The notes beneath the pieces were generated by a model that did no database searches, was not told where the DNA came from, and was given only the letters and a program-made list of their open reading frames with translations. Of a stretch of 55,669 nucleotides of DNA, positions 1-55,669 are shown piece by piece. Position numbers and translations under genes: made by a program. Within the stretch, counting starts at the first letter, position 1. Each line of letters begins with the position of its first letter. Source of the DNA: Gammaproteobacteria bacterium (GTDB taxonomy: Bacteria; Pseudomonadota; Gammaproteobacteria; Poriferisulfidales; Poriferisulfidaceae); the NCBI GenBank assembly GCA_026713705.1, contig JAPONY010000059.1:1-55669 (forward strand), read 5' to 3'.

Positions 1-1128
1 GACGGTTCAGGATTTCGAGGGAAGATTCCAAGTTCATCACGGCCTCTACTGGTATATGAAAACATTACCAGATATTATGCGATAGCCCCCGTCCTCCTGT
101 CAATCCCGAAAAACCCCACAAATTTGTCGTGCACCCTGGGTAATCGTGCCATTTGACAGAAAGCACATCATGTCTGTTTTCGATGATGATGATGATGATG
201 CAGAAGAGTTTTTGAAAAAATCTTTCCCCATCATCTATCGTGTAGCCCCACCTGTGTTGACAGGTTGGCAGAAATTCTTTGATTCAAAATTTGAAGAGGC
301 CTTCGGAGAAAATGAGAGGGAAGAATTACAGTATGCGAGAAAAATATTCGACCGCCTTCAAAAAGAAATCACTCCTCGAGGCATCATCGCTTTCATCAAT
401 GAAATGGTTTCTCTCCGCTTAGCTGTGGAGGAAGAAATTTTGCTGCGGTATATAGCAGTTTTTGTGCTTGCTAAAAAACAAATACTGGCAGAACCTGTGA
501 GTCAGATCTTAAATCGTGAATACCTTGCAGGAGTAGAGCCAATTTTTGCAGATGATGAGAATCTATCGGACAATATTGCTGCGCTGGCATATCACGTACC
601 ACTAACTTCAGCGAGCCAAGTCACACTCACACGGGAAATTCAGAATTCATTAAGGAGCGCTAACGGGGTGAGGCTCAAAGAGCTATCTCTTCACCAGCAT
701 TTTATTAATATCCTTGAAGAAGTAATCGCTCAAGATGATTTCGAAATCAACAATGCAGTTGCTGCCATTAATGCACTTGAAGATTATGACCCCGATGTCA
801 TTCCCTCGGAACGAATTACTGGCATTTGGGATGAACTCTGCGCAAAGGAGACCGGAGGTTCTCTTTCAGGCCAGAAATTCACGAGGACTCATGGACTGTT
901 ACTAGCAAAAAGTTCAAGTGAAAGGTGCCTCAGCTTGACTAAGTACCTAGTGAAAGAAATCAGGCAGGCGGAAAAATTCAGCGGCTCTATGTATTATCAC
1001 GCTCTTTCCAGTCTAGACGAATGCGTGCAGGAGAATCATCTAGATATTGATTTGTTGTCTTTGATTTCGCCACTTAAAAAAGCTCCAGAAATTTTTCAGG
1101 ACTATGTCAAAGCTGCACAAAATGAGTA

Positions 1129-1136
1129 TAAGAAAT
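1129..1136. repeat. Left copy of the 8-bp target duplication
   Basis: TAAGAAAT abuts the left end of the IS element and is repeated at 2467-2474 next to its right end. Removing the element and one copy gives a continuous frame across the junction (...NEYKK then YKLEC...). This is strong internal support for these boundaries. A CTAG-only duplication is the alternative, but it leaves the frames one base out of register. Confidence 0.75.
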
Positions 1137-1156
1137 CACTAGTGTCCCAACGTTAA
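1137..1156. repeat. Left terminal inverted repeat of the IS
   Basis: CACTAGTGTCCCAACGTTAA reads inward from the left end. It matches the reverse complement of 2446-2465 with one mismatch (CAACG against CAACA). The repeat supplies the stop codons of both the interrupted host gene (1154-1156) and the transposase (1153-1155, minus strand). Confidence 0.85.
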
Positions 1157-2305
1157 TCGAGTAAATTCAACTGTTTACATGCCTCGTGCGGGCGCTCCAG
1201 GATATTCTCTTGCCTAAGTAGTTGATATAAATTTGCTTTCTCGAATATCGTCAAGCTCAAGATCTGTAGCATTGTGTACAGGCTGGCCTCGATTCGCCAA
1301 CGCTCCCGGAGTACCGCGATCAGTACGTATACGGTTATCGCGATCCAGATCTGCGTCTTCACCGCATTGGCCGAGGTCCCGTAAAACGCCTTGATTCTCA
1401 GGTGCTGTTTGATCCACTTGAAAAACAATTCGACCGGCCAGCGCTGGCGATACAGTTCCGCTATAGTCAAAGCGGGCAGGTTGAAATTGTTGGTCAGGAA
1501 GACCAAGGTCTTGTTCCTTTCCCGATCCCGATAGCGGACTCTTCGGATCTGGTCGGGGTAGTCTTTGGCGCTGCGGGTTCCGGTCAACCGGGCCACCTGG
1601 TCGCAGATGAGTCCGGTGGAGCGGTCCACCGGCCTGGAAGACTGGCGTTGCAATCGGGTTGTTGGATTTGGCGCGCAGGATGAAGAAGGCCCCCGCTCGG
1701 TCCAGTTCGCGAAGGCGAGAGAAATCCAGATAGGCGCGGTCCATGATATAGACCGCCCCGGCCTCGGGGCACAACAGGTCGAGAATGTTGACATCGTGCC
1801 GTTTCCCTTTGGAGATATGGACAAAGGCTGGGATTTTCCTCTGGATATCGAGCAAGGCATGCAGTTTGACGGCGGACTTCGTCTGCCGGAAGTGCGCCCA
1901 GCGATACAGATTCAGGCTGAGGTCGATGATCGAGGAATCCAAGGCATAGATGGACGAGAGAGTCTGCAGACCCGGGGCCTCGCGGACCCGCAGCCTCTGC
2001 GCCGTCTGGATCAGGCGCTGACCAAAGTCCTCGTAAATCCGCCAGTCGCGGACCCGGTTGGCATTGGCTAACGTGTTCCGGGAAACACCATGGCCGATCC
2101 CCAGATGGGGAAGTTTGTTCGCCTGCGCCCTCAGGCAGGTCTCGATGTCGCGCAAACTTTCGCGCTCTGTGAGTTGAGCGAAAGCCATACACCGGAATTG
2201 CTCGGAACACCGGAATGTCTTGACTTTGTACTCACCGTCATAACGCCTCACGCAACGCCGGAACGTATGCCAGGGCAACTGTTCCATGAGTTGTGAAAAA
2301 ACCAT
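1153..2305 (-). pseudogene. IS4 family transposase, frameshifted
   Basis: Translation starts at 2305 with MVFSQLMEQLPWHTF, the usual start of DUF4372-type IS4 transposases. It contains the first DDE aspartate in YALDSS and the second in YIMDRAYLDF. Near 1660 the frame is lost: one surplus A in an AACAAC run diverts the reading. The adjacent frame then continues with RPVDRSTGL, LTNNFNLPALTIAELY and the YRQRWPVELFFKWIKQHL signature carrying the catalytic glutamate. Joined, the two parts give about 384 residues, normal for the family. The enzyme is either inactive or the extra base is a sequencing error. Programmed frameshifting is less likely because this group normally has one uninterrupted frame. 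Confidence 0.85.
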
Positions 2306-2445
2306 TTGCCCCGTATACCTAGTCGGCCCTCCTCCATGTGAAAGGGAACTTGTACTATGTCAGGGCCCCATTTCCTCAAGCCTCTGACACCTCAGAAATG
2401 AAGCATAGAGATTGAAGATCAATAAGTTACAATTGCTTTATCTGC

Positions 2446-2465
2446 TTAATGTTGGGACACTAGTG
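2446..2465. repeat. Right terminal inverted repeat of the IS
   Basis: This is the inverted counterpart of 1137-1156, identical at 19 of 20 positions. It ends in the palindrome CACTAGTG, followed by one T and then the target duplication. Confidence 0.85.
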
Positions 2466-2466
2466 T

Positions 2467-2474
2467 TAAGAAAT
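2467..2474. repeat. Right copy of the 8-bp target duplication
   Basis: TAAGAAAT is identical to 1129-1136. It encodes part of a KKY triplet in the host gene frame. Confidence 0.75.
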
Positions 2475-2767
2475 ATAAACTTGAATGCGATGGATCAGAA
2501 CTTCAAAACTATATTAATGAAAAAATCCCAAATGACTTGATCGGGTTATCTGTATTATCCGTCGTTACTGAGGATTATGACTTTGACTCAGTCCTTACGC
2601 GTCTTGAAGAGGAAATAGCATCTGACTCCTTAAATGCTAAAAATGTTGGTCCATTCTATGAACTTTACCGAGCACTCGCAACGTCAAAACCCATAAAAAA
2701 CAATGGGAGCTCGTTCAGTCGCAGAACTTCTATCCCAAGTAGAGGGAGATTCAGATGTGCAATTTGA
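2475..2767 (+). pseudogene. KAP-like gene, middle fragment after the IS
   Basis: Starting right after the target duplication, the frame encodes YKLECDGSELQNYINEKI and continues through LSVLSVVTEDYDFDSVLTRL and FYELYRALATSKPIK. It is the direct in-frame continuation of the fragment that stops at 1136. After an A6 run (2695-2700) it drifts into an arginine- and serine-rich out-of-frame tail and stops at 2767. Dropping one A from the run leads straight into the next frame (KPIKTMGARSVAELL). A TTG at 2537 could be mistaken for a start but has no separate significance. Confidence 0.6.
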
Positions 2768-3788
2768 TTTGCTAGTCATGCGCTTGGCCATCGGGGCTGA
2801 TTTCCCAAACATTGGAAGAGTTGATGAAGTTATTTTAAGTAAAACAGATACAGACACAGTCCTCCGTGTTGCAGAAAGAATAGAGTATTACAAATCTCTC
2901 GGCCCTCTTTTGATCAATTACCCAGACTGGCCGCAACCTATCCTGAAAGCTGTCATAACAGAATTGATATTACATTTACGCGATGGCGCTAGATTGAGCA
3001 TTGTTCCAGTGCTAGAGCGCTACACTCGTCTCCAATCCTCTCTTGAGATTGAACCAGAAGCTTTTATAAACTGTCTTAACGGATGGGAGGGATATGCCCA
3101 AGAAGAAATTACTGTAGAAAATTTCTCAAACCACATAACTGATCATGAGCTAATTGAACACGCCGCACAAGTAGAGTGCGGTCTTTCGCATCATCTTATT
3201 GAAACGGCCTCAGAATGGTTGACCTCTTTAAGCATTAAAGAGTGGCAAAGTGCCCTTCGGAACGACTCTTCGTTCATATATAAAGTGACCTGCCATTTAC
3301 TTGCCGCAGACAAATTGAAGCCGATTCCTGATAATGTCATAACGGTTTATCGAGAGTTATTAATCGAAGTCGCTATGGGAGGATTTGAAATGAGTGAAAG
3401 TGCTAGTTGGAGTATTTTTTACGAAAAGATACATAAAGGGAAATTAAAGGCAGCCGCAAAAAACATCAGGGACCTTTTTATCTCTGAAATCTCAATTACT
3501 CCTGACAGGTTTTTATCTCTCTCCGACTTATTGATAAATCATGCATCATTGGATCAAAGGAATGGAGAAGTAGCAAGAAGAATTCTCGAGCCCGTCGTTG
3601 GAAATGAAGACTGTATGGCATGTATCGTTAATAACAGTCAAATATTCATTCCAATTATCAACGGTGCGGAAGACGATGCCGAGGGTTTTAAAGACGCTGT
3701 TAGACAAAAATTAGAGATGTCACAAGATGACGACAAATTGATTCGTTTTGCTAAAGAAATCGGAATTAGTGCCGATGATTCGGAATGA
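2703..3788 (+). pseudogene. KAP-like gene, 3' fragment
   Basis: A 361-residue frame begins at an ATG inside what was probably the middle of the same gene (SVAELLSQVEGDSDVQFDL onward). It is alpha-helical in appearance, has no membrane segment or catalytic motif I recognise, and ends in an acidic tail (EIGISADDSE). The base composition matches the upstream fragments. With the IS removed and the A6 run corrected, the fragments from 146 to 3788 would form one protein of about 770 residues plus a missing N-terminus. It could still be translated as a separate protein, but there is no evidence for that. Confidence 0.5.
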
Positions 3789-3977
3789 CCCAGGATAAGA
3801 GATTACTTCGTTTCCACTATAAAAAGCATTAAACACTATATCTAGGACTTAAAGCAACAAATCTACACCATATATGCCTCTATGATATAATTCAAATATG
3901 GCCGTTGGCTCATAAGTCACATAAACTCTCCAGATGTATAAGTTTGACACTCAAGGATTCAGTAAATAGCTATATCA

Positions 3978-4943
3978 ATGCTACAGGTAAATGCCGTGGA
4001 TCATTGGGAACACACCAAGCGAGGGCACGGGCAGTACTACACATCTGGCAACCCGTTTGCACACCGTGCGTTTCGACGCTGGGCCAGATTCGCCAACTTA
4101 CCTTCAAAAACTATTCTAGAACCCTTTGCCGGCGCGAACAGCTTGATATGGCGGCTACAAGGCATGGGGCTATGTAACAAGTTTTCATCTTTCGACATAG
4201 AGCCTGCTTGCGCAGAGGTTAAAAAACGGAACACGCTAAAAAGTTTTCCTTTAGGGTACGACGTATGCATTACGAATCCCCCATGGCTCGCGAAAAACAG
4301 CGCCTCCGTCCGCGGCTTGCCATTCCCCGATTGCCCACACGATGATGTCTACAAGCTAGCCCTCGAAAAATGCCTAGCACATTGTTCTTGGATTGCCGCA
4401 CTCGTGCCAGAATCTTTTATAAGGGCACAACTCTTTCAAGATCGCTTACAAACATTCGTGTCTTTGACCACCCAAATGTTTGAAGACACAGGACACCCAG
4501 TTGGGTTGGCATTATTTGGGCCAACTTCAGTCGAAGATATTCACATCTGGTCAGGGCACAGAAAAGTTGGGATTCTATCCAAACTACAAAAACTTCGCCC
4601 GCATCCAATTCCAGATGGACCCCTTGTCCGTTTCAATGATCCTGACGGCAATGTTGGATTAATTGCCTTAGATAATACGCAAACAGCCTCCATACGTTTT
4701 TGCGACATTGATGAGTTGGCAGACTATAACGTGAAAAAGACAGGGCGGCATATAACCAAGTTACTAGTTGATGAAAAAATCCAGATTAATTATTGGAATC
4801 AGATTCTCACAGAATTTCGAGAAGCAACCCATGATGTCCTAATGACTTGTTATAAGGGCATTCGAAAAGATGGCCGATATCGGCGTAGATGTGATTGGGA
4901 TCTAGCGCGAGGAATCGTTCATCATGCCAAAACCTCCTCCTGA
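3978..4943 (+). CDS. DNA adenine-type methyltransferase of a restriction-modification pair
   Basis: This 321-residue class I SAM-dependent methyltransferase has a GQYYTS motif X-like segment (residues 18-23), a SAM-binding ILEPFAGANSL (46-56) and the catalytic NPPW (100-103). The order X, I, IV is that of N6-adenine methyltransferases of the gamma or related groups. It probably protects host DNA from the endonuclease encoded immediately downstream, whose start lies 20 bp inside this gene. An in-frame stop at 3963 leaves 3978 as the first possible ATG; no good ribosome-binding site precedes it. TATAAT at 3886-3891 and TTGACA at 3944-3949 are possible promoter elements. The island is AT-rich, suggesting horizontal acquisition. 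Confidence 0.8.
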   Translation: MLQVNAVDHWEHTKRGHGQYYTSGNPFAHRAFRRWARFANLPSKTILEPFAGANSLIWRLQGMGLCNKFSSFDIEPACAEVKKRNTLKSFPLGYDVCITNPPWLAKNSASVRGLPFPDCPHDDVYKLALEKCLAHCSWIAALVPESFIRAQLFQDRLQTFVSLTTQMFEDTGHPVGLALFGPTSVEDIHIWSGHRKVGILSKLQKLRPHPIPDGPLVRFNDPDGNVGLIALDNTQTASIRFCDIDELADYNVKKTGRHITKLLVDEKIQINYWNQILTEFREATHDVLMTCYKGIRKDGRYRRRCDWDLARGIVHHAKTSS

Positions 4944-5580
4944 TTATGATGCGGAAGAACTGCGCGCCTGGCGTAGAAATGTCCAGGAGGTAGAAAATCG
5001 TCTCAAGAAATCAGAAAAAAACCTACTCAAAAGAATAGAGCTTTTTGCCTTGCGGTTTGAATATGGAGCAAAAGTTATATCTGAGAAAATTCGAGAAGAC
5101 CCTATGTTTGCTGCACATTTTGCAAAGGAACCTAGGCGAACTGGATTGCATGAAAAAATGGCAGCTGAATGGCTACAAAACTTAGAGCAGGTTAACGAAT
5201 TTGAAGTTTTGAAAAAATCGGGAAAAGATGCACTATACATAACAAGTGATGGGGAAATTAGAAAAGGCATGAAAAATCCTCCTTCAAAATCTCTAGATTT
5301 CCGATGGAGAACCGGTAATACGACTATCTATGCATCACATAAATACACCCGGGAAAGTGGTGGCAATCAAGACAGTCAATATAAAGAAATGGAAAAATTA
5401 CTTCGGCAATTTCAAAGTAGTAGCGAGGAGGCCTGCGTGCTGCTCGTGATTGTCGATGGCCCATATTACAAGGATAAAAAAATGGCTGATTTGAGGAATA
5501 ATACGCGATCACATCCGCCTCAGAGTTACGTGACCCATATTGAAGGAGTCCCGGATATTTTGAACGACTATGTAGAGTAG
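4924..5580 (+). CDS. Probable type II restriction endonuclease
   Basis: This 218-residue cytosolic protein follows a DNA methyltransferase with a 20-bp overlap, which implies translational coupling; AGGA lies about 10 bases before its ATG. The N-terminal third is charged and helical (residues 10-60). A candidate nuclease core is SKSLDFRW (aspartate 125), then IYASHKYT (lysine 140) and a GGNQDSQ segment (147-152). This spacing suits a divergent PD-(D/E)XK fold, but the usual acidic residue two positions before the lysine is a serine. The assignment rests mainly on context plus this partial motif. The recognition sequence cannot be inferred. Confidence 0.6.
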   Translation: MPKPPPDYDAEELRAWRRNVQEVENRLKKSEKNLLKRIELFALRFEYGAKVISEKIREDPMFAAHFAKEPRRTGLHEKMAAEWLQNLEQVNEFEVLKKSGKDALYITSDGEIRKGMKNPPSKSLDFRWRTGNTTIYASHKYTRESGGNQDSQYKEMEKLLRQFQSSSEEACVLLVIVDGPYYKDKKMADLRNNTRSHPPQSYVTHIEGVPDILNDYVE

Positions 5581-5635
5581 GAAAAAATCTTCTCTCCTGG
5601 TTTTTAGTTAGCACAGCAAGCACAAAGTGCTCAAA

Positions 5636-6562
5636 TTACTTGATCGGGATTCGCTCGACTTCGTATTCGCCATAGAATTCCTGGCCGAGCAACGATAGCA
5701 CTCCGTTCTTTCCGAACAAATGCAAGGCGCCGACGGCAATGAACACGTTGCCCTCGCGAAACGCCGCGCCCATGTAGTGCGTCATCACAACGCTTCGAAT
5801 ATCAATGGCATGCTTTACATAAATCTCATGATGCTTCCGTTTGCTCGGGTCCTTATCGGTGAAGCTCGTCGACAGGTCCATCATGGCCTGCAGATCTTCC
5901 CGCCCGTAGGCCAGAACGATCTCTTCCATGGTATTGCGCATCTCCGGAAAGGCCCGCAACTTGTCTTGCAGCAATGAAACCTGCGAATCCATCGGCATCG
6001 CATAGAACGCAGCCAGCAACTCTTCCGGGCTCTCGATTTGATACAACTCTTTGTCCTGCAGCACCGCCAGATCCAGAAGCTTCTGATCCACAATCGGCCC
6101 TTGGTGCTCTGACTTAATAGCGAGACTGTGGATCGCGGCCCACGGTTTCACGCGGCGTGCAAACTCCTCATCGACATAATTACCCTTGAGGATCGTATAT
6201 ACCTTCTGCGCCAGTTTCTCGCCGGCGACCTCCGCAAGCGTCTGCTTGCCCGGCAACATCATGCGTCCGCGAATATTCTGAAGCCCGTGATAGGGGTTCC
6301 ATAATTCACTCCCGGGAAACGCCTCAATGGCATAGGCCGATGCGTTCGTAAATACATCCATTACCCGTTTCGGAATCCGTGTGACACGCTCATCATTGCT
6401 GTGGATCGTGCCAAGAATATGCCCGACGATCTCTCCGTCCTTGCTGACCTGCCAGAAGACCCCTTCCGAAAACGGAGCCGGCCTTTGGGAGACGTAGAGT
6501 GACCCGGCCAACAGGACGAGCAGTAGCGCGATGAGTGCAACCGGTGTGAGACGTTCAGGCAT
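5636..6562 (-). CDS. TraB/GumN family protein
   Basis: The 308-residue protein begins with a hydrophobic segment (ALIALLLVLLAGSLYV, about residues 9-24) that may be a signal peptide or membrane anchor. The mature part opens with FWQVSKDGEIVGHILGTIHS, whose GTIHSND is the hallmark of the TraB/GumN family. A second conserved region, FIAVGALHLFGKNGVLSLL, lies near the C-terminus and carries the paired GALH motif. Family members are putative metal-dependent peptidase-like proteins of uncertain role, often exported. It stands alone, convergent with the restriction gene on its left and in the same direction as dinB upstream. Confidence 0.8.
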   Translation of the reverse strand: MPERLTPVALIALLLVLLAGSLYVSQRPAPFSEGVFWQVSKDGEIVGHILGTIHSNDERVTRIPKRVMDVFTNASAYAIEAFPGSELWNPYHGLQNIRGRMMLPGKQTLAEVAGEKLAQKVYTILKGNYVDEEFARRVKPWAAIHSLAIKSEHQGPIVDQKLLDLAVLQDKELYQIESPEELLAAFYAMPMDSQVSLLQDKLRAFPEMRNTMEEIVLAYGREDLQAMMDLSTSFTDKDPSKRKHHEIYVKHAIDIRSVVMTHYMGAAFREGNVFIAVGALHLFGKNGVLSLLGQEFYGEYEVERIPIK

Positions 6563-6743
6563 CTTATCGGTAAAGAAAATCGTCAGAAAATACTGGCCGC
6601 AAGTCTATCACAGGGAGGAGAATAAATTCGAAATGGTGGAAGGAGGTGGGAGGAGGAATTCGATCCCAAGCGGGTAGTCCGAAGAGAAAGCATGCCTTTT
6701 GAGAAGGCCCGGAATCTTCTCCCGGCTGACGCCGTTACGCCTG

Positions 6744-7835
6744 CTACAGCAGGCTGCGCTGCACCGACCCTTCCTCATCGGAATGCGGGACTAGGTTCGA
6801 AACCGTTACCCCAAGCAGACGCACTGCACGGCCCGGCGCAGCAGCCCGGCGCAGTAAGTCAGGCAGGATATCCGCCATCTGCCGGTATGAGATCAACGGC
6901 CGGTCGAACGAATGGCTCCGGGTGACTTGCGTGAAGTCGCTGAACTTGACCTTTACCGTGACCGTCTTCCCAGTCAAACGCTTCTCCTGTAGGTCCAGCG
7001 CCACCTCTCGCGCACGCAACTTGAGCGCTTTCAGCATTACCTCCATATCCCGGAGATCCGTCACAAACGTCGTCTCCGAGCCCAGTGATTTACGGGGACG
7101 GCCCGGCTCCACTTCGCGCAGATCCATTCCGCGTGCCGCCTGATAGTAGTATTCGGCGTGTTTTCCGAACAGGGGCTGGAGCCGCTCTGAAGGCCACTGC
7201 CGAAGGTCGGCGCCAGTTTCGATTCCGAGTTTCTTCATCCGCGCCGTCGTGACCGGGCCGATCCCGAAGAATTTCCGGATCGGGAGGCGTGCCACCAGTT
7301 TCGGACCCTCCTCCGGGCGCACCACGGTCAAACCGTCCGGTTTGTTCATGTCCGATGCGATCTTGGCGAGAAACTTGTTGTATGAAACACCAGCCGAGCC
7401 GGTCAGCTGGGTCCGCTCCAGAATACGGCGTTTGATGTCGCGCGCGATGTCGGTGGCAATGCCACCGAACAGGCGGCAGCCTGTTACGTCCAAGTACGCC
7501 TCATCCAGAGACAAGGGTTCAACCTTGGGGGTGTAGTGATGAAAGATTTCCTGGATTTCCGCCGACACGGCGCGGTACAGATCGAACCGTGGACGGATGA
7601 AGATCACTTCCGGACATCGCTTCCTTGCGGTCCGGCTGGCCATTGCCGAATGGATGCCAAACTTCCGGGCCTCGTAGTTGCAGGTCGCCACCGTCCCCCG
7701 CCGCTCCGGATCGCCGCCGACGACCAGGGGGCGCCCTCGCAGCGAAGGGTCTTCGCGCATCTCAACCGCTGCATAGAACGCATCCATGTCGATGTGGATG
7801 ATGCGGCGGGCGTAGGGATCGTCAACGGACACCAT
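6744..7835 (-). CDS. dinB: DNA polymerase IV (Y family)
   Basis: This 363-residue translesion polymerase matches DinB along its length. RIIHIDMDAFYAAVE supplies the first metal-binding aspartate (residue 16) and steric-gate region. PLSLDEAYLDVT supplies the second acidic pair. Helix-hairpin-helix (FFGIGPVTTARMKKLGI) and little-finger (KTVTVKVKFSDFTQVTRS) regions follow. The extreme C-terminus QRSLL resembles a short sliding-clamp-binding peptide. Start ATG at 7835 precedes the conserved block by 11 residues. The gene lies 20 bp downstream of an unknown gene on the same strand; no LexA box was identified. Confidence 0.95.
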   Translation of the reverse strand: MVSVDDPYARRIIHIDMDAFYAAVEMREDPSLRGRPLVVGGDPERRGTVATCNYEARKFGIHSAMASRTARKRCPEVIFIRPRFDLYRAVSAEIQEIFHHYTPKVEPLSLDEAYLDVTGCRLFGGIATDIARDIKRRILERTQLTGSAGVSYNKFLAKIASDMNKPDGLTVVRPEEGPKLVARLPIRKFFGIGPVTTARMKKLGIETGADLRQWPSERLQPLFGKHAEYYYQAARGMDLREVEPGRPRKSLGSETTFVTDLRDMEVMLKALKLRAREVALDLQEKRLTGKTVTVKVKFSDFTQVTRSHSFDRPLISYRQMADILPDLLRRAAAPGRAVRLLGVTVSNLVPHSDEEGSVQRSLL

Positions 7836-7855
7836 AATCCTACACCGATTGCAAT

Positions 7856-8554
7856 TCAGTGGGAGGAAAACCGGGCGCGTACCGCCTCCCGGTCAAACCA
7901 CCAGGCCGGCGTGATTGCATCGAGGATACGCGCCATCCGTTCCAGAAGCACATCCACATCGTCCAAATCGTACATCTGTATCCAGATTCCGATCGCCTCT
8001 TCGTCGGTAATGCCGCGGTGGCGCTCGGCCACTTCCGCGACCTGCTGCCGGGCCAAAAAGATCAGGCGGTCGCGCTCCGCGCCGACGGCCCGCTTCTCCA
8101 TCAGGAAATAAGCCAGCATCGCAGCCACGGCGGCACCATCGGATTGCGGCGGCGTCTCTTCCACTAAGTGGCGGAGCATCTGCCAAGTCAGTTCCGGGTC
8201 TACCGGGCAGGACAATGCGAGCCAAATGCCGTGCCCCAGAGCCGGCATGGCTTCTGGTTGTTCACTCAGGTACATGACCTGACAGGCCGAGGCCACTTCT
8301 TCGTAGCATGCCGCCCGCATGCCGGCGTCCAGCACCTCCCGGGCCATCTCGAAGGCCATTGCCGGCTCATCCAGATCAAGCAGGATCTGAGAGAGTTCCA
8401 GTTGAGCGTCGAGACGTTCTGAATCTTTGAGATCCGGACGACCCAATTCCTGCTCCAACGTCAGCCGGCGCTGCTGTTGCGCCGATTGCCCTACAGCCTC
8501 CCCTCCATCAATCAACCGGTCCTGCAACCGGCGGGTCTGTCCGAATTCGCTCAT
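7856..8554 (-). CDS. Conserved hypothetical, helical repeat-like protein
   Basis: I do not recognise this 232-residue protein. It lacks a signal peptide and membrane segments. Residues 40-130 read as paired helices (LDAQLELSQILLDLDEPAMAFEMAREVL), reminiscent of a TPR or HEAT-like fold. The C-terminal third is rich in acidic and hydrophobic residues (AIGIWIQMYDLDDVDVLLERM) and ends with a tryptophan pair (TPAWWFDREAV). It is cytosolic by appearance and lies 20 bp upstream of dinB, so the two are probably cotranscribed. The terminator of the oxygenase gene lies just upstream of its start. Confidence 0.7.
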   Translation of the reverse strand: MSEFGQTRRLQDRLIDGGEAVGQSAQQQRRLTLEQELGRPDLKDSERLDAQLELSQILLDLDEPAMAFEMAREVLDAGMRAACYEEVASACQVMYLSEQPEAMPALGHGIWLALSCPVDPELTWQMLRHLVEETPPQSDGAAVAAMLAYFLMEKRAVGAERDRLIFLARQQVAEVAERHRGITDEEAIGIWIQMYDLDDVDVLLERMARILDAITPAWWFDREAVRARFSSH

Positions 8555-8581
8555 GCCTGTATTGTACGGAGGGCCCGCCCC

Positions 8582-8612
8582 AAAAAAGAAGCGCCCCCTC
8601 GAAAGGGGGCGC
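8582..8612 (-). terminator. Rho-independent terminator of the AlkB-like gene
   Basis: On the minus strand, an 8-bp GC stem (AGCGCCCCCT / AGGGGGCGCT around a TTCG-containing loop, 8591-8612) is followed by TTCTTTTTT (8582-8590). It lies 25 bases past the oxygenase stop codon and separates that gene from the next minus-strand gene. Confidence 0.9.
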
Positions 8613-8637
8613 TCTTGTGCAGTTGAGGTTTCAGGGC

Positions 8638-9780
8638 TTACGCGTAGCCTGCAACCTTGTTAATCGCCCTGGAGACTTCCAACTCGCCTTCGGAGGCTTC
8701 GTTGTCATCCCACTTCTTCAGTTCCTTCTCCATGAAGGCGTGGAACGCCGGCGGAAACAACGCCAATGCAAACAGGGTGAAATACCCCATTCCCGTATTC
8801 GGTGCGCCGACCTCGTCGAGCTCCCAGAAGTGGGTTTCACCACGGTCGTGGTGGTCTGCCTGACGGCCGATCTCAATGAAGAACCAACTGGTGAACGCCG
8901 TGCTGTTGTCCCAGCTGTGGCGATAGTCGATGGGCTGGCCCTTCTCGCGAATCAACCCATAGTGCTCCAGATAGTTGAGCGCTTCCAGTTCGAAGTTCGA
9001 GATCATCCAGATCAGCAACATGGCGCAGACACCGAGCCAGCCGCCCGCGAACCAGAACAGGAACAGCGTCGGAAGGCTCATTGCATAGCCGCGAATCCAA
9101 CGGTTCTGCCAGGACAGGAACGGCACGCCCAGACGTTCCAGGCGATGTTTCTCCATCGTGTACAGGAATTTGCTCTGGCCGAAATAGGATTTCGGGAAAT
9201 GAGCATACAGGCTGCGGCCGCGCGGTGAAGTTGCGGGGTCGTCCTCGCATCCCAGTTCCAGATGGTGGTTGTACACATGCGCGTAACAGAAATGGGACGA
9301 GCCGGACAGCGCCATCATCCAGCGGGCGATCACGAAACTGAAGCCCTTGGTGTGCGCCAGCTCGTGGCCGTAGATGATGCCAATGCCAGCGAAGATGCCG
9401 GTCGAAACGACCGCACCGACCAACTGCATTCCGGTAATTCCCTCCTGATAGCTCAGGCCCAGGAAAGTGCCGGTTCCCATCGGGACACCCGTCACGTACT
9501 GGTAGACGCGCCAGCTGATCGCCAGCTGCAACAGGACGAAAACACCCAGCATGCTGTACATGACGCCATTCTGAAGGGCGGGAATGCCGTAGGTATCACC
9601 TTCCTCGTCAAACCCCGCACCCATGGTGCGTTGTGGCGTGGTGGTATCGACCAGAATGCCGACGCCCATCAGGGCGACGCCAACCCAGACCCAAGGTCCG
9701 CCCGCCAAAACCCCGAACAGTGCCGACAGAATCAGCAGCGGCGCGAGGAAATAGCGCAGATTGATAAACAGTTTTTTCAC
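8638..9780 (-). CDS. AlkB-like integral membrane di-iron monooxygenase/desaturase
   Basis: The 380-residue protein has six or so hydrophobic membrane segments (for example YFLAPLLILSALFGVLAG near residue 10) and the histidine-box arrangement of AlkB-type enzymes. These boxes are HELAH, AHVYNHHLELGCEDDPATS, NYLEHYGLIR and ADHHDRGETHFWEL. Such enzymes use a di-iron centre and reduced rubredoxin or ferredoxin to hydroxylate alkyl chains at the inner membrane. The second box has alanine where AlkB usually has glutamate (EH to AH), and the third differs from the typical QRHSDHH form. The substrate may therefore be a fatty acyl or other chain rather than an n-alkane. GGAGG lies just before the ATG. 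It is divergent from a MerR-type regulator and has its own terminator. Confidence 0.8.
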   Translation of the reverse strand: MKKLFINLRYFLAPLLILSALFGVLAGGPWVWVGVALMGVGILVDTTTPQRTMGAGFDEEGDTYGIPALQNGVMYSMLGVFVLLQLAISWRVYQYVTGVPMGTGTFLGLSYQEGITGMQLVGAVVSTGIFAGIGIIYGHELAHTKGFSFVIARWMMALSGSSHFCYAHVYNHHLELGCEDDPATSPRGRSLYAHFPKSYFGQSKFLYTMEKHRLERLGVPFLSWQNRWIRGYAMSLPTLFLFWFAGGWLGVCAMLLIWMISNFELEALNYLEHYGLIREKGQPIDYRHSWDNSTAFTSWFFIEIGRQADHHDRGETHFWELDEVGAPNTGMGYFTLFALALFPPAFHAFMEKELKKWDDNEASEGELEVSRAINKVAGYA

Positions 9781-9882
9781 GACTCCTCCTAAGTAATTCT
9801 TACAATCGTGGGAACACGATTCTTTGACGCTAATCTAACACAAATATTTCAGCCTTCCTGTTGGCCTAAAGAAAGATATCCA

Positions 9883-9897
9883 GTACAATGGCTGTAC
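9883..9897. promoter_or_regulatory. Candidate MerR-family operator
   Basis: A perfect 5-bp palindrome with a 5-bp spacer, GTACA-ATGGC-TGTAC, lies in the 168-bp gap between the divergent oxygenase and MerR-type regulator genes. MerR-family regulators commonly bind such dyads in shared divergent promoters. No experimental site is known here. Confidence 0.5.
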
Positions 9898-9948
9898 GAA
9901 ACACCGCATTTCCCGGTTTTTTCCTGAACAAAAGGTGTATAGCCTGAC

Positions 9949-10905
9949 ATGGCAGACTCTCCACTCCATCCCATCCAGGTCGCTTCTCGCCGCTCGGGCC
10001 TGAGCGTCGAGCTAATCCGCGCCTGGGAGCGCCGCTACCACGCAGTCGAGCCGTCGCGCACCCGGAACCAGCACCGGCTGTATCGGGATGCAGACATCGA
10101 GCGCCTGCGCCTGCTAGCCCGCGCCACCGATGCCGGACGACGCATCGGAGACATCGCGCAATTGTCCACCGTCGAGCTCCAGACCATGGTGGAAGGAGAC
10201 GAACAAGCTGCAGTCCTGGTGCCGACTCTCAGTTCCTCACGACCCCGTACCGATGCCGTCATGGAGTATTTCGACCGGTGCCTCGAGGCCATCGACGCGT
10301 TGGACCCGGAACGGCTGGCCGAGACTCTGAACGATGCCGAGAAAAACCTGGCCGAATTGTTCATGCAGGAAGACCTGATCGCGCCACTGATCCAGCACAT
10401 GCAGGACGAATGCCGCAACGGGACCCTGCGCATGGTACAGAAGCACATGGCGGAAGGCGTGATCCGCAGTCACCTGCTGAACTACGCCACATGCCCGGGA
10501 ACCGGCTCTGCCTTTCGCGTGGTCGTGGCAGGCGGGCGAACCGGCACGGACGAACTTCCGCTGCTGCGTCTGGCCGTGGCCACCCGGGCCTACGGCTGGC
10601 GGCCGGTCTTCCTCGGCTCCGGGCTGTCTGCCGACGAGATCGCCTACGCAGCGGAGCGCAGCCGTGCCCTGTGCACGGCCATCGCCGCCCATCCGGCCGA
10701 CGACGCCCTGCTCCCCAACGAACTACGCAAACTGCGCCGCGCCGCCCCCGAAGGCCACCCCATCCTCCTGCATGGCTCCAACCTGAGCCTCTTCGAGGCG
10801 GTCATCGACGAGGCCCGAATCATCCCGACGCAGACGTTCGGGGAGCTGCGTCTCGCCTTGGGCCGGATGCATCTGGATGCCCAAGCCGATGCCGAGCCGG
10901 CCTGA
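9949..10905 (+). CDS. MerR-type regulator with degenerate B12-binding-like domain
   Basis: This 318-residue cytosolic transcription factor has an N-terminal MerR winged helix (residues 5-75; HPIQVASRRSGLSVELIRAWERRY, then NQHRLYRDADIERLRLL). A helical bundle follows (95-180). The C-terminal Rossmann-like domain starts at AFRVVVAGGRTGTDELPLLR, as in CarH/LitR-type cobalamin-binding regulators. The DxHxxG cobalamin signature is absent at the corresponding position (GGRTGTDE), so B12 is unlikely to be bound through the usual histidine. The gene is divergent from the AlkB-like oxygenase and is followed by fabA, which suggests control of lipid modification. Start ATG at 9949 follows a TGTATAGCC segment without a clear ribosome site. 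Confidence 0.8.
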   Translation: MADSPLHPIQVASRRSGLSVELIRAWERRYHAVEPSRTRNQHRLYRDADIERLRLLARATDAGRRIGDIAQLSTVELQTMVEGDEQAAVLVPTLSSSRPRTDAVMEYFDRCLEAIDALDPERLAETLNDAEKNLAELFMQEDLIAPLIQHMQDECRNGTLRMVQKHMAEGVIRSHLLNYATCPGTGSAFRVVVAGGRTGTDELPLLRLAVATRAYGWRPVFLGSGLSADEIAYAAERSRALCTAIAAHPADDALLPNELRKLRRAAPEGHPILLHGSNLSLFEAVIDEARIIPTQTFGELRLALGRMHLDAQADAEPA

Positions 10906-10971
10906 CCGCGCTTCTCCGACGCCCATCACTCTATAGAATAGTCGGCAAGCTCTTCAACCTGTATTCTGCCC

Positions 10972-11487
10972 ATGGACTTTCCCCACAGCTTTTCCCACGA
11001 GGAGCTCCTGCGTTGCGCACGCGGCGAACTATTCGGCGAAGGCAACGCCCAGTTGCCAAGCCCAAACATGCTGATGCTGGACCGCATCACGCATATCAGC
11101 GAGCAAGGTGGAGCCTACGGGAAAGGCGAGCTGAAGGCGGAACTGGACATTCATCCGGACCTCTGGTTCTTCAAGTGCCACTTCCCCGGCGACCCGGTGA
11201 TGCCAGGCTGTCTGGGCCTGGATGCCCTGTGGCAACTGGTCGGGTTCTTCCTGGGCTGGCAGGGACATCCCGGACGGGGACGGGCACTGGGCGTCGGGCG
11301 GGTCAAGTTCTCCGGCCAAGTGATGCCGGAAAACCACACCGTTCACTACCACATCCATCTCAAGCGCCTGATCACCCGGTCACTGGTGATGGGCATCGCC
11401 GACGGTCTGGTGCAGGTCGATGGACGCGACATCTATACTGCGAAAGATCTCCGGGTCGGGTTGTTCACCACGTTGGAGAAGTTCTGA
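10972..11487 (+). CDS. fabA: 3-hydroxydecanoyl-[ACP] dehydratase/isomerase
   Basis: The 171-residue cytosolic enzyme has the FabA active-site block [20 protein letters not shown], with catalytic histidine 70 and aspartate 84, and length typical of FabA rather than FabZ. It dehydrates 3-hydroxydecanoyl-ACP and isomerises the trans-2 product to cis-3, introducing the double bond of unsaturated fatty acids. FabB, which usually follows fabA, is not in the window; the next gene is trhO, 1 bp downstream. Proximity to the AlkB-like oxygenase and its regulator is suggestive of a lipid-related neighbourhood. Confidence 0.95.
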
Positions 11488-11488
11488 C

Positions 11489-12295
11489 ATGACGCCCCCG
11501 CTGGTCCATACCACGGCCTACCAGTTCCTGGACTTCGAAGAAGACGAAACGCTACGCCGGAATCTGATCGAGACCTGCGAAGACCTGCGGCTGGCCGGCA
11601 ACATCACCCTGGCCCCTGAAGGCATCAACCTGAGCCTGGCGGGACCGGAAGACGCCGTAAGCCAAGCGGAACAGTTCCTTTTGAGGGAAAGTCCGTTCAA
11701 GCAACTTCAGTTCCGTCGCAGCCGCATGACCGAGGCCCCCTTCTCCAAACTGATTGTCCGCTTCCGTTCCTCTCTGCTTCCCACCCGCGTGGACACCCCG
11801 GTCTCACGCCGGCGGCCAGGCGCCCACCTGCCGCCACAGCAATTGTGCCAGTGGCTGGACGAGGACCGCCCCATCCGGCTTCTGGACGTGCGCAATGTCT
11901 ACGAGACGCGCCTAGGCCGGTTTGCCGCCGCCGAAACCCTTCCGCTATATCAGTTCCGGGACTTCCAGGAGATGGCACACGACCTGCCTCCGGATACGCG
12001 GCCGATCGTGACCTACTGCACGGGCGGCATCCGCTGCGAGCTGGCCAGCGCCTGGCTGCACGAGCAGGGACACCCGGAGGTCTGGCAACTGTCCGGGGGC
12101 ATCCTGAACTACCTCGAACAATGCGGCGGCCGCCACTGGCAGGGAGAGTGTTTCGTGTTCGACGACCGCCTGGCCGTGGATGCCGAACTGCGCGCCACCT
12201 ATCCCCAACTCTGCCGCACCTGCCAGAAACCCCTTTCGGAAATGAGGCTCGGACGCTGTGCAGACTGCGGAGACCCCCGGCTTGATGCTGACTGA
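11489..12295 (+). CDS. trhO: tRNA uridine-34 hydroxylase (rhodanese-like)
   Basis: This protein of 268 residues belongs to the TrhO/YceA family, which uses O2 to hydroxylate U34 of tRNA as the first step toward 5-methoxyuridine or cmo5U. It has an N-terminal acylphosphatase-like region (ITLAPEGINLSLAG), a rhodanese domain starting near LLDVRNVYE, the catalytic loop CTGGIRCE and a C-terminal cysteine cluster (CRTCQK, CADCGD). The ATG at 11489 sits one base after the fabA stop and is preferred over an upstream in-frame start at 11420 inside fabA. The cmoA and cmoB genes of the same modification pathway lie at 43.9-45.6 kb. Confidence 0.92.
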   Translation: MTPPLVHTTAYQFLDFEEDETLRRNLIETCEDLRLAGNITLAPEGINLSLAGPEDAVSQAEQFLLRESPFKQLQFRRSRMTEAPFSKLIVRFRSSLLPTRVDTPVSRRRPGAHLPPQQLCQWLDEDRPIRLLDVRNVYETRLGRFAAAETLPLYQFRDFQEMAHDLPPDTRPIVTYCTGGIRCELASAWLHEQGHPEVWQLSGGILNYLEQCGGRHWQGECFVFDDRLAVDAELRATYPQLCRTCQKPLSEMRLGRCADCGDPRLDAD

Positions 12296-13070
12296 CATCT
12301 GCTGCAACCTGACCCACGAATCGTTCGCCGACGATCAGGAAGAAGTCCTGCAGCGGGCCCGGGAGGCCGGCGTCACCCGGTTCCTGCTGGCCGGCGCAGA
12401 CCTTGCCGAAAGCCAGGCATGCGTTTCGACCGCGCAGCGTTACCCCGACTGCTGGGCGGCAGTCGGCGTGCATCCGCATCAGGCGCGGGAATGGAATCCC
12501 GACAGCGCCGAAATCCTGCGCGACCTTCAGCAAGACCCCCAAGTCATCGCTATCGGCGAATGCGGGCTGGACTACTACCGGGACCTGTCGCCCCGCGAGA
12601 TGCAGGTTGCCGTTTTCTCGGAACAGCTGGAACTGGCGGGTGAACTGGGCCTGCCCGTGCTCATGCACAACCGCGAGGCGGACGAAGATTTCCTGCAAAC
12701 CTTCGATAACGCGACCCACCGTCCACCGCGCGCCGTTTTGCATTGCTTCACCGGAGAACGGTCTTTGCTGCATGCCTGTCTTGAGCGCGGCATGTACATC
12801 GGCATCACCGGCTGGTTCTGCGACGAACGCCGGGGACAGTCGCTCAGGGACCTGATCGGCGAGATCCCGCTGGACCGGCTGATGATCGAGACGGATGCGC
12901 CTTATCTGTTGCCGCGCACGTTGCGCCCGCGCCCCCGAACCCGCCGCAACGAGCCCATGTGGCTGCCCCACATCGCCGAGCAGATCGCCGATGCCCGGGG
13001 CCTGAGTCTGGACGAATTCGCCCGCCATACGCAGGCGTGTGCACAAGCATTCTTTGCTTTCCCAGGCTGA
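12285..13070 (+). CDS. tatD: TatD family metal-dependent DNase
   Basis: The 261-residue protein begins MLTDICCNLTHESF, matching true TatD (DIGVNLT) rather than the HxH-containing YcfH/YjjV paralogues. It carries CWAAVGVHPHQAREW, AIGECGLDYYRD, LPVLMHNREA, HCFTGE and IETDAPYLLPR, which supply the TIM-barrel metal ligands. TatD proteins are 3'-5' exonucleases acting in DNA repair and degradation. The start at 12285 overlaps the end of trhO by 11 bp; an upstream start at 12258 would lie deeper in trhO and is less likely. Confidence 0.92.
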   Translation: MLTDICCNLTHESFADDQEEVLQRAREAGVTRFLLAGADLAESQACVSTAQRYPDCWAAVGVHPHQAREWNPDSAEILRDLQQDPQVIAIGECGLDYYRDLSPREMQVAVFSEQLELAGELGLPVLMHNREADEDFLQTFDNATHRPPRAVLHCFTGERSLLHACLERGMYIGITGWFCDERRGQSLRDLIGEIPLDRLMIETDAPYLLPRTLRPRPRTRRNEPMWLPHIAEQIADARGLSLDEFARHTQACAQAFFAFPG

Positions 13071-13157
13071 CCGGTCTATCCTGCAAGCCGTGCCGCACCG
13101 CAAAATGCGGGAATACTTGGTTTAAAATGGATTTTCTTTGCCGCTGCCCCTAGCCCC

Positions 13158-14594
13158 ATGGAACACTATCCCGCTCTTGCTCCCGGCATCGGAACCTGCG
13201 CCGAGCAGGCGACCGTCTACGCGCCCTGGGACCGCTCTCCCATCGGCACGATTGATGTTATCGACAGCGGTCAGGCCGACCAGGTCCTGGAGACCGCCTT
13301 TGCCATCTATCAGGACAAGTCACGCTGGCTGCCTCCCGCGAAACGCATCGAGGTGCTGGAGAAAACCGCGCAATTGATGGCGGCGCGCAGCGAAGAGCTG
13401 GCCGTGGAAGCCGCCCGTGAAGGCGGCAAGCCATTGCCGGATTCCAGGGTCGAAGTGGCCCGGGCGATCGACGGCATGCACAGCTGCGTGGAAATCATGC
13501 GCACCGAGGCGGGCCGGGAAATCCCGATGAACCTGAATGCCGCGTCGGCCCACCACATGGCATTGACCCGCAAGTATCCGATCGGCGTGGTCCTGGCGTT
13601 CTCCGCATTCAACCACCCGCTCAATTTGATCGTGCATCAGGTCGGCCCGGCCCTCGCCTCTGGCTGTCCAGCCATCATCAAACCCGCACTCGACACCCCC
13701 CTGTCGTGCATGCGCTTCGTCGAGATGCTGCATCAGGCCGGGCTTCCCGAAGGTTACGTGCAGGCGATCAACCTGGGCGATCACGCGGTTGCCGGGCAGA
13801 TGGTCGGAGACCCCCGGGTGGCGTTCTTCAGCTTCATCGGAAGCGGCGACGTCGGCTGGATGCTGCGCTCGAAGCTGGCGCCCGGCGCGCGCTGCGCGCT
13901 GGAGCACGGCGGCATTGCCCCGGTCATCGTGGCGGCGGATGCCGACATCGACGATGCCCTGCCCCTGATGGCCAAGGGCGGGTTCTACCATGCCGGGCAG
14001 GTCTGCGTATCGGTGCAGCGGGTCTACGCCGACCGGAGCATCGCCCAGCGCATTGCCGAAGGGCTGGCCGAACTGGGCAACAGCATGAAGGTGGGCGACC
14101 CGACCGAGGCCGACACCGAGGTCGGTCCCCTGATCCGACCGGCCGAAGTGGACCGGGTGGAAGCCTGGGTCCAGGAAGCCGTGGACGCGGGAGCACAACT
14201 CGTCAGCGGAGGCCAGCGGCTGTCGGACACCGCCTACCAGCCGACCGTGCTGCTGAACCCTCCGGCCGATGCCAAAGTCAGCGCCCACGAGGTGTTCGGG
14301 CCGGTGATCTGCGTGTACGGCTTCGACGACATCGACGCCGCCATCGCGCAGGCCAATGCCGGACCGTATTCGTTCCAGGCCTCCGTGTTCAGCCGCAACA
14401 TCGACACCGCCCTGCACTGCTACCACCAGCTGGAAGCCGCCGCAGTGATGATCAACAACCACACCGCGTTCCGGGTCGACTGGATGCCTTTTGCCGGTCT
14501 CAAGCAGTCCGGGCACGGCGTGGGTGGCATCCCCTATACCTACGAGGACATGCAGGTCGACAAGCTGATGGTCGTCCGCTCGCCGTCCCTCTGA
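13158..14594 (+). CDS. NAD(P)-dependent aldehyde dehydrogenase family protein
   Basis: The 478-residue enzyme oxidises an aldehyde to a carboxylate (or acyl) product in the cytosol. The Rossmann region shows VVLAFSAFNHPLNLI, and IIKPALDTP supplies the cofactor-binding lysine. The general base is in LEHGGIAP and the catalytic cysteine is in HAGQVCVSVQRVY. EVFGPVICVYGF and FPAGLKQSG-like C-terminal elements are also present. LEHGG replaces the usual LELGG. The pattern is closest to lactaldehyde, succinate-semialdehyde or glyceraldehyde-3-phosphate (non-phosphorylating) types. The substrate is not determinable. It is 88 bp downstream of tatD and may start a new unit with the following P-loop gene. 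Confidence 0.88.
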   Translation: MEHYPALAPGIGTCAEQATVYAPWDRSPIGTIDVIDSGQADQVLETAFAIYQDKSRWLPPAKRIEVLEKTAQLMAARSEELAVEAAREGGKPLPDSRVEVARAIDGMHSCVEIMRTEAGREIPMNLNAASAHHMALTRKYPIGVVLAFSAFNHPLNLIVHQVGPALASGCPAIIKPALDTPLSCMRFVEMLHQAGLPEGYVQAINLGDHAVAGQMVGDPRVAFFSFIGSGDVGWMLRSKLAPGARCALEHGGIAPVIVAADADIDDALPLMAKGGFYHAGQVCVSVQRVYADRSIAQRIAEGLAELGNSMKVGDPTEADTEVGPLIRPAEVDRVEAWVQEAVDAGAQLVSGGQRLSDTAYQPTVLLNPPADAKVSAHEVFGPVICVYGFDDIDAAIAQANAGPYSFQASVFSRNIDTALHCYHQLEAAAVMINNHTAFRVDWMPFAGLKQSGHGVGGIPYTYEDMQVDKLMVVRSPSL

Positions 14595-14622
14595 ACCTGG
14601 AACCGTCCGTTCCCTTATTCCC

Positions 14623-15468
14623 ATGCGCCTGACCGCCACCGAATTCCGCGCCCTCCCGCACAAGGCCGTCACCTTGCTCGGCATGTCCGGCGTGGGCAAG
14701 ACCCGGCTTTCCGATCGGCTGGACCAGACTCAGTGGTTCCACTACTCCGGGGACTACCGGATCGGCACCCGCTACCTCAGCGAGAACATCCTCGACAACC
14801 TCAAGTCGAAGATGATGGAAGTGCCGTTCCTGGCGGACCTGCTGCGTTCGGACTCCATCTACATCTCCAACAACCTCACCATCGGCAACCTGGAGCCGGT
14901 CTCGACCTTTCTCGGCAAACCTGGCAATTCCGAGCTCGGCGGGCTGTCGCTGGAGGAATTCAAGAACCGCCTTCGGCTCCATCACGACGCCGAAATCAAG
15001 GCCATGTGCGATGTCCCGGACTTCATCCGCAAGGGGCAGGAGATCTACGGCTATCCGCATCTCGTGAACGATGCCGGCGGCAGCCTGTGCGAACTGCACC
15101 GGCCGGACGTGTTCGACCTGCTCGCCGAGCACACCCTGATCCTGTATATCCATGCCGACGAGAAGCAGATCGAGGAGCTCTGCGAGCGCCAGGCGAAAAG
15201 CCCCAAACCCCTCTACTATCCGGAGGCCTTCCTGGATCAGGCGATCGAGGATTTCATGGCCGAGCGCGATCTGCGCGATTTCCAGGACATCCACCCCGAC
15301 GATTTCACCCGCTGGGCCTTCCCGAGGCTGTCGCGGGACCGCCTGGAGCGCTACCAGGGCATTGCCGCCCAGTACGGATACACCGCCAGCATGGACGAGG
15401 TCGGCAGCGTGAAAAACGCCGATGATTTCGTCGACCTGATCGCCCAAGCCATCGAACGCGCGGGCTAG
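14623..15468 (+). CDS. P-loop ATPase/kinase-like protein of unknown function
   Basis: This 281-residue cytosolic protein has a clear Walker A, GMSGVGKTRLS (residues 20-30), near its N-terminus. The following YSGDYRIGTRYLSENI and YISNNLTIGNLEPVS segments look like a small-molecule kinase or nucleotide-handling fold. LILYIHADEKQIEELCERQ may contain the second nucleotide-binding strand, and a cysteine pair is visible (CDVPDF, CELHRP). I do not recognise a characterised family. It is 28 bp after the aldehyde dehydrogenase and 5 bp before the MetA-like gene, so it is probably cotranscribed with both. Confidence 0.8.
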   Translation: MRLTATEFRALPHKAVTLLGMSGVGKTRLSDRLDQTQWFHYSGDYRIGTRYLSENILDNLKSKMMEVPFLADLLRSDSIYISNNLTIGNLEPVSTFLGKPGNSELGGLSLEEFKNRLRLHHDAEIKAMCDVPDFIRKGQEIYGYPHLVNDAGGSLCELHRPDVFDLLAEHTLILYIHADEKQIEELCERQAKSPKPLYYPEAFLDQAIEDFMAERDLRDFQDIHPDDFTRWAFPRLSRDRLERYQGIAAQYGYTASMDEVGSVKNADDFVDLIAQAIERAG

Positions 15469-15473
15469 CCCCC

Positions 15474-16454
15474 ATGCCCCTGCTGCGCCTGCAGGACCTG
15501 CCCAGCCTGAACCGGATTTCTGAACAGGGAGCCCGGGTGGCCGAACAGATTCCGGAGCATGCGGCCCGGCTGGATATCGGCCTGCTCAACATGATGCCGG
15601 ACCGCGCGCTGGCGGCGACCGAGCGGCAGTTCCTGCAGCTTTTGGACAGCCACGATGAACGTTGCTGTGCTGTGCATTTTTTCACCATCGAGGGGATCCC
15701 CCGCGGGGACGAAGGCCGCGAACATCTCCAGCAATACTACCGGGACTGTGCGGAGGTCGGCAACACGGATCTGGATGCCTTGATTATCACCGGGGCCAAC
15801 GTCACTCAGCCCGACCTGACGAGCGAGCCATTCTGGAACGGCCTAGTCGATGTGCTGCAGCAAGCCGACGGTCGCCGCCTGCCGGTCGTCTGCTCCTGTC
15901 TGGCCGCACATGCCTCTGCTCTCATCTTCCATGAGATCGCCCGCCGCCACCTGCCACACAAGCGTTGGGGAATCTTCGACCATTCGGTCTGTGCACCCGA
16001 CCATCCCCTGGCGGCGCACCTGCCGGCCCATTTCGAGATGCCGCATTCACGCTTCAACGAAGTCCCGGAGGCGGACCTGCAGGCACACGGCGTGGAGATT
16101 CTGGTCACGGGACCCGAGGCCGGCGTGCAAATGGCTGCAGAGCCGGACGGTCGCCGGCTTTATTTTCAGGGGCACCCCGAGTACGAAGCGGTCAGCCTGC
16201 TGAAAGAATACAAGCGCGAGGTCCTGCGCTATCTGACCCGGGAACGCGAAGACTATCCGCCCCGGCCCGAGAACACGTTCAGCGGGCTTGCGGCCGACCT
16301 CGCGGAAGCATTCCGCGAGCGGGTCCTGTCGCGGAGCGGCGGGGAGGAATTGATCGAGGAATTTCCGGAAGAAGCACTCGCGCGCGAAATGCGCCATTCA
16401 TGGAAAGACGTCTCCCGGCAGTTGTTTTACAACTGGCTCGGCAGCATGGGGTAA
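15474..16454 (+). CDS. MetA-like homoserine O-acyltransferase family protein
   Basis: The 326-residue protein has the MetA-type fold signatures. These are DIGLLNMMPDRALAATERQF, LIITGANVTQPDL (GAP in canonical MetA), a nucleophile candidate cysteine 142 in VVCSCLAAHA, KRWGIFDHSV and the His-Glu pair of FQGHPEYEA. MetA enzymes acylate homoserine on the path to methionine. The motif around the nucleophile (SCLAAHA rather than the usual CWGAQA) and GAN instead of GAP are divergent, so donor and activity are uncertain. In many gammaproteobacteria proC-yggT is followed by metXW. Here this gene sits on the other side of a restriction island from yggT. Confidence 0.75.
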   Translation: MPLLRLQDLPSLNRISEQGARVAEQIPEHAARLDIGLLNMMPDRALAATERQFLQLLDSHDERCCAVHFFTIEGIPRGDEGREHLQQYYRDCAEVGNTDLDALIITGANVTQPDLTSEPFWNGLVDVLQQADGRRLPVVCSCLAAHASALIFHEIARRHLPHKRWGIFDHSVCAPDHPLAAHLPAHFEMPHSRFNEVPEADLQAHGVEILVTGPEAGVQMAAEPDGRRLYFQGHPEYEAVSLLKEYKREVLRYLTREREDYPPRPENTFSGLAADLAEAFRERVLSRSGGEELIEEFPEEALAREMRHSWKDVSRQLFYNWLGSMG

Positions 16455-16485
16455 GAGGGAAACCCTCCTCAATCGGCAATGTACT

Positions 16486-16701
16486 TCAAGCCGCATCACA
16501 CTCCTGACCACGCCGAGCAAGGTCATTCAAGACTTTCACGCGTAAAGCATCCCGCTTTTTCTTGTACGCTATCAGGTCCTCGCGCATCACACGCCAGCGC
16601 AAACCAACCGGGATGTATGGAATATCGCCGTCTTTGAGGAGCTTATTCAAGTAAGGCCGCGAGACATTCAGGATATCCGCCGCTTGTTGTGTTGTCAGCA
16701 T
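16486..16701 (-). CDS. Excisionase-type HTH protein, possible orphan antitoxin
   Basis: The 71-residue protein contains a MerR/excisionase-like helix-turn-helix (MLTTQQAADILNVSRPYLNKLLKDGDIPYI) and ends in a basic helix (DLIAYKKKRDALRVKVLNDL). This layout is that of antitoxins paired with PIN-domain toxins. No toxin gene follows: the MetA-like gene converges 30 bp away. The start is placed at the ATG at 16701, preceded by TTGGAAC; an upstream TTG at 16719 is possible. It may be a leftover antitoxin, a small regulator, or an excisionase of the adjacent island. Confidence 0.65.
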   Translation of the reverse strand: MLTTQQAADILNVSRPYLNKLLKDGDIPYIPVGLRWRVMREDLIAYKKKRDALRVKVLNDLARRGQECDAA

Positions 16702-16765
16702 CGTTCCAATCGGAGCCAAAGTGGATTAGGTGCAATTTTACAAAAAATCCTTTAGCGAACAAACC

Positions 16766-16837
16766 CTATTTTCCGTCAAACTTCTTCTCAAGTCTGTCCA
16801 TTCTCTTACCCAATATCTGAAACATTTTTCCTATCAC
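16766..16837 (-). CDS. Micro-ORF 3 downstream of the endonuclease
   Basis: From a GTG that directly follows the stop of the previous micro-ORF, 23 residues are encoded, with the helical end KRMDRLEKKFDGK. An internal ATG at 16825 follows AGGA and would give 19 residues. No homology is claimed. Confidence 0.25.
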   Translation of the reverse strand: MIGKMFQILGKRMDRLEKKFDGK

Positions 16838-16930
16838 CTACATCTCCAGCCCGACCATCAATTTTTCTATTCGTTCCCGAAATGACAATCGCCGGTTCTG
16901 TTCAGAATCGGAAAGCGGTGGGTTTACCAT
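16838..16930 (-). CDS. Micro-ORF 2 downstream of the endonuclease
   Basis: Thirty residues (MVNPPLSDSEQNRRLSFRER, then a helical end) begin at an ATG overlapping the stop of micro-ORF 1 as TAATG and end directly before the GTG of micro-ORF 3. The residue composition is plausible for protein, with charged amphipathic helices. It could equally be part of one ancestral gene broken by frameshifts. Confidence 0.28.
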   Translation of the reverse strand: MVNPPLSDSEQNRRLSFRERIEKLMVGLEM

Positions 16931-17007
16931 TACTCCAGTCTGGCTTTGCCCATGTTCAGTAGAGTGCGGGCGGAGCGGTCAAGATCGGCTTGATCTTTGT
17001 CCTTCAT
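16930..17007 (-). CDS. Micro-ORF 1 coupled to the endonuclease gene
   Basis: Twenty-five residues (MKDKDQADLDRSARTLLNMG plus five) start at an ATG that overlaps the endonuclease stop as ATGA. The tight coupling suggests translation, but there is no homology evidence. Confidence 0.3.
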   Translation of the reverse strand: MKDKDQADLDRSARTLLNMGKARLE

Positions 17008-17516
17008 ATGGATTCACTTGGGAGATTTATGAAATCTGGGAGAACGTCTATAGGAATCATATCTGCATGTTTTTTTGTGAGTTTATAGGTCACTGATTGT
17101 CCTTCTGCCATACGAACGAGCCTCCCCGCCCGCCCTTCAGCAACATCTCCTTTTCTCCACATATCGAAAACAATGTCTTTCGGACATATCCCCAGACAAA
17201 GCAGATAACTGTAGTCCCTGTCCATGCGTATATGATTGAATTGGAATGTCCCATTCGCTCCGAGAGAGGCTGTCTTAATCTCAAACTTATTTCCGCCTAT
17301 GACCAAATCTACAGGAGATGTTCTCTTGCCATTTGAAACACTCACCCCTTTTGTTTTCAAATATCTCTTGATAAATTCTTCCCCAATTTCACCTCGATTT
17401 GTGTTGCCGAGTTTACGATAATCGGAGAGAGGAGACCCCACCCAAATATCTTCCGGAGAGTGCTCCCTGATGATTTCAACCAGCAAGGTGATTGGAGTTA
17501 TGTTGGTGGATTCCAT
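17004..17516 (-). CDS. PD-(D/E)XK restriction endonuclease
   Basis: The 170-residue protein has a well-formed nuclease motif: aspartate 70 in SPVDLVIGG, then FEIKTAS with glutamate 79 and lysine 81. An upstream GEIGEEFIKRYL helix (42-53) precedes it, as in Holliday-junction-resolvase-like folds. It presumably cleaves unmodified DNA at the site protected by the adjacent methyltransferase. It overlaps that gene by 19 bp. Codon use and base composition are AT-rich compared with the flanking yggT and MetA-like genes, consistent with transfer of the whole cassette. The specificity is unknown. Confidence 0.75.
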   Translation of the reverse strand: MESTNITPITLLVEIIREHSPEDIWVGSPLSDYRKLGNTNRGEIGEEFIKRYLKTKGVSVSNGKRTSPVDLVIGGNKFEIKTASLGANGTFQFNHIRMDRDYSYLLCLGICPKDIVFDMWRKGDVAEGRAGRLVRMAEGQSVTYKLTKKHADMIPIDVLPDFINLPSESI

Positions 17517-18226
17517 TTCCCCTTGCTGCCAATACGTTTCCAGAACACCAGAAAATAGGAATGATTTTTTCTCGCGTGAACCTGTCGTACTGTGCGGCTG
17601 ACTCCTGGTTTGTTGCCCCTGACAACAACGAACATATCTTCAGCTACAAACCCCATTTTTTCGTATGTTTGCATGATTTCAACATGTGTGAAACGTTGGG
17701 TGTTAGCACATACTTCATCTTGACATTTCACGATCATCACGCCTCGTTCGCGCAAAACCCTATAAGCCTCTGAACCAGCGTCTTTATATAACTCAAGAAC
17801 TGCGTCATGGTATTTACTCCCGGTGCGGTTCCCTGCGCCATTGTTGCGATAATAGCTTTCAAACTGAGTGTGTGACGCTTTATAAGCCGTTCCACCGGGC
17901 GAGTGCATATACGGCGGGTCCAAAACAACGCAATCAATAGATTCCTCCTGATAAGGAAGTTCACGGCAATCGATCCCGTCCAGAATGTCGGTAGCCAGAA
18001 GATTGTATTTCCGGTCTGGAACGTTTCGCCAGAATACCCCTTTCCCAAAGGTAACATCAGCGATCGTGCTTCCAGGAGATATGTATAAATCCAGAATACG
18101 TGGGAACACCTTATCGTTTCCTTCCGGATAGGCACTGACAACAAGATCGTTTGTTGCAGCACCGCTTCGAACACGACGCTTCTTGTCTGTCGTATTTTTG
18201 CGTTCCAGGGTTGTCTGTATCTGCAT
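17498..18226 (-). CDS. DNA methyltransferase (DPPY motif) of the second RM cassette
   Basis: The 242-residue enzyme has a SAM-binding loop IADVTFGKGVFW (residues 55-66), a DCVVLDPPYMHSP catalytic block (DPPY 103-106) and a late motif-VIII-like GVMIVKCQDEV. DPPY indicates amino-methylation (N6-adenine or N4-cytosine). The region 108-135, rich in glycine, asparagine and tyrosine, may form the target-recognition segment. The protein is short for a DNA methyltransferase. The start ATG at 18226 is 9 bp after the zinc-ribbon gene and the end overlaps the endonuclease gene by 19 bp, so the three are one operon. Confidence 0.85.
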   Translation of the reverse strand: MQIQTTLERKNTTDKKRRVRSGAATNDLVVSAYPEGNDKVFPRILDLYISPGSTIADVTFGKGVFWRNVPDRKYNLLATDILDGIDCRELPYQEESIDCVVLDPPYMHSPGGTAYKASHTQFESYYRNNGAGNRTGSKYHDAVLELYKDAGSEAYRVLRERGVMIVKCQDEVCANTQRFTHVEIMQTYEKMGFVAEDMFVVVRGNKPGVSRTVRQVHARKNHSYFLVFWKRIGSKGKWNPPT

Positions 18227-18235
18227 GACTTCTGC

Positions 18236-18490
18236 TCACGCCACCAGTTTCTTGCAGGTGATGGCCCTGTGCCTGTGTACCACGCCGACATAGGACCGAC
18301 AGCAGCAACCGCACCAGTACTCGCCGGATTTCTTCTTCTGTTCAGTAATCCTGTCGGTAGAGCCGCAGCGCGTACAGCAGGGAGTGCCTCCCCATCGGAT
18401 ACGCTCCATGTCTCGGATTATGTCCAGTTTGGTCGGATGCATCTGCATCAGGTCGAGCAAATTCAAGGTTGTCGCCGTTCGCTTTGTCAT
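18236..18490 (-). pseudogene. Truncated IS1595-type transposase zinc ribbon
   Basis: Eighty-four residues contain the N-terminal region of ISXO2/IS1595 transposases: a helical lead-in, then RIRWGGTPCCTRCGS and YWCGCCCRSY with a CxxC...CxxC zinc ribbon (C39/C42 and C60/C63). The catalytic domain is missing: after CRSY the sequence runs only 18 more residues. It is the first gene after the island promoter, has GAGAGG before its ATG, and lies 9 bp upstream of the methyltransferase. It may be a mere remnant, but its position leaves open a small DNA-binding regulator of the operon. Confidence 0.65.
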
Positions 18491-18520
18491 TATACATGCC
18501 TCTCTGAAACGTTTGGTGGT

Positions 18521-18595
18521 CTGAATGTCTGAAAATTTATTGGTGATAACAATATCTTATAAAAGAATATTTGCAAGAAAAGACTGAATGTCTGA
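18521..18595 (-). promoter_or_regulatory. Promoter flanked by 12-bp direct repeats, RM operon
   Basis: On the minus strand, TTGCAA (18571-18576) and TATTGT (18549-18554) are spaced by 16 bp. The 12-mer TCAGACATTCAG occurs exactly twice: at 18584-18595, upstream of the -35, and at 18521-18532, downstream of the -10. The copies start 63 bp apart, close to six helical turns. This layout suits operator-based control of the downstream methyltransferase/endonuclease genes. The remaining bases of 18491-18717 hold no gene. Confidence 0.5.
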
Positions 18596-18717
18596 CACAG
18601 AAACATTTTCGGTTTTATCAACTAGTCAATTCCCAATACTAATGTCGACCGAATTTCATCATGTCCAAAATTTTTTACCACATATAACCCGATCTTTACC
18701 TATATCTTTCTCATATG

Positions 18718-19260
18718 TCAAACAATAAGCCCCCACTGACCGATCCGATACAGCCCACTCTGCAGGAAATAAAGCCCGAACAGGGCCACCATGGGGGACA
18801 GGTCCAATATTCCCGTATCCGGGAGCACTGCACGGATTCGCATGAGGATCGGCACCGTCAGGCTACGCACCAGGCTCAGGAACGGGTCCGCACCGGCCGA
18901 CAACTGCACCCAGCTGGCAATCACCACGACGATCAGGGAGACCAAGTAGATATTCAGCGCCATCCCGCCGATCTGAGTCAGCGCGTACAACACCAGGCCC
19001 AGGTACGACACCTCAAGCCGTGCCGCCCCACCCACGAAAAGGCTGATCAATTCAAGCGCCAGCGCAATGAGCAGCAGGGCGAGGTCCCAGCCCCGGGTCG
19101 ACGGCATCACGCGCCGGACCGGGCGGTACAGCGGATCGGTCACCCGCGCCAGCATCTGCGAGAGCGGGTTGTAGAAGTCCGCCTGATGATACGTCAACAA
19201 CAGCCGGACCAGGAATCCGTACAGATACAGGGTGATCAGGAATTGGAACAGGTCTGCCAT
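18718..19260 (-). CDS. yggT: YggT family membrane protein
   Basis: The 180-residue inner-membrane protein has two YggT repeats, each with paired hydrophobic helices and an R-P-type loop (MLARVTDPLYRPVRRVMP and SLVRSLTVPILMRIRAVLP). The function is poorly defined; family members are linked to osmotic tolerance and membrane organisation. The start at 19260 is chosen because MADLFQFLITLY is the conserved beginning and it sits one base past the proC stop. The longer frame to 19323 lies within proC. It is the last gene of the metK-to-yggT minus-strand run. Confidence 0.93.
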   Translation of the reverse strand: MADLFQFLITLYLYGFLVRLLLTYHQADFYNPLSQMLARVTDPLYRPVRRVMPSTRGWDLALLLIALALELISLFVGGAARLEVSYLGLVLYALTQIGGMALNIYLVSLIVVVIASWVQLSAGADPFLSLVRSLTVPILMRIRAVLPDTGILDLSPMVALFGLYFLQSGLYRIGQWGLIV

Positions 19261-19261
19261 G

Positions 19262-20101
19262 TCAGGCCCGGCTGTTCTCGTCGCCCAGTTCCTCGGCCCG
19301 GCGGCGCGCGGCCTCGAGTGCATTGAAGATCAGGGTCCGGAAGTCCGCCGCCTCCAGCACGTTCAGGGCCGCCTCGGTCGTTCCGCCCTTGGAGGTCACT
19401 TTCCGGCACAATTCTTGCAGGGAATCTTCCGAGGCACTCGCCAGTTCCTGTGCCCCGCGGGCCGTCTCCAGCACCAGCAGGCGGGCCTGCGCCTCGTCCA
19501 TTCCCATGCTGCACGCCCCTTCGATCATCGCCTGCATGAACAAGAAGAAATAGGCGGGCCCACTGCCCGAAACCGCCGTGGCGACATCCATCAGGGCCTC
19601 GTCTTCCACCCAAAGGATCTTCCCGACGCTTTCCATGATCCTGCCCGCCAGCGCGTGTTGCGCGTCGGTCACGTCTTCCCGTGCATACAGGACGCTCATC
19701 CCGGCGCCAACCAGCGCCGGAGTATTCGGCATGGCGCGTACCACCGGGCAATGCCCTCCCGTCCAACGCGCGAGGTCGTCCGCGCGCACGCCAGCCGCGA
19801 TGGTCACCAGCAACGGATTGTCCGTGACCATCCAGGGGGCGAGTTCGGTGGCCGTCGTCGGCAATTTGTCAGGCTTGGTCGCAAACAGCACGACATCCGC
19901 AGAAGCCCTCGAATACGCCAGCGAATTCTCGTAGTACAACTGCATCAGGCCGAAATTGGCAGCCAGCGCCTGGTGGGACTCCGGGTCGGGATCGGATACC
20001 GTGATGTCGCCGGCTTCCCAGCCGGAGCGAATCAGGCCGCCCACCAGCGAGCGGCCCATGTTGCCGCCTCCGATCAGTAGGAGTCGTGCGTTTTCAGACA
20101 T
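19262..20101 (-). CDS. proC: Pyrroline-5-carboxylate reductase
   Basis: This 279-residue cytosolic enzyme reduces pyrroline-5-carboxylate to proline with NAD(P)H. It has the Rossmann glycine motif LLLIGGGNMGRSLVGGL (residues 7-23), the substrate region VVRAMPNTPALVGAGMS and the C-terminal dimer signature ALMDVATAVSGSGPAYFFLFM followed by VTSKGGTTEAAL. Length and motifs are typical. It is 45 bp downstream of pyrK. YggS, which often precedes proC in related genomes, is absent. Confidence 0.95.
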   Translation of the reverse strand: MSENARLLLIGGGNMGRSLVGGLIRSGWEAGDITVSDPDPESHQALAANFGLMQLYYENSLAYSRASADVVLFATKPDKLPTTATELAPWMVTDNPLLVTIAAGVRADDLARWTGGHCPVVRAMPNTPALVGAGMSVLYAREDVTDAQHALAGRIMESVGKILWVEDEALMDVATAVSGSGPAYFFLFMQAMIEGACSMGMDEAQARLLVLETARGAQELASASEDSLQELCRKVTSKGGTTEAALNVLEAADFRTLIFNALEAARRRAEELGDENSRA

Positions 20102-20146
20102 GTGTTGTTCCCACTCGCGGTGGCGGCAAAATCTCTCAACTCCGCA

Positions 20147-21034
20147 TTATAGGGGGCGAGTTTCCGCAGGAAATACCGCCTGTGCGTCGAACACCGGGCC
20201 GTCCACGCACACCCGCTTCATGGCCCAACCGCCGTCGCCCAGCACCGGGACCGTGCAGCCGGCGCACCCGCCCACCGCGCACGCCATGTATTCCTCCATG
20301 CAGACCTGGCACGGCACGTCGAATTCCCGGGCCAGCCCGGCCACCGCCTCCAGCATCGGCACCGGCCCGCAGGTATAGATGATCACCTGCTCGCGCTGCC
20401 CGGAAGCCTGGGTCTCAAGCCACATCCGGGCAGCCGCATCGACATAACCCTCGTAGCAGCCCGCATAGCCCTGGGTGGAGCACAGGCGAGACGCGACCCC
20501 CCAGTCCTCGAGCAAGTCCATGCCCGCGATCACACCGTCCGGCATGCCCGGGACCCGGATGGTCGAGGGGCGGCTCGCGAACGGAAAGGGAACCTCCGAG
20601 CCCATCACCACCAGCGGCGAGGCATGATCCTTGATCTCGCGGGCGAGGAACAGGATGGGCGGAATTCCGACCCCTCCCCCGATCAGCAGCGGACGGTCAC
20701 GATCCGAATCGACCTGGAAGCCCCGCCCGATCGGCCCGAGCGCCGGCAGTGTTTCACCCTCCCGGACCCGCGCCAACTCTTCCGTCCCCTTCCCCACGAC
20801 CTTGTACAGCACTTCGACCGTCCCGTCCTTCCGATCGGTCCACAGGATGGAGAGCGGGCGGCGCATCACGGCCGGGTCGGCATTGACGCCCAGATGCACG
20901 AAACTTCCCGGCGTCGCCGACTCGGCGATCGCGGGGGCCTCGAGCACCAGCGTATGCTGGTCCGCTTCCAGGTGATTCACCCGGGTCACGCGGGCGTCGA
21001 CACTGTGGATGACGTTGCGGGACTCCGTCATCAT
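20147..21034 (-). CDS. pyrK: Dihydroorotate dehydrogenase electron-transfer subunit-like
   Basis: The 295-residue protein has a ferredoxin-reductase-like FAD domain (MRRPLSILW), an NAD-binding segment (LLIGGGVGIPPILFLA) and a C-terminal [2Fe-2S] cysteine cluster (CQVCMEEYMACAVGGCAGC). PyrK passes electrons from class 1B dihydroorotate dehydrogenase to NAD+. The start at 21034 overlaps the pyrC' stop as ATGA; a longer frame to 21187 lies inside pyrC'. No pyrD is in the window, so the partner is encoded elsewhere or the protein serves another flavoenzyme. Confidence 0.88.
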   Translation of the reverse strand: MMTESRNVIHSVDARVTRVNHLEADQHTLVLEAPAIAESATPGSFVHLGVNADPAVMRRPLSILWTDRKDGTVEVLYKVVGKGTEELARVREGETLPALGPIGRGFQVDSDRDRPLLIGGGVGIPPILFLAREIKDHASPLVVMGSEVPFPFASRPSTIRVPGMPDGVIAGMDLLEDWGVASRLCSTQGYAGCYEGYVDAAARMWLETQASGQREQVIIYTCGPVPMLEAVAGLAREFDVPCQVCMEEYMACAVGGCAGCTVPVLGDGGWAMKRVCVDGPVFDAQAVFPAETRPL

Positions 21035-22317
21035 GTCGCGTCCTTCCGTTCGTAGACGATTCTCCCACCGCAAATAGTTGCCTGCACCCGGTCGTCGAAT
21101 TGCCAGCCGTCGAACGGCGTGTTCCGCCCCGCGCTCAGCATCGAGTCGATCCCGAAAACCCAAGGGTCGTCCAGGCGCATCACGCAAAGATCGGCCGGGG
21201 CTCCGACCGCCAATGTGCCGGCACCGCTGCCCAGGATCGCCGCCGGGCCTGCCGTGAGGCGTTCCACCGCGCTCGCCCGCGGGAGAACGTCTTCGGTGAC
21301 CAGCTTCATGGTCAGCGGCAGCAGCGTCTCGATCCCCGAAATCCCCGGCCGCGCCTCTGGAAACGGCGCCATCTTCGAATCCGGATCCAACGGCTGGTGA
21401 TCCGAGCAGATCGCCTGGATCACCCCGTCCCGCACGCCCTCGCGCAGGCGCTCCCGGTCGTGCTCGGTGCGCAAGGGCGGGCTGACCAGTGCATTGACGT
21501 CGAACCCTTCCACTGCCTCTTCCGTCAGAAACAACTGGTGCACCGCGACATCCGCGGTCACCGGCAATCCCGTCTGCTGCCCCATCTCCAGCATGTCCAC
21601 CGCCTGCGCGCAGGAAAGACGGCAGAAATGGACCCGCGCGCCGGTATCCTGGACCAGCGCCGTCATCTGCGCCAGGGCGGCGGTCTCCGCCGCCGGAAGG
21701 ATGCCCGGCAGGCCCAGCCGGGCTGCAAAGGTTCCCTCATGCGCGCAACCCTGGCTCGCCAGGGCATGATCCAGGGGGTGGTAGAACAGGGTCAGATCCT
21801 GGCTGGCCGCGTATTCCATGGCCCGGCGCAATACCAGCAGGCTGGCGTAGGGCTGCATCCCGTTGCTGACCCCGACGCAGCCCGCCTCGCGCAGCGCGCC
21901 CAAACTGGCCAGTTGCGTGTCTCCCAATCCCTGCATGGCCGCGCCCAGGGCCTCCAGCCGCACGAAACCGGCCTGCTGCACCTGTTCCATCAACAGCCGC
22001 ACCGCCGCCGGCGAGTCCGGAATCGGTTGCGTCTCCGGCACCGAACAGACGGTGGTCACCCCGCCCGCCGCCGCGGCACGGGTCTCGCTTTCCACGCCGG
22101 CACGCTGCTCGCCGAGCGGATTGAGGCAGACCGCAAGGTCCACCGCGCCCGGCATCACCAGGCAGCCTTGCGCATCCACAACCTGTTCCGCCTCGAATTC
22201 TTCCGTCGCCGAGCCCACCCCGACGATCTTCCCGCGGGCGCAGAACACGTCGCGCACCGCATCGGTCCCGCCGGCGGGATCGAGGACGTACCCTCCGCGG
22301 ACGGCCAGGCGCGTCAC
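21031..22317 (-). CDS. pyrC': Dihydroorotase-like protein, probably catalytically inactive (PyrC')
   Basis: The 428-residue protein follows the type I dihydroorotase/amidohydrolase fold ([31 protein letters not shown]), but the metal ligands are missing. The usual DxHxHxR is DLAVCLN. The HAED region reads FYHPLD, the later CHxS region VHFCRLS, and TPHHL reads AVHQL. In pseudomonads an inactive PyrC' of this kind is a structural partner required for aspartate carbamoyltransferase assembly. Position directly downstream of pyrB with a 4-bp overlap fits that role. A separate active dihydroorotase should exist elsewhere. Confidence 0.88.
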
Positions 22318-23309
22318 CAGGCGTGACTCCGCATCGCCATGGACAGGATCGCCATGCGCACCGCGATGCCGTTGCGGACCTGCTTCAGGATCACCGAGCG
22401 CGGGCCGTCCACCACCGCCGACTCGGCCTCCACCCCGCGGTTGACCGGGCCCGGGTGCATCACGATGCCATCCTCCGCCAGCAGCTCCACCCGTGCCCGG
22501 GTCAAGCCATAGAGCTGATAGTACTCGGCCTCGTTCGGCACGAAACTGCCATGCATCCGTTCTTTCTGCAAGCGAAGCATGATCACCGCCTGCGCCCCCG
22601 CGAGGCCCTCTTCCATGGACTTGAACGGCACCACGCCCAGACTGGCCGCCTCCCGCGGCAGCAGGGTCCGCGGCGCAACCACCCGAATCTCCCCCACCCC
22701 CAGGGTGCGCAGGGCCTGGATCTCGGACCGCGCCACCCGCGAATGCAGGATGTCCCCGACGATCACGACCGTGAGCGCGCTGAAGTCCGGGAAATGCTGG
22801 CGCAGGGTGAACATGTCCAGCATGGCCTGGGTCGGGTGCGCGTGCCGGCCGTCGCCCGCGTTGATGACGCTGATGTGTTCGGCGACATGGCGAACGATGA
22901 AATGCGCCGCGCCGCTCTGGTGGTGGCGGACCACGAACATGTCGCAGTGCATCGCCTCGAGGTTGCGCAGCGTGTCCAGCAGGCTCTCGCCCTTGGTCGT
23001 GGCGGCGGTGGCCATGTCCAGGTTCAGCACGTCGGCGGACAGGCGTTTGGCCGCCAGTTCGAATGTGGTTCGGGTGCGGGTGCTCGCTTCGAAGAACAGG
23101 TTGACGATGGTCTTGCCGCGAAGCAGCGGGACCTTCCGTGCTGCCTGGCCCGACGCGGTGTGGAACGACTGCGCGGTCTCCAGGATCTCCTCCAGCAGCG
23201 CCGCCGGCAATCCTTCGATGGTCAGGAAATGGCGCAAACGCCCTTCCTCATCCAACTGGCACTGCGCCGCAGGCGACAATCGGAACAATGTCGGCTGGGT
23301 CGGGCTCAC
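22314..23309 (-). CDS. pyrB: Aspartate carbamoyltransferase catalytic chain
   Basis: This 331-residue enzyme makes carbamoyl aspartate in pyrimidine synthesis. It shows the carbamoyl-phosphate motif [19 protein letters not shown] (residues about 70-88), [33 protein letters not shown] and VMMLRLQ-like and HPGPVNRG elements. The extra N-terminal segment and the adjacent pyrC' fit the class A dodecameric ATCase of pseudomonads, where PyrC' is structural. It overlaps pyrR and pyrC' by 4 bp each, so all three are translationally coupled. Confidence 0.96.
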
Positions 23310-23842
23310 CGGGGCGGCTCTTCCAGCAGCGAGTCGTTGGGCCGCGTGATCACCAGTTCCATGGGCTCCGGGCCCTGCAGCTTGACCCGGTCTTCCGGGC
23401 CCAGTTCCAAGCGCATCCCGGTCAGGTCCGGCGCCACCGGGATCTCCCGGCCCGGCCGTTCCACCAGCACCACCAGCGAGACCGATGCCGGGCGGCCGTA
23501 CTCGAACAGCTCGTTGAGTGCAGCGCGGGTCGTCCGGCCGGTGAACAGCACGTCGTCGATCAGCAGGACATGCCGGTCGTCCAGCGATGCCGGCATGCGC
23601 ACCGGCTTCAACGGCCGCACGCCGGTCCGTCCGACGTCATCGCGGTGATAACTGACGTCCAGCATGCCCAGAGGCTCGGCGACCCCGCAATGCGCGTGCA
23701 ACGCCTCGGCCACCCACACGCCACCGGTGTGGATGCCGACGAAGACCGGCAGGGTGATTCCCCGGGTGGTCAGAAAGGATTTAACAGAGTCGCCAAGGTG
23801 GGCGAGTACGGCACCGACATCAACTTTTTCGTGCGACGACAT
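23306..23842 (-). CDS. pyrR: PyrR-type phosphoribosyltransferase/regulator
   Basis: The 178-residue protein has the PRPP-binding signature [22 protein letters not shown] and the PyrR-type front region [14 protein letters not shown]. PyrR proteins combine uracil phosphoribosyltransferase activity with regulation of pyr genes. The start is placed at 23842 (MSSHEKVD), which overlaps the end of ruvX by 23 bp; a further upstream start at 23863 would lie deeper in ruvX. No attenuator was recognised upstream, and the gene lies inside a longer operon, so an RNA-binding role is not shown. Confidence 0.9.
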
Positions 23843-24272
23843 CCTGCTCCGAAAGCCAGGCATTCAGGATATAGGCGGCGGCCATCTTATCAGTTTCGCC
23901 GCGGGCGGGCCTTTTCCGGGCTCCCTCCTGGCGCTGCGCGCGCAGTTCCGCGCGGGCGCATTCGGAAGAATAATCCTCGTTGATCCGCGCCACCGGCAAT
24001 TCGTAGCGGGTGCCCAGTTCTGTGCAGAACCGTCGCAATGCGCGAGGCAGGCGGCCACCCGCCCCGGTCTGCGCCTCCGGTTCGCCCACCACCAGCACGC
24101 TGGGGCGCCAGGTCTGGATCAGGCGGTCGATCTCCGGCCAATCCACCGCGCCGTCACGATTGGCGACCACATCCAGTCCGCGTGCGGTCGCGACTTCCAG
24201 GGAGCCTACCGCCACGCCAATCCGGGCCAGTCCAAAATCGAATCCCAGGGCCACCTGGTACGCGTCAGGCAT
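23820..24272 (-). CDS. ruvX: Putative pre-16S rRNA nuclease / Holliday junction resolvase-like
   Basis: The 150-residue YqgF/RuvX protein has the RNase H-like fold: first catalytic aspartate in ALGFDFGLARIGVAVG, LVVGEP and the late NEDYSSECARAEL. The RuvX-type C-terminus includes DKMAAAYILNAWL with the final acidic residue. It processes 5' ends of 16S rRNA precursors in other bacteria. It overlaps yqgE by 8 bp upstream and pyrR downstream; yqgE-yqgF adjacency is widespread in Gammaproteobacteria. Confidence 0.93.
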   Translation of the reverse strand: MPDAYQVALGFDFGLARIGVAVGSLEVATARGLDVVANRDGAVDWPEIDRLIQTWRPSVLVVGEPEAQTGAGGRLPRALRRFCTELGTRYELPVARINEDYSSECARAELRAQRQEGARKRPARGETDKMAAAYILNAWLSEQDVVARKS

Positions 24273-24822
24273 GCCCGCTTCCGAAATACAGGGACGACTC
24301 CTCCAGGCCCAACTGCTTGAGCGCCCCGCCCCAGCGGCGTTCCGGGGGCAGGTCGAACAGCAACTCCGACGACGGGGCCGTCAGCCACCACGAGCCGGTG
24401 TCCAGTTCCTGTTCCAGTTGCCCGGGAGACCAGCCGGAATAGCCCATCGTCACCAGCAGGTTCTCCGGTCCCTTCCCGACCGCGCAATGCTCCAGCAGGG
24501 AGCGGGACGCGGTCACCCGGACGCGCCCGTCGATTTCGGCGCTGTCCGACATCTCGTACGTCCCGGAGTACAGCCCGAAGCCCAGGTTCGGCTGCACCGG
24601 GCCGCCCAGGAAGACCGGCCGGCTCAGGTTCCCCTTCACTTCCGGCGTGATCTTCATGTCGACGAGAAGGTCCCGCAGCGTCATTTCGGACGGGTGGTTC
24701 ACGATGAAGCCCATCGCCCCCTTCTCCTCCTCATGCTCACAGACCAGGATCAGGGCGCGCTGGAAAATCGAGTCCTCCAGATCCGGAGCCGCGACCAGCA
24801 ACTGTCCGCGCAAGGTCTTCAT
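24265..24822 (-). CDS. yqgE: YqgE/AlgH family protein
   Basis: The 185-residue UPF0301 protein shows the family blocks LRGQLLVAAPDLEDSIFQRALILVCEH (start), GAMGFIVNHPSEMTL, RPVFLGGPVQPNLGF and LVTMGYSGWSPGQLEQEL. The function is not established; it was linked to alginate regulation in Pseudomonas. It sits in the conserved gshB-tonB-like-yqgE-ruvX-pyrR-pyrB order and overlaps the TonB-like gene by 4 bp. Confidence 0.95.
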   Translation of the reverse strand: MKTLRGQLLVAAPDLEDSIFQRALILVCEHEEEKGAMGFIVNHPSEMTLRDLLVDMKITPEVKGNLSRPVFLGGPVQPNLGFGLYSGTYEMSDSAEIDGRVRVTASRSLLEHCAVGKGPENLLVTMGYSGWSPGQLEQELDTGSWWLTAPSSELLFDLPPERRWGGALKQLGLEESSLYFGSGHA

Positions 24823-25400
24823 GGGTGAAACGTCTCCGGCAGGTGCAGCCCGGCCGATTTCCCGAACAGCCAGCGGCGACTGATCTGCAACTGGTCACGG
24901 TGTGCGCGCAAGCCCTCGGAAAACGGCGCGTGCGGCTGCGACTGCATCACGATCCTGCGGGCGGCATAGGCCAGCGATTCCGGCCCCGGCTCGACCTCGA
25001 CCTGCCGGACCCCGCCCTGCGCATCCATCACCACATGCACGACCACTTCTCCATTGAGTCCCTGCACCATGTTGTTGCCCAGATGCTCCGTTCGCGCCAC
25101 CCACTGGCGTACATATTCCTGTTCCAGAGTATACGCCTCCGGCACCCTTCCATCCAGACCTCTTGTCGAAGCCGGGGCAGACTGCGGGGAAGACGGCCAC
25201 GGCGGCCCCTCTCCGATCTCCGCCACCGAGCCCGGCCAGCCCGTGCCTCCCTCCCAGAACACTTCTAAATCCGGTCGCGCGCCCGGCGGCGAGGAGGAAA
25301 ACGCCACGCCCAGGATGCCCATGCCATGGAAGACCAGCGCCAGAAACAGGCAAAAGGCCAGGCGCTCGGAGTCGGGGACTGCGGGCACCAGCGGCGGCAT
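24819..25400 (-). CDS. TonB-like energy transducer protein
   Basis: The 193-residue protein has an N-terminal membrane helix (LAFCLFLALVFHGMGILGVAF, about residues 15-35), a low-complexity periplasmic linker rich in proline, serine and glycine, and a C-terminal TonB-type domain (LNGEVVVHVVMDAQGGVRQVEVE, then YAARRIVMQSQPHAPF). TonB proteins couple the proton gradient to outer-membrane transporters with ExbBD. A TonB paralogue between gshB and yqgE is a known arrangement. The ATG at 25400, 5 bp after the gshB stop, is chosen because the longer frame to 25493 lies within gshB. Confidence 0.88.
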   Translation of the reverse strand: MPPLVPAVPDSERLAFCLFLALVFHGMGILGVAFSSSPPGARPDLEVFWEGGTGWPGSVAEIGEGPPWPSSPQSAPASTRGLDGRVPEAYTLEQEYVRQWVARTEHLGNNMVQGLNGEVVVHVVMDAQGGVRQVEVEPGPESLAYAARRIVMQSQPHAPFSEGLRAHRDQLQISRRWLFGKSAGLHLPETFHP

Positions 25401-25405
25401 GGCGA

Positions 25406-26371
25406 TCAGGTCTCCAGCCAGTGGTCGACCACGGCGTCCCAGAAGCGCATCGCCACCGCCTGCCCGGTGTGCGCCTCCACCTCGCGGATGCAAGTCGGCG
25501 ACGTGATGTTGATTTCGGTCAGTTGCCCCCCGACCACGTCCGCCCCGGCGAAGCAGACCCCGGCTTCCCGCAGGGGCGCGCCCAGGCGTTCCGCGATCTC
25601 GCGGTCTCGATCATCGGCGGGCTCCACCCGCAGGGTGCCGCCCTGGGCGAGGTTGGCGAGGAATCCACCGGCCTTGGGAATGCGCACCGCAACCTCCGGA
25701 ATCAGTTCTCCGTCGATCAGCAGCAGGCGGCGGTCCCCTTCCACGACTTCGGGAAGAAAGCGTTGCGCCATCACCGGCAGGGTCCCCTGCTGCGTGACGG
25801 ACTCGATGATGGAGGCCACATCGGCATCCTCGCGGCGCAAGCGGTACACCAAAGCTCCTCCCATGCGGTCGAGTGGCTTGATGACGATCTCATTGTACTC
25901 CGCGAGAAACCCTTCCAGGTCGTCCCGGCGCGCGCTCACCAGAAGCGGCGGCGCGAGGTCGGCGAACTGCACGATGGAGAGCTTCTCGTTCATGTTGCGC
26001 AGCGTCTCCGGGGCGTTGAGTACGCACACGCCCGCGGCGCGAACCTGGTCCAGCAGCCAGGTGGCGGCGATGTACGCCATGTCGACGGGCGGGTCCTTGC
26101 GCATCAGCACCACGTCGAATTCCGACAACTCAACCAAGGACTCCTCCTCGGTCTGCCACCAGTCGGCGCGATCGGCGACGCGGCCCTTCCGGGCATGCGC
26201 CTGCACCCCGGCCGGGCCGCCGCACAGGTCGGAAGGGGTCGTGATGTAGAGTTCGGCGCCGCGCGCCTGCGCCGCCAGCATCAGGGCGACGGTCGAATCC
26301 TTGGCAGGCTGGATCCGCTCGGGCGGGTCCATGACGACGGCCACGCGGCGCAACTCGCTCACGAGCCGCAC
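25406..26371 (-). CDS. gshB: Glutathione synthetase
   Basis: This 321-residue ATP-grasp enzyme joins glycine to gamma-glutamylcysteine. The visible motifs are DPPERIQPAKDSTVALMLAA, LMRKDPPVDMAYI, VLNAPETLRNMNEKL, EIVIKPLDRMGGALVYRL, QRFLPEVVEGDRRLLLIDGE and the Mg-binding EINITSPTCIREVE near the end. gshA lies at 37.4-38.9 kb in another minus-strand group. It starts 18 bp after ahcY, implying cotranscription with the SAM-cycle genes that feed cysteine metabolism. Confidence 0.96.
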   Translation of the reverse strand: MRLVSELRRVAVVMDPPERIQPAKDSTVALMLAAQARGAELYITTPSDLCGGPAGVQAHARKGRVADRADWWQTEEESLVELSEFDVVLMRKDPPVDMAYIAATWLLDQVRAAGVCVLNAPETLRNMNEKLSIVQFADLAPPLLVSARRDDLEGFLAEYNEIVIKPLDRMGGALVYRLRREDADVASIIESVTQQGTLPVMAQRFLPEVVEGDRRLLLIDGELIPEVAVRIPKAGGFLANLAQGGTLRVEPADDRDREIAERLGAPLREAGVCFAGADVVGGQLTEINITSPTCIREVEAHTGQAVAMRFWDAVVDHWLET

Positions 26372-26389
26372 CCGGGACCGCGCAGATCG

Positions 26390-27700
26390 TCAGTAGCGAT
26401 AATGCTCCGGCTTGTAGGGTCCGTCCGCATCCAGGCCCAGGTATTCCGCCTGCTCCCGCGTCAAACCGGTCAGCCGGGCGCCGAGCTTGTCCAAGTGCAG
26501 GCGCGCGACCTCTTCGTCCTTGTCCTTCGGCAGAGTGTGCACGCCGAGTTCGTAGTCGTCCGGCCGCTGCCACAGTTCGATCTGGGCCAGCACCTGGTTG
26601 GTGAACGAACACGACATCACGAAACTGGGATGCCCGGTGGCGCAACCGAGATTGACTAGCCGCCCCCGAGCCAGCACGATCAGGCGCTTGCCGTCGGGGA
26701 AGGTCACGTGGTCGACCTGCGGCTTGATTTCCTCCCAGGCGTACTCGTCCAGCGAAGCGATGTCGATCTCGTTGTCGAAGTGTCCGATGTTGCAGACGAT
26801 CGCTTCGTTCTTCATCTGCCACATATGCTCGAAGGTGATCACGTGCCGGCAGCCGGTCGCGGTGACGAAGATGTCGGCCTTCGGCGCAGCCTCCTCCATG
26901 GTCACCACCGGCAGGCCCTCCATCGCCGCCTGCAGCGCGCAGATCGGGTCCACTTCCGTCACCCACACGACCGCACCCTGCGCACGCAGCGACTGGGCGC
27001 AGCCCTTGCCGACCCCGCCGTAGCCGGCCACCACGCAGGTCTTGCCCGCGATCATGACGTCGGTCGCCCGCTTGAGGCCGTCCAGCAGGGATTCGCGGCA
27101 CCCGTACGTGTTGTCGAACTTGGCCTTGGTGACCGAATCGTTCACGTTGATCGCCGGCACCTTCAGTTCCCCTTCGCGGTACATGGCGTACAGGCGGTTG
27201 ACGCCCGTGGTCGTCTCTTCGGAGATGCCGCGCACCTCCTCGAGCAAGTTCGGGTATTCATCGTGCATCACGCGCGTCAGGTCGCCGCCATCGTCCAGCA
27301 GCAGGTTCGGATGCCAGCCGTCCGGGCCCTCGATGGTGCGGCGGATGCACCGCAGGTACTCCTCCTCGGTCTCGCCCTTCCAGGCGAACACCGGAACGCC
27401 CTGCTCGGCGATCGCGGCCGCGGCATGATCCTGGGTCGAGTAGATGTTGCAGGACGACCAGCGCACCTCGGCACCCAATTCCACGAGGGTCTCGATCAGC
27501 ACCGCCGTCTGGATCGTCATGTGCAGGCAGCCCGCGATACGGGCACCCGCCAGCGGCTGCTCGGACTGGTATTTCTTGCCCAGCGCGACCAGCCCCGGCA
27601 TCTCGGTGCGGGCGATCGCGATCTCGCGATGGCCCCAAGCCGCCAGGCTCAGGTCGGCGACCTCGTAGTCCGGGCGGATTTGAGCGGCAGGCTCGGTCAT
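26390..27700 (-). CDS. ahcY: Adenosylhomocysteinase
   Basis: The 436-residue cytosolic NAD-dependent enzyme hydrolyses S-adenosylhomocysteine to adenosine and homocysteine. It has the family start [42 protein letters not shown], the catalytic [13 protein letters not shown], the NAD-binding [17 protein letters not shown] and the C-terminal PYKPEHYRY. The start at 27700 (MTEPAAQ) is 4 bp past metK; an upstream start at 27781 would lie inside metK. It forms an activated-methyl cycle pair with metK. Confidence 0.96.
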
Positions 27701-27704
27701 GACG

Positions 27705-28907
27705 TTATTCTCCCAGCGCTTTGCGCAGTTGGTCCAGCCGATCCAGATTTTCCCACGGAAACACCCCGTCCGGGTATCCAAAGTGCCCGTGCCTGGCCGT
27801 GTCCTGGTAGCGAAAGCCGCGGGCTTCGTCCAGCAACCCGAGCATTTTAACGATTCCGCCGGGCGACAGGTTGAAAACCTCTCCCGCCGTCAGCACTTCA
27901 TTCAGGCGTTCTTCCGGGATGGTCCCGGTTCCGAACGTATCCACCCGGATCGACACCGGGCGGGGCCATCCGATCGCATAGGCCAGCTGCACCTCGCAGC
28001 GCCGGGCGAAACCGCCGCCGACCACGTGCCGGGCCACGTAGCGCGCGGCGTAGGCCGCCGAGCGGTCCACCTTGGACGGGTCCTTGCCGGAAAACGCCCC
28101 GCCACCGTGGCGGGCCATGCCGCCATAGGTGTCGACGATGATCTTGCGGCCGGTGACGCCGCAGTCTCCGACCGGGCCTCCGATCTCGAACTTTCCGGTG
28201 GGGTTGATGAGCACCTCGAAGTCATCCGCGCGCAGCTCCGAGGGAATCACCGGGTGGATGATCCGCTCGCGCACGAATTCGTGCAGTTCTTTTTGCTTCT
28301 CCGGCGGCGAATACTCCTCGCTGTGCTGGGTAGAAAGCACGACCGTGCCGACTTCCGCCGGGCGCCCGTCTCCATCGTAGCGGAACGTGACCTGGCTTTT
28401 GGCATCCGGGCGTATGACGCCTTTCCCTTCTCCCTTGTAGACTTCCTCGTGCCGGCGCATCAGTTCGTGCGCGTAATGGATCGGGGCCGGCATCCAGGTC
28501 TCCGTGTCGTCGCAGGCATAGCCGAAAATGATGCCCTGGTCCCCCGCGCCCTGCTCTTCGGCATCCACGCCCTGTCCGATGTCGGAGGACTGCATGCCGA
28601 TGTGCGTCGTGATCTCACAGTGGGTCGAGTCGAATCCGACTTCAAGGTCTTCGGTGTATCCGATGTCCGCGATCGCGGCCCGGGCGATCCGGTCGTAGTC
28701 CGCGTCATCTAGTTTCTTGCCCGGGGCCAGCGACAGCTCGCCCGCCAGAATCACCTGCTGATCCTTGACCAGGGTCTCCACGGCCACCCGTGCATTGATG
28801 TCCCGCGCCAGTGCTTCGTCCAGCACCGCGTCCGAGATCTGGTCGCACACCTTGTCCGGGTGCCCCCGGGAGACCGCTTCGGAGGTAAAAAGGCTGTGTC
28901 GGCTCAA
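27705..28907 (-). CDS. metK: S-adenosylmethionine synthetase
   Basis: The 400-residue enzyme makes SAM from methionine and ATP. It begins [26 protein letters not shown] and includes [16 protein letters not shown] (methionine loop), [17 protein letters not shown] and a C-terminal W-E-like region. GGAAFSGKD-type signatures are complete. It is the first gene of a long minus-strand run, divergent from tpx. The 92-bp divergent gap shows no recognisable SAM or SAH riboswitch. Confidence 0.97.
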
Positions 28908-28999
28908 CCGATTCGTCCCACTTCGAATTTGCGCTCATTCTACAATGCGTCCAAAAGCGGGTAGAATCTGTCGGCTCGAAACGCCCCAAGGAGAATTTC

Positions 29000-29506
29000 A
29001 TGGTGACCGTCACCCTGCACGGCAGCGAATTCAATCTGGAAGGTACCCTGCCGGAGATCGGCAGTACCGCCCCGGATTTCACACTGGTCGACCGCGACCT
29101 CAATGAAGCCACCCTCAGCACGTTCGGTGATGCTCGCAAGCTGATCTCGATCCTGCCCAGCCTCGACACCCCGGTCTGCGCAAAGTCTTCTATCCAGTTC
29201 AACCAGGAAGCCCAGAAACTCGACGGCAAGTCGGTGGTTCTGGTGGTCTCCTCGGACCTGCCCTTCGCCATGACCCGCTTCTGCACCGACCAGGGCGCCG
29301 ACCGCTTGGTCACCCTGTCGATGATGCGCAACCGGGACTTCGCACGCGACTACGGCGTCCTGATCGCCGAAGGCCCCCTGGCCGGAATCACCGCGCGCGC
29401 GGTGGTGGTGCTGGACAGCAGCAACAAGGTCGTATACACCGAACTGGTGCCCGAGATCGGAGACGAGCCGGACTACGCGGCAGCGCTGGCGGCACTGCAG
29501 GGATAA
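29000..29506 (+). CDS. tpx: Thiol peroxidase (Tpx, atypical 2-Cys peroxiredoxin)
   Basis: The 168-residue protein reduces peroxides with thioredoxin. The peroxidatic cysteine 60 is in PSLDTPVCAKS and the resolving cysteine 95 is in DLPFAMTRFC, the positions expected for Tpx. A good ribosome site (AAGGAGAA) precedes the ATG, and TAGAAT about 35 bases upstream is a possible -10. It is a single-gene unit divergent from metK. Confidence 0.95.
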   Translation: MVTVTLHGSEFNLEGTLPEIGSTAPDFTLVDRDLNEATLSTFGDARKLISILPSLDTPVCAKSSIQFNQEAQKLDGKSVVLVVSSDLPFAMTRFCTDQGADRLVTLSMMRNRDFARDYGVLIAEGPLAGITARAVVVLDSSNKVVYTELVPEIGDEPDYAAALAALQG

Positions 29507-29569
29507 CCCGGTTTCCATGGCCCGCAGGGAAGCGCGCCATTCAAACATTCAGGCCCACCACACAGGTTC

Positions 29570-29587
29570 CCGCCGTGCGGTTTTTTT
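29570..29587 (+). terminator. Short hairpin with T7 after tpx
   Basis: CCGC-CGT-GCGG followed by seven T residues lies 64 bases after the tpx stop. The 4-bp stem is short, so efficiency is doubtful, but the position and T-run fit. The rest of 29507-29663 contains TATACT (29638-29643), a possible -10 for the next gene. Confidence 0.5.
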
Positions 29588-29663
29588 CTGTTGCCGGGTT
29601 TCCACAAATCCGCAAAAGGCTCCCGTTAAATATTTGTTATACTCATGAACACCGGGGGAAATC

Positions 29664-29900
29664 ATGTCTAATGTGGACTCGAACAAGCCATCAGCCGAAG
29701 CCGCGCTAACCGCGCTCGAACAACAGGTCGACGCATTGGCCACACTGTGCGAACGCCTCGTCAGCGCCAACCAGGTTCTCATCAAACGTTGCGACCAGAT
29801 GCAGGAGCAGCAGCGCGACTGGCGCCGCAAAAACCGTCAAGCCTCCAGCGCCGTCGAACAGGTGCTGACGCAGCTCAAACCGTACACCGGAATCCAATGA
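29664..29900 (+). CDS. ZapB-like small coiled-coil protein (TIGR02449 type)
   Basis: The 78-residue protein is a single predicted coiled coil (ALEQQVDALATLCERLVSAN, then QEQQRDWRRKNRQAS) with the arrangement of the small ZapB-like proteins often encoded just before zapA. ZapB-type proteins bridge ZapA and the divisome. The gene overlaps zapA as ATGA. GGGGGAAATC precedes the ATG. Assignment rests on size, coiled coil and position. Confidence 0.85.
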   Translation: MSNVDSNKPSAEAALTALEQQVDALATLCERLVSANQVLIKRCDQMQEQQRDWRRKNRQASSAVEQVLTQLKPYTGIQ

Positions 29901-30205
29901 GCACGGAAACCCAACAGGTCGGCTTTCGTCTTTTCAAGAAGACCTACGAAGTCTCTTGCCCCCCCGCCCAGCGCAAATCCCTCGACGAGGCCATCACGCA
30001 TCTGAAGGCCCAGATGCAGAAAGTCCACGACATCGACGCCAACGCCAGCATGGACCGCATCGCGGTCGTCACCGCACTGAACTTGAGCCACGACTGCCTG
30101 CGCCTGTCGCAAGAAGCGCCGGACGACCTGCGGCAACGCATCGACGCGCTGTCGGCACGAGTCCAGAAGACGCTGGACCAGGTCGAGGAAGCAAACCTGG
30201 CATGA
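29897..30205 (+). CDS. zapA: Cell division protein ZapA
   Basis: The 102-residue cytosolic protein promotes FtsZ bundling at midcell. It has the ZapA globular head (VGFRLFKKTYEVSCPPAQ) and MDRIAVVTALNLSHDCL, followed by a C-terminal coiled coil (RQRIDALSARVQKTLDQVEE). The ATG at 29897 overlaps the preceding stop; longer in-frame starts lie inside that gene. The 6S RNA follows directly, the classical proteobacterial order. Confidence 0.93.
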   Translation: MSTETQQVGFRLFKKTYEVSCPPAQRKSLDEAITHLKAQMQKVHDIDANASMDRIAVVTALNLSHDCLRLSQEAPDDLRQRIDALSARVQKTLDQVEEANLA

Positions 30206-30231
30206 TGGCCGGAACCCCCATGAACTCTTTC

Positions 30232-30418
30232 GAAATAGTGCCTTCGCCTGTTACACCAGGCACACCCGTGAACCTATTCCAATTGATCGGGACCCGATGC
30301 GTTAATGCCTTTGTGCACGACCGGATTCGTCCGGGAAGCCTGCGGCATTTCCTAGGGACCCACTTGAACTTTCGGTTCAGGGTCACATCCTGGTCCACGG
30401 CAGGCGGAGCGCACTTCC
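30232..30418 (+). ncRNA. ssrS: 6S RNA
   Basis: The region just after zapA has the closing stem of 6S RNA: AGTGCCTTCGCCTG (30237-30250) pairs with CAGGCGGAGCGCACT (30401-30415). Conserved internal segments are present: GATTCGTCCGGGAAGCCT (matching the GTCCGAGAAGCCT block of E. coli) and CTTGAACTTTCGGTTCAGGG (matching the CTTGAACCAAGGGTTCAAGG hairpin). 6S RNA mimics an open promoter and sequesters RNA polymerase in stationary phase. Ends are approximate, within about 10 bases. Confidence 0.88.
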
Positions 30419-30596
30419 CCTCCCTGCAGACATTCTCCTCGGTGCTCATGCACCGTTTCACGCAAAACGGCAGTCTCAATCCAGATGCCGGCTTGTGTCA
30501 TAAAACACGTTGGAAGGCTAATCCTGTATCGAAGAATCAGGCATGCCACTTTCCAGCGTTTTCCCTGTATCTCTCGTAACTCAACTGGAGGAAAAC

Positions 30597-31043
30597 GTGG
30601 CTGTCAAACGTTCAACGAGCAAAAAGCGCAGCACGGCCAAGAAAAAGGCCAGTGCGGCAAAACGCGCTCCCAAACGGAAAGCGGTAAAGAGAAAGGCTCC
30701 GGCAAAGACCGCTAAGCGGAAGGTGGCGAAAAAGAAAGTCGCCAGAAAGAAAGCCGTGAAGCGGAAGGTGGCGAAGAAGAAGGTCGCCAAGAAAAAAGCC
30801 GTGAAGCGGAAAGTGGCGAAGAAGAAGGTCGCCAAGAAGAAAGCCGTGAAGCGGAAAGTGGCGAAAAAGAAGGTCGCCAAGAAGAAAGCCGTGAAACGGA
30901 AAGTGGCGAAAAAGAAGGTCGCCAAGAAGAAAGTCGTGAAACGGAAAGTGGCGAAAAAGAAAGTCGCCAAGAAGAAGGCTGTGAAGCGGAAGGTGGCGAA
31001 AAAGAAAGTCGCCAAGCGCAAGACGGCGAAGAAGAAAAGATAA
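30597..31043 (+). CDS. Lysine-rich histone H1-like DNA-binding protein
   Basis: The 148-residue protein is almost wholly Lys, Arg, Ala and Val, with no acidic residue after the start region. It consists of a 37-residue leader ([17 protein letters not shown]...) and seven tandem copies of a 15-residue unit, [15 protein letters not shown], ending in KRKTAKKKR. Such HctB/AlgP-like histone H1 homologues bind and compact DNA. The GTG at 30597 is preferred because CTGGAGGAAAAC precedes it; an ATG at 30543 has no such site. It is transcribed after the 6S RNA and faces ilvA across a hairpin. Confidence 0.88.
30714..31028 (+). repeat. Seven tandem 45-bp repeats
   Basis: Seven 45-bp units, each starting AAGCGGAA or AAACGGAA, encode the 15-residue lysine-rich unit. 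Units differ mainly at synonymous positions and in two conservative changes (ARKKAV in the first, KKVV in the fifth). The internal 15-bp sub-periodicity (GTGGCGAAAAAGAAA) is visible. Copy number is likely to vary between strains. Confidence 0.9.
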
Positions 31044-31052
31044 GCAGGACGA

Positions 31053-31076
31053 GCCGAGCCGCTTCGGCGGTTCGGC
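31053..31076. terminator. UUCG-loop hairpin between convergent genes
   Basis: A 10-bp stem, GCCGAGCCGC / GCGGTTCGGC, with a TTCG loop lies just past the histone-like gene stop. It lacks a T-run on either strand, so it may be a transcript-stabilising or weak bidirectional terminator. The rest of 31044-31127 shows nothing else. Confidence 0.45.
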
Positions 31077-31127
31077 CCTCCGCCCTCACGGGCTCAACTC
31101 ACTGAAAACCGGTTGCGGTCAGCCCTC

Positions 31128-32654
31128 TCAGGCACCGCGCCCCATCCGTCCTAGAAAAGTTTTACAGGCGGCATTCGCCGTCTCTTCGTAATATTGGTAG
31201 CCCAGCGTCTCGAGGAATGCCCGCAGTTCATCCATCTCGTCTTCCGGCACCTGCATGCCCACCAGCACCCGGCCGTAGGCGGAGCCGTGATTCCGGTAGT
31301 GGAACAGGCTGATGTTCCAGTTCTGCCCCATGCTGGACAGGAAATTCAGCAATGCTCCGGGGCGTTCCGGGAACTCGAACCGGTACAGGATCTCGCGCCG
31401 ATCGCTGCCGGTGTGCCCGCCGACCAGGTAGCGCAGGTGCAGCTTGGCGGTCTCGTTGTCGCTCAGGTCCTGCACGCCGTAGCCGCATTCGCGCAGATGC
31501 GCCACCCATTCCGGCTTTTCGGCTCCCGCGTCGCGGAACTTGATGCCGACGAAGATCTGGGCGCCCTGAGAATCCGCATAGCGGTAGTTGAACTCGCTGA
31601 TGCTGTGGTCGCCCACCGCTTCACAGAATCTCCGGAAGCTGCCAGGCTCCTCCGGGATGGTCACCGCGAAGATGCCTTCGTGGCCCTCGCCGAGTTCGGA
31701 CCGTTCCGAAACATGCCGCAGACGGTCAAAATTGATGTTGGCGCCGCTGTTGATCGCGACCAGCGTCTGGCCCTGGACCGCATGGGTCTGCACGTGGCGC
31801 TTGATGCCGGCCACCGCCAGCGCGCCTGCCGGTTCCACCAGAACCCGGGTCTCCTCGAAGATGTCCTTGATCGCTGCGCAGATTTCGTCGATGCTCACCA
31901 GGATCACTTCGTCCACGCATTTCCGCGCCAGCCGGAACGTCTCCTCGCCGACCTGCCGCACGGCCGCGCCGTCCGCGAACAGGCCGACCTGCTTCAGGCA
32001 GACGCGCTCATCGGCTTCCAGCGCCCGCGCCATCGATGGTGCATCCTCCGGCTCCACCCCGATCACGCGCGTGTTCGGAGCTGCATGGCGAAGCCAGGTT
32101 CCCATCCCGGCCAGCAATCCACCTCCGCCGACTGGAATGAACACCGCATCCGGCAGGTCCGCGCACTGCTCGCAGATCTCGAGTGCAATGGTCCCCTGTC
32201 CGGCAATCACGTCCGGGTCGTCGTATGGATGCACGAAAATCCGCTGCTCGTCCTCGGCTTTCTGCAGGGCGTAGCGGCTCGCCGCATCGTAGTCGTCCCC
32301 TTCCAGCACGATGTGGCCTCCCAGGGCACGCACCGCATTGACCTTGATCGGCGGCGTGGTGCGCGGCATCACGATCACGGCGTCCAGATCCAGCTTGGAG
32401 GCCGCCAGCGCCACCCCCTGGGCATGGTTGCCCGCCGAGACGGCGATTACGCCGCGGGCGCGCTGCTGTTCGTCCAGCCCGGAAATCTTGTTGTAGGCGC
32501 CACGCAACTTGAACGAAAACGTGCGTTGCAGGTCCTCGCGCTTGAGCCAGATCTCGCAGCCCAGCCGCTCCGTCAGCTGCGGCGCCCGCTGCAGGGGCGT
32601 ACGCTCCGCCACCTCGTAGACCCGGGCCTGTCGAATCCGTTCCAGATAGTCCAT
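31128..32654 (-). CDS. ilvA: Threonine ammonia-lyase, biosynthetic
   Basis: This 508-residue PLP enzyme converts threonine to 2-oxobutanoate, committing to isoleucine synthesis. The catalytic domain shows the PLP lysine in FSFKLRGAYNKI (about residue 48), SAGNHAQGVALAA and the glycine loop VGGGGLLAGMG. The C-terminus has two ACT-like regulatory domains (FAVTIPEEPGSFRRFCEAVG and YRFEFPERPGALLNFLSSMG), giving isoleucine/valine allostery. The start lies only 30 bp from the right end of a TnpB element, so its original promoter may be displaced. GGGGCGGAG precedes the ATG. Confidence 0.96.
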   Translation of the reverse strand: MDYLERIRQARVYEVAERTPLQRAPQLTERLGCEIWLKREDLQRTFSFKLRGAYNKISGLDEQQRARGVIAVSAGNHAQGVALAASKLDLDAVIVMPRTTPPIKVNAVRALGGHIVLEGDDYDAASRYALQKAEDEQRIFVHPYDDPDVIAGQGTIALEICEQCADLPDAVFIPVGGGGLLAGMGTWLRHAAPNTRVIGVEPEDAPSMARALEADERVCLKQVGLFADGAAVRQVGEETFRLARKCVDEVILVSIDEICAAIKDIFEETRVLVEPAGALAVAGIKRHVQTHAVQGQTLVAINSGANINFDRLRHVSERSELGEGHEGIFAVTIPEEPGSFRRFCEAVGDHSISEFNYRYADSQGAQIFVGIKFRDAGAEKPEWVAHLRECGYGVQDLSDNETAKLHLRYLVGGHTGSDRREILYRFEFPERPGALLNFLSSMGQNWNISLFHYRNHGSAYGRVLVGMQVPEDEMDELRAFLETLGYQYYEETANAACKTFLGRMGRGA

Positions 32655-32683
32655 GACGCGTTTCTCCGCCCCGGCGAAAAGTT

Positions 32684-32795
32684 ATAATTAGGCGCTTCAG
32701 GATTCCATGTGGAAATCGGGGGGTGAACCCCGGTAATTCCACGACATCGTTGACGGATCACTGGCGGTCTCCGCTAGGCATTCCATGAAGAATGC
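32684..32795 (-). ncRNA. Putative reRNA/omega-RNA scaffold at the tnpB 3' end
   Basis: Reading the minus strand, three hairpins occur in a row at the tnpB end: GCATTC/GAATGC (32778-32795), GGGG-TTCA-CCCC (32718-32731) and TTCCA/TGGAA (32703-32714). They overlap the last codons of tnpB, the place where TnpB-associated guide RNAs are made. The guide would then be read from the flank, that is, the ilvA leader. No transcript data are available. Confidence 0.4.
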
Positions 32796-34112
32796 TTCCG
32801 CTTCGTTGTCCCCTCCCCGTCCCGTCACCGGAGCGCCTCCGGCCAGAAGCCTGTTTAATCCCAGGTTCAGGATGTTCCGTGCGGCATTCGCGTCCGCGTT
32901 GTCCGTGTGCCCGCAGGCCAGGCATTCGAAACGCGCCTGCTCCTTCCGGTTGTCCGCGTCCACGTGCCCGCACTCCGCGCACGCCCGGCTGGTGTTCCGC
33001 GCCGGCACCCGGATCATGTCCATCGCCTTGTATTGGAGAAAGCGGTCCACCATCCCCATGCAGGAGGACTGCGCCATCTTCCGGTTCAGCGCCGCCTTCG
33101 CCTTCACGCAACGCCCCGGCTTCTCCTTCGTGCCTCGCGCCGAGCGACGCATCGCCTGCACGTCAAGCTCCTCCAGCACGAGGTGCCCGAACCGCCGCGC
33201 CAGGTCCGCCGAGGCCTGATGGCTGAAGTCCTTCCGGATCTCCGCCGCCTTGCGCTTCGCCTTCGCCGCGCGCTGCTGCAGCCGCCGCCGGCGCTTCGTG
33301 GGCTCCCGCACCAGCTTGCCCGACTTCGTGCGCACCGGCTCTCCGGCGTCGTTCTTCAGTTCGGTCCACTTCCGGCGGCTTGCCCGCCACTGGTAGTGCC
33401 GGGCCCGCGCCTCGTACTTCAGGATCCGCTCATACGGGATCCGGATGAGCTTCGTCTCCCCGCTCCATGAAGCCGCGAGGTTCTCGGAGTTGCGGTCGAC
33501 CCCGCAGACCCCGCCGTGCCAGCGCCAGTCCGGGTCCGGTACTTCCCACAGCACCGACACGTACCACTTGTCCAGCTCCCGGTACACCGCCGCAGCCTTG
33601 GCCTCGCCGCCGTCCCAGGGATCCGCTCCCCGCGTGCGCGATGCCGCCTTGCGGTTCATTCGGATCCAGCCGACCTTCGGCACCCAAAGCCGCTTGCTTT
33701 GGATCTTTACGTCCTCCGGGATCGTGAATGACTCCCGGCTTCTGCCCTTGGCCTTGAAGCGGGGGTATCCGGCCTGCTTGCCGCACTTGCCCTCCCGGAT
33801 CCGCCGGGAGAAATGAGAGAACGCCGCCCCCAGGGGAAACGCGCCCGTGCTGCGCACGACGGTGGCTGAGAACTCCCGCAGCCATTCATTGCCTTCTTTC
33901 GCCTTCAGGCGGACATACCGCTTCCCGAAATCAAACTCGGAACACCCCGGCTTCTCCGCCTCGCCGGCCTCGAAACGCCCGTATTCCCGGATCTGGTCGG
34001 CCAGCAACTCGTTGTAGACGAACCGACCGGCCCCGCACAGCCGCGCGAACTGCCGCTCCTGCGTCTGGTTTGGATACAGGCGGTAGCGGGAGGCCCGGTG
34101 CATGATAGGCAT
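32697..34112 (-). CDS. tnpB: TnpB RNA-guided nuclease (OrfB_IS605 family)
   Basis: This 471-residue protein has the N-terminal TnpB region (SRYRLYPNQTQERQFARLCGAGRFVYN) and a split RuvC nuclease. RuvC aspartate is in CGVDRNSENLA, glutamate in LVLEELDVQAM and the last aspartate in NADANAARNIL, all intact. A zinc ribbon, CAECGHVD...CLACGHTD, lies between the last two. The insertion of charged sequence between RuvC-I and II makes it longer than the typical 380-420 residues. TnpB cleaves DNA matching its guide RNA and favours retention of the element. All catalytic residues look functional. A second in-frame start exists at 34103. Confidence 0.93.
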   Translation of the reverse strand: MPIMHRASRYRLYPNQTQERQFARLCGAGRFVYNELLADQIREYGRFEAGEAEKPGCSEFDFGKRYVRLKAKEGNEWLREFSATVVRSTGAFPLGAAFSHFSRRIREGKCGKQAGYPRFKAKGRSRESFTIPEDVKIQSKRLWVPKVGWIRMNRKAASRTRGADPWDGGEAKAAAVYRELDKWYVSVLWEVPDPDWRWHGGVCGVDRNSENLAASWSGETKLIRIPYERILKYEARARHYQWRASRRKWTELKNDAGEPVRTKSGKLVREPTKRRRRLQQRAAKAKRKAAEIRKDFSHQASADLARRFGHLVLEELDVQAMRRSARGTKEKPGRCVKAKAALNRKMAQSSCMGMVDRFLQYKAMDMIRVPARNTSRACAECGHVDADNRKEQARFECLACGHTDNADANAARNILNLGLNRLLAGGAPVTGRGGDNEAEAFFMECLAETASDPSTMSWNYRGSPPDFHMES

Positions 34113-34151
34113 ACTCTATCATGGGGATTCCACACCAAATCCGGAAGCCCC

Positions 34152-34157
34152 TATAAT
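34152..34157 (+). promoter_or_regulatory. Candidate -10 element of the Rieske gene
   Basis: TATAAT lies 22 bases before the Rieske ATG at the junction with the TnpB element. No convincing -35 lies at the right distance, because that position falls inside the element. A twin TATAAT occurs at 32683-32688 on the other side of the element. Confidence 0.35.
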
Positions 34158-34179
34158 TACAGGGTTAATCGAGCATTTT

Positions 34180-34491
34180 ATGTCAAATTCCTTCGTACCA
34201 GTCGCCACCGTATCGGAAATCCCGGCAGGACAGACCCTCCGCATCCAGCATCAGCAGCACCAGATCCTGCTGGCGAATGTCGGCGGGACCATTTACGCCT
34301 GCGACGATACCTGCACCCACGAGGATTCGTCCTTGTCGCTCGGCTGCCTAGACGGGGAGTTGGTCAAATGCACCCTGCACGGCAGCCGCTTCAACGTCCG
34401 TACGGGACAACCCATCGAGGAACCGGCCGAAGAACCTTTGCGCACCTACCCGATCCGCGTCGACGGGGACTGCGTGCTGATCTGCTGCTGA
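34180..34491 (+). CDS. Rieske [2Fe-2S] ferredoxin
   Basis: The 103-residue cytosolic protein carries one Rieske cluster with ligands CTH (in DDTCTHED) and CTLH (in VKCTLHGSRF). The spacing is that of NirD/BphF-type ferredoxins. Such proteins feed electrons to mono-oxygenases or dioxygenases. The ATG at 34180 is preferred; an upstream in-frame ATG at 34102 lies in the TnpB element. It is followed 13 bp later by a flavin reductase, its probable electron donor. Confidence 0.9.
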   Translation: MSNSFVPVATVSEIPAGQTLRIQHQQHQILLANVGGTIYACDDTCTHEDSSLSLGCLDGELVKCTLHGSRFNVRTGQPIEEPAEEPLRTYPIRVDGDCVLICC

Positions 34492-34504
34492 TTCGGAGGC
34501 GGAC

Positions 34505-35251
34505 ATGGCAACCGAGTGGCTTGAAGGCACCGTCGTCGAGAACCAGCATTGGACCGACCAGCTTTATTCCCTGCACATCCGGGCGCCGGAGGTCCGGTTC
34601 ACGGCCGGACAGTTCGGCCGTCTCGCGCTCGACATCGACGGAGAACGGATCGCCCGTCCCTACTCTTTCGTTAATCCTCCGGATGCCGAGAACCTCGAGT
34701 TCTACTCCATCATCGTGCCGGAAGGCCCGCTGTCTTCGCGCCTGGAATCCCTCGCGCCCGGAGACCGGATCTGGGTCTCCTCGCAGGGCGTCGGGTTCTT
34801 CGTGCTGGACGAAGTTCCGGGGAGCGAATACCTGTGGCTGCTGGCCACCGGGACCGGCCTCGGCCCCTACCTGTCCATCCTCGGCACCCCCGGCCCCTGG
34901 GCCCGCCATCGCAAGATCGCGCTGGTGCACGCCGTGCGCTATACCCGCGAACTGACCTATCAGGACACCCTCCAGCAACACCTGAGCCAGCACCCGGACC
35001 AGTTCGTCTATGTTCCCTTCGTCAGCCGGGAAGACGACCCCGACGCGCTGCACGGGCGCATTCCCGCCGCGATCGAGGACGGGAGGCTGGCCGAGCATGC
35101 CGGCATGGATTTCGACCCCGCACGGGCCCAGGTCATGCTGTGCGGCAACCCGCAGATGGTCCAAGACACTTCGGCCCTGCTGAAGACGATGGGAATGGCC
35201 CGGAACCGGCGCAGCACGCCGGGACAGATCACGACCGAAAGCTACTGGTAA
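34505..35251 (+). CDS. fpr: Ferredoxin-NADP reductase family flavoprotein
   Basis: This 248-residue FAD enzyme has RPYSFVNPP (FAD isoalloxazine site), GPLSSRL (pyrophosphate), LLATGTGLGPYLSIL (NADPH site), an MLCGNPQMVQD nucleotide segment and the C-terminal tryptophan of Fpr (TTESYW). It exchanges electrons between NADPH and ferredoxin or flavodoxin. GGAGGCGGAC precedes the ATG. Its adjacency to the Rieske ferredoxin suggests a two-component electron chain. Confidence 0.93.
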   Translation: MATEWLEGTVVENQHWTDQLYSLHIRAPEVRFTAGQFGRLALDIDGERIARPYSFVNPPDAENLEFYSIIVPEGPLSSRLESLAPGDRIWVSSQGVGFFVLDEVPGSEYLWLLATGTGLGPYLSILGTPGPWARHRKIALVHAVRYTRELTYQDTLQQHLSQHPDQFVYVPFVSREDDPDALHGRIPAAIEDGRLAEHAGMDFDPARAQVMLCGNPQMVQDTSALLKTMGMARNRRSTPGQITTESYW

Positions 35252-35264
35252 TTCGCCCGGGGCT

Positions 35265-36149
35265 CTAGCGCCCCACCACCCGGTTTCGGATCGCGCCGAT
35301 CCGTTCCACCTCGCATTCCACCACGTCGCCCGGCTGCAGGTATTCCGGTGGCGTGCGCGCGAAGCCGACGCCGCTCGGCGTGCCGGTCGCCAGGATGTCT
35401 CCCGGCTCCAGCCACATGCCGCGTGACAGGGCCGCGATCTGCTGTGCAATGCTGAAAATCTGGTAGCTGGTATTGGAGTGCTGCTTCTCCGCGCCGTTGA
35501 CCCGGCACCACAACTCCAGGTCGTGCGGATCCTCGATCTCGTCGGCCGTCACGATGCACGGGCCCATGGGGCAGAAACCGCTGAGGCTCTTGCCGATGAA
35601 GAACTGCTTGTGCCGGCGTTGCAGCTCGCGCGCCGAGACGTCGTTGATCACGGTGTAGCCGAAGACATGGTCGTAGGCTTCCGTCTCCGGGATGCCGCGC
35701 CCGGCCCGCCCGATGATCACGCCCAGCTCGACCTCCCAGTCCAGCTTGTCCGACACTTCGGAATCGTAGGGAATCTCCCCGAACGGGTCGTTGACGCTGT
35801 TCGCCGCCTTGGTGAACACGATCGGGTACTTCGGCAGGTTCGGGTCGCGCCCGAGCGAAGCGGAAGCCTCTTCGACATGGTCCGCATAGTTGAGCCCCAT
35901 GCACATGATGTTCTGCCGCGGGCGCGGGATTGGCGCCCGCAGTTCGGTCTGGTCGGCCGGGACGAACGCTTCCGCCGGCGCGGCCTCGAACGCCGCACGC
36001 ACGGCCTGCAGTGCCGCCTCTCCCCCTTCGATCAAGTCCAGCATGGACGCCGGCAGCGACGCGTCGTGCAAGGTCGGGAGAAAGACCAAGTCCTCTTGCT
36101 GCACGCCGAGCCCGGTCCGGGCCTCGTACTCGATGGTCACCAGCCTCAT
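35265..36149 (-). CDS. Fumarylacetoacetate hydrolase family protein
   Basis: The 294-residue enzyme belongs to the FAH superfamily of C-C hydrolases or decarboxylases acting on 2-oxo-acids. Metal-ligand blocks are visible: NIMCMGLNYADHVEE (substrate), PIVFTKAANSVN, DWEVELGVIIGR (Glu ligands), FGYTVINDVSARELQ and GDILATGTPSGVG. The true substrate is not determined; oxaloacetate decarboxylase or 2-hydroxyhepta-2,4-diene-dioate isomerase types are similar. It overlaps djlA by 4 bp and ends the gshA/orf130/djlA/FAH group. Confidence 0.9.
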   Translation of the reverse strand: MRLVTIEYEARTGLGVQQEDLVFLPTLHDASLPASMLDLIEGGEAALQAVRAAFEAAPAEAFVPADQTELRAPIPRPRQNIMCMGLNYADHVEEASASLGRDPNLPKYPIVFTKAANSVNDPFGEIPYDSEVSDKLDWEVELGVIIGRAGRGIPETEAYDHVFGYTVINDVSARELQRRHKQFFIGKSLSGFCPMGPCIVTADEIEDPHDLELWCRVNGAEKQHSNTSYQIFSIAQQIAALSRGMWLEPGDILATGTPSGVGFARTPPEYLQPGDVVECEVERIGAIRNRVVGR

Positions 36150-36976
36150 CCTGCCGCCTTCTTCGCTTTCTTGATCGTCTGGTACGCCTTGGTGAACTGC
36201 TTGGTCCGTTCTGTGGCGAATTCCATGAATTCCTTCGGCAGCCCCTTGGATGCCAGTTTGTCCGGGTGGAAGTCTTTCATTTTACGGGCATAGGCGCGCT
36301 GCACCTCCTCCATCGAAGCCGAGGGCTCAATCTCCAGCGCCCCGTAGGCCCAGTCCAGGTTTTTGCCGGCGTCCGGCTCTGGACCGGCGCGCCGGGCATG
36401 CCCGAGGAACTGATCGATGATCGTCCGCATCCGGCTCTCGGAGAATCCCAGCGCATGGCAGCAGGCATGGAGGATCTGCTCCTCCGACGGGGAGAGCTCC
36501 CCGTCCGCGCAGGCCATCGCGATCTGAATCTCGACGAAGGTCAGAATCAGCGAGGGTTCGCTCCGGCAGGCATGCGTCAGTTCCTGCAGGCTGCCGCCCA
36601 GGTCGAATCCCGGCCGGGTCCCGAGGTTGAAGAAATGCATGGCATGACCGCGCTGTTCCGGGTTCAGGCCGAACTCTTCCATGACCTCCTCGGCGCACCG
36701 GATCTCCTGTTCCGTCACCCGGCCGTCCGCCTGGGCGATGTGCCCGCCCATCAGGAACACGATGCGCGAGAAGACCTGCCGCCTCTGGATCAGTTCGTCG
36801 CTGTCGCCCCACATGCCGTTCGCGCCGGCCGGCCCGAACATGCCCCGCGTCCTGCCCATCGTAAGCACCGCGACCGCCGCGCCCAGAATAATGCCCCATC
36901 CGCCGAACAGCCAGGCGCCGATCATCATGCAGGACGCCCCCCAGAACAGAGCGGACACGCAGCCGAGAAATTGCAT
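36146..36976 (-). CDS. djlA: DjlA-like membrane-anchored DnaJ co-chaperone
   Basis: The 276-residue protein has two N-terminal hydrophobic segments (about residues 5-40), a central TerB-like helical domain (VFLMGGHIAQADGRVTEQEI, then VEIQIAMACADGELSPSEE) and a C-terminal J-domain with the HPD triad (KDFHPDKLASKGL). DjlA stimulates DnaK from the inner membrane and affects envelope stress responses. It overlaps the FAH gene by 4 bp and is 8 bp after an unknown gene. Confidence 0.93.
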   Translation of the reverse strand: MQFLGCVSALFWGASCMMIGAWLFGGWGIILGAAVAVLTMGRTRGMFGPAGANGMWGDSDELIQRRQVFSRIVFLMGGHIAQADGRVTEQEIRCAEEVMEEFGLNPEQRGHAMHFFNLGTRPGFDLGGSLQELTHACRSEPSLILTFVEIQIAMACADGELSPSEEQILHACCHALGFSESRMRTIIDQFLGHARRAGPEPDAGKNLDWAYGALEIEPSASMEEVQRAYARKMKDFHPDKLASKGLPKEFMEFATERTKQFTKAYQTIKKAKKAAG

Positions 36977-36984
36977 GATTGCTC

Positions 36985-37377
36985 CTAATCCACGTGCCGC
37001 ACGTAACTGGGGTCACCTTCCAGGTGCAGGCACATCCGGGAACCTTCCATGCGCAGCGGTTCGTCCTGTCCCTCGAACCACAAGGACAGCACGATCTCAC
37101 CCGAGACGTCCAACGGGATACGCATCATGTCGCGCTGGGTGTACAGGCCATCCTCCACGTCCGTATGCGTGATCAGGAATGGCGGGGCCGGCAGGTCGGC
37201 CGAAAGTTTCGGGGTCCACATCTCGATGGCTCCGGCTTGTGTCCAAAGGGTGCGCTGATCGGCATTGTCCATGATCTTCTCAATGTTCGACTCTTGGAAA
37301 TGCAGCACGGCCCGCTGCGCGTCCAGATCGACCTGGTCGATCCGCAGGTTCCGCGGGTCCAGGACGCGGTAGCTCAT
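36985..37377 (-). CDS. Conserved hypothetical cytosolic protein
   Basis: I do not recognise this 130-residue protein. It has no signal peptide or membrane segment and looks like an alpha/beta domain: MSYRVLDPRNLRIDQVDLD, FQESNIEKIMDNAD, then strands DMMRIPLDVSGEIVLSLWFE. It overlaps gshA by 4 bp upstream and precedes djlA by 8 bp, so it is a translated member of that operon. The function cannot be inferred. Confidence 0.75.
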   Translation of the reverse strand: MSYRVLDPRNLRIDQVDLDAQRAVLHFQESNIEKIMDNADQRTLWTQAGAIEMWTPKLSADLPAPPFLITHTDVEDGLYTQRDMMRIPLDVSGEIVLSLWFEGQDEPLRMEGSRMCLHLEGDPSYVRHVD

Positions 37378-38948
37378 GCCTGCGCCTCGTAGGCCGCCAG
37401 GTAGTCTTCGAAGGAGACGGGCGACTCCCGTTCTTCATCCTCGATGGCCTGCTGTTGCAACCGGGACTGCTCGGCGACCCGGTCGAAGCAGGCGCGCAGT
37501 TCCGGCTCGGGCGCCCGGGCCCTGAAGAACTCCCGGTGTTGCTGCGAGCGCTGCAGCACCCATTCCACGTAGGCGTCCCCGGATTCGCGCATCTCGGCCA
37601 CCATGCGCCCTGACGGCGTCTGCTCCGGATTCCGCACCTTGGCCGCCTGCACCTCCCAGGCCTGCCGGAACGCCGTCTGTCCATAAGCCTCGTCCAAGAG
37701 GTCGCAGACCGACCGAATGTCCGCCAGCAACTCGCCCGCCCAGTCCCGCAGGGAAACCTCCTCCCCGCGCCGCAGGGTCACCTCCGAATCCCGTCCGCGG
37801 TGCGCGACCTGCTGCATGTTGTCGTCGGCTTCGGCCTGTTCCGTCATGGACATCTCGGGGCTGTCGTCCAGTAAACAATACACCACCAGGGCGGTCAGGA
37901 AGCGCATCGTGGCCGGTTCGATACCGCAGGGCTCGAACGGGTCGATGTCCAGAGACCGCAGTTCGAGATATTCCACGCCCCTCTGCTGCAAGCCGCGCGT
38001 CGGCTTCTCATTGCCCTGCGGCACGCACTTGGGGCGGACCGGGCTGTAGTATTCGTTTTCGATCTGCAGCTGGTTGGCATTCAGTTGCCGGTACTCCCCG
38101 TCGTGCCGGACGCCGATATCCCGGTACTGAGGACAAGGCGTGGCGGTGGCTTCCCGCAGGCATTCGATGTAGCCCGCCCGACTGTTGTAGTCGGCATGCA
38201 CGCCGGTGCTGGTTTCCTGGCTGTTCTGGTAGCCGATGCTGCCCTGGCGCAACGAGGTCGCGTAGGGGCCGTAGTAGGTGCCCGGGGTGAACATTTCGAA
38301 GCTCTCGTGCTTCTGGAGGACGAAGGACCGGCAGATCGCGGGCGAAGCGCCGAACAGGTACGCGATGAGCCAGCCGAACCGCAGCAGGTTGCGCAGGGCG
38401 TCGAAATAGCGCTCGGAGATCCCGTCCGGGTCCGGCGGCCCGCCGAATTCCTGCCGCCAGAATTCCTCTGGCATCGAGCAGTTGAAGTGCACGCCCGAAA
38501 TCACCTGCATCGAGCGGGTGTACCGGTGGCCCAGGCCGCGCCGGTAGATGGTCTTCATGCGCCCGGGGTTGGACTCCCCGTAATACGCCAGCGGGATATC
38601 CGGATCTCCGGCGATCACGCAGGGCATGCTCCCGCACCATAGCCGCTCGGAGCCCAAGTGATCGTAGACGTAACGATGCAGGTCGGACAGAAATGCATAG
38701 GACGCCTCCAGGGTGCCCGGGGGCGTGACCAGTTCGATCATCACCTCCGAGTAGTCCGTCGTGATGTGGGGGTGGGTCAGCGGCGAGCCCAGGGCCTCGG
38801 GATGAGGCTTCCCGCTCAGGGCCGCCTCTTCGTCCACGCGCAGGGCTTCCCGCTCAAGCCCGATCCGGATGTCCCGGAAAGCCTGGCGTTCGGGCGACCC
38901 GCGCCATGCTTCGAGGCGTTGCTGGAAAAGAGATGTACTCAGAGGCAT
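37374..38948 (-). CDS. gshA: Glutamate-cysteine ligase (gammaproteobacterial type)
   Basis: The 524-residue enzyme catalyses the first step of glutathione synthesis. It has the class 1 GshA signatures IRIGLEREALRVDEEA, ITTDYSEVMIELVTPP, YRRGLGHRYTRSMQVISGVHFNCSMP (in shorter blocks), VDIDPFEP-like ELRSLDIDPFEPCGI and the late FLTALVVYCLL. The start at 38948 (MPLSTSLFQQRL) is favoured over 38999 because it aligns with the usual beginning of the family. No strong ribosome site precedes either. gshB is in another operon at 25.4-26.4 kb. Confidence 0.93.
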   Translation of the reverse strand: MPLSTSLFQQRLEAWRGSPERQAFRDIRIGLEREALRVDEEAALSGKPHPEALGSPLTHPHITTDYSEVMIELVTPPGTLEASYAFLSDLHRYVYDHLGSERLWCGSMPCVIAGDPDIPLAYYGESNPGRMKTIYRRGLGHRYTRSMQVISGVHFNCSMPEEFWRQEFGGPPDPDGISERYFDALRNLLRFGWLIAYLFGASPAICRSFVLQKHESFEMFTPGTYYGPYATSLRQGSIGYQNSQETSTGVHADYNSRAGYIECLREATATPCPQYRDIGVRHDGEYRQLNANQLQIENEYYSPVRPKCVPQGNEKPTRGLQQRGVEYLELRSLDIDPFEPCGIEPATMRFLTALVVYCLLDDSPEMSMTEQAEADDNMQQVAHRGRDSEVTLRRGEEVSLRDWAGELLADIRSVCDLLDEAYGQTAFRQAWEVQAAKVRNPEQTPSGRMVAEMRESGDAYVEWVLQRSQQHREFFRARAPEPELRACFDRVAEQSRLQQQAIEDEERESPVSFEDYLAAYEAQA

Positions 38949-39032
38949 GACCGCCCGGGAGGTCTCACGAAAACGATGTTGGAAAGGACGTGTCGCCACG
39001 CCCTTTCTGAGGGTGACTGAATCTCAGCCGGA

Positions 39033-39113
39033 TTACTTGATGCGCATGGCGATCTGCATGATCACCACGGCAAGGACGGTGGCGCCTATCGCCATCCAGG
39101 CCCATCCACTCAT
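39033..39113 (-). CDS. 26-residue small membrane protein
   Basis: In the 194-bp gap between gshA and msrB, an excellent ribosome site (GAGAGGAGAA) is followed at 39113 by ATG and a frame encoding MSGWAWMAIGATVLAVVIMQ plus IAMRIK. It is one hydrophobic helix with a basic end, the layout of bacterial single-pass small proteins. No homologue is recognised. The remaining bases (38949-39032, 39114-39193) show no gene. Confidence 0.6.
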   Translation of the reverse strand: MSGWAWMAIGATVLAVVIMQIAMRIK

Positions 39114-39193
39114 AGTATTCTCCTCTCTCAGTGCGTAGGTCAGGATAGGCGACATTGTACCGCAAGATGGCAGGCATCCGGTATAGTGTTTGA

Positions 39194-39592
39194 ATGGAAA
39201 AATTGCAGCGCAGCGAGGCCGAGTGGCGGGCGAAACTGAGCGCCGAGCAGTTCGCCGTGTGCCGCCGCAAGGGCACCGAACCTCCCTTCCGGGGAGGCTA
39301 CTGGGACTGCAAGGAAGACGGCGTATACCTCTGTGTCTGCTGCGGGCAGCCCCTGTTCGACGCGCAGGACAAGTTCGACTCCGGAACGGGCTGGCCCAGC
39401 TTCACCCGGGCGGTCGACACGCAATGCCTGGAGGAGAATAGCGACTCCAGCCACGGCATGATCCGAACCGAAGTCCTGTGTGCGCACTGCGACGCGCACC
39501 TGGGCCATGTCTTCCCGGACGGCCCGGCCCCCGGCGGCTTGCGCTATTGCATCAATTCCGTCTCGCTGCAGCTGAAACCGCGCACCGGCTAA
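39194..39592 (+). CDS. msrB: Peptide-methionine (R)-S-oxide reductase
   Basis: The 132-residue enzyme repairs oxidised methionine in proteins. It carries zinc-site CxxC pairs (CVCCGQPLF and [13 protein letters not shown]), [21 protein letters not shown] and the catalytic cysteine in [13 protein letters not shown]. Its end overlaps the ampD stop by 4 bp, tail to tail. No ribosome site is strong before the ATG. Confidence 0.96.
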
Positions 39593-40149
39593 TCCTGCGG
39601 ATCTTCCAGCGACTCCCGGAAGCCCTCCCAGTCGAAGTGCGGCCCCGGGTCGGTCTTGCGCCCCGGCGCGATGTCGCTGTGCCCCACCACCCGCTCCGGG
39701 CTCAGTCCGGGGTATGCCGCGAGCAAGGCTCGAACCACCTCGACCAATCGCCCCACCTGCACCGCTTCATACGGCTGGTCGTCGGTTCCCTCCAACTCGA
39801 TTCCGACTGAAAAATCGTTGCACCGCTCCCGCCCTTCAAAGCGGGATTCCCCGGCGTGCCAGGCACGTTCGTGGAACGGCACGAACTGCACCACCTCCCC
39901 GTCGCGGCGAATTAGCAGGTGCGCCGACACGCGCAGCCCTTCGATCTGTCGGAAATACGGATGGGCGTCCGGGACCAGAGTGTTCGTGAACAAGCGCTCG
40001 ATGCCGTCACCGCCAAATTCTCCCGGCGGGAGACTGATGCCGTGGATCACCACCAGATCGAAACCGCACCCCTCCGGGCGGGCGTCGCGGTTCGGCGAAT
40101 CCACCTGCCGCGCCCCATGCAGGCGCCCGCTTTCGGGGTCGACACGCAT
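39589..40149 (-). CDS. ampD: 1,6-anhydro-N-acetylmuramyl-L-alanine amidase
   Basis: The 186-residue zinc amidase recycles cytosolic muropeptides. It has [18 protein letters not shown] (zinc His), [33 protein letters not shown] and [17 protein letters not shown] (second zinc His and catalytic Lys/Asp). The start is set at 40149 ([10 protein letters not shown]), 8 bp past the upstream gene; a longer frame to 40215 would lie within it. No ampE follows. Confidence 0.94.
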
Positions 40150-40157
40150 TTTGCCCC

Positions 40158-41348
40158 TCACACCTCGAACGGGCATCTCAGGAGATGGGGGCCGAGTTCG
40201 GAGATCGAGCAGCACCCCAACTGACCCAACGTGCGATCGATCTCCTCAGCCAGAGTCGACAGCGCGTAGCCGGCTCCGGCCTCGCCGCCGGCCGCCAGGC
40301 CAAACAGCGTGGCGCGTCCCACCATGACCGCATCCGCGCCCAGCGCCAGCGCCTTCACGACGTCCGTACCACGCCGGAAGCCGCTATCTATAAGAACCGC
40401 CATCTTTTCGCCCACCGCCGCCGCGATGCCGGGAAGCGCCTCGATGGACGAGATGCTGCCATCCAGCTGCCTCCCGCCGTGGTTGCTGACAACGAGGCCG
40501 TCGCAACCGGCCTCGGCAGCACGGATCGCATCCGCGGGGGACAGGATGCCCTTGACGATGAGTTTCCGTGGCCATTGTCCGCGCAGCCACTCCACGTCTT
40601 TCCAGGTGATGTCGGGCGCGAACAATTTCGTCACGATCGCCACCCCCGCATCCGCGCTCTTCGCTTCCGGCGGCATGAAGTCGGCAATGTTCTCGAAGCG
40701 GGGAATGCCGTGCGGGACGAGCACGTCCCATGCCCAGCGGGGGTGCTGCACGACATCCAGCATGTTGCGCAGGGTCAGTTTCGCCGGTGCGCGGTAGCTG
40801 CGGCGGTCCCATTCCCGGTTCCCGAAAACGTTGGAGTCGACGGTGAAGACCAGGGCCTCGTAACCCGCCTCTTCCGCACGGCTCAGGATGTCCTGCGTGA
40901 TCTCGCGCCGGGTCATGGCGTACAACTGCATCCACAGGCGCCCGTGAGCCTCCTGCGCGACCCGCTCCAGGCGGGTGGTCGAAAGCGTCCCCAAGCAAAA
41001 CGGGATCCCGTGCTTCTCCGCCGCCCGCGCCAAGGCCACGTCCGCATCGCTGCACAACATGCCGTTGAGCCCGGTGGGGCAGATGGCGAGGGGAGAGTCG
41101 GACTCCCGACCGAACAGGTTGACCCGCTGGTGACGGTCGGCGGTGTCGATCAACACGTTCGGCACGAAACGGATGGAGCGAAGGACTTCCCGGTTGCGCG
41201 CGAGGGCGATCTCGTCCTCCGATCCCCCCTCGACGTACTCCATTGCGAAGTACGGCGTGCGCCGGTACGCGACTTCCCGCAATTCCTCGACCGAACAGGC
41301 CCGCCTGTAGTTTTTCCCGGAGTAGAACTTCCGTTTCAGTCGCATCAT
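40158..41348 (-). CDS. FMN-dependent alpha-hydroxy-acid dehydrogenase (LldD-like)
   Basis: The 396-residue flavoprotein oxidises an L-2-hydroxy acid such as lactate. The family blocks are present: TPYFAMEYVEGGSEDE, LAICPTGLNGMLC, MQLYAMTRREI, FTVDSNVFGNRE, LIVKGILSPADA, the catalytic histidine in VVSNHGGRQLDG, and VLIDSGFRRGTDVVKALALGA. The start is at MMRLKRKFYS (41348); upstream in-frame starts at 41393 and 41438 are possible. Substrate (lactate, glycolate or mandelate) is unresolved. Confidence 0.9.
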   Translation of the reverse strand: MMRLKRKFYSGKNYRRACSVEELREVAYRRTPYFAMEYVEGGSEDEIALARNREVLRSIRFVPNVLIDTADRHQRVNLFGRESDSPLAICPTGLNGMLCSDADVALARAAEKHGIPFCLGTLSTTRLERVAQEAHGRLWMQLYAMTRREITQDILSRAEEAGYEALVFTVDSNVFGNREWDRRSYRAPAKLTLRNMLDVVQHPRWAWDVLVPHGIPRFENIADFMPPEAKSADAGVAIVTKLFAPDITWKDVEWLRGQWPRKLIVKGILSPADAIRAAEAGCDGLVVSNHGGRQLDGSISSIEALPGIAAAVGEKMAVLIDSGFRRGTDVVKALALGADAVMVGRATLFGLAAGGEAGAGYALSTLAEEIDRTLGQLGCCSISELGPHLLRCPFEV

Positions 41349-41464
41349 CGTCGACAAGCCAGGTAAGGTTATTTCTGTCCCGCAAACAATCATACCCCGA
41401 CGGTCGTCGCCCCCCTCTTCCCTACTGCTAAAATGCAATCGCCCTGTGGCAAGGGAGAAAATCC

Positions 41465-42646
41465 TTGACTACCGACGTCGTCTTCACCATCTTCCTGATC
41501 TTCACGGGCGCGGCCGTTCTGGCCACTTTCTCCCTGTTTGCGCGCCAGACGATGCTGATCGCGTACATCGTGCTGGGCCTGATCGTCGGGCCGTTCGGCG
41601 CTGGCCTGGTGGCGGACACGCAGATGGTCGAGAACGTGTCGCACATCGGCATCATGTTCCTGCTGTTCCTGCTGGGTCTCAACCTGGAACCGCAGAAGCT
41701 GCTGCACCTGTTCCGCAAGACCGCCGTCATCACCGGCATCACCTCCGGATTCTTCGCGGTGGGTAGCGGCGCGATCTGCTACGCGCTCGGCTATTCACTG
41801 CTCGATGCGGCCTTCATCGGTGCGGCCATGATGTTCTCCAGCACCATCATCGGCCTGAAGTTGCTTCCGACCACCGTCCTGCACCACCAGATCACGGGCG
41901 AGTTGATGATCAGCATCCTGCTGCTGCAGGATCTGCTCGCCATCATCATCCTGATTCTGATCGAACTGCAATCCCCGGGAGCGGGAGCCGCTGCCACCTC
42001 CGGCACCATGGAGATCCTCTTCGTGTTGCTGAGCCTGCCCCTGCTCGCCGGGTTCGCGCTGCTGTTCCAGCGTTACGTGCTCACGCCGTTGTTCGCCCGT
42101 TTCGACCAGATCCAGGAGTACATCTTCCTGCTGGTCATCGGCTGGTGCCTGGGCGTGGCGGAACTCGCCGCCGTGCTCGGCCTGTCGGCGGAGACCGGGG
42201 CATTCATCGCCGGGGTCGCGGTGGCCTCGAGCCCGATCGCGAAATTCGTGGCGGAGGTGCTCAAGCCCCTGCGCGACTTCTTCCTGGTGATCTTCTTCTT
42301 TGCCGTCGGCGCCGGATACAACTGGCAGGTCCTGATGGACGTGCTGATCCCGGCCGTGTTGCTGACCGCCTTCGTGATGACCAGCAAACCCTGGCTGTTC
42401 CGCATCCTGCTGCGCCGGGCGGGAGAGAAGCCGGGACGCGCCCACGAAGTCGGCGTACGCCTGGCGAACGCCAGTGAGTTCTCGCTGCTGATCGCGGTGC
42501 TGGCATTGTCCGGCGGCGTCATCAGCCAGGATGCCTCCTACATCATCCAGACCACCGTCCTGTTTACCTTCATCATCTCCTCCTACTGGATCGTCATGTT
42601 CTACCCGTCGCCGATGGCCGTGTCGGACGAGCTGCGCCAACTGTAA
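41465..42646 (+). CDS. Cation:proton antiporter, CPA2 family
   Basis: This 393-residue inner-membrane protein has about 11-12 hydrophobic helices (VFTIFLIFTGAAVLATFSLF, LMISILLLQDLLAIIILIL, FFLVIFFFAVGAGYNW). It resembles KefB/RosB-type exchangers for K+ or Na+. It ends after the membrane part; the C-terminal TrkA-N regulatory domain of KefB/C is absent. The TTG at 41465 follows GGGAGAAAATCC, a good ribosome site, and is chosen as start. It is followed 16 bp later by PPi-phosphofructokinase. Confidence 0.88.
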   Translation: MTTDVVFTIFLIFTGAAVLATFSLFARQTMLIAYIVLGLIVGPFGAGLVADTQMVENVSHIGIMFLLFLLGLNLEPQKLLHLFRKTAVITGITSGFFAVGSGAICYALGYSLLDAAFIGAAMMFSSTIIGLKLLPTTVLHHQITGELMISILLLQDLLAIIILILIELQSPGAGAAATSGTMEILFVLLSLPLLAGFALLFQRYVLTPLFARFDQIQEYIFLLVIGWCLGVAELAAVLGLSAETGAFIAGVAVASSPIAKFVAEVLKPLRDFFLVIFFFAVGAGYNWQVLMDVLIPAVLLTAFVMTSKPWLFRILLRRAGEKPGRAHEVGVRLANASEFSLLIAVLALSGGVISQDASYIIQTTVLFTFIISSYWIVMFYPSPMAVSDELRQL

Positions 42647-42662
42647 CGGACCGTACCCTGCC

Positions 42663-43925
42663 ATGACCACTCGCCGCAACGCCTTCTATGCCCAATCCGG
42701 CGGACCGACCTCCGTCATCAACGCCTCGGCCTGCGGCGTGATCGAAACGGCCCGGGCGAACCGCTCGCGCATCGGACGAGTCTACGCCGGGCGCAACGGC
42801 ATCCTCGGGGCGCTGACCGAGGACCTGATCGACACCAACCGCGAAACCGCCCGCACCATCGCCGCCCTGCGCCATACCCCCGGCGCCGCGTTCGGCACCT
42901 GCCGCTACAAGCTCAAGGGCCTGGAGGAAAACCGCGCCCAATACGAACGCCTGATCGAGGTGTTCAGCGCGCACGACATCGGTTATTTCTTCTACAACGG
43001 CGGCGGCGACTCGCAGGACACCGCCTGGAAGGTCTCCCAGCTCGCCAGCCGGCTCGGCTACCCGATCCGGTGCATCGGCATCCCGAAGACCGTCGACAAC
43101 GACCTGCCGGTCACCGATAACTGCCCCGGCTTCGGGTCGGTCGCGAAGTACGTCGCCACCTCGATCCGCGAAGCGGGACTGGACGTCGCCTGCATGGCAG
43201 CCACCTCGACCAAGGTGTTCATCCTGGAGGTGATGGGGCGCCACGCGGGCTGGATCGCCGCTTCCGGCGGACTGGCTTCGCAACACCCTTCCGAACCGCC
43301 GCACCTGATCCTGTTCCCCGAGATCCCGTTCGACCGCAAGGTCTTCCTGGCCCGGGTCGACGACTGCGTGAAGCGCTTCGGGTACTGCACCATCGTCGCC
43401 TCCGAAGGCGTGCGCACCAAGGACGGGAAATTCCTGGCCGAGACCGGCACCCGGGACGTGTTCGGGCACGCGCAACTCGGCGGAAACGCCGTGATCCTCG
43501 CGCAAATGGTCAAGGAGAAATTGGGCTACAAGTACCACTGGGCGGTGGCCGACTACCTGCAGCGTTCGGCCCGTCACATCGCCTCGAAGACCGATCTGGA
43601 CCAGGCCTATGCGGTCGGGCGCGCGGCGGTCCGCTTCGCCCTGGCCGGGCACACCGCGGTCATGCCGACCATCGTGCGGACTTCCGACCGCCCGTATCGC
43701 TGGAAGATCGGGCAGGTCGCCCTGTCCCGGGTGGCCAACCGCGAGCGGATGATGCCGCGCAGCTACATCAGCCGGGACGGCTTCCGCATCACCGGGCGTT
43801 GCCGGACCTACCTGGCTCCGCTGATCCGGGGCGAAGCCCCGCCCCCGTTCAAGGACGGGCTGCCGCAATACGCGGTCCTGAAAAAGATCACGGTCCCGCG
43901 CAAGTTGCCCGCCTTCGCCGTATGA
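42663..43925 (+). CDS. pfp: PPi-dependent 6-phosphofructokinase
   Basis: The 420-residue enzyme shows the phosphofructokinase fold: AQSGGPTSVINASACGV, a phosphoryl-donor loop GGGDSQDTAWK, the catalytic block GIPKTVDNDLPVTDNCPGFG, and VMGRHAGWIAAS. The donor loop GGGDSQD and the K-T-V-D-N-D segment mark the PPi-dependent class rather than the ATP type. PPi-PFK is reversible and in autotrophs can serve glycolysis, gluconeogenesis and sedoheptulose phosphate turnover in the Calvin cycle. The start at 42663 is 16 bp after the antiporter; upstream in-frame starts lie inside it. It overlaps cmoA by 4 bp. Confidence 0.93.
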   Translation: MTTRRNAFYAQSGGPTSVINASACGVIETARANRSRIGRVYAGRNGILGALTEDLIDTNRETARTIAALRHTPGAAFGTCRYKLKGLEENRAQYERLIEVFSAHDIGYFFYNGGGDSQDTAWKVSQLASRLGYPIRCIGIPKTVDNDLPVTDNCPGFGSVAKYVATSIREAGLDVACMAATSTKVFILEVMGRHAGWIAASGGLASQHPSEPPHLILFPEIPFDRKVFLARVDDCVKRFGYCTIVASEGVRTKDGKFLAETGTRDVFGHAQLGGNAVILAQMVKEKLGYKYHWAVADYLQRSARHIASKTDLDQAYAVGRAAVRFALAGHTAVMPTIVRTSDRPYRWKIGQVALSRVANRERMMPRSYISRDGFRITGRCRTYLAPLIRGEAPPPFKDGLPQYAVLKKITVPRKLPAFAV

Positions 43926-44677
43926 CGCGGGAGGAGCCTGAGCCGGAATTCCCGGGGCACGCTCCCGATTCACTGTACGCCACGCCCCGCGGCACGGGGC
44001 AGTTCCGCTTCGATGCGGAAGTCGCCGACGTTTTCCAGGACATGGTCGAACGCTCGGTGCCGGGCTATGCCAGCCTGATCCACGGCATCGCCGTGCTGGG
44101 CGGGAAATACGCACAGGCGGGCGCGACCTGCTACGACTTGGGCTGCTCCCTGGGCACGGCGGCCCGCGCCCTGAGCGCACGGATGGGCCCGGAGCACCCG
44201 GTCCTGGCCATCGACTCGTCGCCCGACATGATCGCGCACTGCACCCGGGTTCCCCACTCTTCCGTGCAGTATCGCTGCGCCGACATCCGGGAGGTCGCGC
44301 TGGAAACGGCCGATGTGGTCGTGCTCAACCTGACCCTGCAGTTCCTGCCCCCGGAAGACCGCCTGCCGCTGTTGCGGCGGATTGCCGAAGCCCTGCGCCC
44401 GGGCGGGGCGCTGATCTTGACTGAAAAAGTCCGGTTCGACGACCCGGGGGAGGCCCTGATGCAGAAGCGGTACGAGAGCTTCAAGCGCGCCCAGGGCTAC
44501 AGCGAGCTGGAGATCAGCCAGAAGCGCACCGCCCTGGAGCAGGTGCTGGTGCGTGATTCGTCGGCCGCCCATCGCGAACGCCTGGCGGCGGCCGGGTTCG
44601 ATTCCATCACCCCGTGGTTCCAATGCCTTCACTTCACCTCCCTGCTGGCCATACGCCGGAACGCGAAGCCGGCCTGA
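43922..44677 (+). CDS. cmoA: Carboxy-SAM synthase
   Basis: This 251-residue enzyme turns SAM and prephenate into carboxy-SAM for cmo5U34 tRNA modification. It has TCYDLGCSLGTAA (SAM loop), LAIDSSPDMIAHC, VVLNLTLQFLP and LILTEKVRFDD, as in CmoA. The ATG at 43922 overlaps the pfp stop; an earlier frame start at 43799 lies inside pfp. It overlaps cmoB by about 60 bp. Confidence 0.95.
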   Translation: MTREEPEPEFPGHAPDSLYATPRGTGQFRFDAEVADVFQDMVERSVPGYASLIHGIAVLGGKYAQAGATCYDLGCSLGTAARALSARMGPEHPVLAIDSSPDMIAHCTRVPHSSVQYRCADIREVALETADVVVLNLTLQFLPPEDRLPLLRRIAEALRPGGALILTEKVRFDDPGEALMQKRYESFKRAQGYSELEISQKRTALEQVLVRDSSAAHRERLAAAGFDSITPWFQCLHFTSLLAIRRNAKPA

Positions 44678-45615
44678 CCGGACTCCTGCGCTCGTGTGGG
44701 CTGGAGGAGTGGCTCGGGGTCGCCGCGCAGCGGTGGGCCTGTCCCGAACACGGGGATTTTCCGCGCTGGCAGGAAACCGTCCTCGCCCTGCCCCGGCATA
44801 CGGCCCGGCATGTCGAATTGAGCACCGACCGGCCGGAAATCGGCGCGCCGGAAGAGATGGATGCCGAATCGCGGGTACGCCTGGACTCCGGGCTTCGGGC
44901 TCTTTCCCCCTGGCGCAAGGGGCCTTTCTCCGTATACGGTGTCTCCATCGACCCCGAATGGCGGAGTTTCATGAAATGGGACCGCGTCCTCCCGCATGTC
45001 TCCGACCTGCGGGGGCGCCGAATTCTGGACGTGGGGAGCGGCAACGGCTACTACCTGCTGCGCATGGCCGGGCTCGGCGCCCGCCTCGCCCTGGGCGTGG
45101 ATTCGAACTGGCTCGCGAACTGGCAGTTCGCCGCTTTGACGCGCTTTCTTCCACCCGAGCTCCCGGCCTGGATGATTCCGACCCGGTTCGAAGACCTGCC
45201 CGCAAGCGCATTCGACAGCGTTTTCTCGATGGGCGTGCTGCACCACCGGCGGGACCCCCGGGAACACCTGCAACGACTCCGCCGGTCTCTGGAGCCAGGC
45301 GGCGAACTGGTGCTCGAGGCGCTAATCAGCGAGGAGGCCCCGGCGTCCGGCATGCTCCCCATCGACGGGCGCTACGCCAATATGCGCAACGTCTGGACGC
45401 TGCTGCATCCCGACCGCATCCTCCACCTGCTGGACGAGGCAGGCTTCCGGTCGCCCCGCTGCGTGGACCGTACCGCCACGACGCTCGAAGAACAGCAGAC
45501 CACCGATTGGATGCCATTTCATTCGCTGCAGGAAGCGCTGGACCCAGCGGACTCGACCCGCACCATCGAAGGACTTCCGGCCCCGGTGAGGGCGATCTTT
45601 GTCGCTTTCACATAG
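44614..45615 (+). CDS. cmoB: tRNA U34 carboxymethyltransferase
   Basis: The 333-residue enzyme uses carboxy-SAM to carboxymethylate hydroxyuridine 34, completing cmo5U. Its signatures match CmoB: LSPWRKGPFSVYGVSIDPEW, KWDRVLPHVSDLRGRRILDVG, FDSVFSMGVLHHRRDPREHL, and the C-terminal VDRTATTLEEQQTTDWMPF. It starts with GTG at 44614, or ATG at 44623, within cmoA. With trhO at 11.5 kb, the window holds the hydroxylation and carboxymethylation steps of one pathway. Confidence 0.95.
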   Translation: MVPMPSLHLPAGHTPEREAGLTGLLRSCGLEEWLGVAAQRWACPEHGDFPRWQETVLALPRHTARHVELSTDRPEIGAPEEMDAESRVRLDSGLRALSPWRKGPFSVYGVSIDPEWRSFMKWDRVLPHVSDLRGRRILDVGSGNGYYLLRMAGLGARLALGVDSNWLANWQFAALTRFLPPELPAWMIPTRFEDLPASAFDSVFSMGVLHHRRDPREHLQRLRRSLEPGGELVLEALISEEAPASGMLPIDGRYANMRNVWTLLHPDRILHLLDEAGFRSPRCVDRTATTLEEQQTTDWMPFHSLQEALDPADSTRTIEGLPAPVRAIFVAFT

Positions 45616-45632
45616 CCGCGAGGAACAAAGAC

Positions 45633-45638
45633 TATAAT
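45633..45638 (+). promoter_or_regulatory. Candidate -10 element upstream of sseA
   Basis: TATAAT stands 68 bases before the sseA start. It is followed by TGGGCGC, closely resembling the TATAATTAGGCGC seen at 32683-32695. No convincing -35 was found. Confidence 0.4.
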
Positions 45639-45705
45639 TGGGCGCAATTCACCGTCCTTTGATTTTTACGCATAAATCTTCTGGGCGTTCGCGAGGAATA
45701 GGAAC

Positions 45706-46548
45706 ATGCACTCCACGCTGATCGAAACGGAGCAGCTGGCGGAATTGCTGGGGACGCCGGGCCTGGTCGTGCTGGATTGCCGCTTCAACCTCAAGCACCC
45801 GGAAGCCGGACGGGCGGCTTGGCAGGAAAGCCACATTCCCGGAGCACGCTACGTCCATCTGGACGACGACATGGCCTCCCATGCGGACGAGAACAGCGGC
45901 CGGCACCCATTGCCGGCAATCGACGCGTTCGCAGCCCGGCTCGGGGCCTTGGGCATCCAGGCGGATTCGCAGGTCGTGGTCTACGATGATGCAGGCGGCG
46001 CCATTGCCGGGCGCATGTGGTGGCTGCTGCGCTGGGCCGGCCATCCGACCGCCGCCTTGCTCAATGGCGGCTGGCCCAAGTGGACACGCGAAGGCCGTCC
46101 GGTGTCGGATGACACTCCGCCGGAGTCGGAGGCCCAATATGCCGCTTCGGCGCGGGACGATCTGTGGCTGACCACCGAAGCCGTAGTGGAAGCCTTGAAC
46201 CAGGATCAGGTCCAACTCATCGACGCGCGCGCGCCGGAGCGTTTCTCCGGGCAACAGGAACCGCTTGACGCCGTGGGCGGGCACATTCCCGGCTCCCGGA
46301 ACATACCCTTCCAGGAAAATCTCGATGAAAACGGGTGTTTCAAATCCCCCGAGGCCTTGCGCCAGCGATTCGCGGCGCTTGCCGAGGATGCACGGCCGGT
46401 CTGCCATTCCTGCGGCTCCGGCGTGACCGCCTGCCACAACCTCTTGGCCATGGCGCATGCAGGACTGGAACCGGGACGACTGTACGTCGGCTCCTGGAGC
46501 GAATGGATTCGGGACTCTGAACGTCCCATCGCCACCGGCAACACGTAA
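45706..46548 (+). CDS. sseA: 3-mercaptopyruvate sulfurtransferase
   Basis: The 280-residue protein has two rhodanese domains. The first, inactive, shows LGTPGLVVLDCRFNLK and HIPGARYVHLDDDM. The second carries IDARAPERFSG, IPGSRNIPFQENLDENG and the catalytic cysteine loop CGSGVTAC, whose CGSG(V/I)T form is typical of mercaptopyruvate sulfurtransferases rather than thiosulfate sulfurtransferases. It moves sulfane sulfur in the cytosol. TAGGAAC precedes the ATG. It is 15 bp upstream of the Nudix gene. Confidence 0.93.
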   Translation: MHSTLIETEQLAELLGTPGLVVLDCRFNLKHPEAGRAAWQESHIPGARYVHLDDDMASHADENSGRHPLPAIDAFAARLGALGIQADSQVVVYDDAGGAIAGRMWWLLRWAGHPTAALLNGGWPKWTREGRPVSDDTPPESEAQYAASARDDLWLTTEAVVEALNQDQVQLIDARAPERFSGQQEPLDAVGGHIPGSRNIPFQENLDENGCFKSPEALRQRFAALAEDARPVCHSCGSGVTACHNLLAMAHAGLEPGRLYVGSWSEWIRDSERPIATGNT

Positions 46549-46563
46549 CACACGGGAGACTTT

Positions 46564-47142
46564 ATGTACGCCAAACCCCTCTACTGCCCACAGTGCGGCG
46601 CCGGCAGCCTCGAATACCGGATTCCGCCCGGCGACACCAAACGCCGCAACCTGTGCGGACGCTGCGGCTACATCATTTACCAGAATCCCCTGATGGTCGC
46701 AGGCGCCATCCTGGAGTGGGAAGGCAAGATCCTGCTGTGCAAGCGCGCCATCAAGCCCAAGCTCGGGCTATGGACGCTCCCCGCCGGATTCATGGAAAAC
46801 CACGAGACCGTCGAGGAATGCGCCCGTCGCGAGTGCATGGAAGAAGCCACTGCGGAAATCTCGGACCTCCAGCTGTTCTCCATGTACAGCCTTCCGCATA
46901 TTTCACAGATCTACGCGATGTACTGCGGGACGCTGGCCGGCGGCAAGGCTGCGCCCGGGCCGGAATCCTCCCAAACCGAACTGGTTACACCGGAAGACAT
47001 TCCCTGGGACTCCATTGCTTTCGACGTCATCCGGGCGAACCTTGAGCTGTATCTCGAGCATGGACCCGGCAACGGCCGGGTACACACCGGGACTATCGCG
47101 CCCCACCCGGGGGCCGGAGCCCAGGCTGAAAACAGCGCGTGA
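46564..47142 (+). CDS. Nudix hydrolase with N-terminal zinc ribbon
   Basis: The 192-residue protein starts with a zinc ribbon (CPQCGAG...CGRCGY, residues 8-40) followed by a Nudix domain. The Nudix box is GFMENHETVEECARRECMEE, with the REC(x)EE metal-binding core intact. Zinc-ribbon Nudix proteins of this kind act on NAD-related or ADP-ribose compounds. ACGGGAGAC precedes the ATG. Its end overlaps the next gene as GTGA, which begins a chain of four coupled genes. Confidence 0.88.
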   Translation: MYAKPLYCPQCGAGSLEYRIPPGDTKRRNLCGRCGYIIYQNPLMVAGAILEWEGKILLCKRAIKPKLGLWTLPAGFMENHETVEECARRECMEEATAEISDLQLFSMYSLPHISQIYAMYCGTLAGGKAAPGPESSQTELVTPEDIPWDSIAFDVIRANLELYLEHGPGNGRVHTGTIAPHPGAGAQAENSA

Positions 47143-47543
47143 GTGCACGCCGCCTGCTCGCCATCATCGAGCTGGGCGGCTACCCTGACTTCACGCCGCT
47201 GTACCAAAAGCTGGGATTTTCGGTCGAGATCTGCACCTCCATGCGCAAGGCGCTGGCCAGCATCAAGCGACAGCCTCCCGACGTCATCGTCTGTGAGTTC
47301 AACTTCCAGTCCGACTTCCGCGACCGCACCAGCAGCCTGGAGTCCATGATCGCCCTGGTCCAGAGAAACCCCGAAATCCAGACCCTGGTCATCATGGAGC
47401 CCGAGCACCGGGTGCAGTTCGGGCGGATCAGGGAGCGCTATGATTTCCGCGCCGCACTGGAATTACCCGTGACCGAAGCCCAGATGAAGCAGGCGCTCGG
47501 CGCCGAAGCCGAAGCCTCCCCACAAGGCGGGAACATTCAATGA
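47139..47543 (+). CDS. Receiver-like domain protein lacking the phospho-acceptor
   Basis: The 134-residue protein reads like a stand-alone CheY-type fold: LLAIIELGGYPDFTPLYQKLGF, IKRQPPDVIVCEFNF, TLVIMEPEHRVQFG, then LELPVTEAQMKQAL. Where receivers carry the phosphorylated aspartate (PDVIVxD), this has glutamate (CEF), and the first acidic pair is absent. It could be a degenerate signalling domain. It begins with GTG overlapping the Nudix stop and overlaps the next gene by 4 bp. Confidence 0.7.
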   Translation: MSARRLLAIIELGGYPDFTPLYQKLGFSVEICTSMRKALASIKRQPPDVIVCEFNFQSDFRDRTSSLESMIALVQRNPEIQTLVIMEPEHRVQFGRIRERYDFRAALELPVTEAQMKQALGAEAEASPQGGNIQ

Positions 47544-48322
47544 ACCAGGCTCCTGTCCTGACCTGCCTGACCGTTGCGTCCGCGATCCTGTCGGCCGGGA
47601 CTGCAGGAGCGCAATCCATCGAAACGGCACGCGCCGCTCTTGACGAAGGCCGGTTCGTCGAGGCGACCGAACTCGCCGAATCCCTCGAAACCTCCGAAGG
47701 CTATGCCCTCGCAGCCCGATCCCTGGCAATCCACGGCTACCACTTTGCAAAGGACGAGGAGAAGCAGGCCCTGTTCGAACAGGCAACGCGACTGGCGGAG
47801 GAAGCAGTTCGGCTAGACCCGGGCAATCCGAGTGCTCATCTTCAATTCGCACACGCTCTCGGGAGATACACGCAGACCATTGATCTTTCAGTAGTATTCA
47901 AGAAAGGGTATCCGGAAAAAGTGCGCGAGGCGCTCGAAGAAGCGCTCCGCCTTGATCCGGACATGGCCGCCGCTCATTTCAGCCTTGGATCCTGGCATGC
48001 GGAAGCCCGGCACGCCGGAGGCGTCATGGCGGGCATTCTCTACGGCGCCAGCAAAAAGGATGCGCTCACTCACTTCGAACGGGCCCTCGAACTTGCGCCC
48101 CAAGACAAGCCCACGCTTTACCGATACGCGCATGGAATCCTGTTGCTGGACCGGGACTCGAACTATAGGCAGGCGCACGACCTGCTTACCCGTGCGGTCA
48201 AGATGCCGTCGAAGGATGCGTACGACCGCATCACCCACAAGCTGGCAGTCGAACTGCTGGAAGATCTCGAGGCCCACCCTCCAAAACCGCCGCAAAACCC
48301 TGCCAGGCTCGGCCAGCCATGA
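47540..48322 (+). CDS. Exported TPR-repeat protein
   Basis: The 260-residue protein has an N-terminal signal-like segment (APVLTCLTVASAILSAGTAGAQ) ending in AQS. TPR-like helical pairs follow (LDEGRFVEATELAESLET, YALAARSLAIHGYHFAKDEEKQ, HFSLGSWHAEAR, ERALELAPQDKPTLYRYA). It is likely periplasmic and a protein-interaction scaffold. Homology to a characterised protein is not recognised. It overlaps neighbours by 4 bp on both sides. Confidence 0.8.
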   Translation: MNQAPVLTCLTVASAILSAGTAGAQSIETARAALDEGRFVEATELAESLETSEGYALAARSLAIHGYHFAKDEEKQALFEQATRLAEEAVRLDPGNPSAHLQFAHALGRYTQTIDLSVVFKKGYPEKVREALEEALRLDPDMAAAHFSLGSWHAEARHAGGVMAGILYGASKKDALTHFERALELAPQDKPTLYRYAHGILLLDRDSNYRQAHDLLTRAVKMPSKDAYDRITHKLAVELLEDLEAHPPKPPQNPARLGQP

Positions 48323-48597
48323 TCCGGTACGAACAGCGGGTGTCGCCCGGGAAACTCGACGTCTGGGCGGTGGAGGACTGGCCGGAGTGGAACGCCCCGG
48401 TCGGCCGGACCGCGCGCAAGGCGGTCACGTACGAGGAGTATGTCCTGTTCGACGGCTGCCTGCGGATTCATGCGGAAGGCCAGGCCCCCATTGAACTGCG
48501 CGGCGGCGACTGGTTCGCCCTGGAACCGGGCGCGGTCTGTGAGATCGAGGTTTTGGAGCCGGTCAGCGGGTTCCGTCAGGCTGGCGCCTTGGGCTGA
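48319..48597 (+). CDS. Small cupin-like protein
   Basis: The 92-residue protein looks like a single cupin barrel: VTYEEYVLFDGCLRIHAEG, APIELRGGDWFALEPGAVCEIEVLEPVSG, in which the GDW and PG turns mark the usual cupin motif. Metal-binding histidines are mostly absent (only one in RIHAEG), so an enzymatic role is unlikely. It is the last member of the four-gene overlapping chain. Its 3' end overlaps bolA by 22 bp, tail to tail. Confidence 0.65.
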   Translation: MIRYEQRVSPGKLDVWAVEDWPEWNAPVGRTARKAVTYEEYVLFDGCLRIHAEGQAPIELRGGDWFALEPGAVCEIEVLEPVSGFRQAGALG

Positions 48598-48905
48598 ACC
48601 TTCGAACCACCGCGACACGGCGGGCTGTCCGGCACATCCGGGTCGGCCTGCCACTCCTCCTCGCTCAGGGTGTGCAGGGCCAGGGCGTGCACCTGCCCGG
48701 CCAGTTCCTCGGCCAGGATGCGGTTGATCCGCCGATGCCGGTTCACCAGCGACTGTCCGGAAAACTCCGCCGCCACCACCGTTACCTTGAAATGCGACTG
48801 CGCGCCGGACGGGACGTTGTGCATATGGCTCTCATCCTGCACATCGAGGTAGGCCGGCGTCAGCTGCGCCTGCAGCTTGTCGACGATGTTCTGTCGCATG
48901 TCCAT
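48576..48905 (-). CDS. bolA: BolA family protein
   Basis: The 109-residue protein has the BolA fold blocks: QNIVDKLQAQLTPAYLDVQDES, HFKVTVVAAEFSGQSLVNRHRRIN, LAEELAGQVHALALHTLSEEEW. The central HFKV...F.G...RHR motif is conserved. BolA proteins work with monothiol glutaredoxins in Fe-S and redox regulation. A C-terminal extension of about 18 residues (SPPCRGGSKVQPKAPA) lies past the usual end. It is convergent with the cupin gene and next to aprA. Confidence 0.9.
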   Translation of the reverse strand: MDMRQNIVDKLQAQLTPAYLDVQDESHMHNVPSGAQSHFKVTVVAAEFSGQSLVNRHRRINRILAEELAGQVHALALHTLSEEEWQADPDVPDSPPCRGGSKVQPKAPA

Positions 48906-48949
48906 GGAGAGGATTGTCGCTTAAAGGGAAAAGGGAAGGAAGTCAGGCG

Positions 48950-50917
48950 TCAGCAGGCGCTGCCGGGACGGGACATTCCGGCCGGCTCGTCTTCGGACAC
49001 CTTGATCAGCTGCACATACGGGACTTTCCGCAGGGTCCATTCCCCGGTGAGCCGGTCGAACTTCGAGTTGACGAAACATTTCCAGTTCTCATCGTCGATG
49101 TCCATGTAGTCTGCCCGGTAGTAGTAACCCGGGTAGCGGGTCTCTTCGCGGAACTTGATGTGCTTCATGTGCGCGAACGCCGTGATCAGGCGGTGGTAGT
49201 TCTCCCACGCCCGAAGAAGTTCGTGCAGGTCCTTCGCACGCATCTTCAGCGAGTCCTCGCGCAGCATTTCCAGCTTCTTCTCGGCCATTTCCAGCATCAC
49301 CTTGTTGGTCTGGTACATGGTCGAGACCCCGGCCACGTACTCGTCCATGACTTTCTGCAGACGGAGCTGGAACATCTTCGGCGTGATGTAGTTCGGGTTG
49401 ATGTCGATCGCCGTGGTGTAGTCCTTGTGCTCAAGGAAGTTGCGCACCGGGCGGTAGATCTCCTCCACGACATCCTCCACCGAACGCCCTAGTTCGGGCT
49501 TGAGGTCCGGGTGGTCGAGCACGTACTGCACCATCGCCTTGGCCGCGATCCGTCCCTCGGAATGCGAGCCGCTGGAGAACTTGTGCCCGGAAGCACCCAC
49601 GCCGTCTCCCGCGGTGAACAGGCCGGACACGGTGGTCATCCGGTTGTAGCCCCAGTGGTAATGGTCGGGAGTTCCCGGGATGTCCTCGGGGCCGGACGCC
49701 CAGATTCCGGCGCAGCCGGCATGCGAACCCAGCAGGTAGGGTTCGGTCGGCATCAATTCGGACATCTCCTTGTCCGGCTCGATGTTCTCGCCCGCCCAGA
49801 CACCGCACTGGGCGATGGTCATGTCGAGGAAGTCTTCCCAGGCCTCGGCCTCGAGATGCTTGATCTCCTCCGGCGTCATGCTTGCCGCCAGTTGCGCCAT
49901 TGCGGAAGGGGTATCTATGAAGATCGGGCCGCGGCCTTCCTTCATCTCCTTCATCATCATGTGGTTGCGCAGGCAGGTTCCCATCTTCGGGCCGTTGGCG
50001 TAGGCGTCGTAGCCGTAGGTCTTTAGATCCTCGGCGTTCTTGGCCTGATAATCCTCGCCGAACGCATTCATGGACTTGGCCTTGAACAACAGGAACCAAG
50101 CGCCCACCGGGCCGTAGCCGTCCTTGAAACGAGCGGGGACGAAACGGTTTTCCATCATGGTCAACTCTGCGCCGCACTCGGCCGCGATTGAGTAGGTGGA
50201 TCCGGCGTTCCATACCGGGTACCATGCCCGTCCGAGGCCCTCGCCCACGGACCGCGGGCGGAACACGTTGACGGCGCCGCCGCAGGCCAGCAGGCAGCAC
50301 TTGAAGCGGTAGACGTAGAGCCGGTTCTCGCGGACGCTGAAGCCCGCCGCACCGGCCACCCGGTTCGGATCGTTCTTGTCGGTGATCAGGCGCACGATGA
50401 AGACGTGTTCCTCGATGTTCTCGGTGCCCAGGGCCTTCTTGGCGGCCTCGGCCACGATCCACTTGTAGGATTCACCGTTGATCATGATCTGCCAGCGTCC
50501 GGTACGGACCGGCTTGCCGCCGTCGACCAGCCGCTTGCCCTCGTCCCCGGACTGCTTCCAGATCGGGAGGCCCCATTTCTCGAAGTTGTGCACCGAGTCG
50601 TCGACATGCCGCCCGACGTCGTACACGAGGTCCTCGCGCACGATCCCCATCAGGTCGCCGCGCACGTAGCGGACGTATTCCGACGGATCGTTCTCGCCCA
50701 TGTAGGTATTGATTGCGGACAGACCCTGCGCCACGGCACCGGAGCGGTCCATCGCGGCCTTGTCGACCAGCTTGACCTTGAGATCGGTGCCCTCTTCGCG
50801 GACCTTCTCCATCCAGCGCGAGATTTCGAATGCCGCGCCGCAGCACGCCATGCCGCCGCCGATTATGAGGATGTCAACCTCTTCCTCTACGATTTCGGGG
50901 TTTCCAAATTCGCCCAT
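48950..50917 (-). CDS. aprA: Adenylylsulfate reductase subunit alpha
   Basis: This 655-residue FAD subunit interconverts sulfite plus AMP and APS in the cytosol; in sulfur oxidisers it runs toward APS. It has VDILIIGGGMACCGAAFEIS at the N-terminus (FAD loop), GAVAQGLSAINTYMGEND, NPNYITPKMFQLRLQKVMDE and DDENWKCFVNSKFD. Length and motifs match the dissimilatory AprA. It is 21 bp downstream of aprB in a two-gene operon. No aprM, qmoABC or sat gene is in the window. Confidence 0.95.
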   Translation of the reverse strand: MGEFGNPEIVEEEVDILIIGGGMACCGAAFEISRWMEKVREEGTDLKVKLVDKAAMDRSGAVAQGLSAINTYMGENDPSEYVRYVRGDLMGIVREDLVYDVGRHVDDSVHNFEKWGLPIWKQSGDEGKRLVDGGKPVRTGRWQIMINGESYKWIVAEAAKKALGTENIEEHVFIVRLITDKNDPNRVAGAAGFSVRENRLYVYRFKCCLLACGGAVNVFRPRSVGEGLGRAWYPVWNAGSTYSIAAECGAELTMMENRFVPARFKDGYGPVGAWFLLFKAKSMNAFGEDYQAKNAEDLKTYGYDAYANGPKMGTCLRNHMMMKEMKEGRGPIFIDTPSAMAQLAASMTPEEIKHLEAEAWEDFLDMTIAQCGVWAGENIEPDKEMSELMPTEPYLLGSHAGCAGIWASGPEDIPGTPDHYHWGYNRMTTVSGLFTAGDGVGASGHKFSSGSHSEGRIAAKAMVQYVLDHPDLKPELGRSVEDVVEEIYRPVRNFLEHKDYTTAIDINPNYITPKMFQLRLQKVMDEYVAGVSTMYQTNKVMLEMAEKKLEMLREDSLKMRAKDLHELLRAWENYHRLITAFAHMKHIKFREETRYPGYYYRADYMDIDDENWKCFVNSKFDRLTGEWTLRKVPYVQLIKVSEDEPAGMSRPGSAC

Positions 50918-50938
50918 GATCCCGCGACTCCGTGTCGA

Positions 50939-51403
50939 TCAGCCGGTCACGAACTGCGACATGTCGCAGCTGTGCGTCCTTTTGGTGAAAAGCGTGTCGT
51001 GGTCCTTGCCTTCCGACATCACCGCCTCGTTCTCGCCGCCGTACGGGTCGGCCGAGCCTTCCGGCGTCGTGCGGGTCGGGAACTCGAAGCGCTTCTCAAT
51101 GCCGTTGCGGAACTTGATGGTCCAAACGATGGAATCGGCCCCACGCAACGGCTGTACCGAAGCGCCCATCGGAACGACGTCCGCGTAATGCCGGCACTCG
51201 ACCGCCTGTTGCGGGCAGATCTTGACGCAGGCATAGCACTCCCAGCACTGTTCGGGTTCCTGGTTGTACGCCTTCATGGCATGGCCGGTCTCGGAACCGT
51301 CCCGGTCCAGGCGCATCAGGTCGTGGGGGCAAATGTACATGCAGGCCGCCTTGTCCCGGCCCTGGCATCCATCGCATTTGTCAGTGCGTACGAAAGTCGG
51401 CAT
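50939..51403 (-). CDS. aprB: Adenylylsulfate reductase subunit beta
   Basis: The 154-residue electron-transfer subunit carries two [4Fe-4S] clusters. They are bound by CDGCQGRDKAACMYICPHD (residues about 10-28) and CWECYACVKICPQQAVEC (48-65). It channels electrons to or from AprA's FAD. GAGGAAACTG precedes the ATG. The upstream gap (51404-51532) contains TTGGCACATTAGATATT on the coding strand, a weak promoter candidate. Confidence 0.95.
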   Translation of the reverse strand: MPTFVRTDKCDGCQGRDKAACMYICPHDLMRLDRDGSETGHAMKAYNQEPEQCWECYACVKICPQQAVECRHYADVVPMGASVQPLRGADSIVWTIKFRNGIEKRFEFPTRTTPEGSADPYGGENEAVMSEGKDHDTLFTKRTHSCDMSQFVTG

Positions 51404-51532
51404 CAGTTTCCTCTTGGTTGTCCGTCCGTTGACTCCCCGCCAACTTGAAATATCTAATGTGCCAAATTAATTCGGGGGTTTCGTCATCCGGTTCTTATTG
51501 ATTTGTAAGGGCCGATTTGGCCTCTTCAGGGG

Positions 51533-52348
51533 TCACTCGAACATTTCGGCCAATTCGTCGAACAGGTCCTTCTCGCCTTCCTCGTCCTCGCGTTCCTCTT
51601 CCTGCCGGGCGGCTTCGTTCTCGGATCCGTCCTCAAGCATCCCACCCAAATCGTCGAACATTTCGTCCCCTCCGGTTTCCTCGCTGCCTCCGGCCAAGTG
51701 CTGGGCGCGTTCGGTCTCAAACGCCGCGATGTCCTGCAGCGCGCCGCGCGCGAAGTGGAAGTCCACGCCGTCGCGCAGCGGGATCTTGGTCGTATTGCCC
51801 TTCTCGAGCCTCTTGCGCAGGACATTCCGCCAATATTCGTCCGGAATGTCGGCGAAAGAGCCCGGCATCTCCTGGCGCCTGATCTGCCCCGTTACCCGGA
51901 CCATCTTCTGTCCGAACAGGAATCGCTTCTTGTGTGCTTTCTCGTCGACCTTCAGCCCTGCCAGCTTGATCCGGTAGCGGATGTTCGGGCAGGATTTCAG
52001 CCCAAACGCGCGGTCTTTCTCGACCCCTTCGCTGACGCACTGCGGACGAACGTAGTACAGATAGCCTCCCTCGAGCCGGATGTCTATAGCCTCGATCGCG
52101 TTGCGCAGGGCGGCCTCGCGCTCCACCCGCATCCGTGCCTGATATTCGTGATCCTGCCGGTCGACGTACTCGTCGGTGTACGCGCGGTATTTTTTCTTCC
52201 CTTCACCGGCCGGCTTCGAGCACAGCAGCGTAACCTGCTCGTTCGTGAAGCCCTTGTCTAGATAGAACTGGATGTCGTCCCGGGAGCAATCCGCCCACGC
52301 CAGAGAGGTGGAAAACAGGAACAGGAGGGTGGCCGCGCGGACGTTCAT
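51533..52348 (-). CDS. Exported protein with acidic C-terminus
   Basis: The 271-residue protein has a clear signal peptide (ATLLFLFSTSLAWA, cleavage before DCS). The mature start is DCSRDDIQFYLDKGFTNEQV followed by LLC, giving a possible disulfide pair. The middle part is mixed alpha/beta. The last 60 residues are strongly acidic (GGDEMFDDLGGMLEDG, then EEEREDEEGEKDLFDELAEM). I do not recognise a family with a known function. It precedes aprBA on the same strand with a 129-bp gap, so a functional link is not shown. Confidence 0.8.
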   Translation of the reverse strand: MNVRAATLLFLFSTSLAWADCSRDDIQFYLDKGFTNEQVTLLCSKPAGEGKKKYRAYTDEYVDRQDHEYQARMRVEREAALRNAIEAIDIRLEGGYLYYVRPQCVSEGVEKDRAFGLKSCPNIRYRIKLAGLKVDEKAHKKRFLFGQKMVRVTGQIRRQEMPGSFADIPDEYWRNVLRKRLEKGNTTKIPLRDGVDFHFARGALQDIAAFETERAQHLAGGSEETGGDEMFDDLGGMLEDGSENEAARQEEEREDEEGEKDLFDELAEMFE

Positions 52349-52398
52349 GAAAGTTCTTGGTTGCAGGGGCTCATTGTCGAACCCTGTATTTTACAGGT

Positions 52399-53649
52399 TC
52401 AGCCTTTCCGAAGCCTCTCGCCCGCATACAACTGATCCACCTCACCTCGGCAGCGAACCAAGTCATGCCGGTCGCCATCGACCATCACCTCGGCGACCGG
52501 CGGCCGGGCGTTGTAGGAACTGCCCATGGAAGCCGCATAGGCTCCGCAGGAAAACACTGCCAGCAATTCCCCTTCTTCCACCGAAAGGCGTCTTGAACGA
52601 CCCAGGCAGTCGGTTGTTTCGCACACCGGCCCCACGACATCGCAATTCACCCGTTCCCGCCCCGCCACCTTCGCAACCGGCATGATGGCATGCCAAGCCC
52701 CATACAGAGCCGGGCGCATCAGTTCGGTCATGGCCGCGTCCACTACCACGAAGCGCCCGTCCGCGGTGTGCTTGATGTACTCCACCCGGGTCAGCAAAAT
52801 CCCTGCATTGCCCATCACGTACCGCCCCGGTTCGATCACCAGGGACAAAGGCCGGTCGCCGATCACCTCGCGCAAACCTTCCGCATAGGGTTCGAGCCGC
52901 GGCGGCTGCTCATCGTGATAGCAAATTCCGAGCCCCCCGCCGACATCCACGTATTCCAGTTCGATCCCTTCTTCGCGCAACTGGTCCGCCAGACCGACCA
53001 GCTGCCGTGCTGCCGCGACGATCGGCTCGGCATCCACCAACTGGGAGCCGATATGGCAGGCCACGCCGCGTATCTCCAACCCGTCCATGCGGTTCGCCAT
53101 GCGGTAGGTGTCCAAAGCCTCATCCCACGGAATGCCGAACTTGCTGCCGCGAAACCCGGTGGCGATATGCGGGTGCGTGTCCACTTCGATGGCCGGGTTG
53201 ATGCGCAGGGAAACCGGCGCCACCTTTCCTTCCTTCTGCGCGATGCGGGAAATCCGTTCAAGTTCGCTCGGCGACTCCACGTGGAAGGCCCCGATACCTG
53301 CATCCAACGCCTGCCGGATCTCCTCCGACGTCTTGCCGACTCCCGAGAACACCGACTGAGACAGATCGCCGCCCGCCGCCTGCACACGTGCCAACTCGCC
53401 CCCGGATACGAGGTCGAACGCGCAGCCCAGCCGCGCCAGATTCTGCAATACCGCGAGGTTGCCGTTAGCCTTGACCGCATAGCAGATCCGGCAGGACTGC
53501 CCGGAGAAAGCGGTCTGCAACCCCTCCACCTGGCGCCCCATCGAAGCCGCCGAATACACGAAACACGGCGTGCCGTGTTCTTCGGCGATCAACTCCAGCG
53601 GAACCGACTCGGCGTGCAGCCGATTGTCCTGATATACGAAATCTTCCAT
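52399..53649 (-). CDS. lysA: Diaminopimelate decarboxylase
   Basis: The 416-residue PLP enzyme makes lysine from meso-DAP. It contains the PLP lysine in ICYAVKANGNLAVL, HIGSQLVDAEPI, YVDVGGGLGICYHDEQPP, LVIEPGRYVMGNAGIL, PVCETTDCLGR and GAYAASMGSSYNARP with the catalytic cysteine. The ATG at 53649 overlaps the lptM stop as TGATG. In pseudomonads and relatives the order is lppL-lysA-dapF; dapF is not present here. Confidence 0.96.
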   Translation of the reverse strand: MEDFVYQDNRLHAESVPLELIAEEHGTPCFVYSAASMGRQVEGLQTAFSGQSCRICYAVKANGNLAVLQNLARLGCAFDLVSGGELARVQAAGGDLSQSVFSGVGKTSEEIRQALDAGIGAFHVESPSELERISRIAQKEGKVAPVSLRINPAIEVDTHPHIATGFRGSKFGIPWDEALDTYRMANRMDGLEIRGVACHIGSQLVDAEPIVAAARQLVGLADQLREEGIELEYVDVGGGLGICYHDEQPPRLEPYAEGLREVIGDRPLSLVIEPGRYVMGNAGILLTRVEYIKHTADGRFVVVDAAMTELMRPALYGAWHAIMPVAKVAGRERVNCDVVGPVCETTDCLGRSRRLSVEEGELLAVFSCGAYAASMGSSYNARPPVAEVMVDGDRHDLVRCRGEVDQLYAGERLRKG

Positions 53650-53759
53650 CAATCGTCAGCCGCAGCCCCCGGCGGAGGCTCAAGCGGCCCCATCTGCCCA
53701 CATCCGGCCGCCGCCCCGGTCAATACGAGACCCAGGAAAAACCATCGCAAAACACTCAT
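53649..53759 (-). CDS. lptM: Small lipoprotein LptM (LppL/YifL)
   Basis: This 36-residue pre-lipoprotein is MSVLRWFFLGLVLTGAAAGC then GQMGPLEPPPGAAADD. The lipobox cysteine is followed by the invariant GQ(K/M)GPL of LptM, which assists LptD maturation at the outer membrane. GGGAGAGAATTC gives a ribosome site before the ATG. It overlaps lysA as TGATG, the conserved arrangement. Confidence 0.88.
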   Translation of the reverse strand: MSVLRWFFLGLVLTGAAAGCGQMGPLEPPPGAAADD

Positions 53760-53842
53760 GAATTCTCTCCCGTCAATGCGCCGCCTAATATACTATGCGC
53801 CGAACCCGAATCCCGCCGCACACTGGAAAATCAAGTCCTTCC

Positions 53843-54499
53843 ATGAGCCGAGCCGATGCCCTGATCCTGGAACCCGACGACGGCCCGGCGCGCTCCGCGC
53901 TGGTCTGGCTGCACGGCCTGGGCGCCACCGCCGACGATTTCGCCGGCCTGAACCTCCAACTGCAGTGCCCGGGCCTGCGCGTGATCGCTCTGCAGGCCCG
54001 GCCGCAACCGGTCACGATTTTCGGCGGACAGGTCGTGCCGTCCTGGTTCGACATCCTGCCGAAGCCAGGGGGACGCGTCACCAGCAATTTGGACGAACTG
54101 GAGGAAAGCGCACAGCGCGTCCGTGCCGAATTCGAGCGCCAGCGCCAGGCCGGGGTCACTCAATTCGCGGTCGGAGGGTTCTCCCAAGGCGGAGCCCAGG
54201 CGCTGTTCACCGCATTGACCCATCCCGAACCCCTCGCCGCAGCCGTCTGCCTCTCCTGCTACCTGCCGCAGGATGAATACCTGACGCAACGGGCCGAGCA
54301 CCTGACCCTGCAAACCCCCGTGTTCATGGCGCACGGCTCCGAAGACGGGGTTGTTTTTCACGAACACGGCGAAGCTTCCCGCGACTGGCTGCGCGAACAC
54401 GGGACATTCGTCGAATGGCACAGCGGGAAGTTCGAGCACACGGTCACCGAAGAGGAACTCGCCGCACTCGGCAAATTCCTGCGCGATCACTTGGACTAA
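53843..54499 (+). CDS. Carboxylesterase/phospholipase family protein
   Basis: The 218-residue alpha/beta hydrolase has an oxyanion region in ALVWLHGLGATADDF, nucleophile serine in VGGFSQGGAQALFTA (GFSQGG), catalytic aspartate in MAHGSEDGVVFHEHG and histidine in GKFEHTVTEEEL. It belongs to the YpfH/EstB group with esterase or thioesterase activity. The start is at 53843 (MSRADALIL); an upstream ATG at 53795 adds a basic extension. It is a single gene between lptM and argH. Confidence 0.9.
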   Translation: MSRADALILEPDDGPARSALVWLHGLGATADDFAGLNLQLQCPGLRVIALQARPQPVTIFGGQVVPSWFDILPKPGGRVTSNLDELEESAQRVRAEFERQRQAGVTQFAVGGFSQGGAQALFTALTHPEPLAAAVCLSCYLPQDEYLTQRAEHLTLQTPVFMAHGSEDGVVFHEHGEASRDWLREHGTFVEWHSGKFEHTVTEEELAALGKFLRDHLD

Positions 54500-54520
54500 A
54501 ACAGACGGTATTTCAGTTAG

Positions 54521-55669
54521 CTAAGGCTGTTCCGGCATTGCCAGAGGCCCGGCCGCAAGTTCTTCCCGCGCCTGCGCCGCCCGCGCACGGACCGCATCCG
54601 GGGCGGTGCCGCCGTGCAATCCGCGTGCCGCGACCGACCGCTCCGGAGTCAGCGACTCGAGCAGTCCGGCATCAATGGCCGGGCTGAACTGCTGAACCTC
54701 TTCAGGCTTCAGCGCATCCAACGTCACGCCTTGTTTTGCCGCATGGGCGACAATCTGCCCGGTGATGTGGTGCGCATCCCTGAAGGCCACGCCGCGCGCT
54801 ACCAGCGCATCCGCCAAGTCCGTGGCCGTCGAGTAGCCGCCCGCGGCAGCCTCCCGCAACCGTTCCCGGTCGAACTCCATCGCCTGCACCACCGCCCGCA
54901 GCACCGACAGGCAGGCCAGCGTGGTGTCCACGCTGTCGAACAGCGGCTCCTTGTCTTCCTGGTTGTCCCGGTTGTAGGCCATGGGCTGCGCCTTCATGAG
55001 CATCAGCAGCGCGTGCAGGTGTCCGCCGACCCGCGCGCTCTTGCCACGGATCAGTTCCAGGACATCCGGGTTCTTCTTCTGCGGCATGAGCGAGGAGCCG
55101 GTGCAGTATTCGTCCGGCAAGTCGACCCACCCGAACGCCGGGCTGGCCCACAGGATGATCTCCTCCGCCATTCTGGACAGATGCACCATCAGCAGGCTCA
55201 GGACGGCGCAAGTCTCGATGGCGAAATCCCGGTCGCTGACCGCGTCCAGCGAGTTGTCGCACAGCGCGTCGAAACCCAGGAGCTCCGCCAAGTACTGCCG
55301 GTCTACCGGATAACCGGATCCGGCCAAAGCCGCAGCACCCAGCGGCAGCGTGTTGGTCCGCCGGAAGGCGTCCGCCAGCCGCTGCCGGTCACGCCGCAGC
55401 ATCTCGTACCAGGCCAGCAAATGGTGGCCCAAGGTGATCGGCTGCGCCGTCTGCAGGTGGGTAAAGCCCACCATCAGGGTCTCCGCCTCCGCTTGGGCCC
55501 GCTCGACCAGAACCGACTGCAGGGCATGCGCCTCGGCATCCAGTTGCGCCTGTGCGGCCCGGGCGTACAACCGCAGGTCGGTGGCCACCTGATCGTTCCG
55601 GGAACGTCCGGTGTGGAGTTTCTTGCCGACTTCCCCGACCTCGGCAACCAGCATCGCCTCGATATTCAT
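54521..55669 (-). CDS. argH: Argininosuccinate lyase, 5' end beyond the window
   Basis: This is the C-terminal 382 residues of argininosuccinate lyase, which yields arginine and fumarate. The visible part opens in the conserved HTGRSRNDQVATDLRLY, then GFTHLQTAQPITLGHH, and the signature GSSLMPQKKNPDVLEL with the catalytic serine. Full-length ArgH has about 460 residues. The methionine at the window edge is internal, so the true start lies beyond 55669. Confidence 0.95.
   Translation of the reverse strand: MNIEAMLVAEVGEVGKKLHTGRSRNDQVATDLRLYARAAQAQLDAEAHALQSVLVERAQAEAETLMVGFTHLQTAQPITLGHHLLAWYEMLRRDRQRLADAFRRTNTLPLGAAALAGSGYPVDRQYLAELLGFDALCDNSLDAVSDRDFAIETCAVLSLLMVHLSRMAEEIILWASPAFGWVDLPDEYCTGSSLMPQKKNPDVLELIRGKSARVGGHLHALLMLMKAQPMAYNRDNQEDKEPLFDSVDTTLACLSVLRAVVQAMEFDRERLREAAAGGYSTATDLADALVARGVAFRDAHHITGQIVAHAAKQGVTLDALKPEEVQQFSPAIDAGLLESLTPERSVAARGLHGGTAPDAVRARAAQAREELAAGPLAMPEQP

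Follow-up and report, generated by a model that had tools for sequence, protein, structure and literature searches.

We propose that the cassette lying at about 16721-18634 of the window, the whole 55,669-nucleotide stretch of DNA analysed here, is a decayed IS1595-type element with a type II restriction-modification cargo, that the first of the three micro-ORFs behind its endonuclease gene (ORF1) is half of a small terminal gene, and that the two others (ORF2 and ORF3) are leftover. We give this reading a probability of roughly 0.7; with it, a puzzling run of micro-ORFs becomes a readable fossil. Read along the minus strand, the cassette and its left flank hold in turn a zinc-ribbon ORF, the methyltransferase, the endonuclease, ORF1, ORF2, ORF3 and a helix-turn-helix (HTH) ORF. 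ORF1 (16930-17007, minus strand, 25 aa) starts inside the ATGA of the endonuclease stop, ORF2 (16838-16930, minus strand, 30 aa) overlaps ORF1 through a TAATG, and ORF3 (16766-16837, minus strand, 23 aa) begins with a GTG abutting the stop of ORF2 (TAG-GTG). These coordinates, lengths and junctions had been given by a sequence-only reading of the same DNA and proved correct when re-read from the window sequence; that reading did not mention the strand, which is the minus strand for all three micro-ORFs as for the endonuclease. ORF2 and ORF3 share one frame with an in-frame TAG between them, so that their abutment amounts to a single frame broken by TAG. The G+C content is 45% in the segment 16724-18714 versus 61% for the window.

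IS1595-type elements of the genus and their small terminal gene

An intact element of 2641 bp in genome G005 (L009) carries a transposase, a methyltransferase, an endonuclease and a 50-aa ORF between 24-bp perfect terminal inverted repeats (TIRs), with the target-site duplication (TSD) TAATGAAA. The target duplication of the IS1595 family is 8 bp long. TIRs together with an 8-bp TSD were found at seven of nine transposase places in the genus (L009, L064, L065, L066, L067, L069 and L070, the nine places being L009 and L064-L071, and some TIRs and TSDs being read by eye from the flanks); none were found at L068 and L071, nor at a tenth place, L093. A methyltransferase is present in five of the nine (L009, L065, L066, L067 and L071). 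At L071 (138-2584, contig C27 of the window's own genome), the IS1595 transposase is broken into two frames and is followed by overlapping frames for a methyltransferase and an unrecognised 209-aa ORF. Another contig of the same genome, C26, contains a 2379-bp unit (L123, 1037-3415 of the fetched stretch) with TIRs and the TSD TTTCGTTT, which encloses a methyltransferase, an unrecognised 365-aa ORF in the endonuclease position and a small gene with an ATGA overlap. No transposase was seen between the TIRs of this unit, a possible non-autonomous restriction-modification transposon.

In L009, L065 and L066, the gene of a small basic protein follows the last cargo gene and lies next to the TIR, with its stop 31, 34 and 28 bp, respectively, from the outer end of the element; other small ORFs of L067 and L069 stop 36 and 27 bp from the element end. 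Clear similarity links the small proteins of L065 and L066, with a p of 0.0005 that is the lowest value the test can give, and the comparison of the small ORFs of L009 and L069 gave p 0.0035, which is not safe among the 45 pairs tested. With a threshold of E 0.5, a profile built from L009, L065 and L066 had matches in 12 of 39 genomes, the window region not being among the matches. Beyond the three query places, five matches reached E 3.8e-5 or better, all within the genus (contigs C108 and C151 of G005, C1 of G004, C5 of G001 and C26 of G000, the window's own genome). The family comprises a subfamily A (L009, L120, L122 and L123) and a subfamily B (L065, L066, L119 and L121). The four subfamily A proteins are each encoded by one unbroken frame of about 50-57 aa. 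They are 55-58% identical to the L122 member, and most of the differences fall at the third codon position, as real genes would show. The ATGA start is conserved in L009, L065 and L123, where the small gene starts at 4170, inside the end (4173) of the ORF in the endonuclease position. The family has an N-terminal motif, LDKAxRALLGM, and a C-terminal motif, TKADLKRKFRMRVDR. Searches returned no Pfam family for the small proteins of L009, L065, L066 and L067, and no NCBIfam family for those of L122, L123 and L119; the L122 protein had no match in plasmids or phages and the subfamily A alignment had none in viral contigs. At L119 and L125, the stop of the small protein coincides with a further ATGA that opens a hydrophobic peptide, giving chains of tiny coupled frames in these relatives, and in L066 a 49-aa hydrophobic ORF precedes the small gene.

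With a subfamily A profile (L009, L120, L122 and L123, the window being excluded), the ORF1 frame comes out on top among 1266 six-frame pieces, at E 3.5e-6 with the runner-up at 0.16. The alignment spans profile positions 1-23, that is, only the N-terminal ~23 of 50-57 residues, in which ORF1 carries the LDKAxRALLGM motif; the C-terminal motif is absent from every frame of the window. Pairwise shuffling gave p 0.0002-0.0004 against L122, L123 and L120, and the comparison with L009 alone was not significant (p 0.12). Differences at the three codon positions number 9, 4 and 15 with respect to L122, and 8, 5 and 14 with respect to L123. The position of ORF1 also fits the family, with its ATGA overlap and its location between the endonuclease and the left end of the element described below. 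The window frames did not stand out with a four-sequence profile of L009, L065, L066 and L069, and subfamily B had no match to the window region. The homology to subfamily A shows ORF1 to be the N-terminal half of a small terminal gene, a fragment and not an intact member of the family. The proposal of the sequence-only reading that one gene was broken by frameshifts is thus borne out for ORF1, which is half of what is a single frame in relatives, and is unproven for ORF2 and ORF3, which match nothing; since the C-terminal half is found in no frame, a frameshift alone fails to explain the break.

In sister genomes, the last gene of elements of this type encodes a small basic protein and often extends from the ATGA of the cargo stop to just inside the TIR. 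The overlap suggests translational coupling, in which ribosomes finishing the cargo gene would restart on the small gene, and the ATGA shared by L009, L065, L123 and the window is consistent with a small protein made along with the cargo. In the window, the small gene would have lost its conserved C-terminal half and, being cut in half, probably its function, while ORF2 and ORF3, one frame with a TAG, would be what is left between the break and the end of the element. It had also been suggested that the micro-ORFs are small restriction accessory peptides. This is not supported as it stands. Relatives of ORF1 indeed have their start within the ATGA of a stop that ends an endonuclease or methyltransferase gene, but related small genes also terminate methyltransferase-only elements (L065, L066 and L119), so that the small genes are part of the transposable element and not of restriction. 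It is unlikely that the window encodes three peptides with functions of their own. The basic character of the intact protein leads to the guess that it may bind nucleic acid, and, as a weak guess, it could in this way assist or regulate the element.

Ends and insertion site of the window element

An IS1595-family transposase remnant lies at 18236-18490 on the minus strand. Over residues 2-65 of its intact counterpart in L009, it is 59% identical (E 2.4e-20), and its match to the Pfam family Zn_ribbon_IS1595 (0.0052) is below Pfam's cutoff. Only the zinc ribbon is left; the transposase ORF ends at 84 aa, the methyltransferase comes next and the DDE catalytic domain is missing. The window cassette is thus a remnant and not a working IS1595 member, and the element is no longer able to move by itself.

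The right end of the element, a TIR at 18607-18634 (minus strand), is the best match in the window to both TIRs of L123, with a score reached by 5 of 22250 overlapping scan windows, all at that site. We infer an eroded left TIR at 16721-16750 (plus strand), with its outer end at about 16721-16723. This site ranks 24th of 111314 positions with a TIR weight matrix, its score with the right TIR of L123 is reached by 42 of 22250 scan windows, and it coincides with a breakpoint of homology at 16722-16723. A direct search for paired ends in the window was not significant (p 0.32), the right end being clear and the left one eroded. From the endonuclease stop to the element end, the distance is 281 bp in the window versus 180 bp in L009, 165 bp in L065, 190 bp in L067 and 350 bp in L066; that it exceeds the distance in the first three speaks against our reading.

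The left flank is the 3' half of an HTH antitoxin-like gene (16486-16719, minus strand; HTH_17) with 74-78% identity to its relatives. Intact versions of 151-156 aa are present in G004 and G001, with a PIN-domain ORF next to the gene in G004, and a PIN_3 match was found on L027. The homology to the G001 and G004 genes stops at 16722-16723; the stretch from there to the endonuclease, micro-ORFs included, is thus foreign, and the possibility that the micro-ORFs are the leftover 5' half of the antitoxin gene is ruled out. No 8-bp target duplication surrounds the window element (GAGCCAAA on the left versus AATACTAA on the right), which likewise speaks against our reading; together with the missing 5' half of the antitoxin gene, it makes a later deletion on the right side likely. 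The insertion site, between flanking genes at 15474-16454 and 18718-19323, is variable within the genus. The gap spans 2.3 kb in the window; among the sister genomes it is longest in G003 (3.4 kb), followed by G001 (2.2 kb) and by G002 and G004 (about 1.5 kb each), and shrinks to 31 bp in G005. The site (16454-18718 in the window) thus holds differing cargo among the sister genomes G001-G005 and is nearly empty in the last of them.

ORF2, ORF3 and the other readings of the chain

No relative was found for ORF2 or for ORF3. Their common frame was submitted, as a 54- or 70-aa query with X at the TAG, to a tblastn-like search. Two of 39 relatives matched at E 0.1 or better, corresponding to the window itself and to a chance match at 0.095. 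In 369 genomes of the class there were again two matches, the own genome and G226 (E 0.015), the latter beside a gene read as diguanylate-cyclase-like; phages and plasmids gave none. At the DNA level, the segment 16723-17003 gave, besides itself, only short chance matches in 20 relatives and a single 30-base chance match in plasmids. A likeness of ORF2 to an L065 peptide, noticed by eye, was not significant (p 0.27). An ATGA ORF behind the endonuclease is not a general feature, being absent from L033 and L004; on the viral contig L032, the element ends 5 bp past the endonuclease stop and a 42-aa ATGA frame runs beyond the element.

The gapless coupling of the three frames had been considered unlikely to arise by chance. 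We simulated 20,000 Markov sequences with the composition of the cassette, conditional on an ATGA at the endonuclease end, and a chain of at least three ORFs of 20 or more aa with offsets from -4 to 0 appeared in 1.4% of them; with looser spacing, the proportion was 5.3%. In the window itself, 291 of the 4510 start codons on both strands head such a chain. The simulation and the scan thus show that the chain is weak evidence, and it is homology rather than the chain that raises ORF1 above chance.

These frequencies favour a narrower form of the decayed-element explanation, in which ORF2, ORF3 and the junctions arose by chance in a spacer richer in AT and only ORF1 has a coding past. We hold this to be about evenly balanced, our confidence in it overlapping with that in the broader reading. 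It is opposed by the base composition by codon position, which is coding-like for the three frames jointly (p 0.0016, the frames being picked post hoc) and which, in ORF2 and ORF3, is a feature that our best explanation does not account for. The same composition would suit a single gene of ~80 aa with a helical C-terminus, extending across the three frames and disrupted by a frameshift and a nonsense mutation, as would the common frame of ORF2 and ORF3 and the distance of about 43 bp between the end of ORF3 and that of the element, which is close to the 27-36 bp of the relatives. Such a gene is nonetheless unlikely: the relatives are about 50-57 aa long and their C-terminal motif is in no window frame, neither ORF2 nor ORF3 resembles any member of the small family significantly (p 0.06-0.99), and the read-through with X gave no family above cutoff, with only a weak coiled-coil match below it (Trimer_CC, 0.023 and 0.043).

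A working chain, in which ORF1, ORF2 and ORF3 would all be translated through stop-start coupling, could draw on the chains of tiny ORFs in the relatives L119, L125 and L066 and on a GGAG located 6 nt upstream of the ORF3 GTG. We consider it very improbable, since ORF1 is without half of the conserved protein, ORF2 and ORF3 are without relatives and form one frame holding a stop, and a comparison of the codon usage of the three frames with that of the two cargo genes, methyltransferase and endonuclease, does not favour it (p 0.45, 0.16 and 0.61). It also seems quite unlikely that the IS1595 elements of the genus encode an undescribed small protein which is coupled to the last cargo gene, adjoins the TIR and serves the element in transposition or cargo control whatever the cargo, and of which the window keeps a truncated, still translated version among coupled micro-ORFs. 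The preferred reading remains that of a decayed element in which ORF1 is half of the terminal gene and ORF2 and ORF3 are leftover.

Restriction-modification cargo and known systems

The endonuclease gene of the cassette (17004-17516, minus strand) encodes a 170-aa PD-(D/E)XK-like type II restriction endonuclease (PADLOC REase_II, 1.5e-15), in which D70, E79 and K81 are invariant in five aligned rows. Its structural model has a pLDDT of 84 and its fold matches I-Ssp6803I, EcoRV and Hjc at moderate scores. Relatives were found in G005 and G003 (3 of 39 relatives matched, the own genome being counted), and also in a Pacearchaeota genome record and at five viral-contig loci. The 242-aa DNA methyltransferase (17498-18226, minus strand), whose gene overlaps that of the endonuclease, matches N6_N4_Mtase (PF01555, 1.9e-8) and phrog_24333 (1e-58), and is 62% identical to a methyltransferase of the viral contig L037. 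Endonucleases of this family are paired with differing methyltransferase types, as seen by comparing the window with L009, L032, L033 and L004. From their sequences, both genes look intact and may still work, and the pair may survive as stranded cargo that is possibly active. Elsewhere in the window (3978-5580, plus strand), an ORF of 321 aa containing a methyltransferase-like NPPW motif overlaps one of 218 aa; the two are probably what the sequence-only reading took as a first restriction system, and with the cutoffs applied neither had a match in Pfam or PADLOC. Two overlapping frames at 1153-2305 (minus strand) resemble, as judged by eye, a frameshifted transposase.

An IS1595 transposase beside methyltransferase or restriction genes is also seen in three viral contigs. 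L032 has a transposase, a methyltransferase and an endonuclease between 23-bp repeats, the flanking A8 runs being too simple for a clear TSD; in L033 the three genes follow one another in this order, and repeats were not found there; and in L037 an IS1595 transposase is close to a methyltransferase. The L037 region (1660-4564) also encodes a DUF6471 protein and a convergent endonuclease of another family. The association of IS1595 transposases with restriction cargo was seen in the genus and in these three contigs, and did not emerge as a general rule from the plasmids and the stretches of the class that were sampled. In plasmids, none of the five IS1595 neighbourhoods examined (53 records matched) had an annotated restriction system adjoining the transposase, one of them having a DNA methyltransferase gene about 4 kb off, and in the class at large such cargo is rare, methyltransferase-like matches having been found in 2 of 30 stretches (L078 and L080).

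The small-protein family and its IS1595 setting appear to be new: the literature searched contained nothing on IS1595 elements with restriction-modification pairs or on the small protein, although most subscription papers fall outside its coverage, so that this is no proof of novelty. Two points merit testing: that IS1595-type elements carry methyltransferases and restriction-modification systems in a small-genome genus, and that a conserved protein of about 50-57 aa, unrecognised by Pfam and NCBIfam, is encoded at the end of such elements. If restriction systems travel in such units, terminal repeats would locate their exact borders.

Elements in which an IS1595 transposase is accompanied by passenger genes (tIS) are known, and the accessible part of one paper (PMC5704250) gives MTnSag1 and tISCpe8 as examples and presents them as mobilizable elements, one being named a lincomycin resistance element; in the accessible part of PMC9296519, IS1595 is merely listed in a table. 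As far as these parts allow comparison, L009, L065, L066 and L067 are like tIS in having a transposase with zinc ribbon and DDE domain, TIRs of about 25 bp, a target duplication and cargo beside the transposase. They differ from the tIS examples in their cargo, a DNA methyltransferase or a restriction-modification pair, and in the terminal small gene, and the window element differs further in that its transposase is fragmentary and the element dead. The pair in the window, a methyltransferase and a PD-(D/E)XK-like endonuclease encoded by overlapping, co-oriented genes, is like type II restriction-modification systems. The short C proteins that regulate restriction-modification systems are about 80 aa long and of the helix-turn-helix type, and their gene is placed before that of the endonuclease. 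Compared with this description, the small family resembles C proteins as a small gene adjoining restriction genes, but differs from them in that its members are basic, about 50-57 aa long and last in the element, related ones occurring in elements without an endonuclease.
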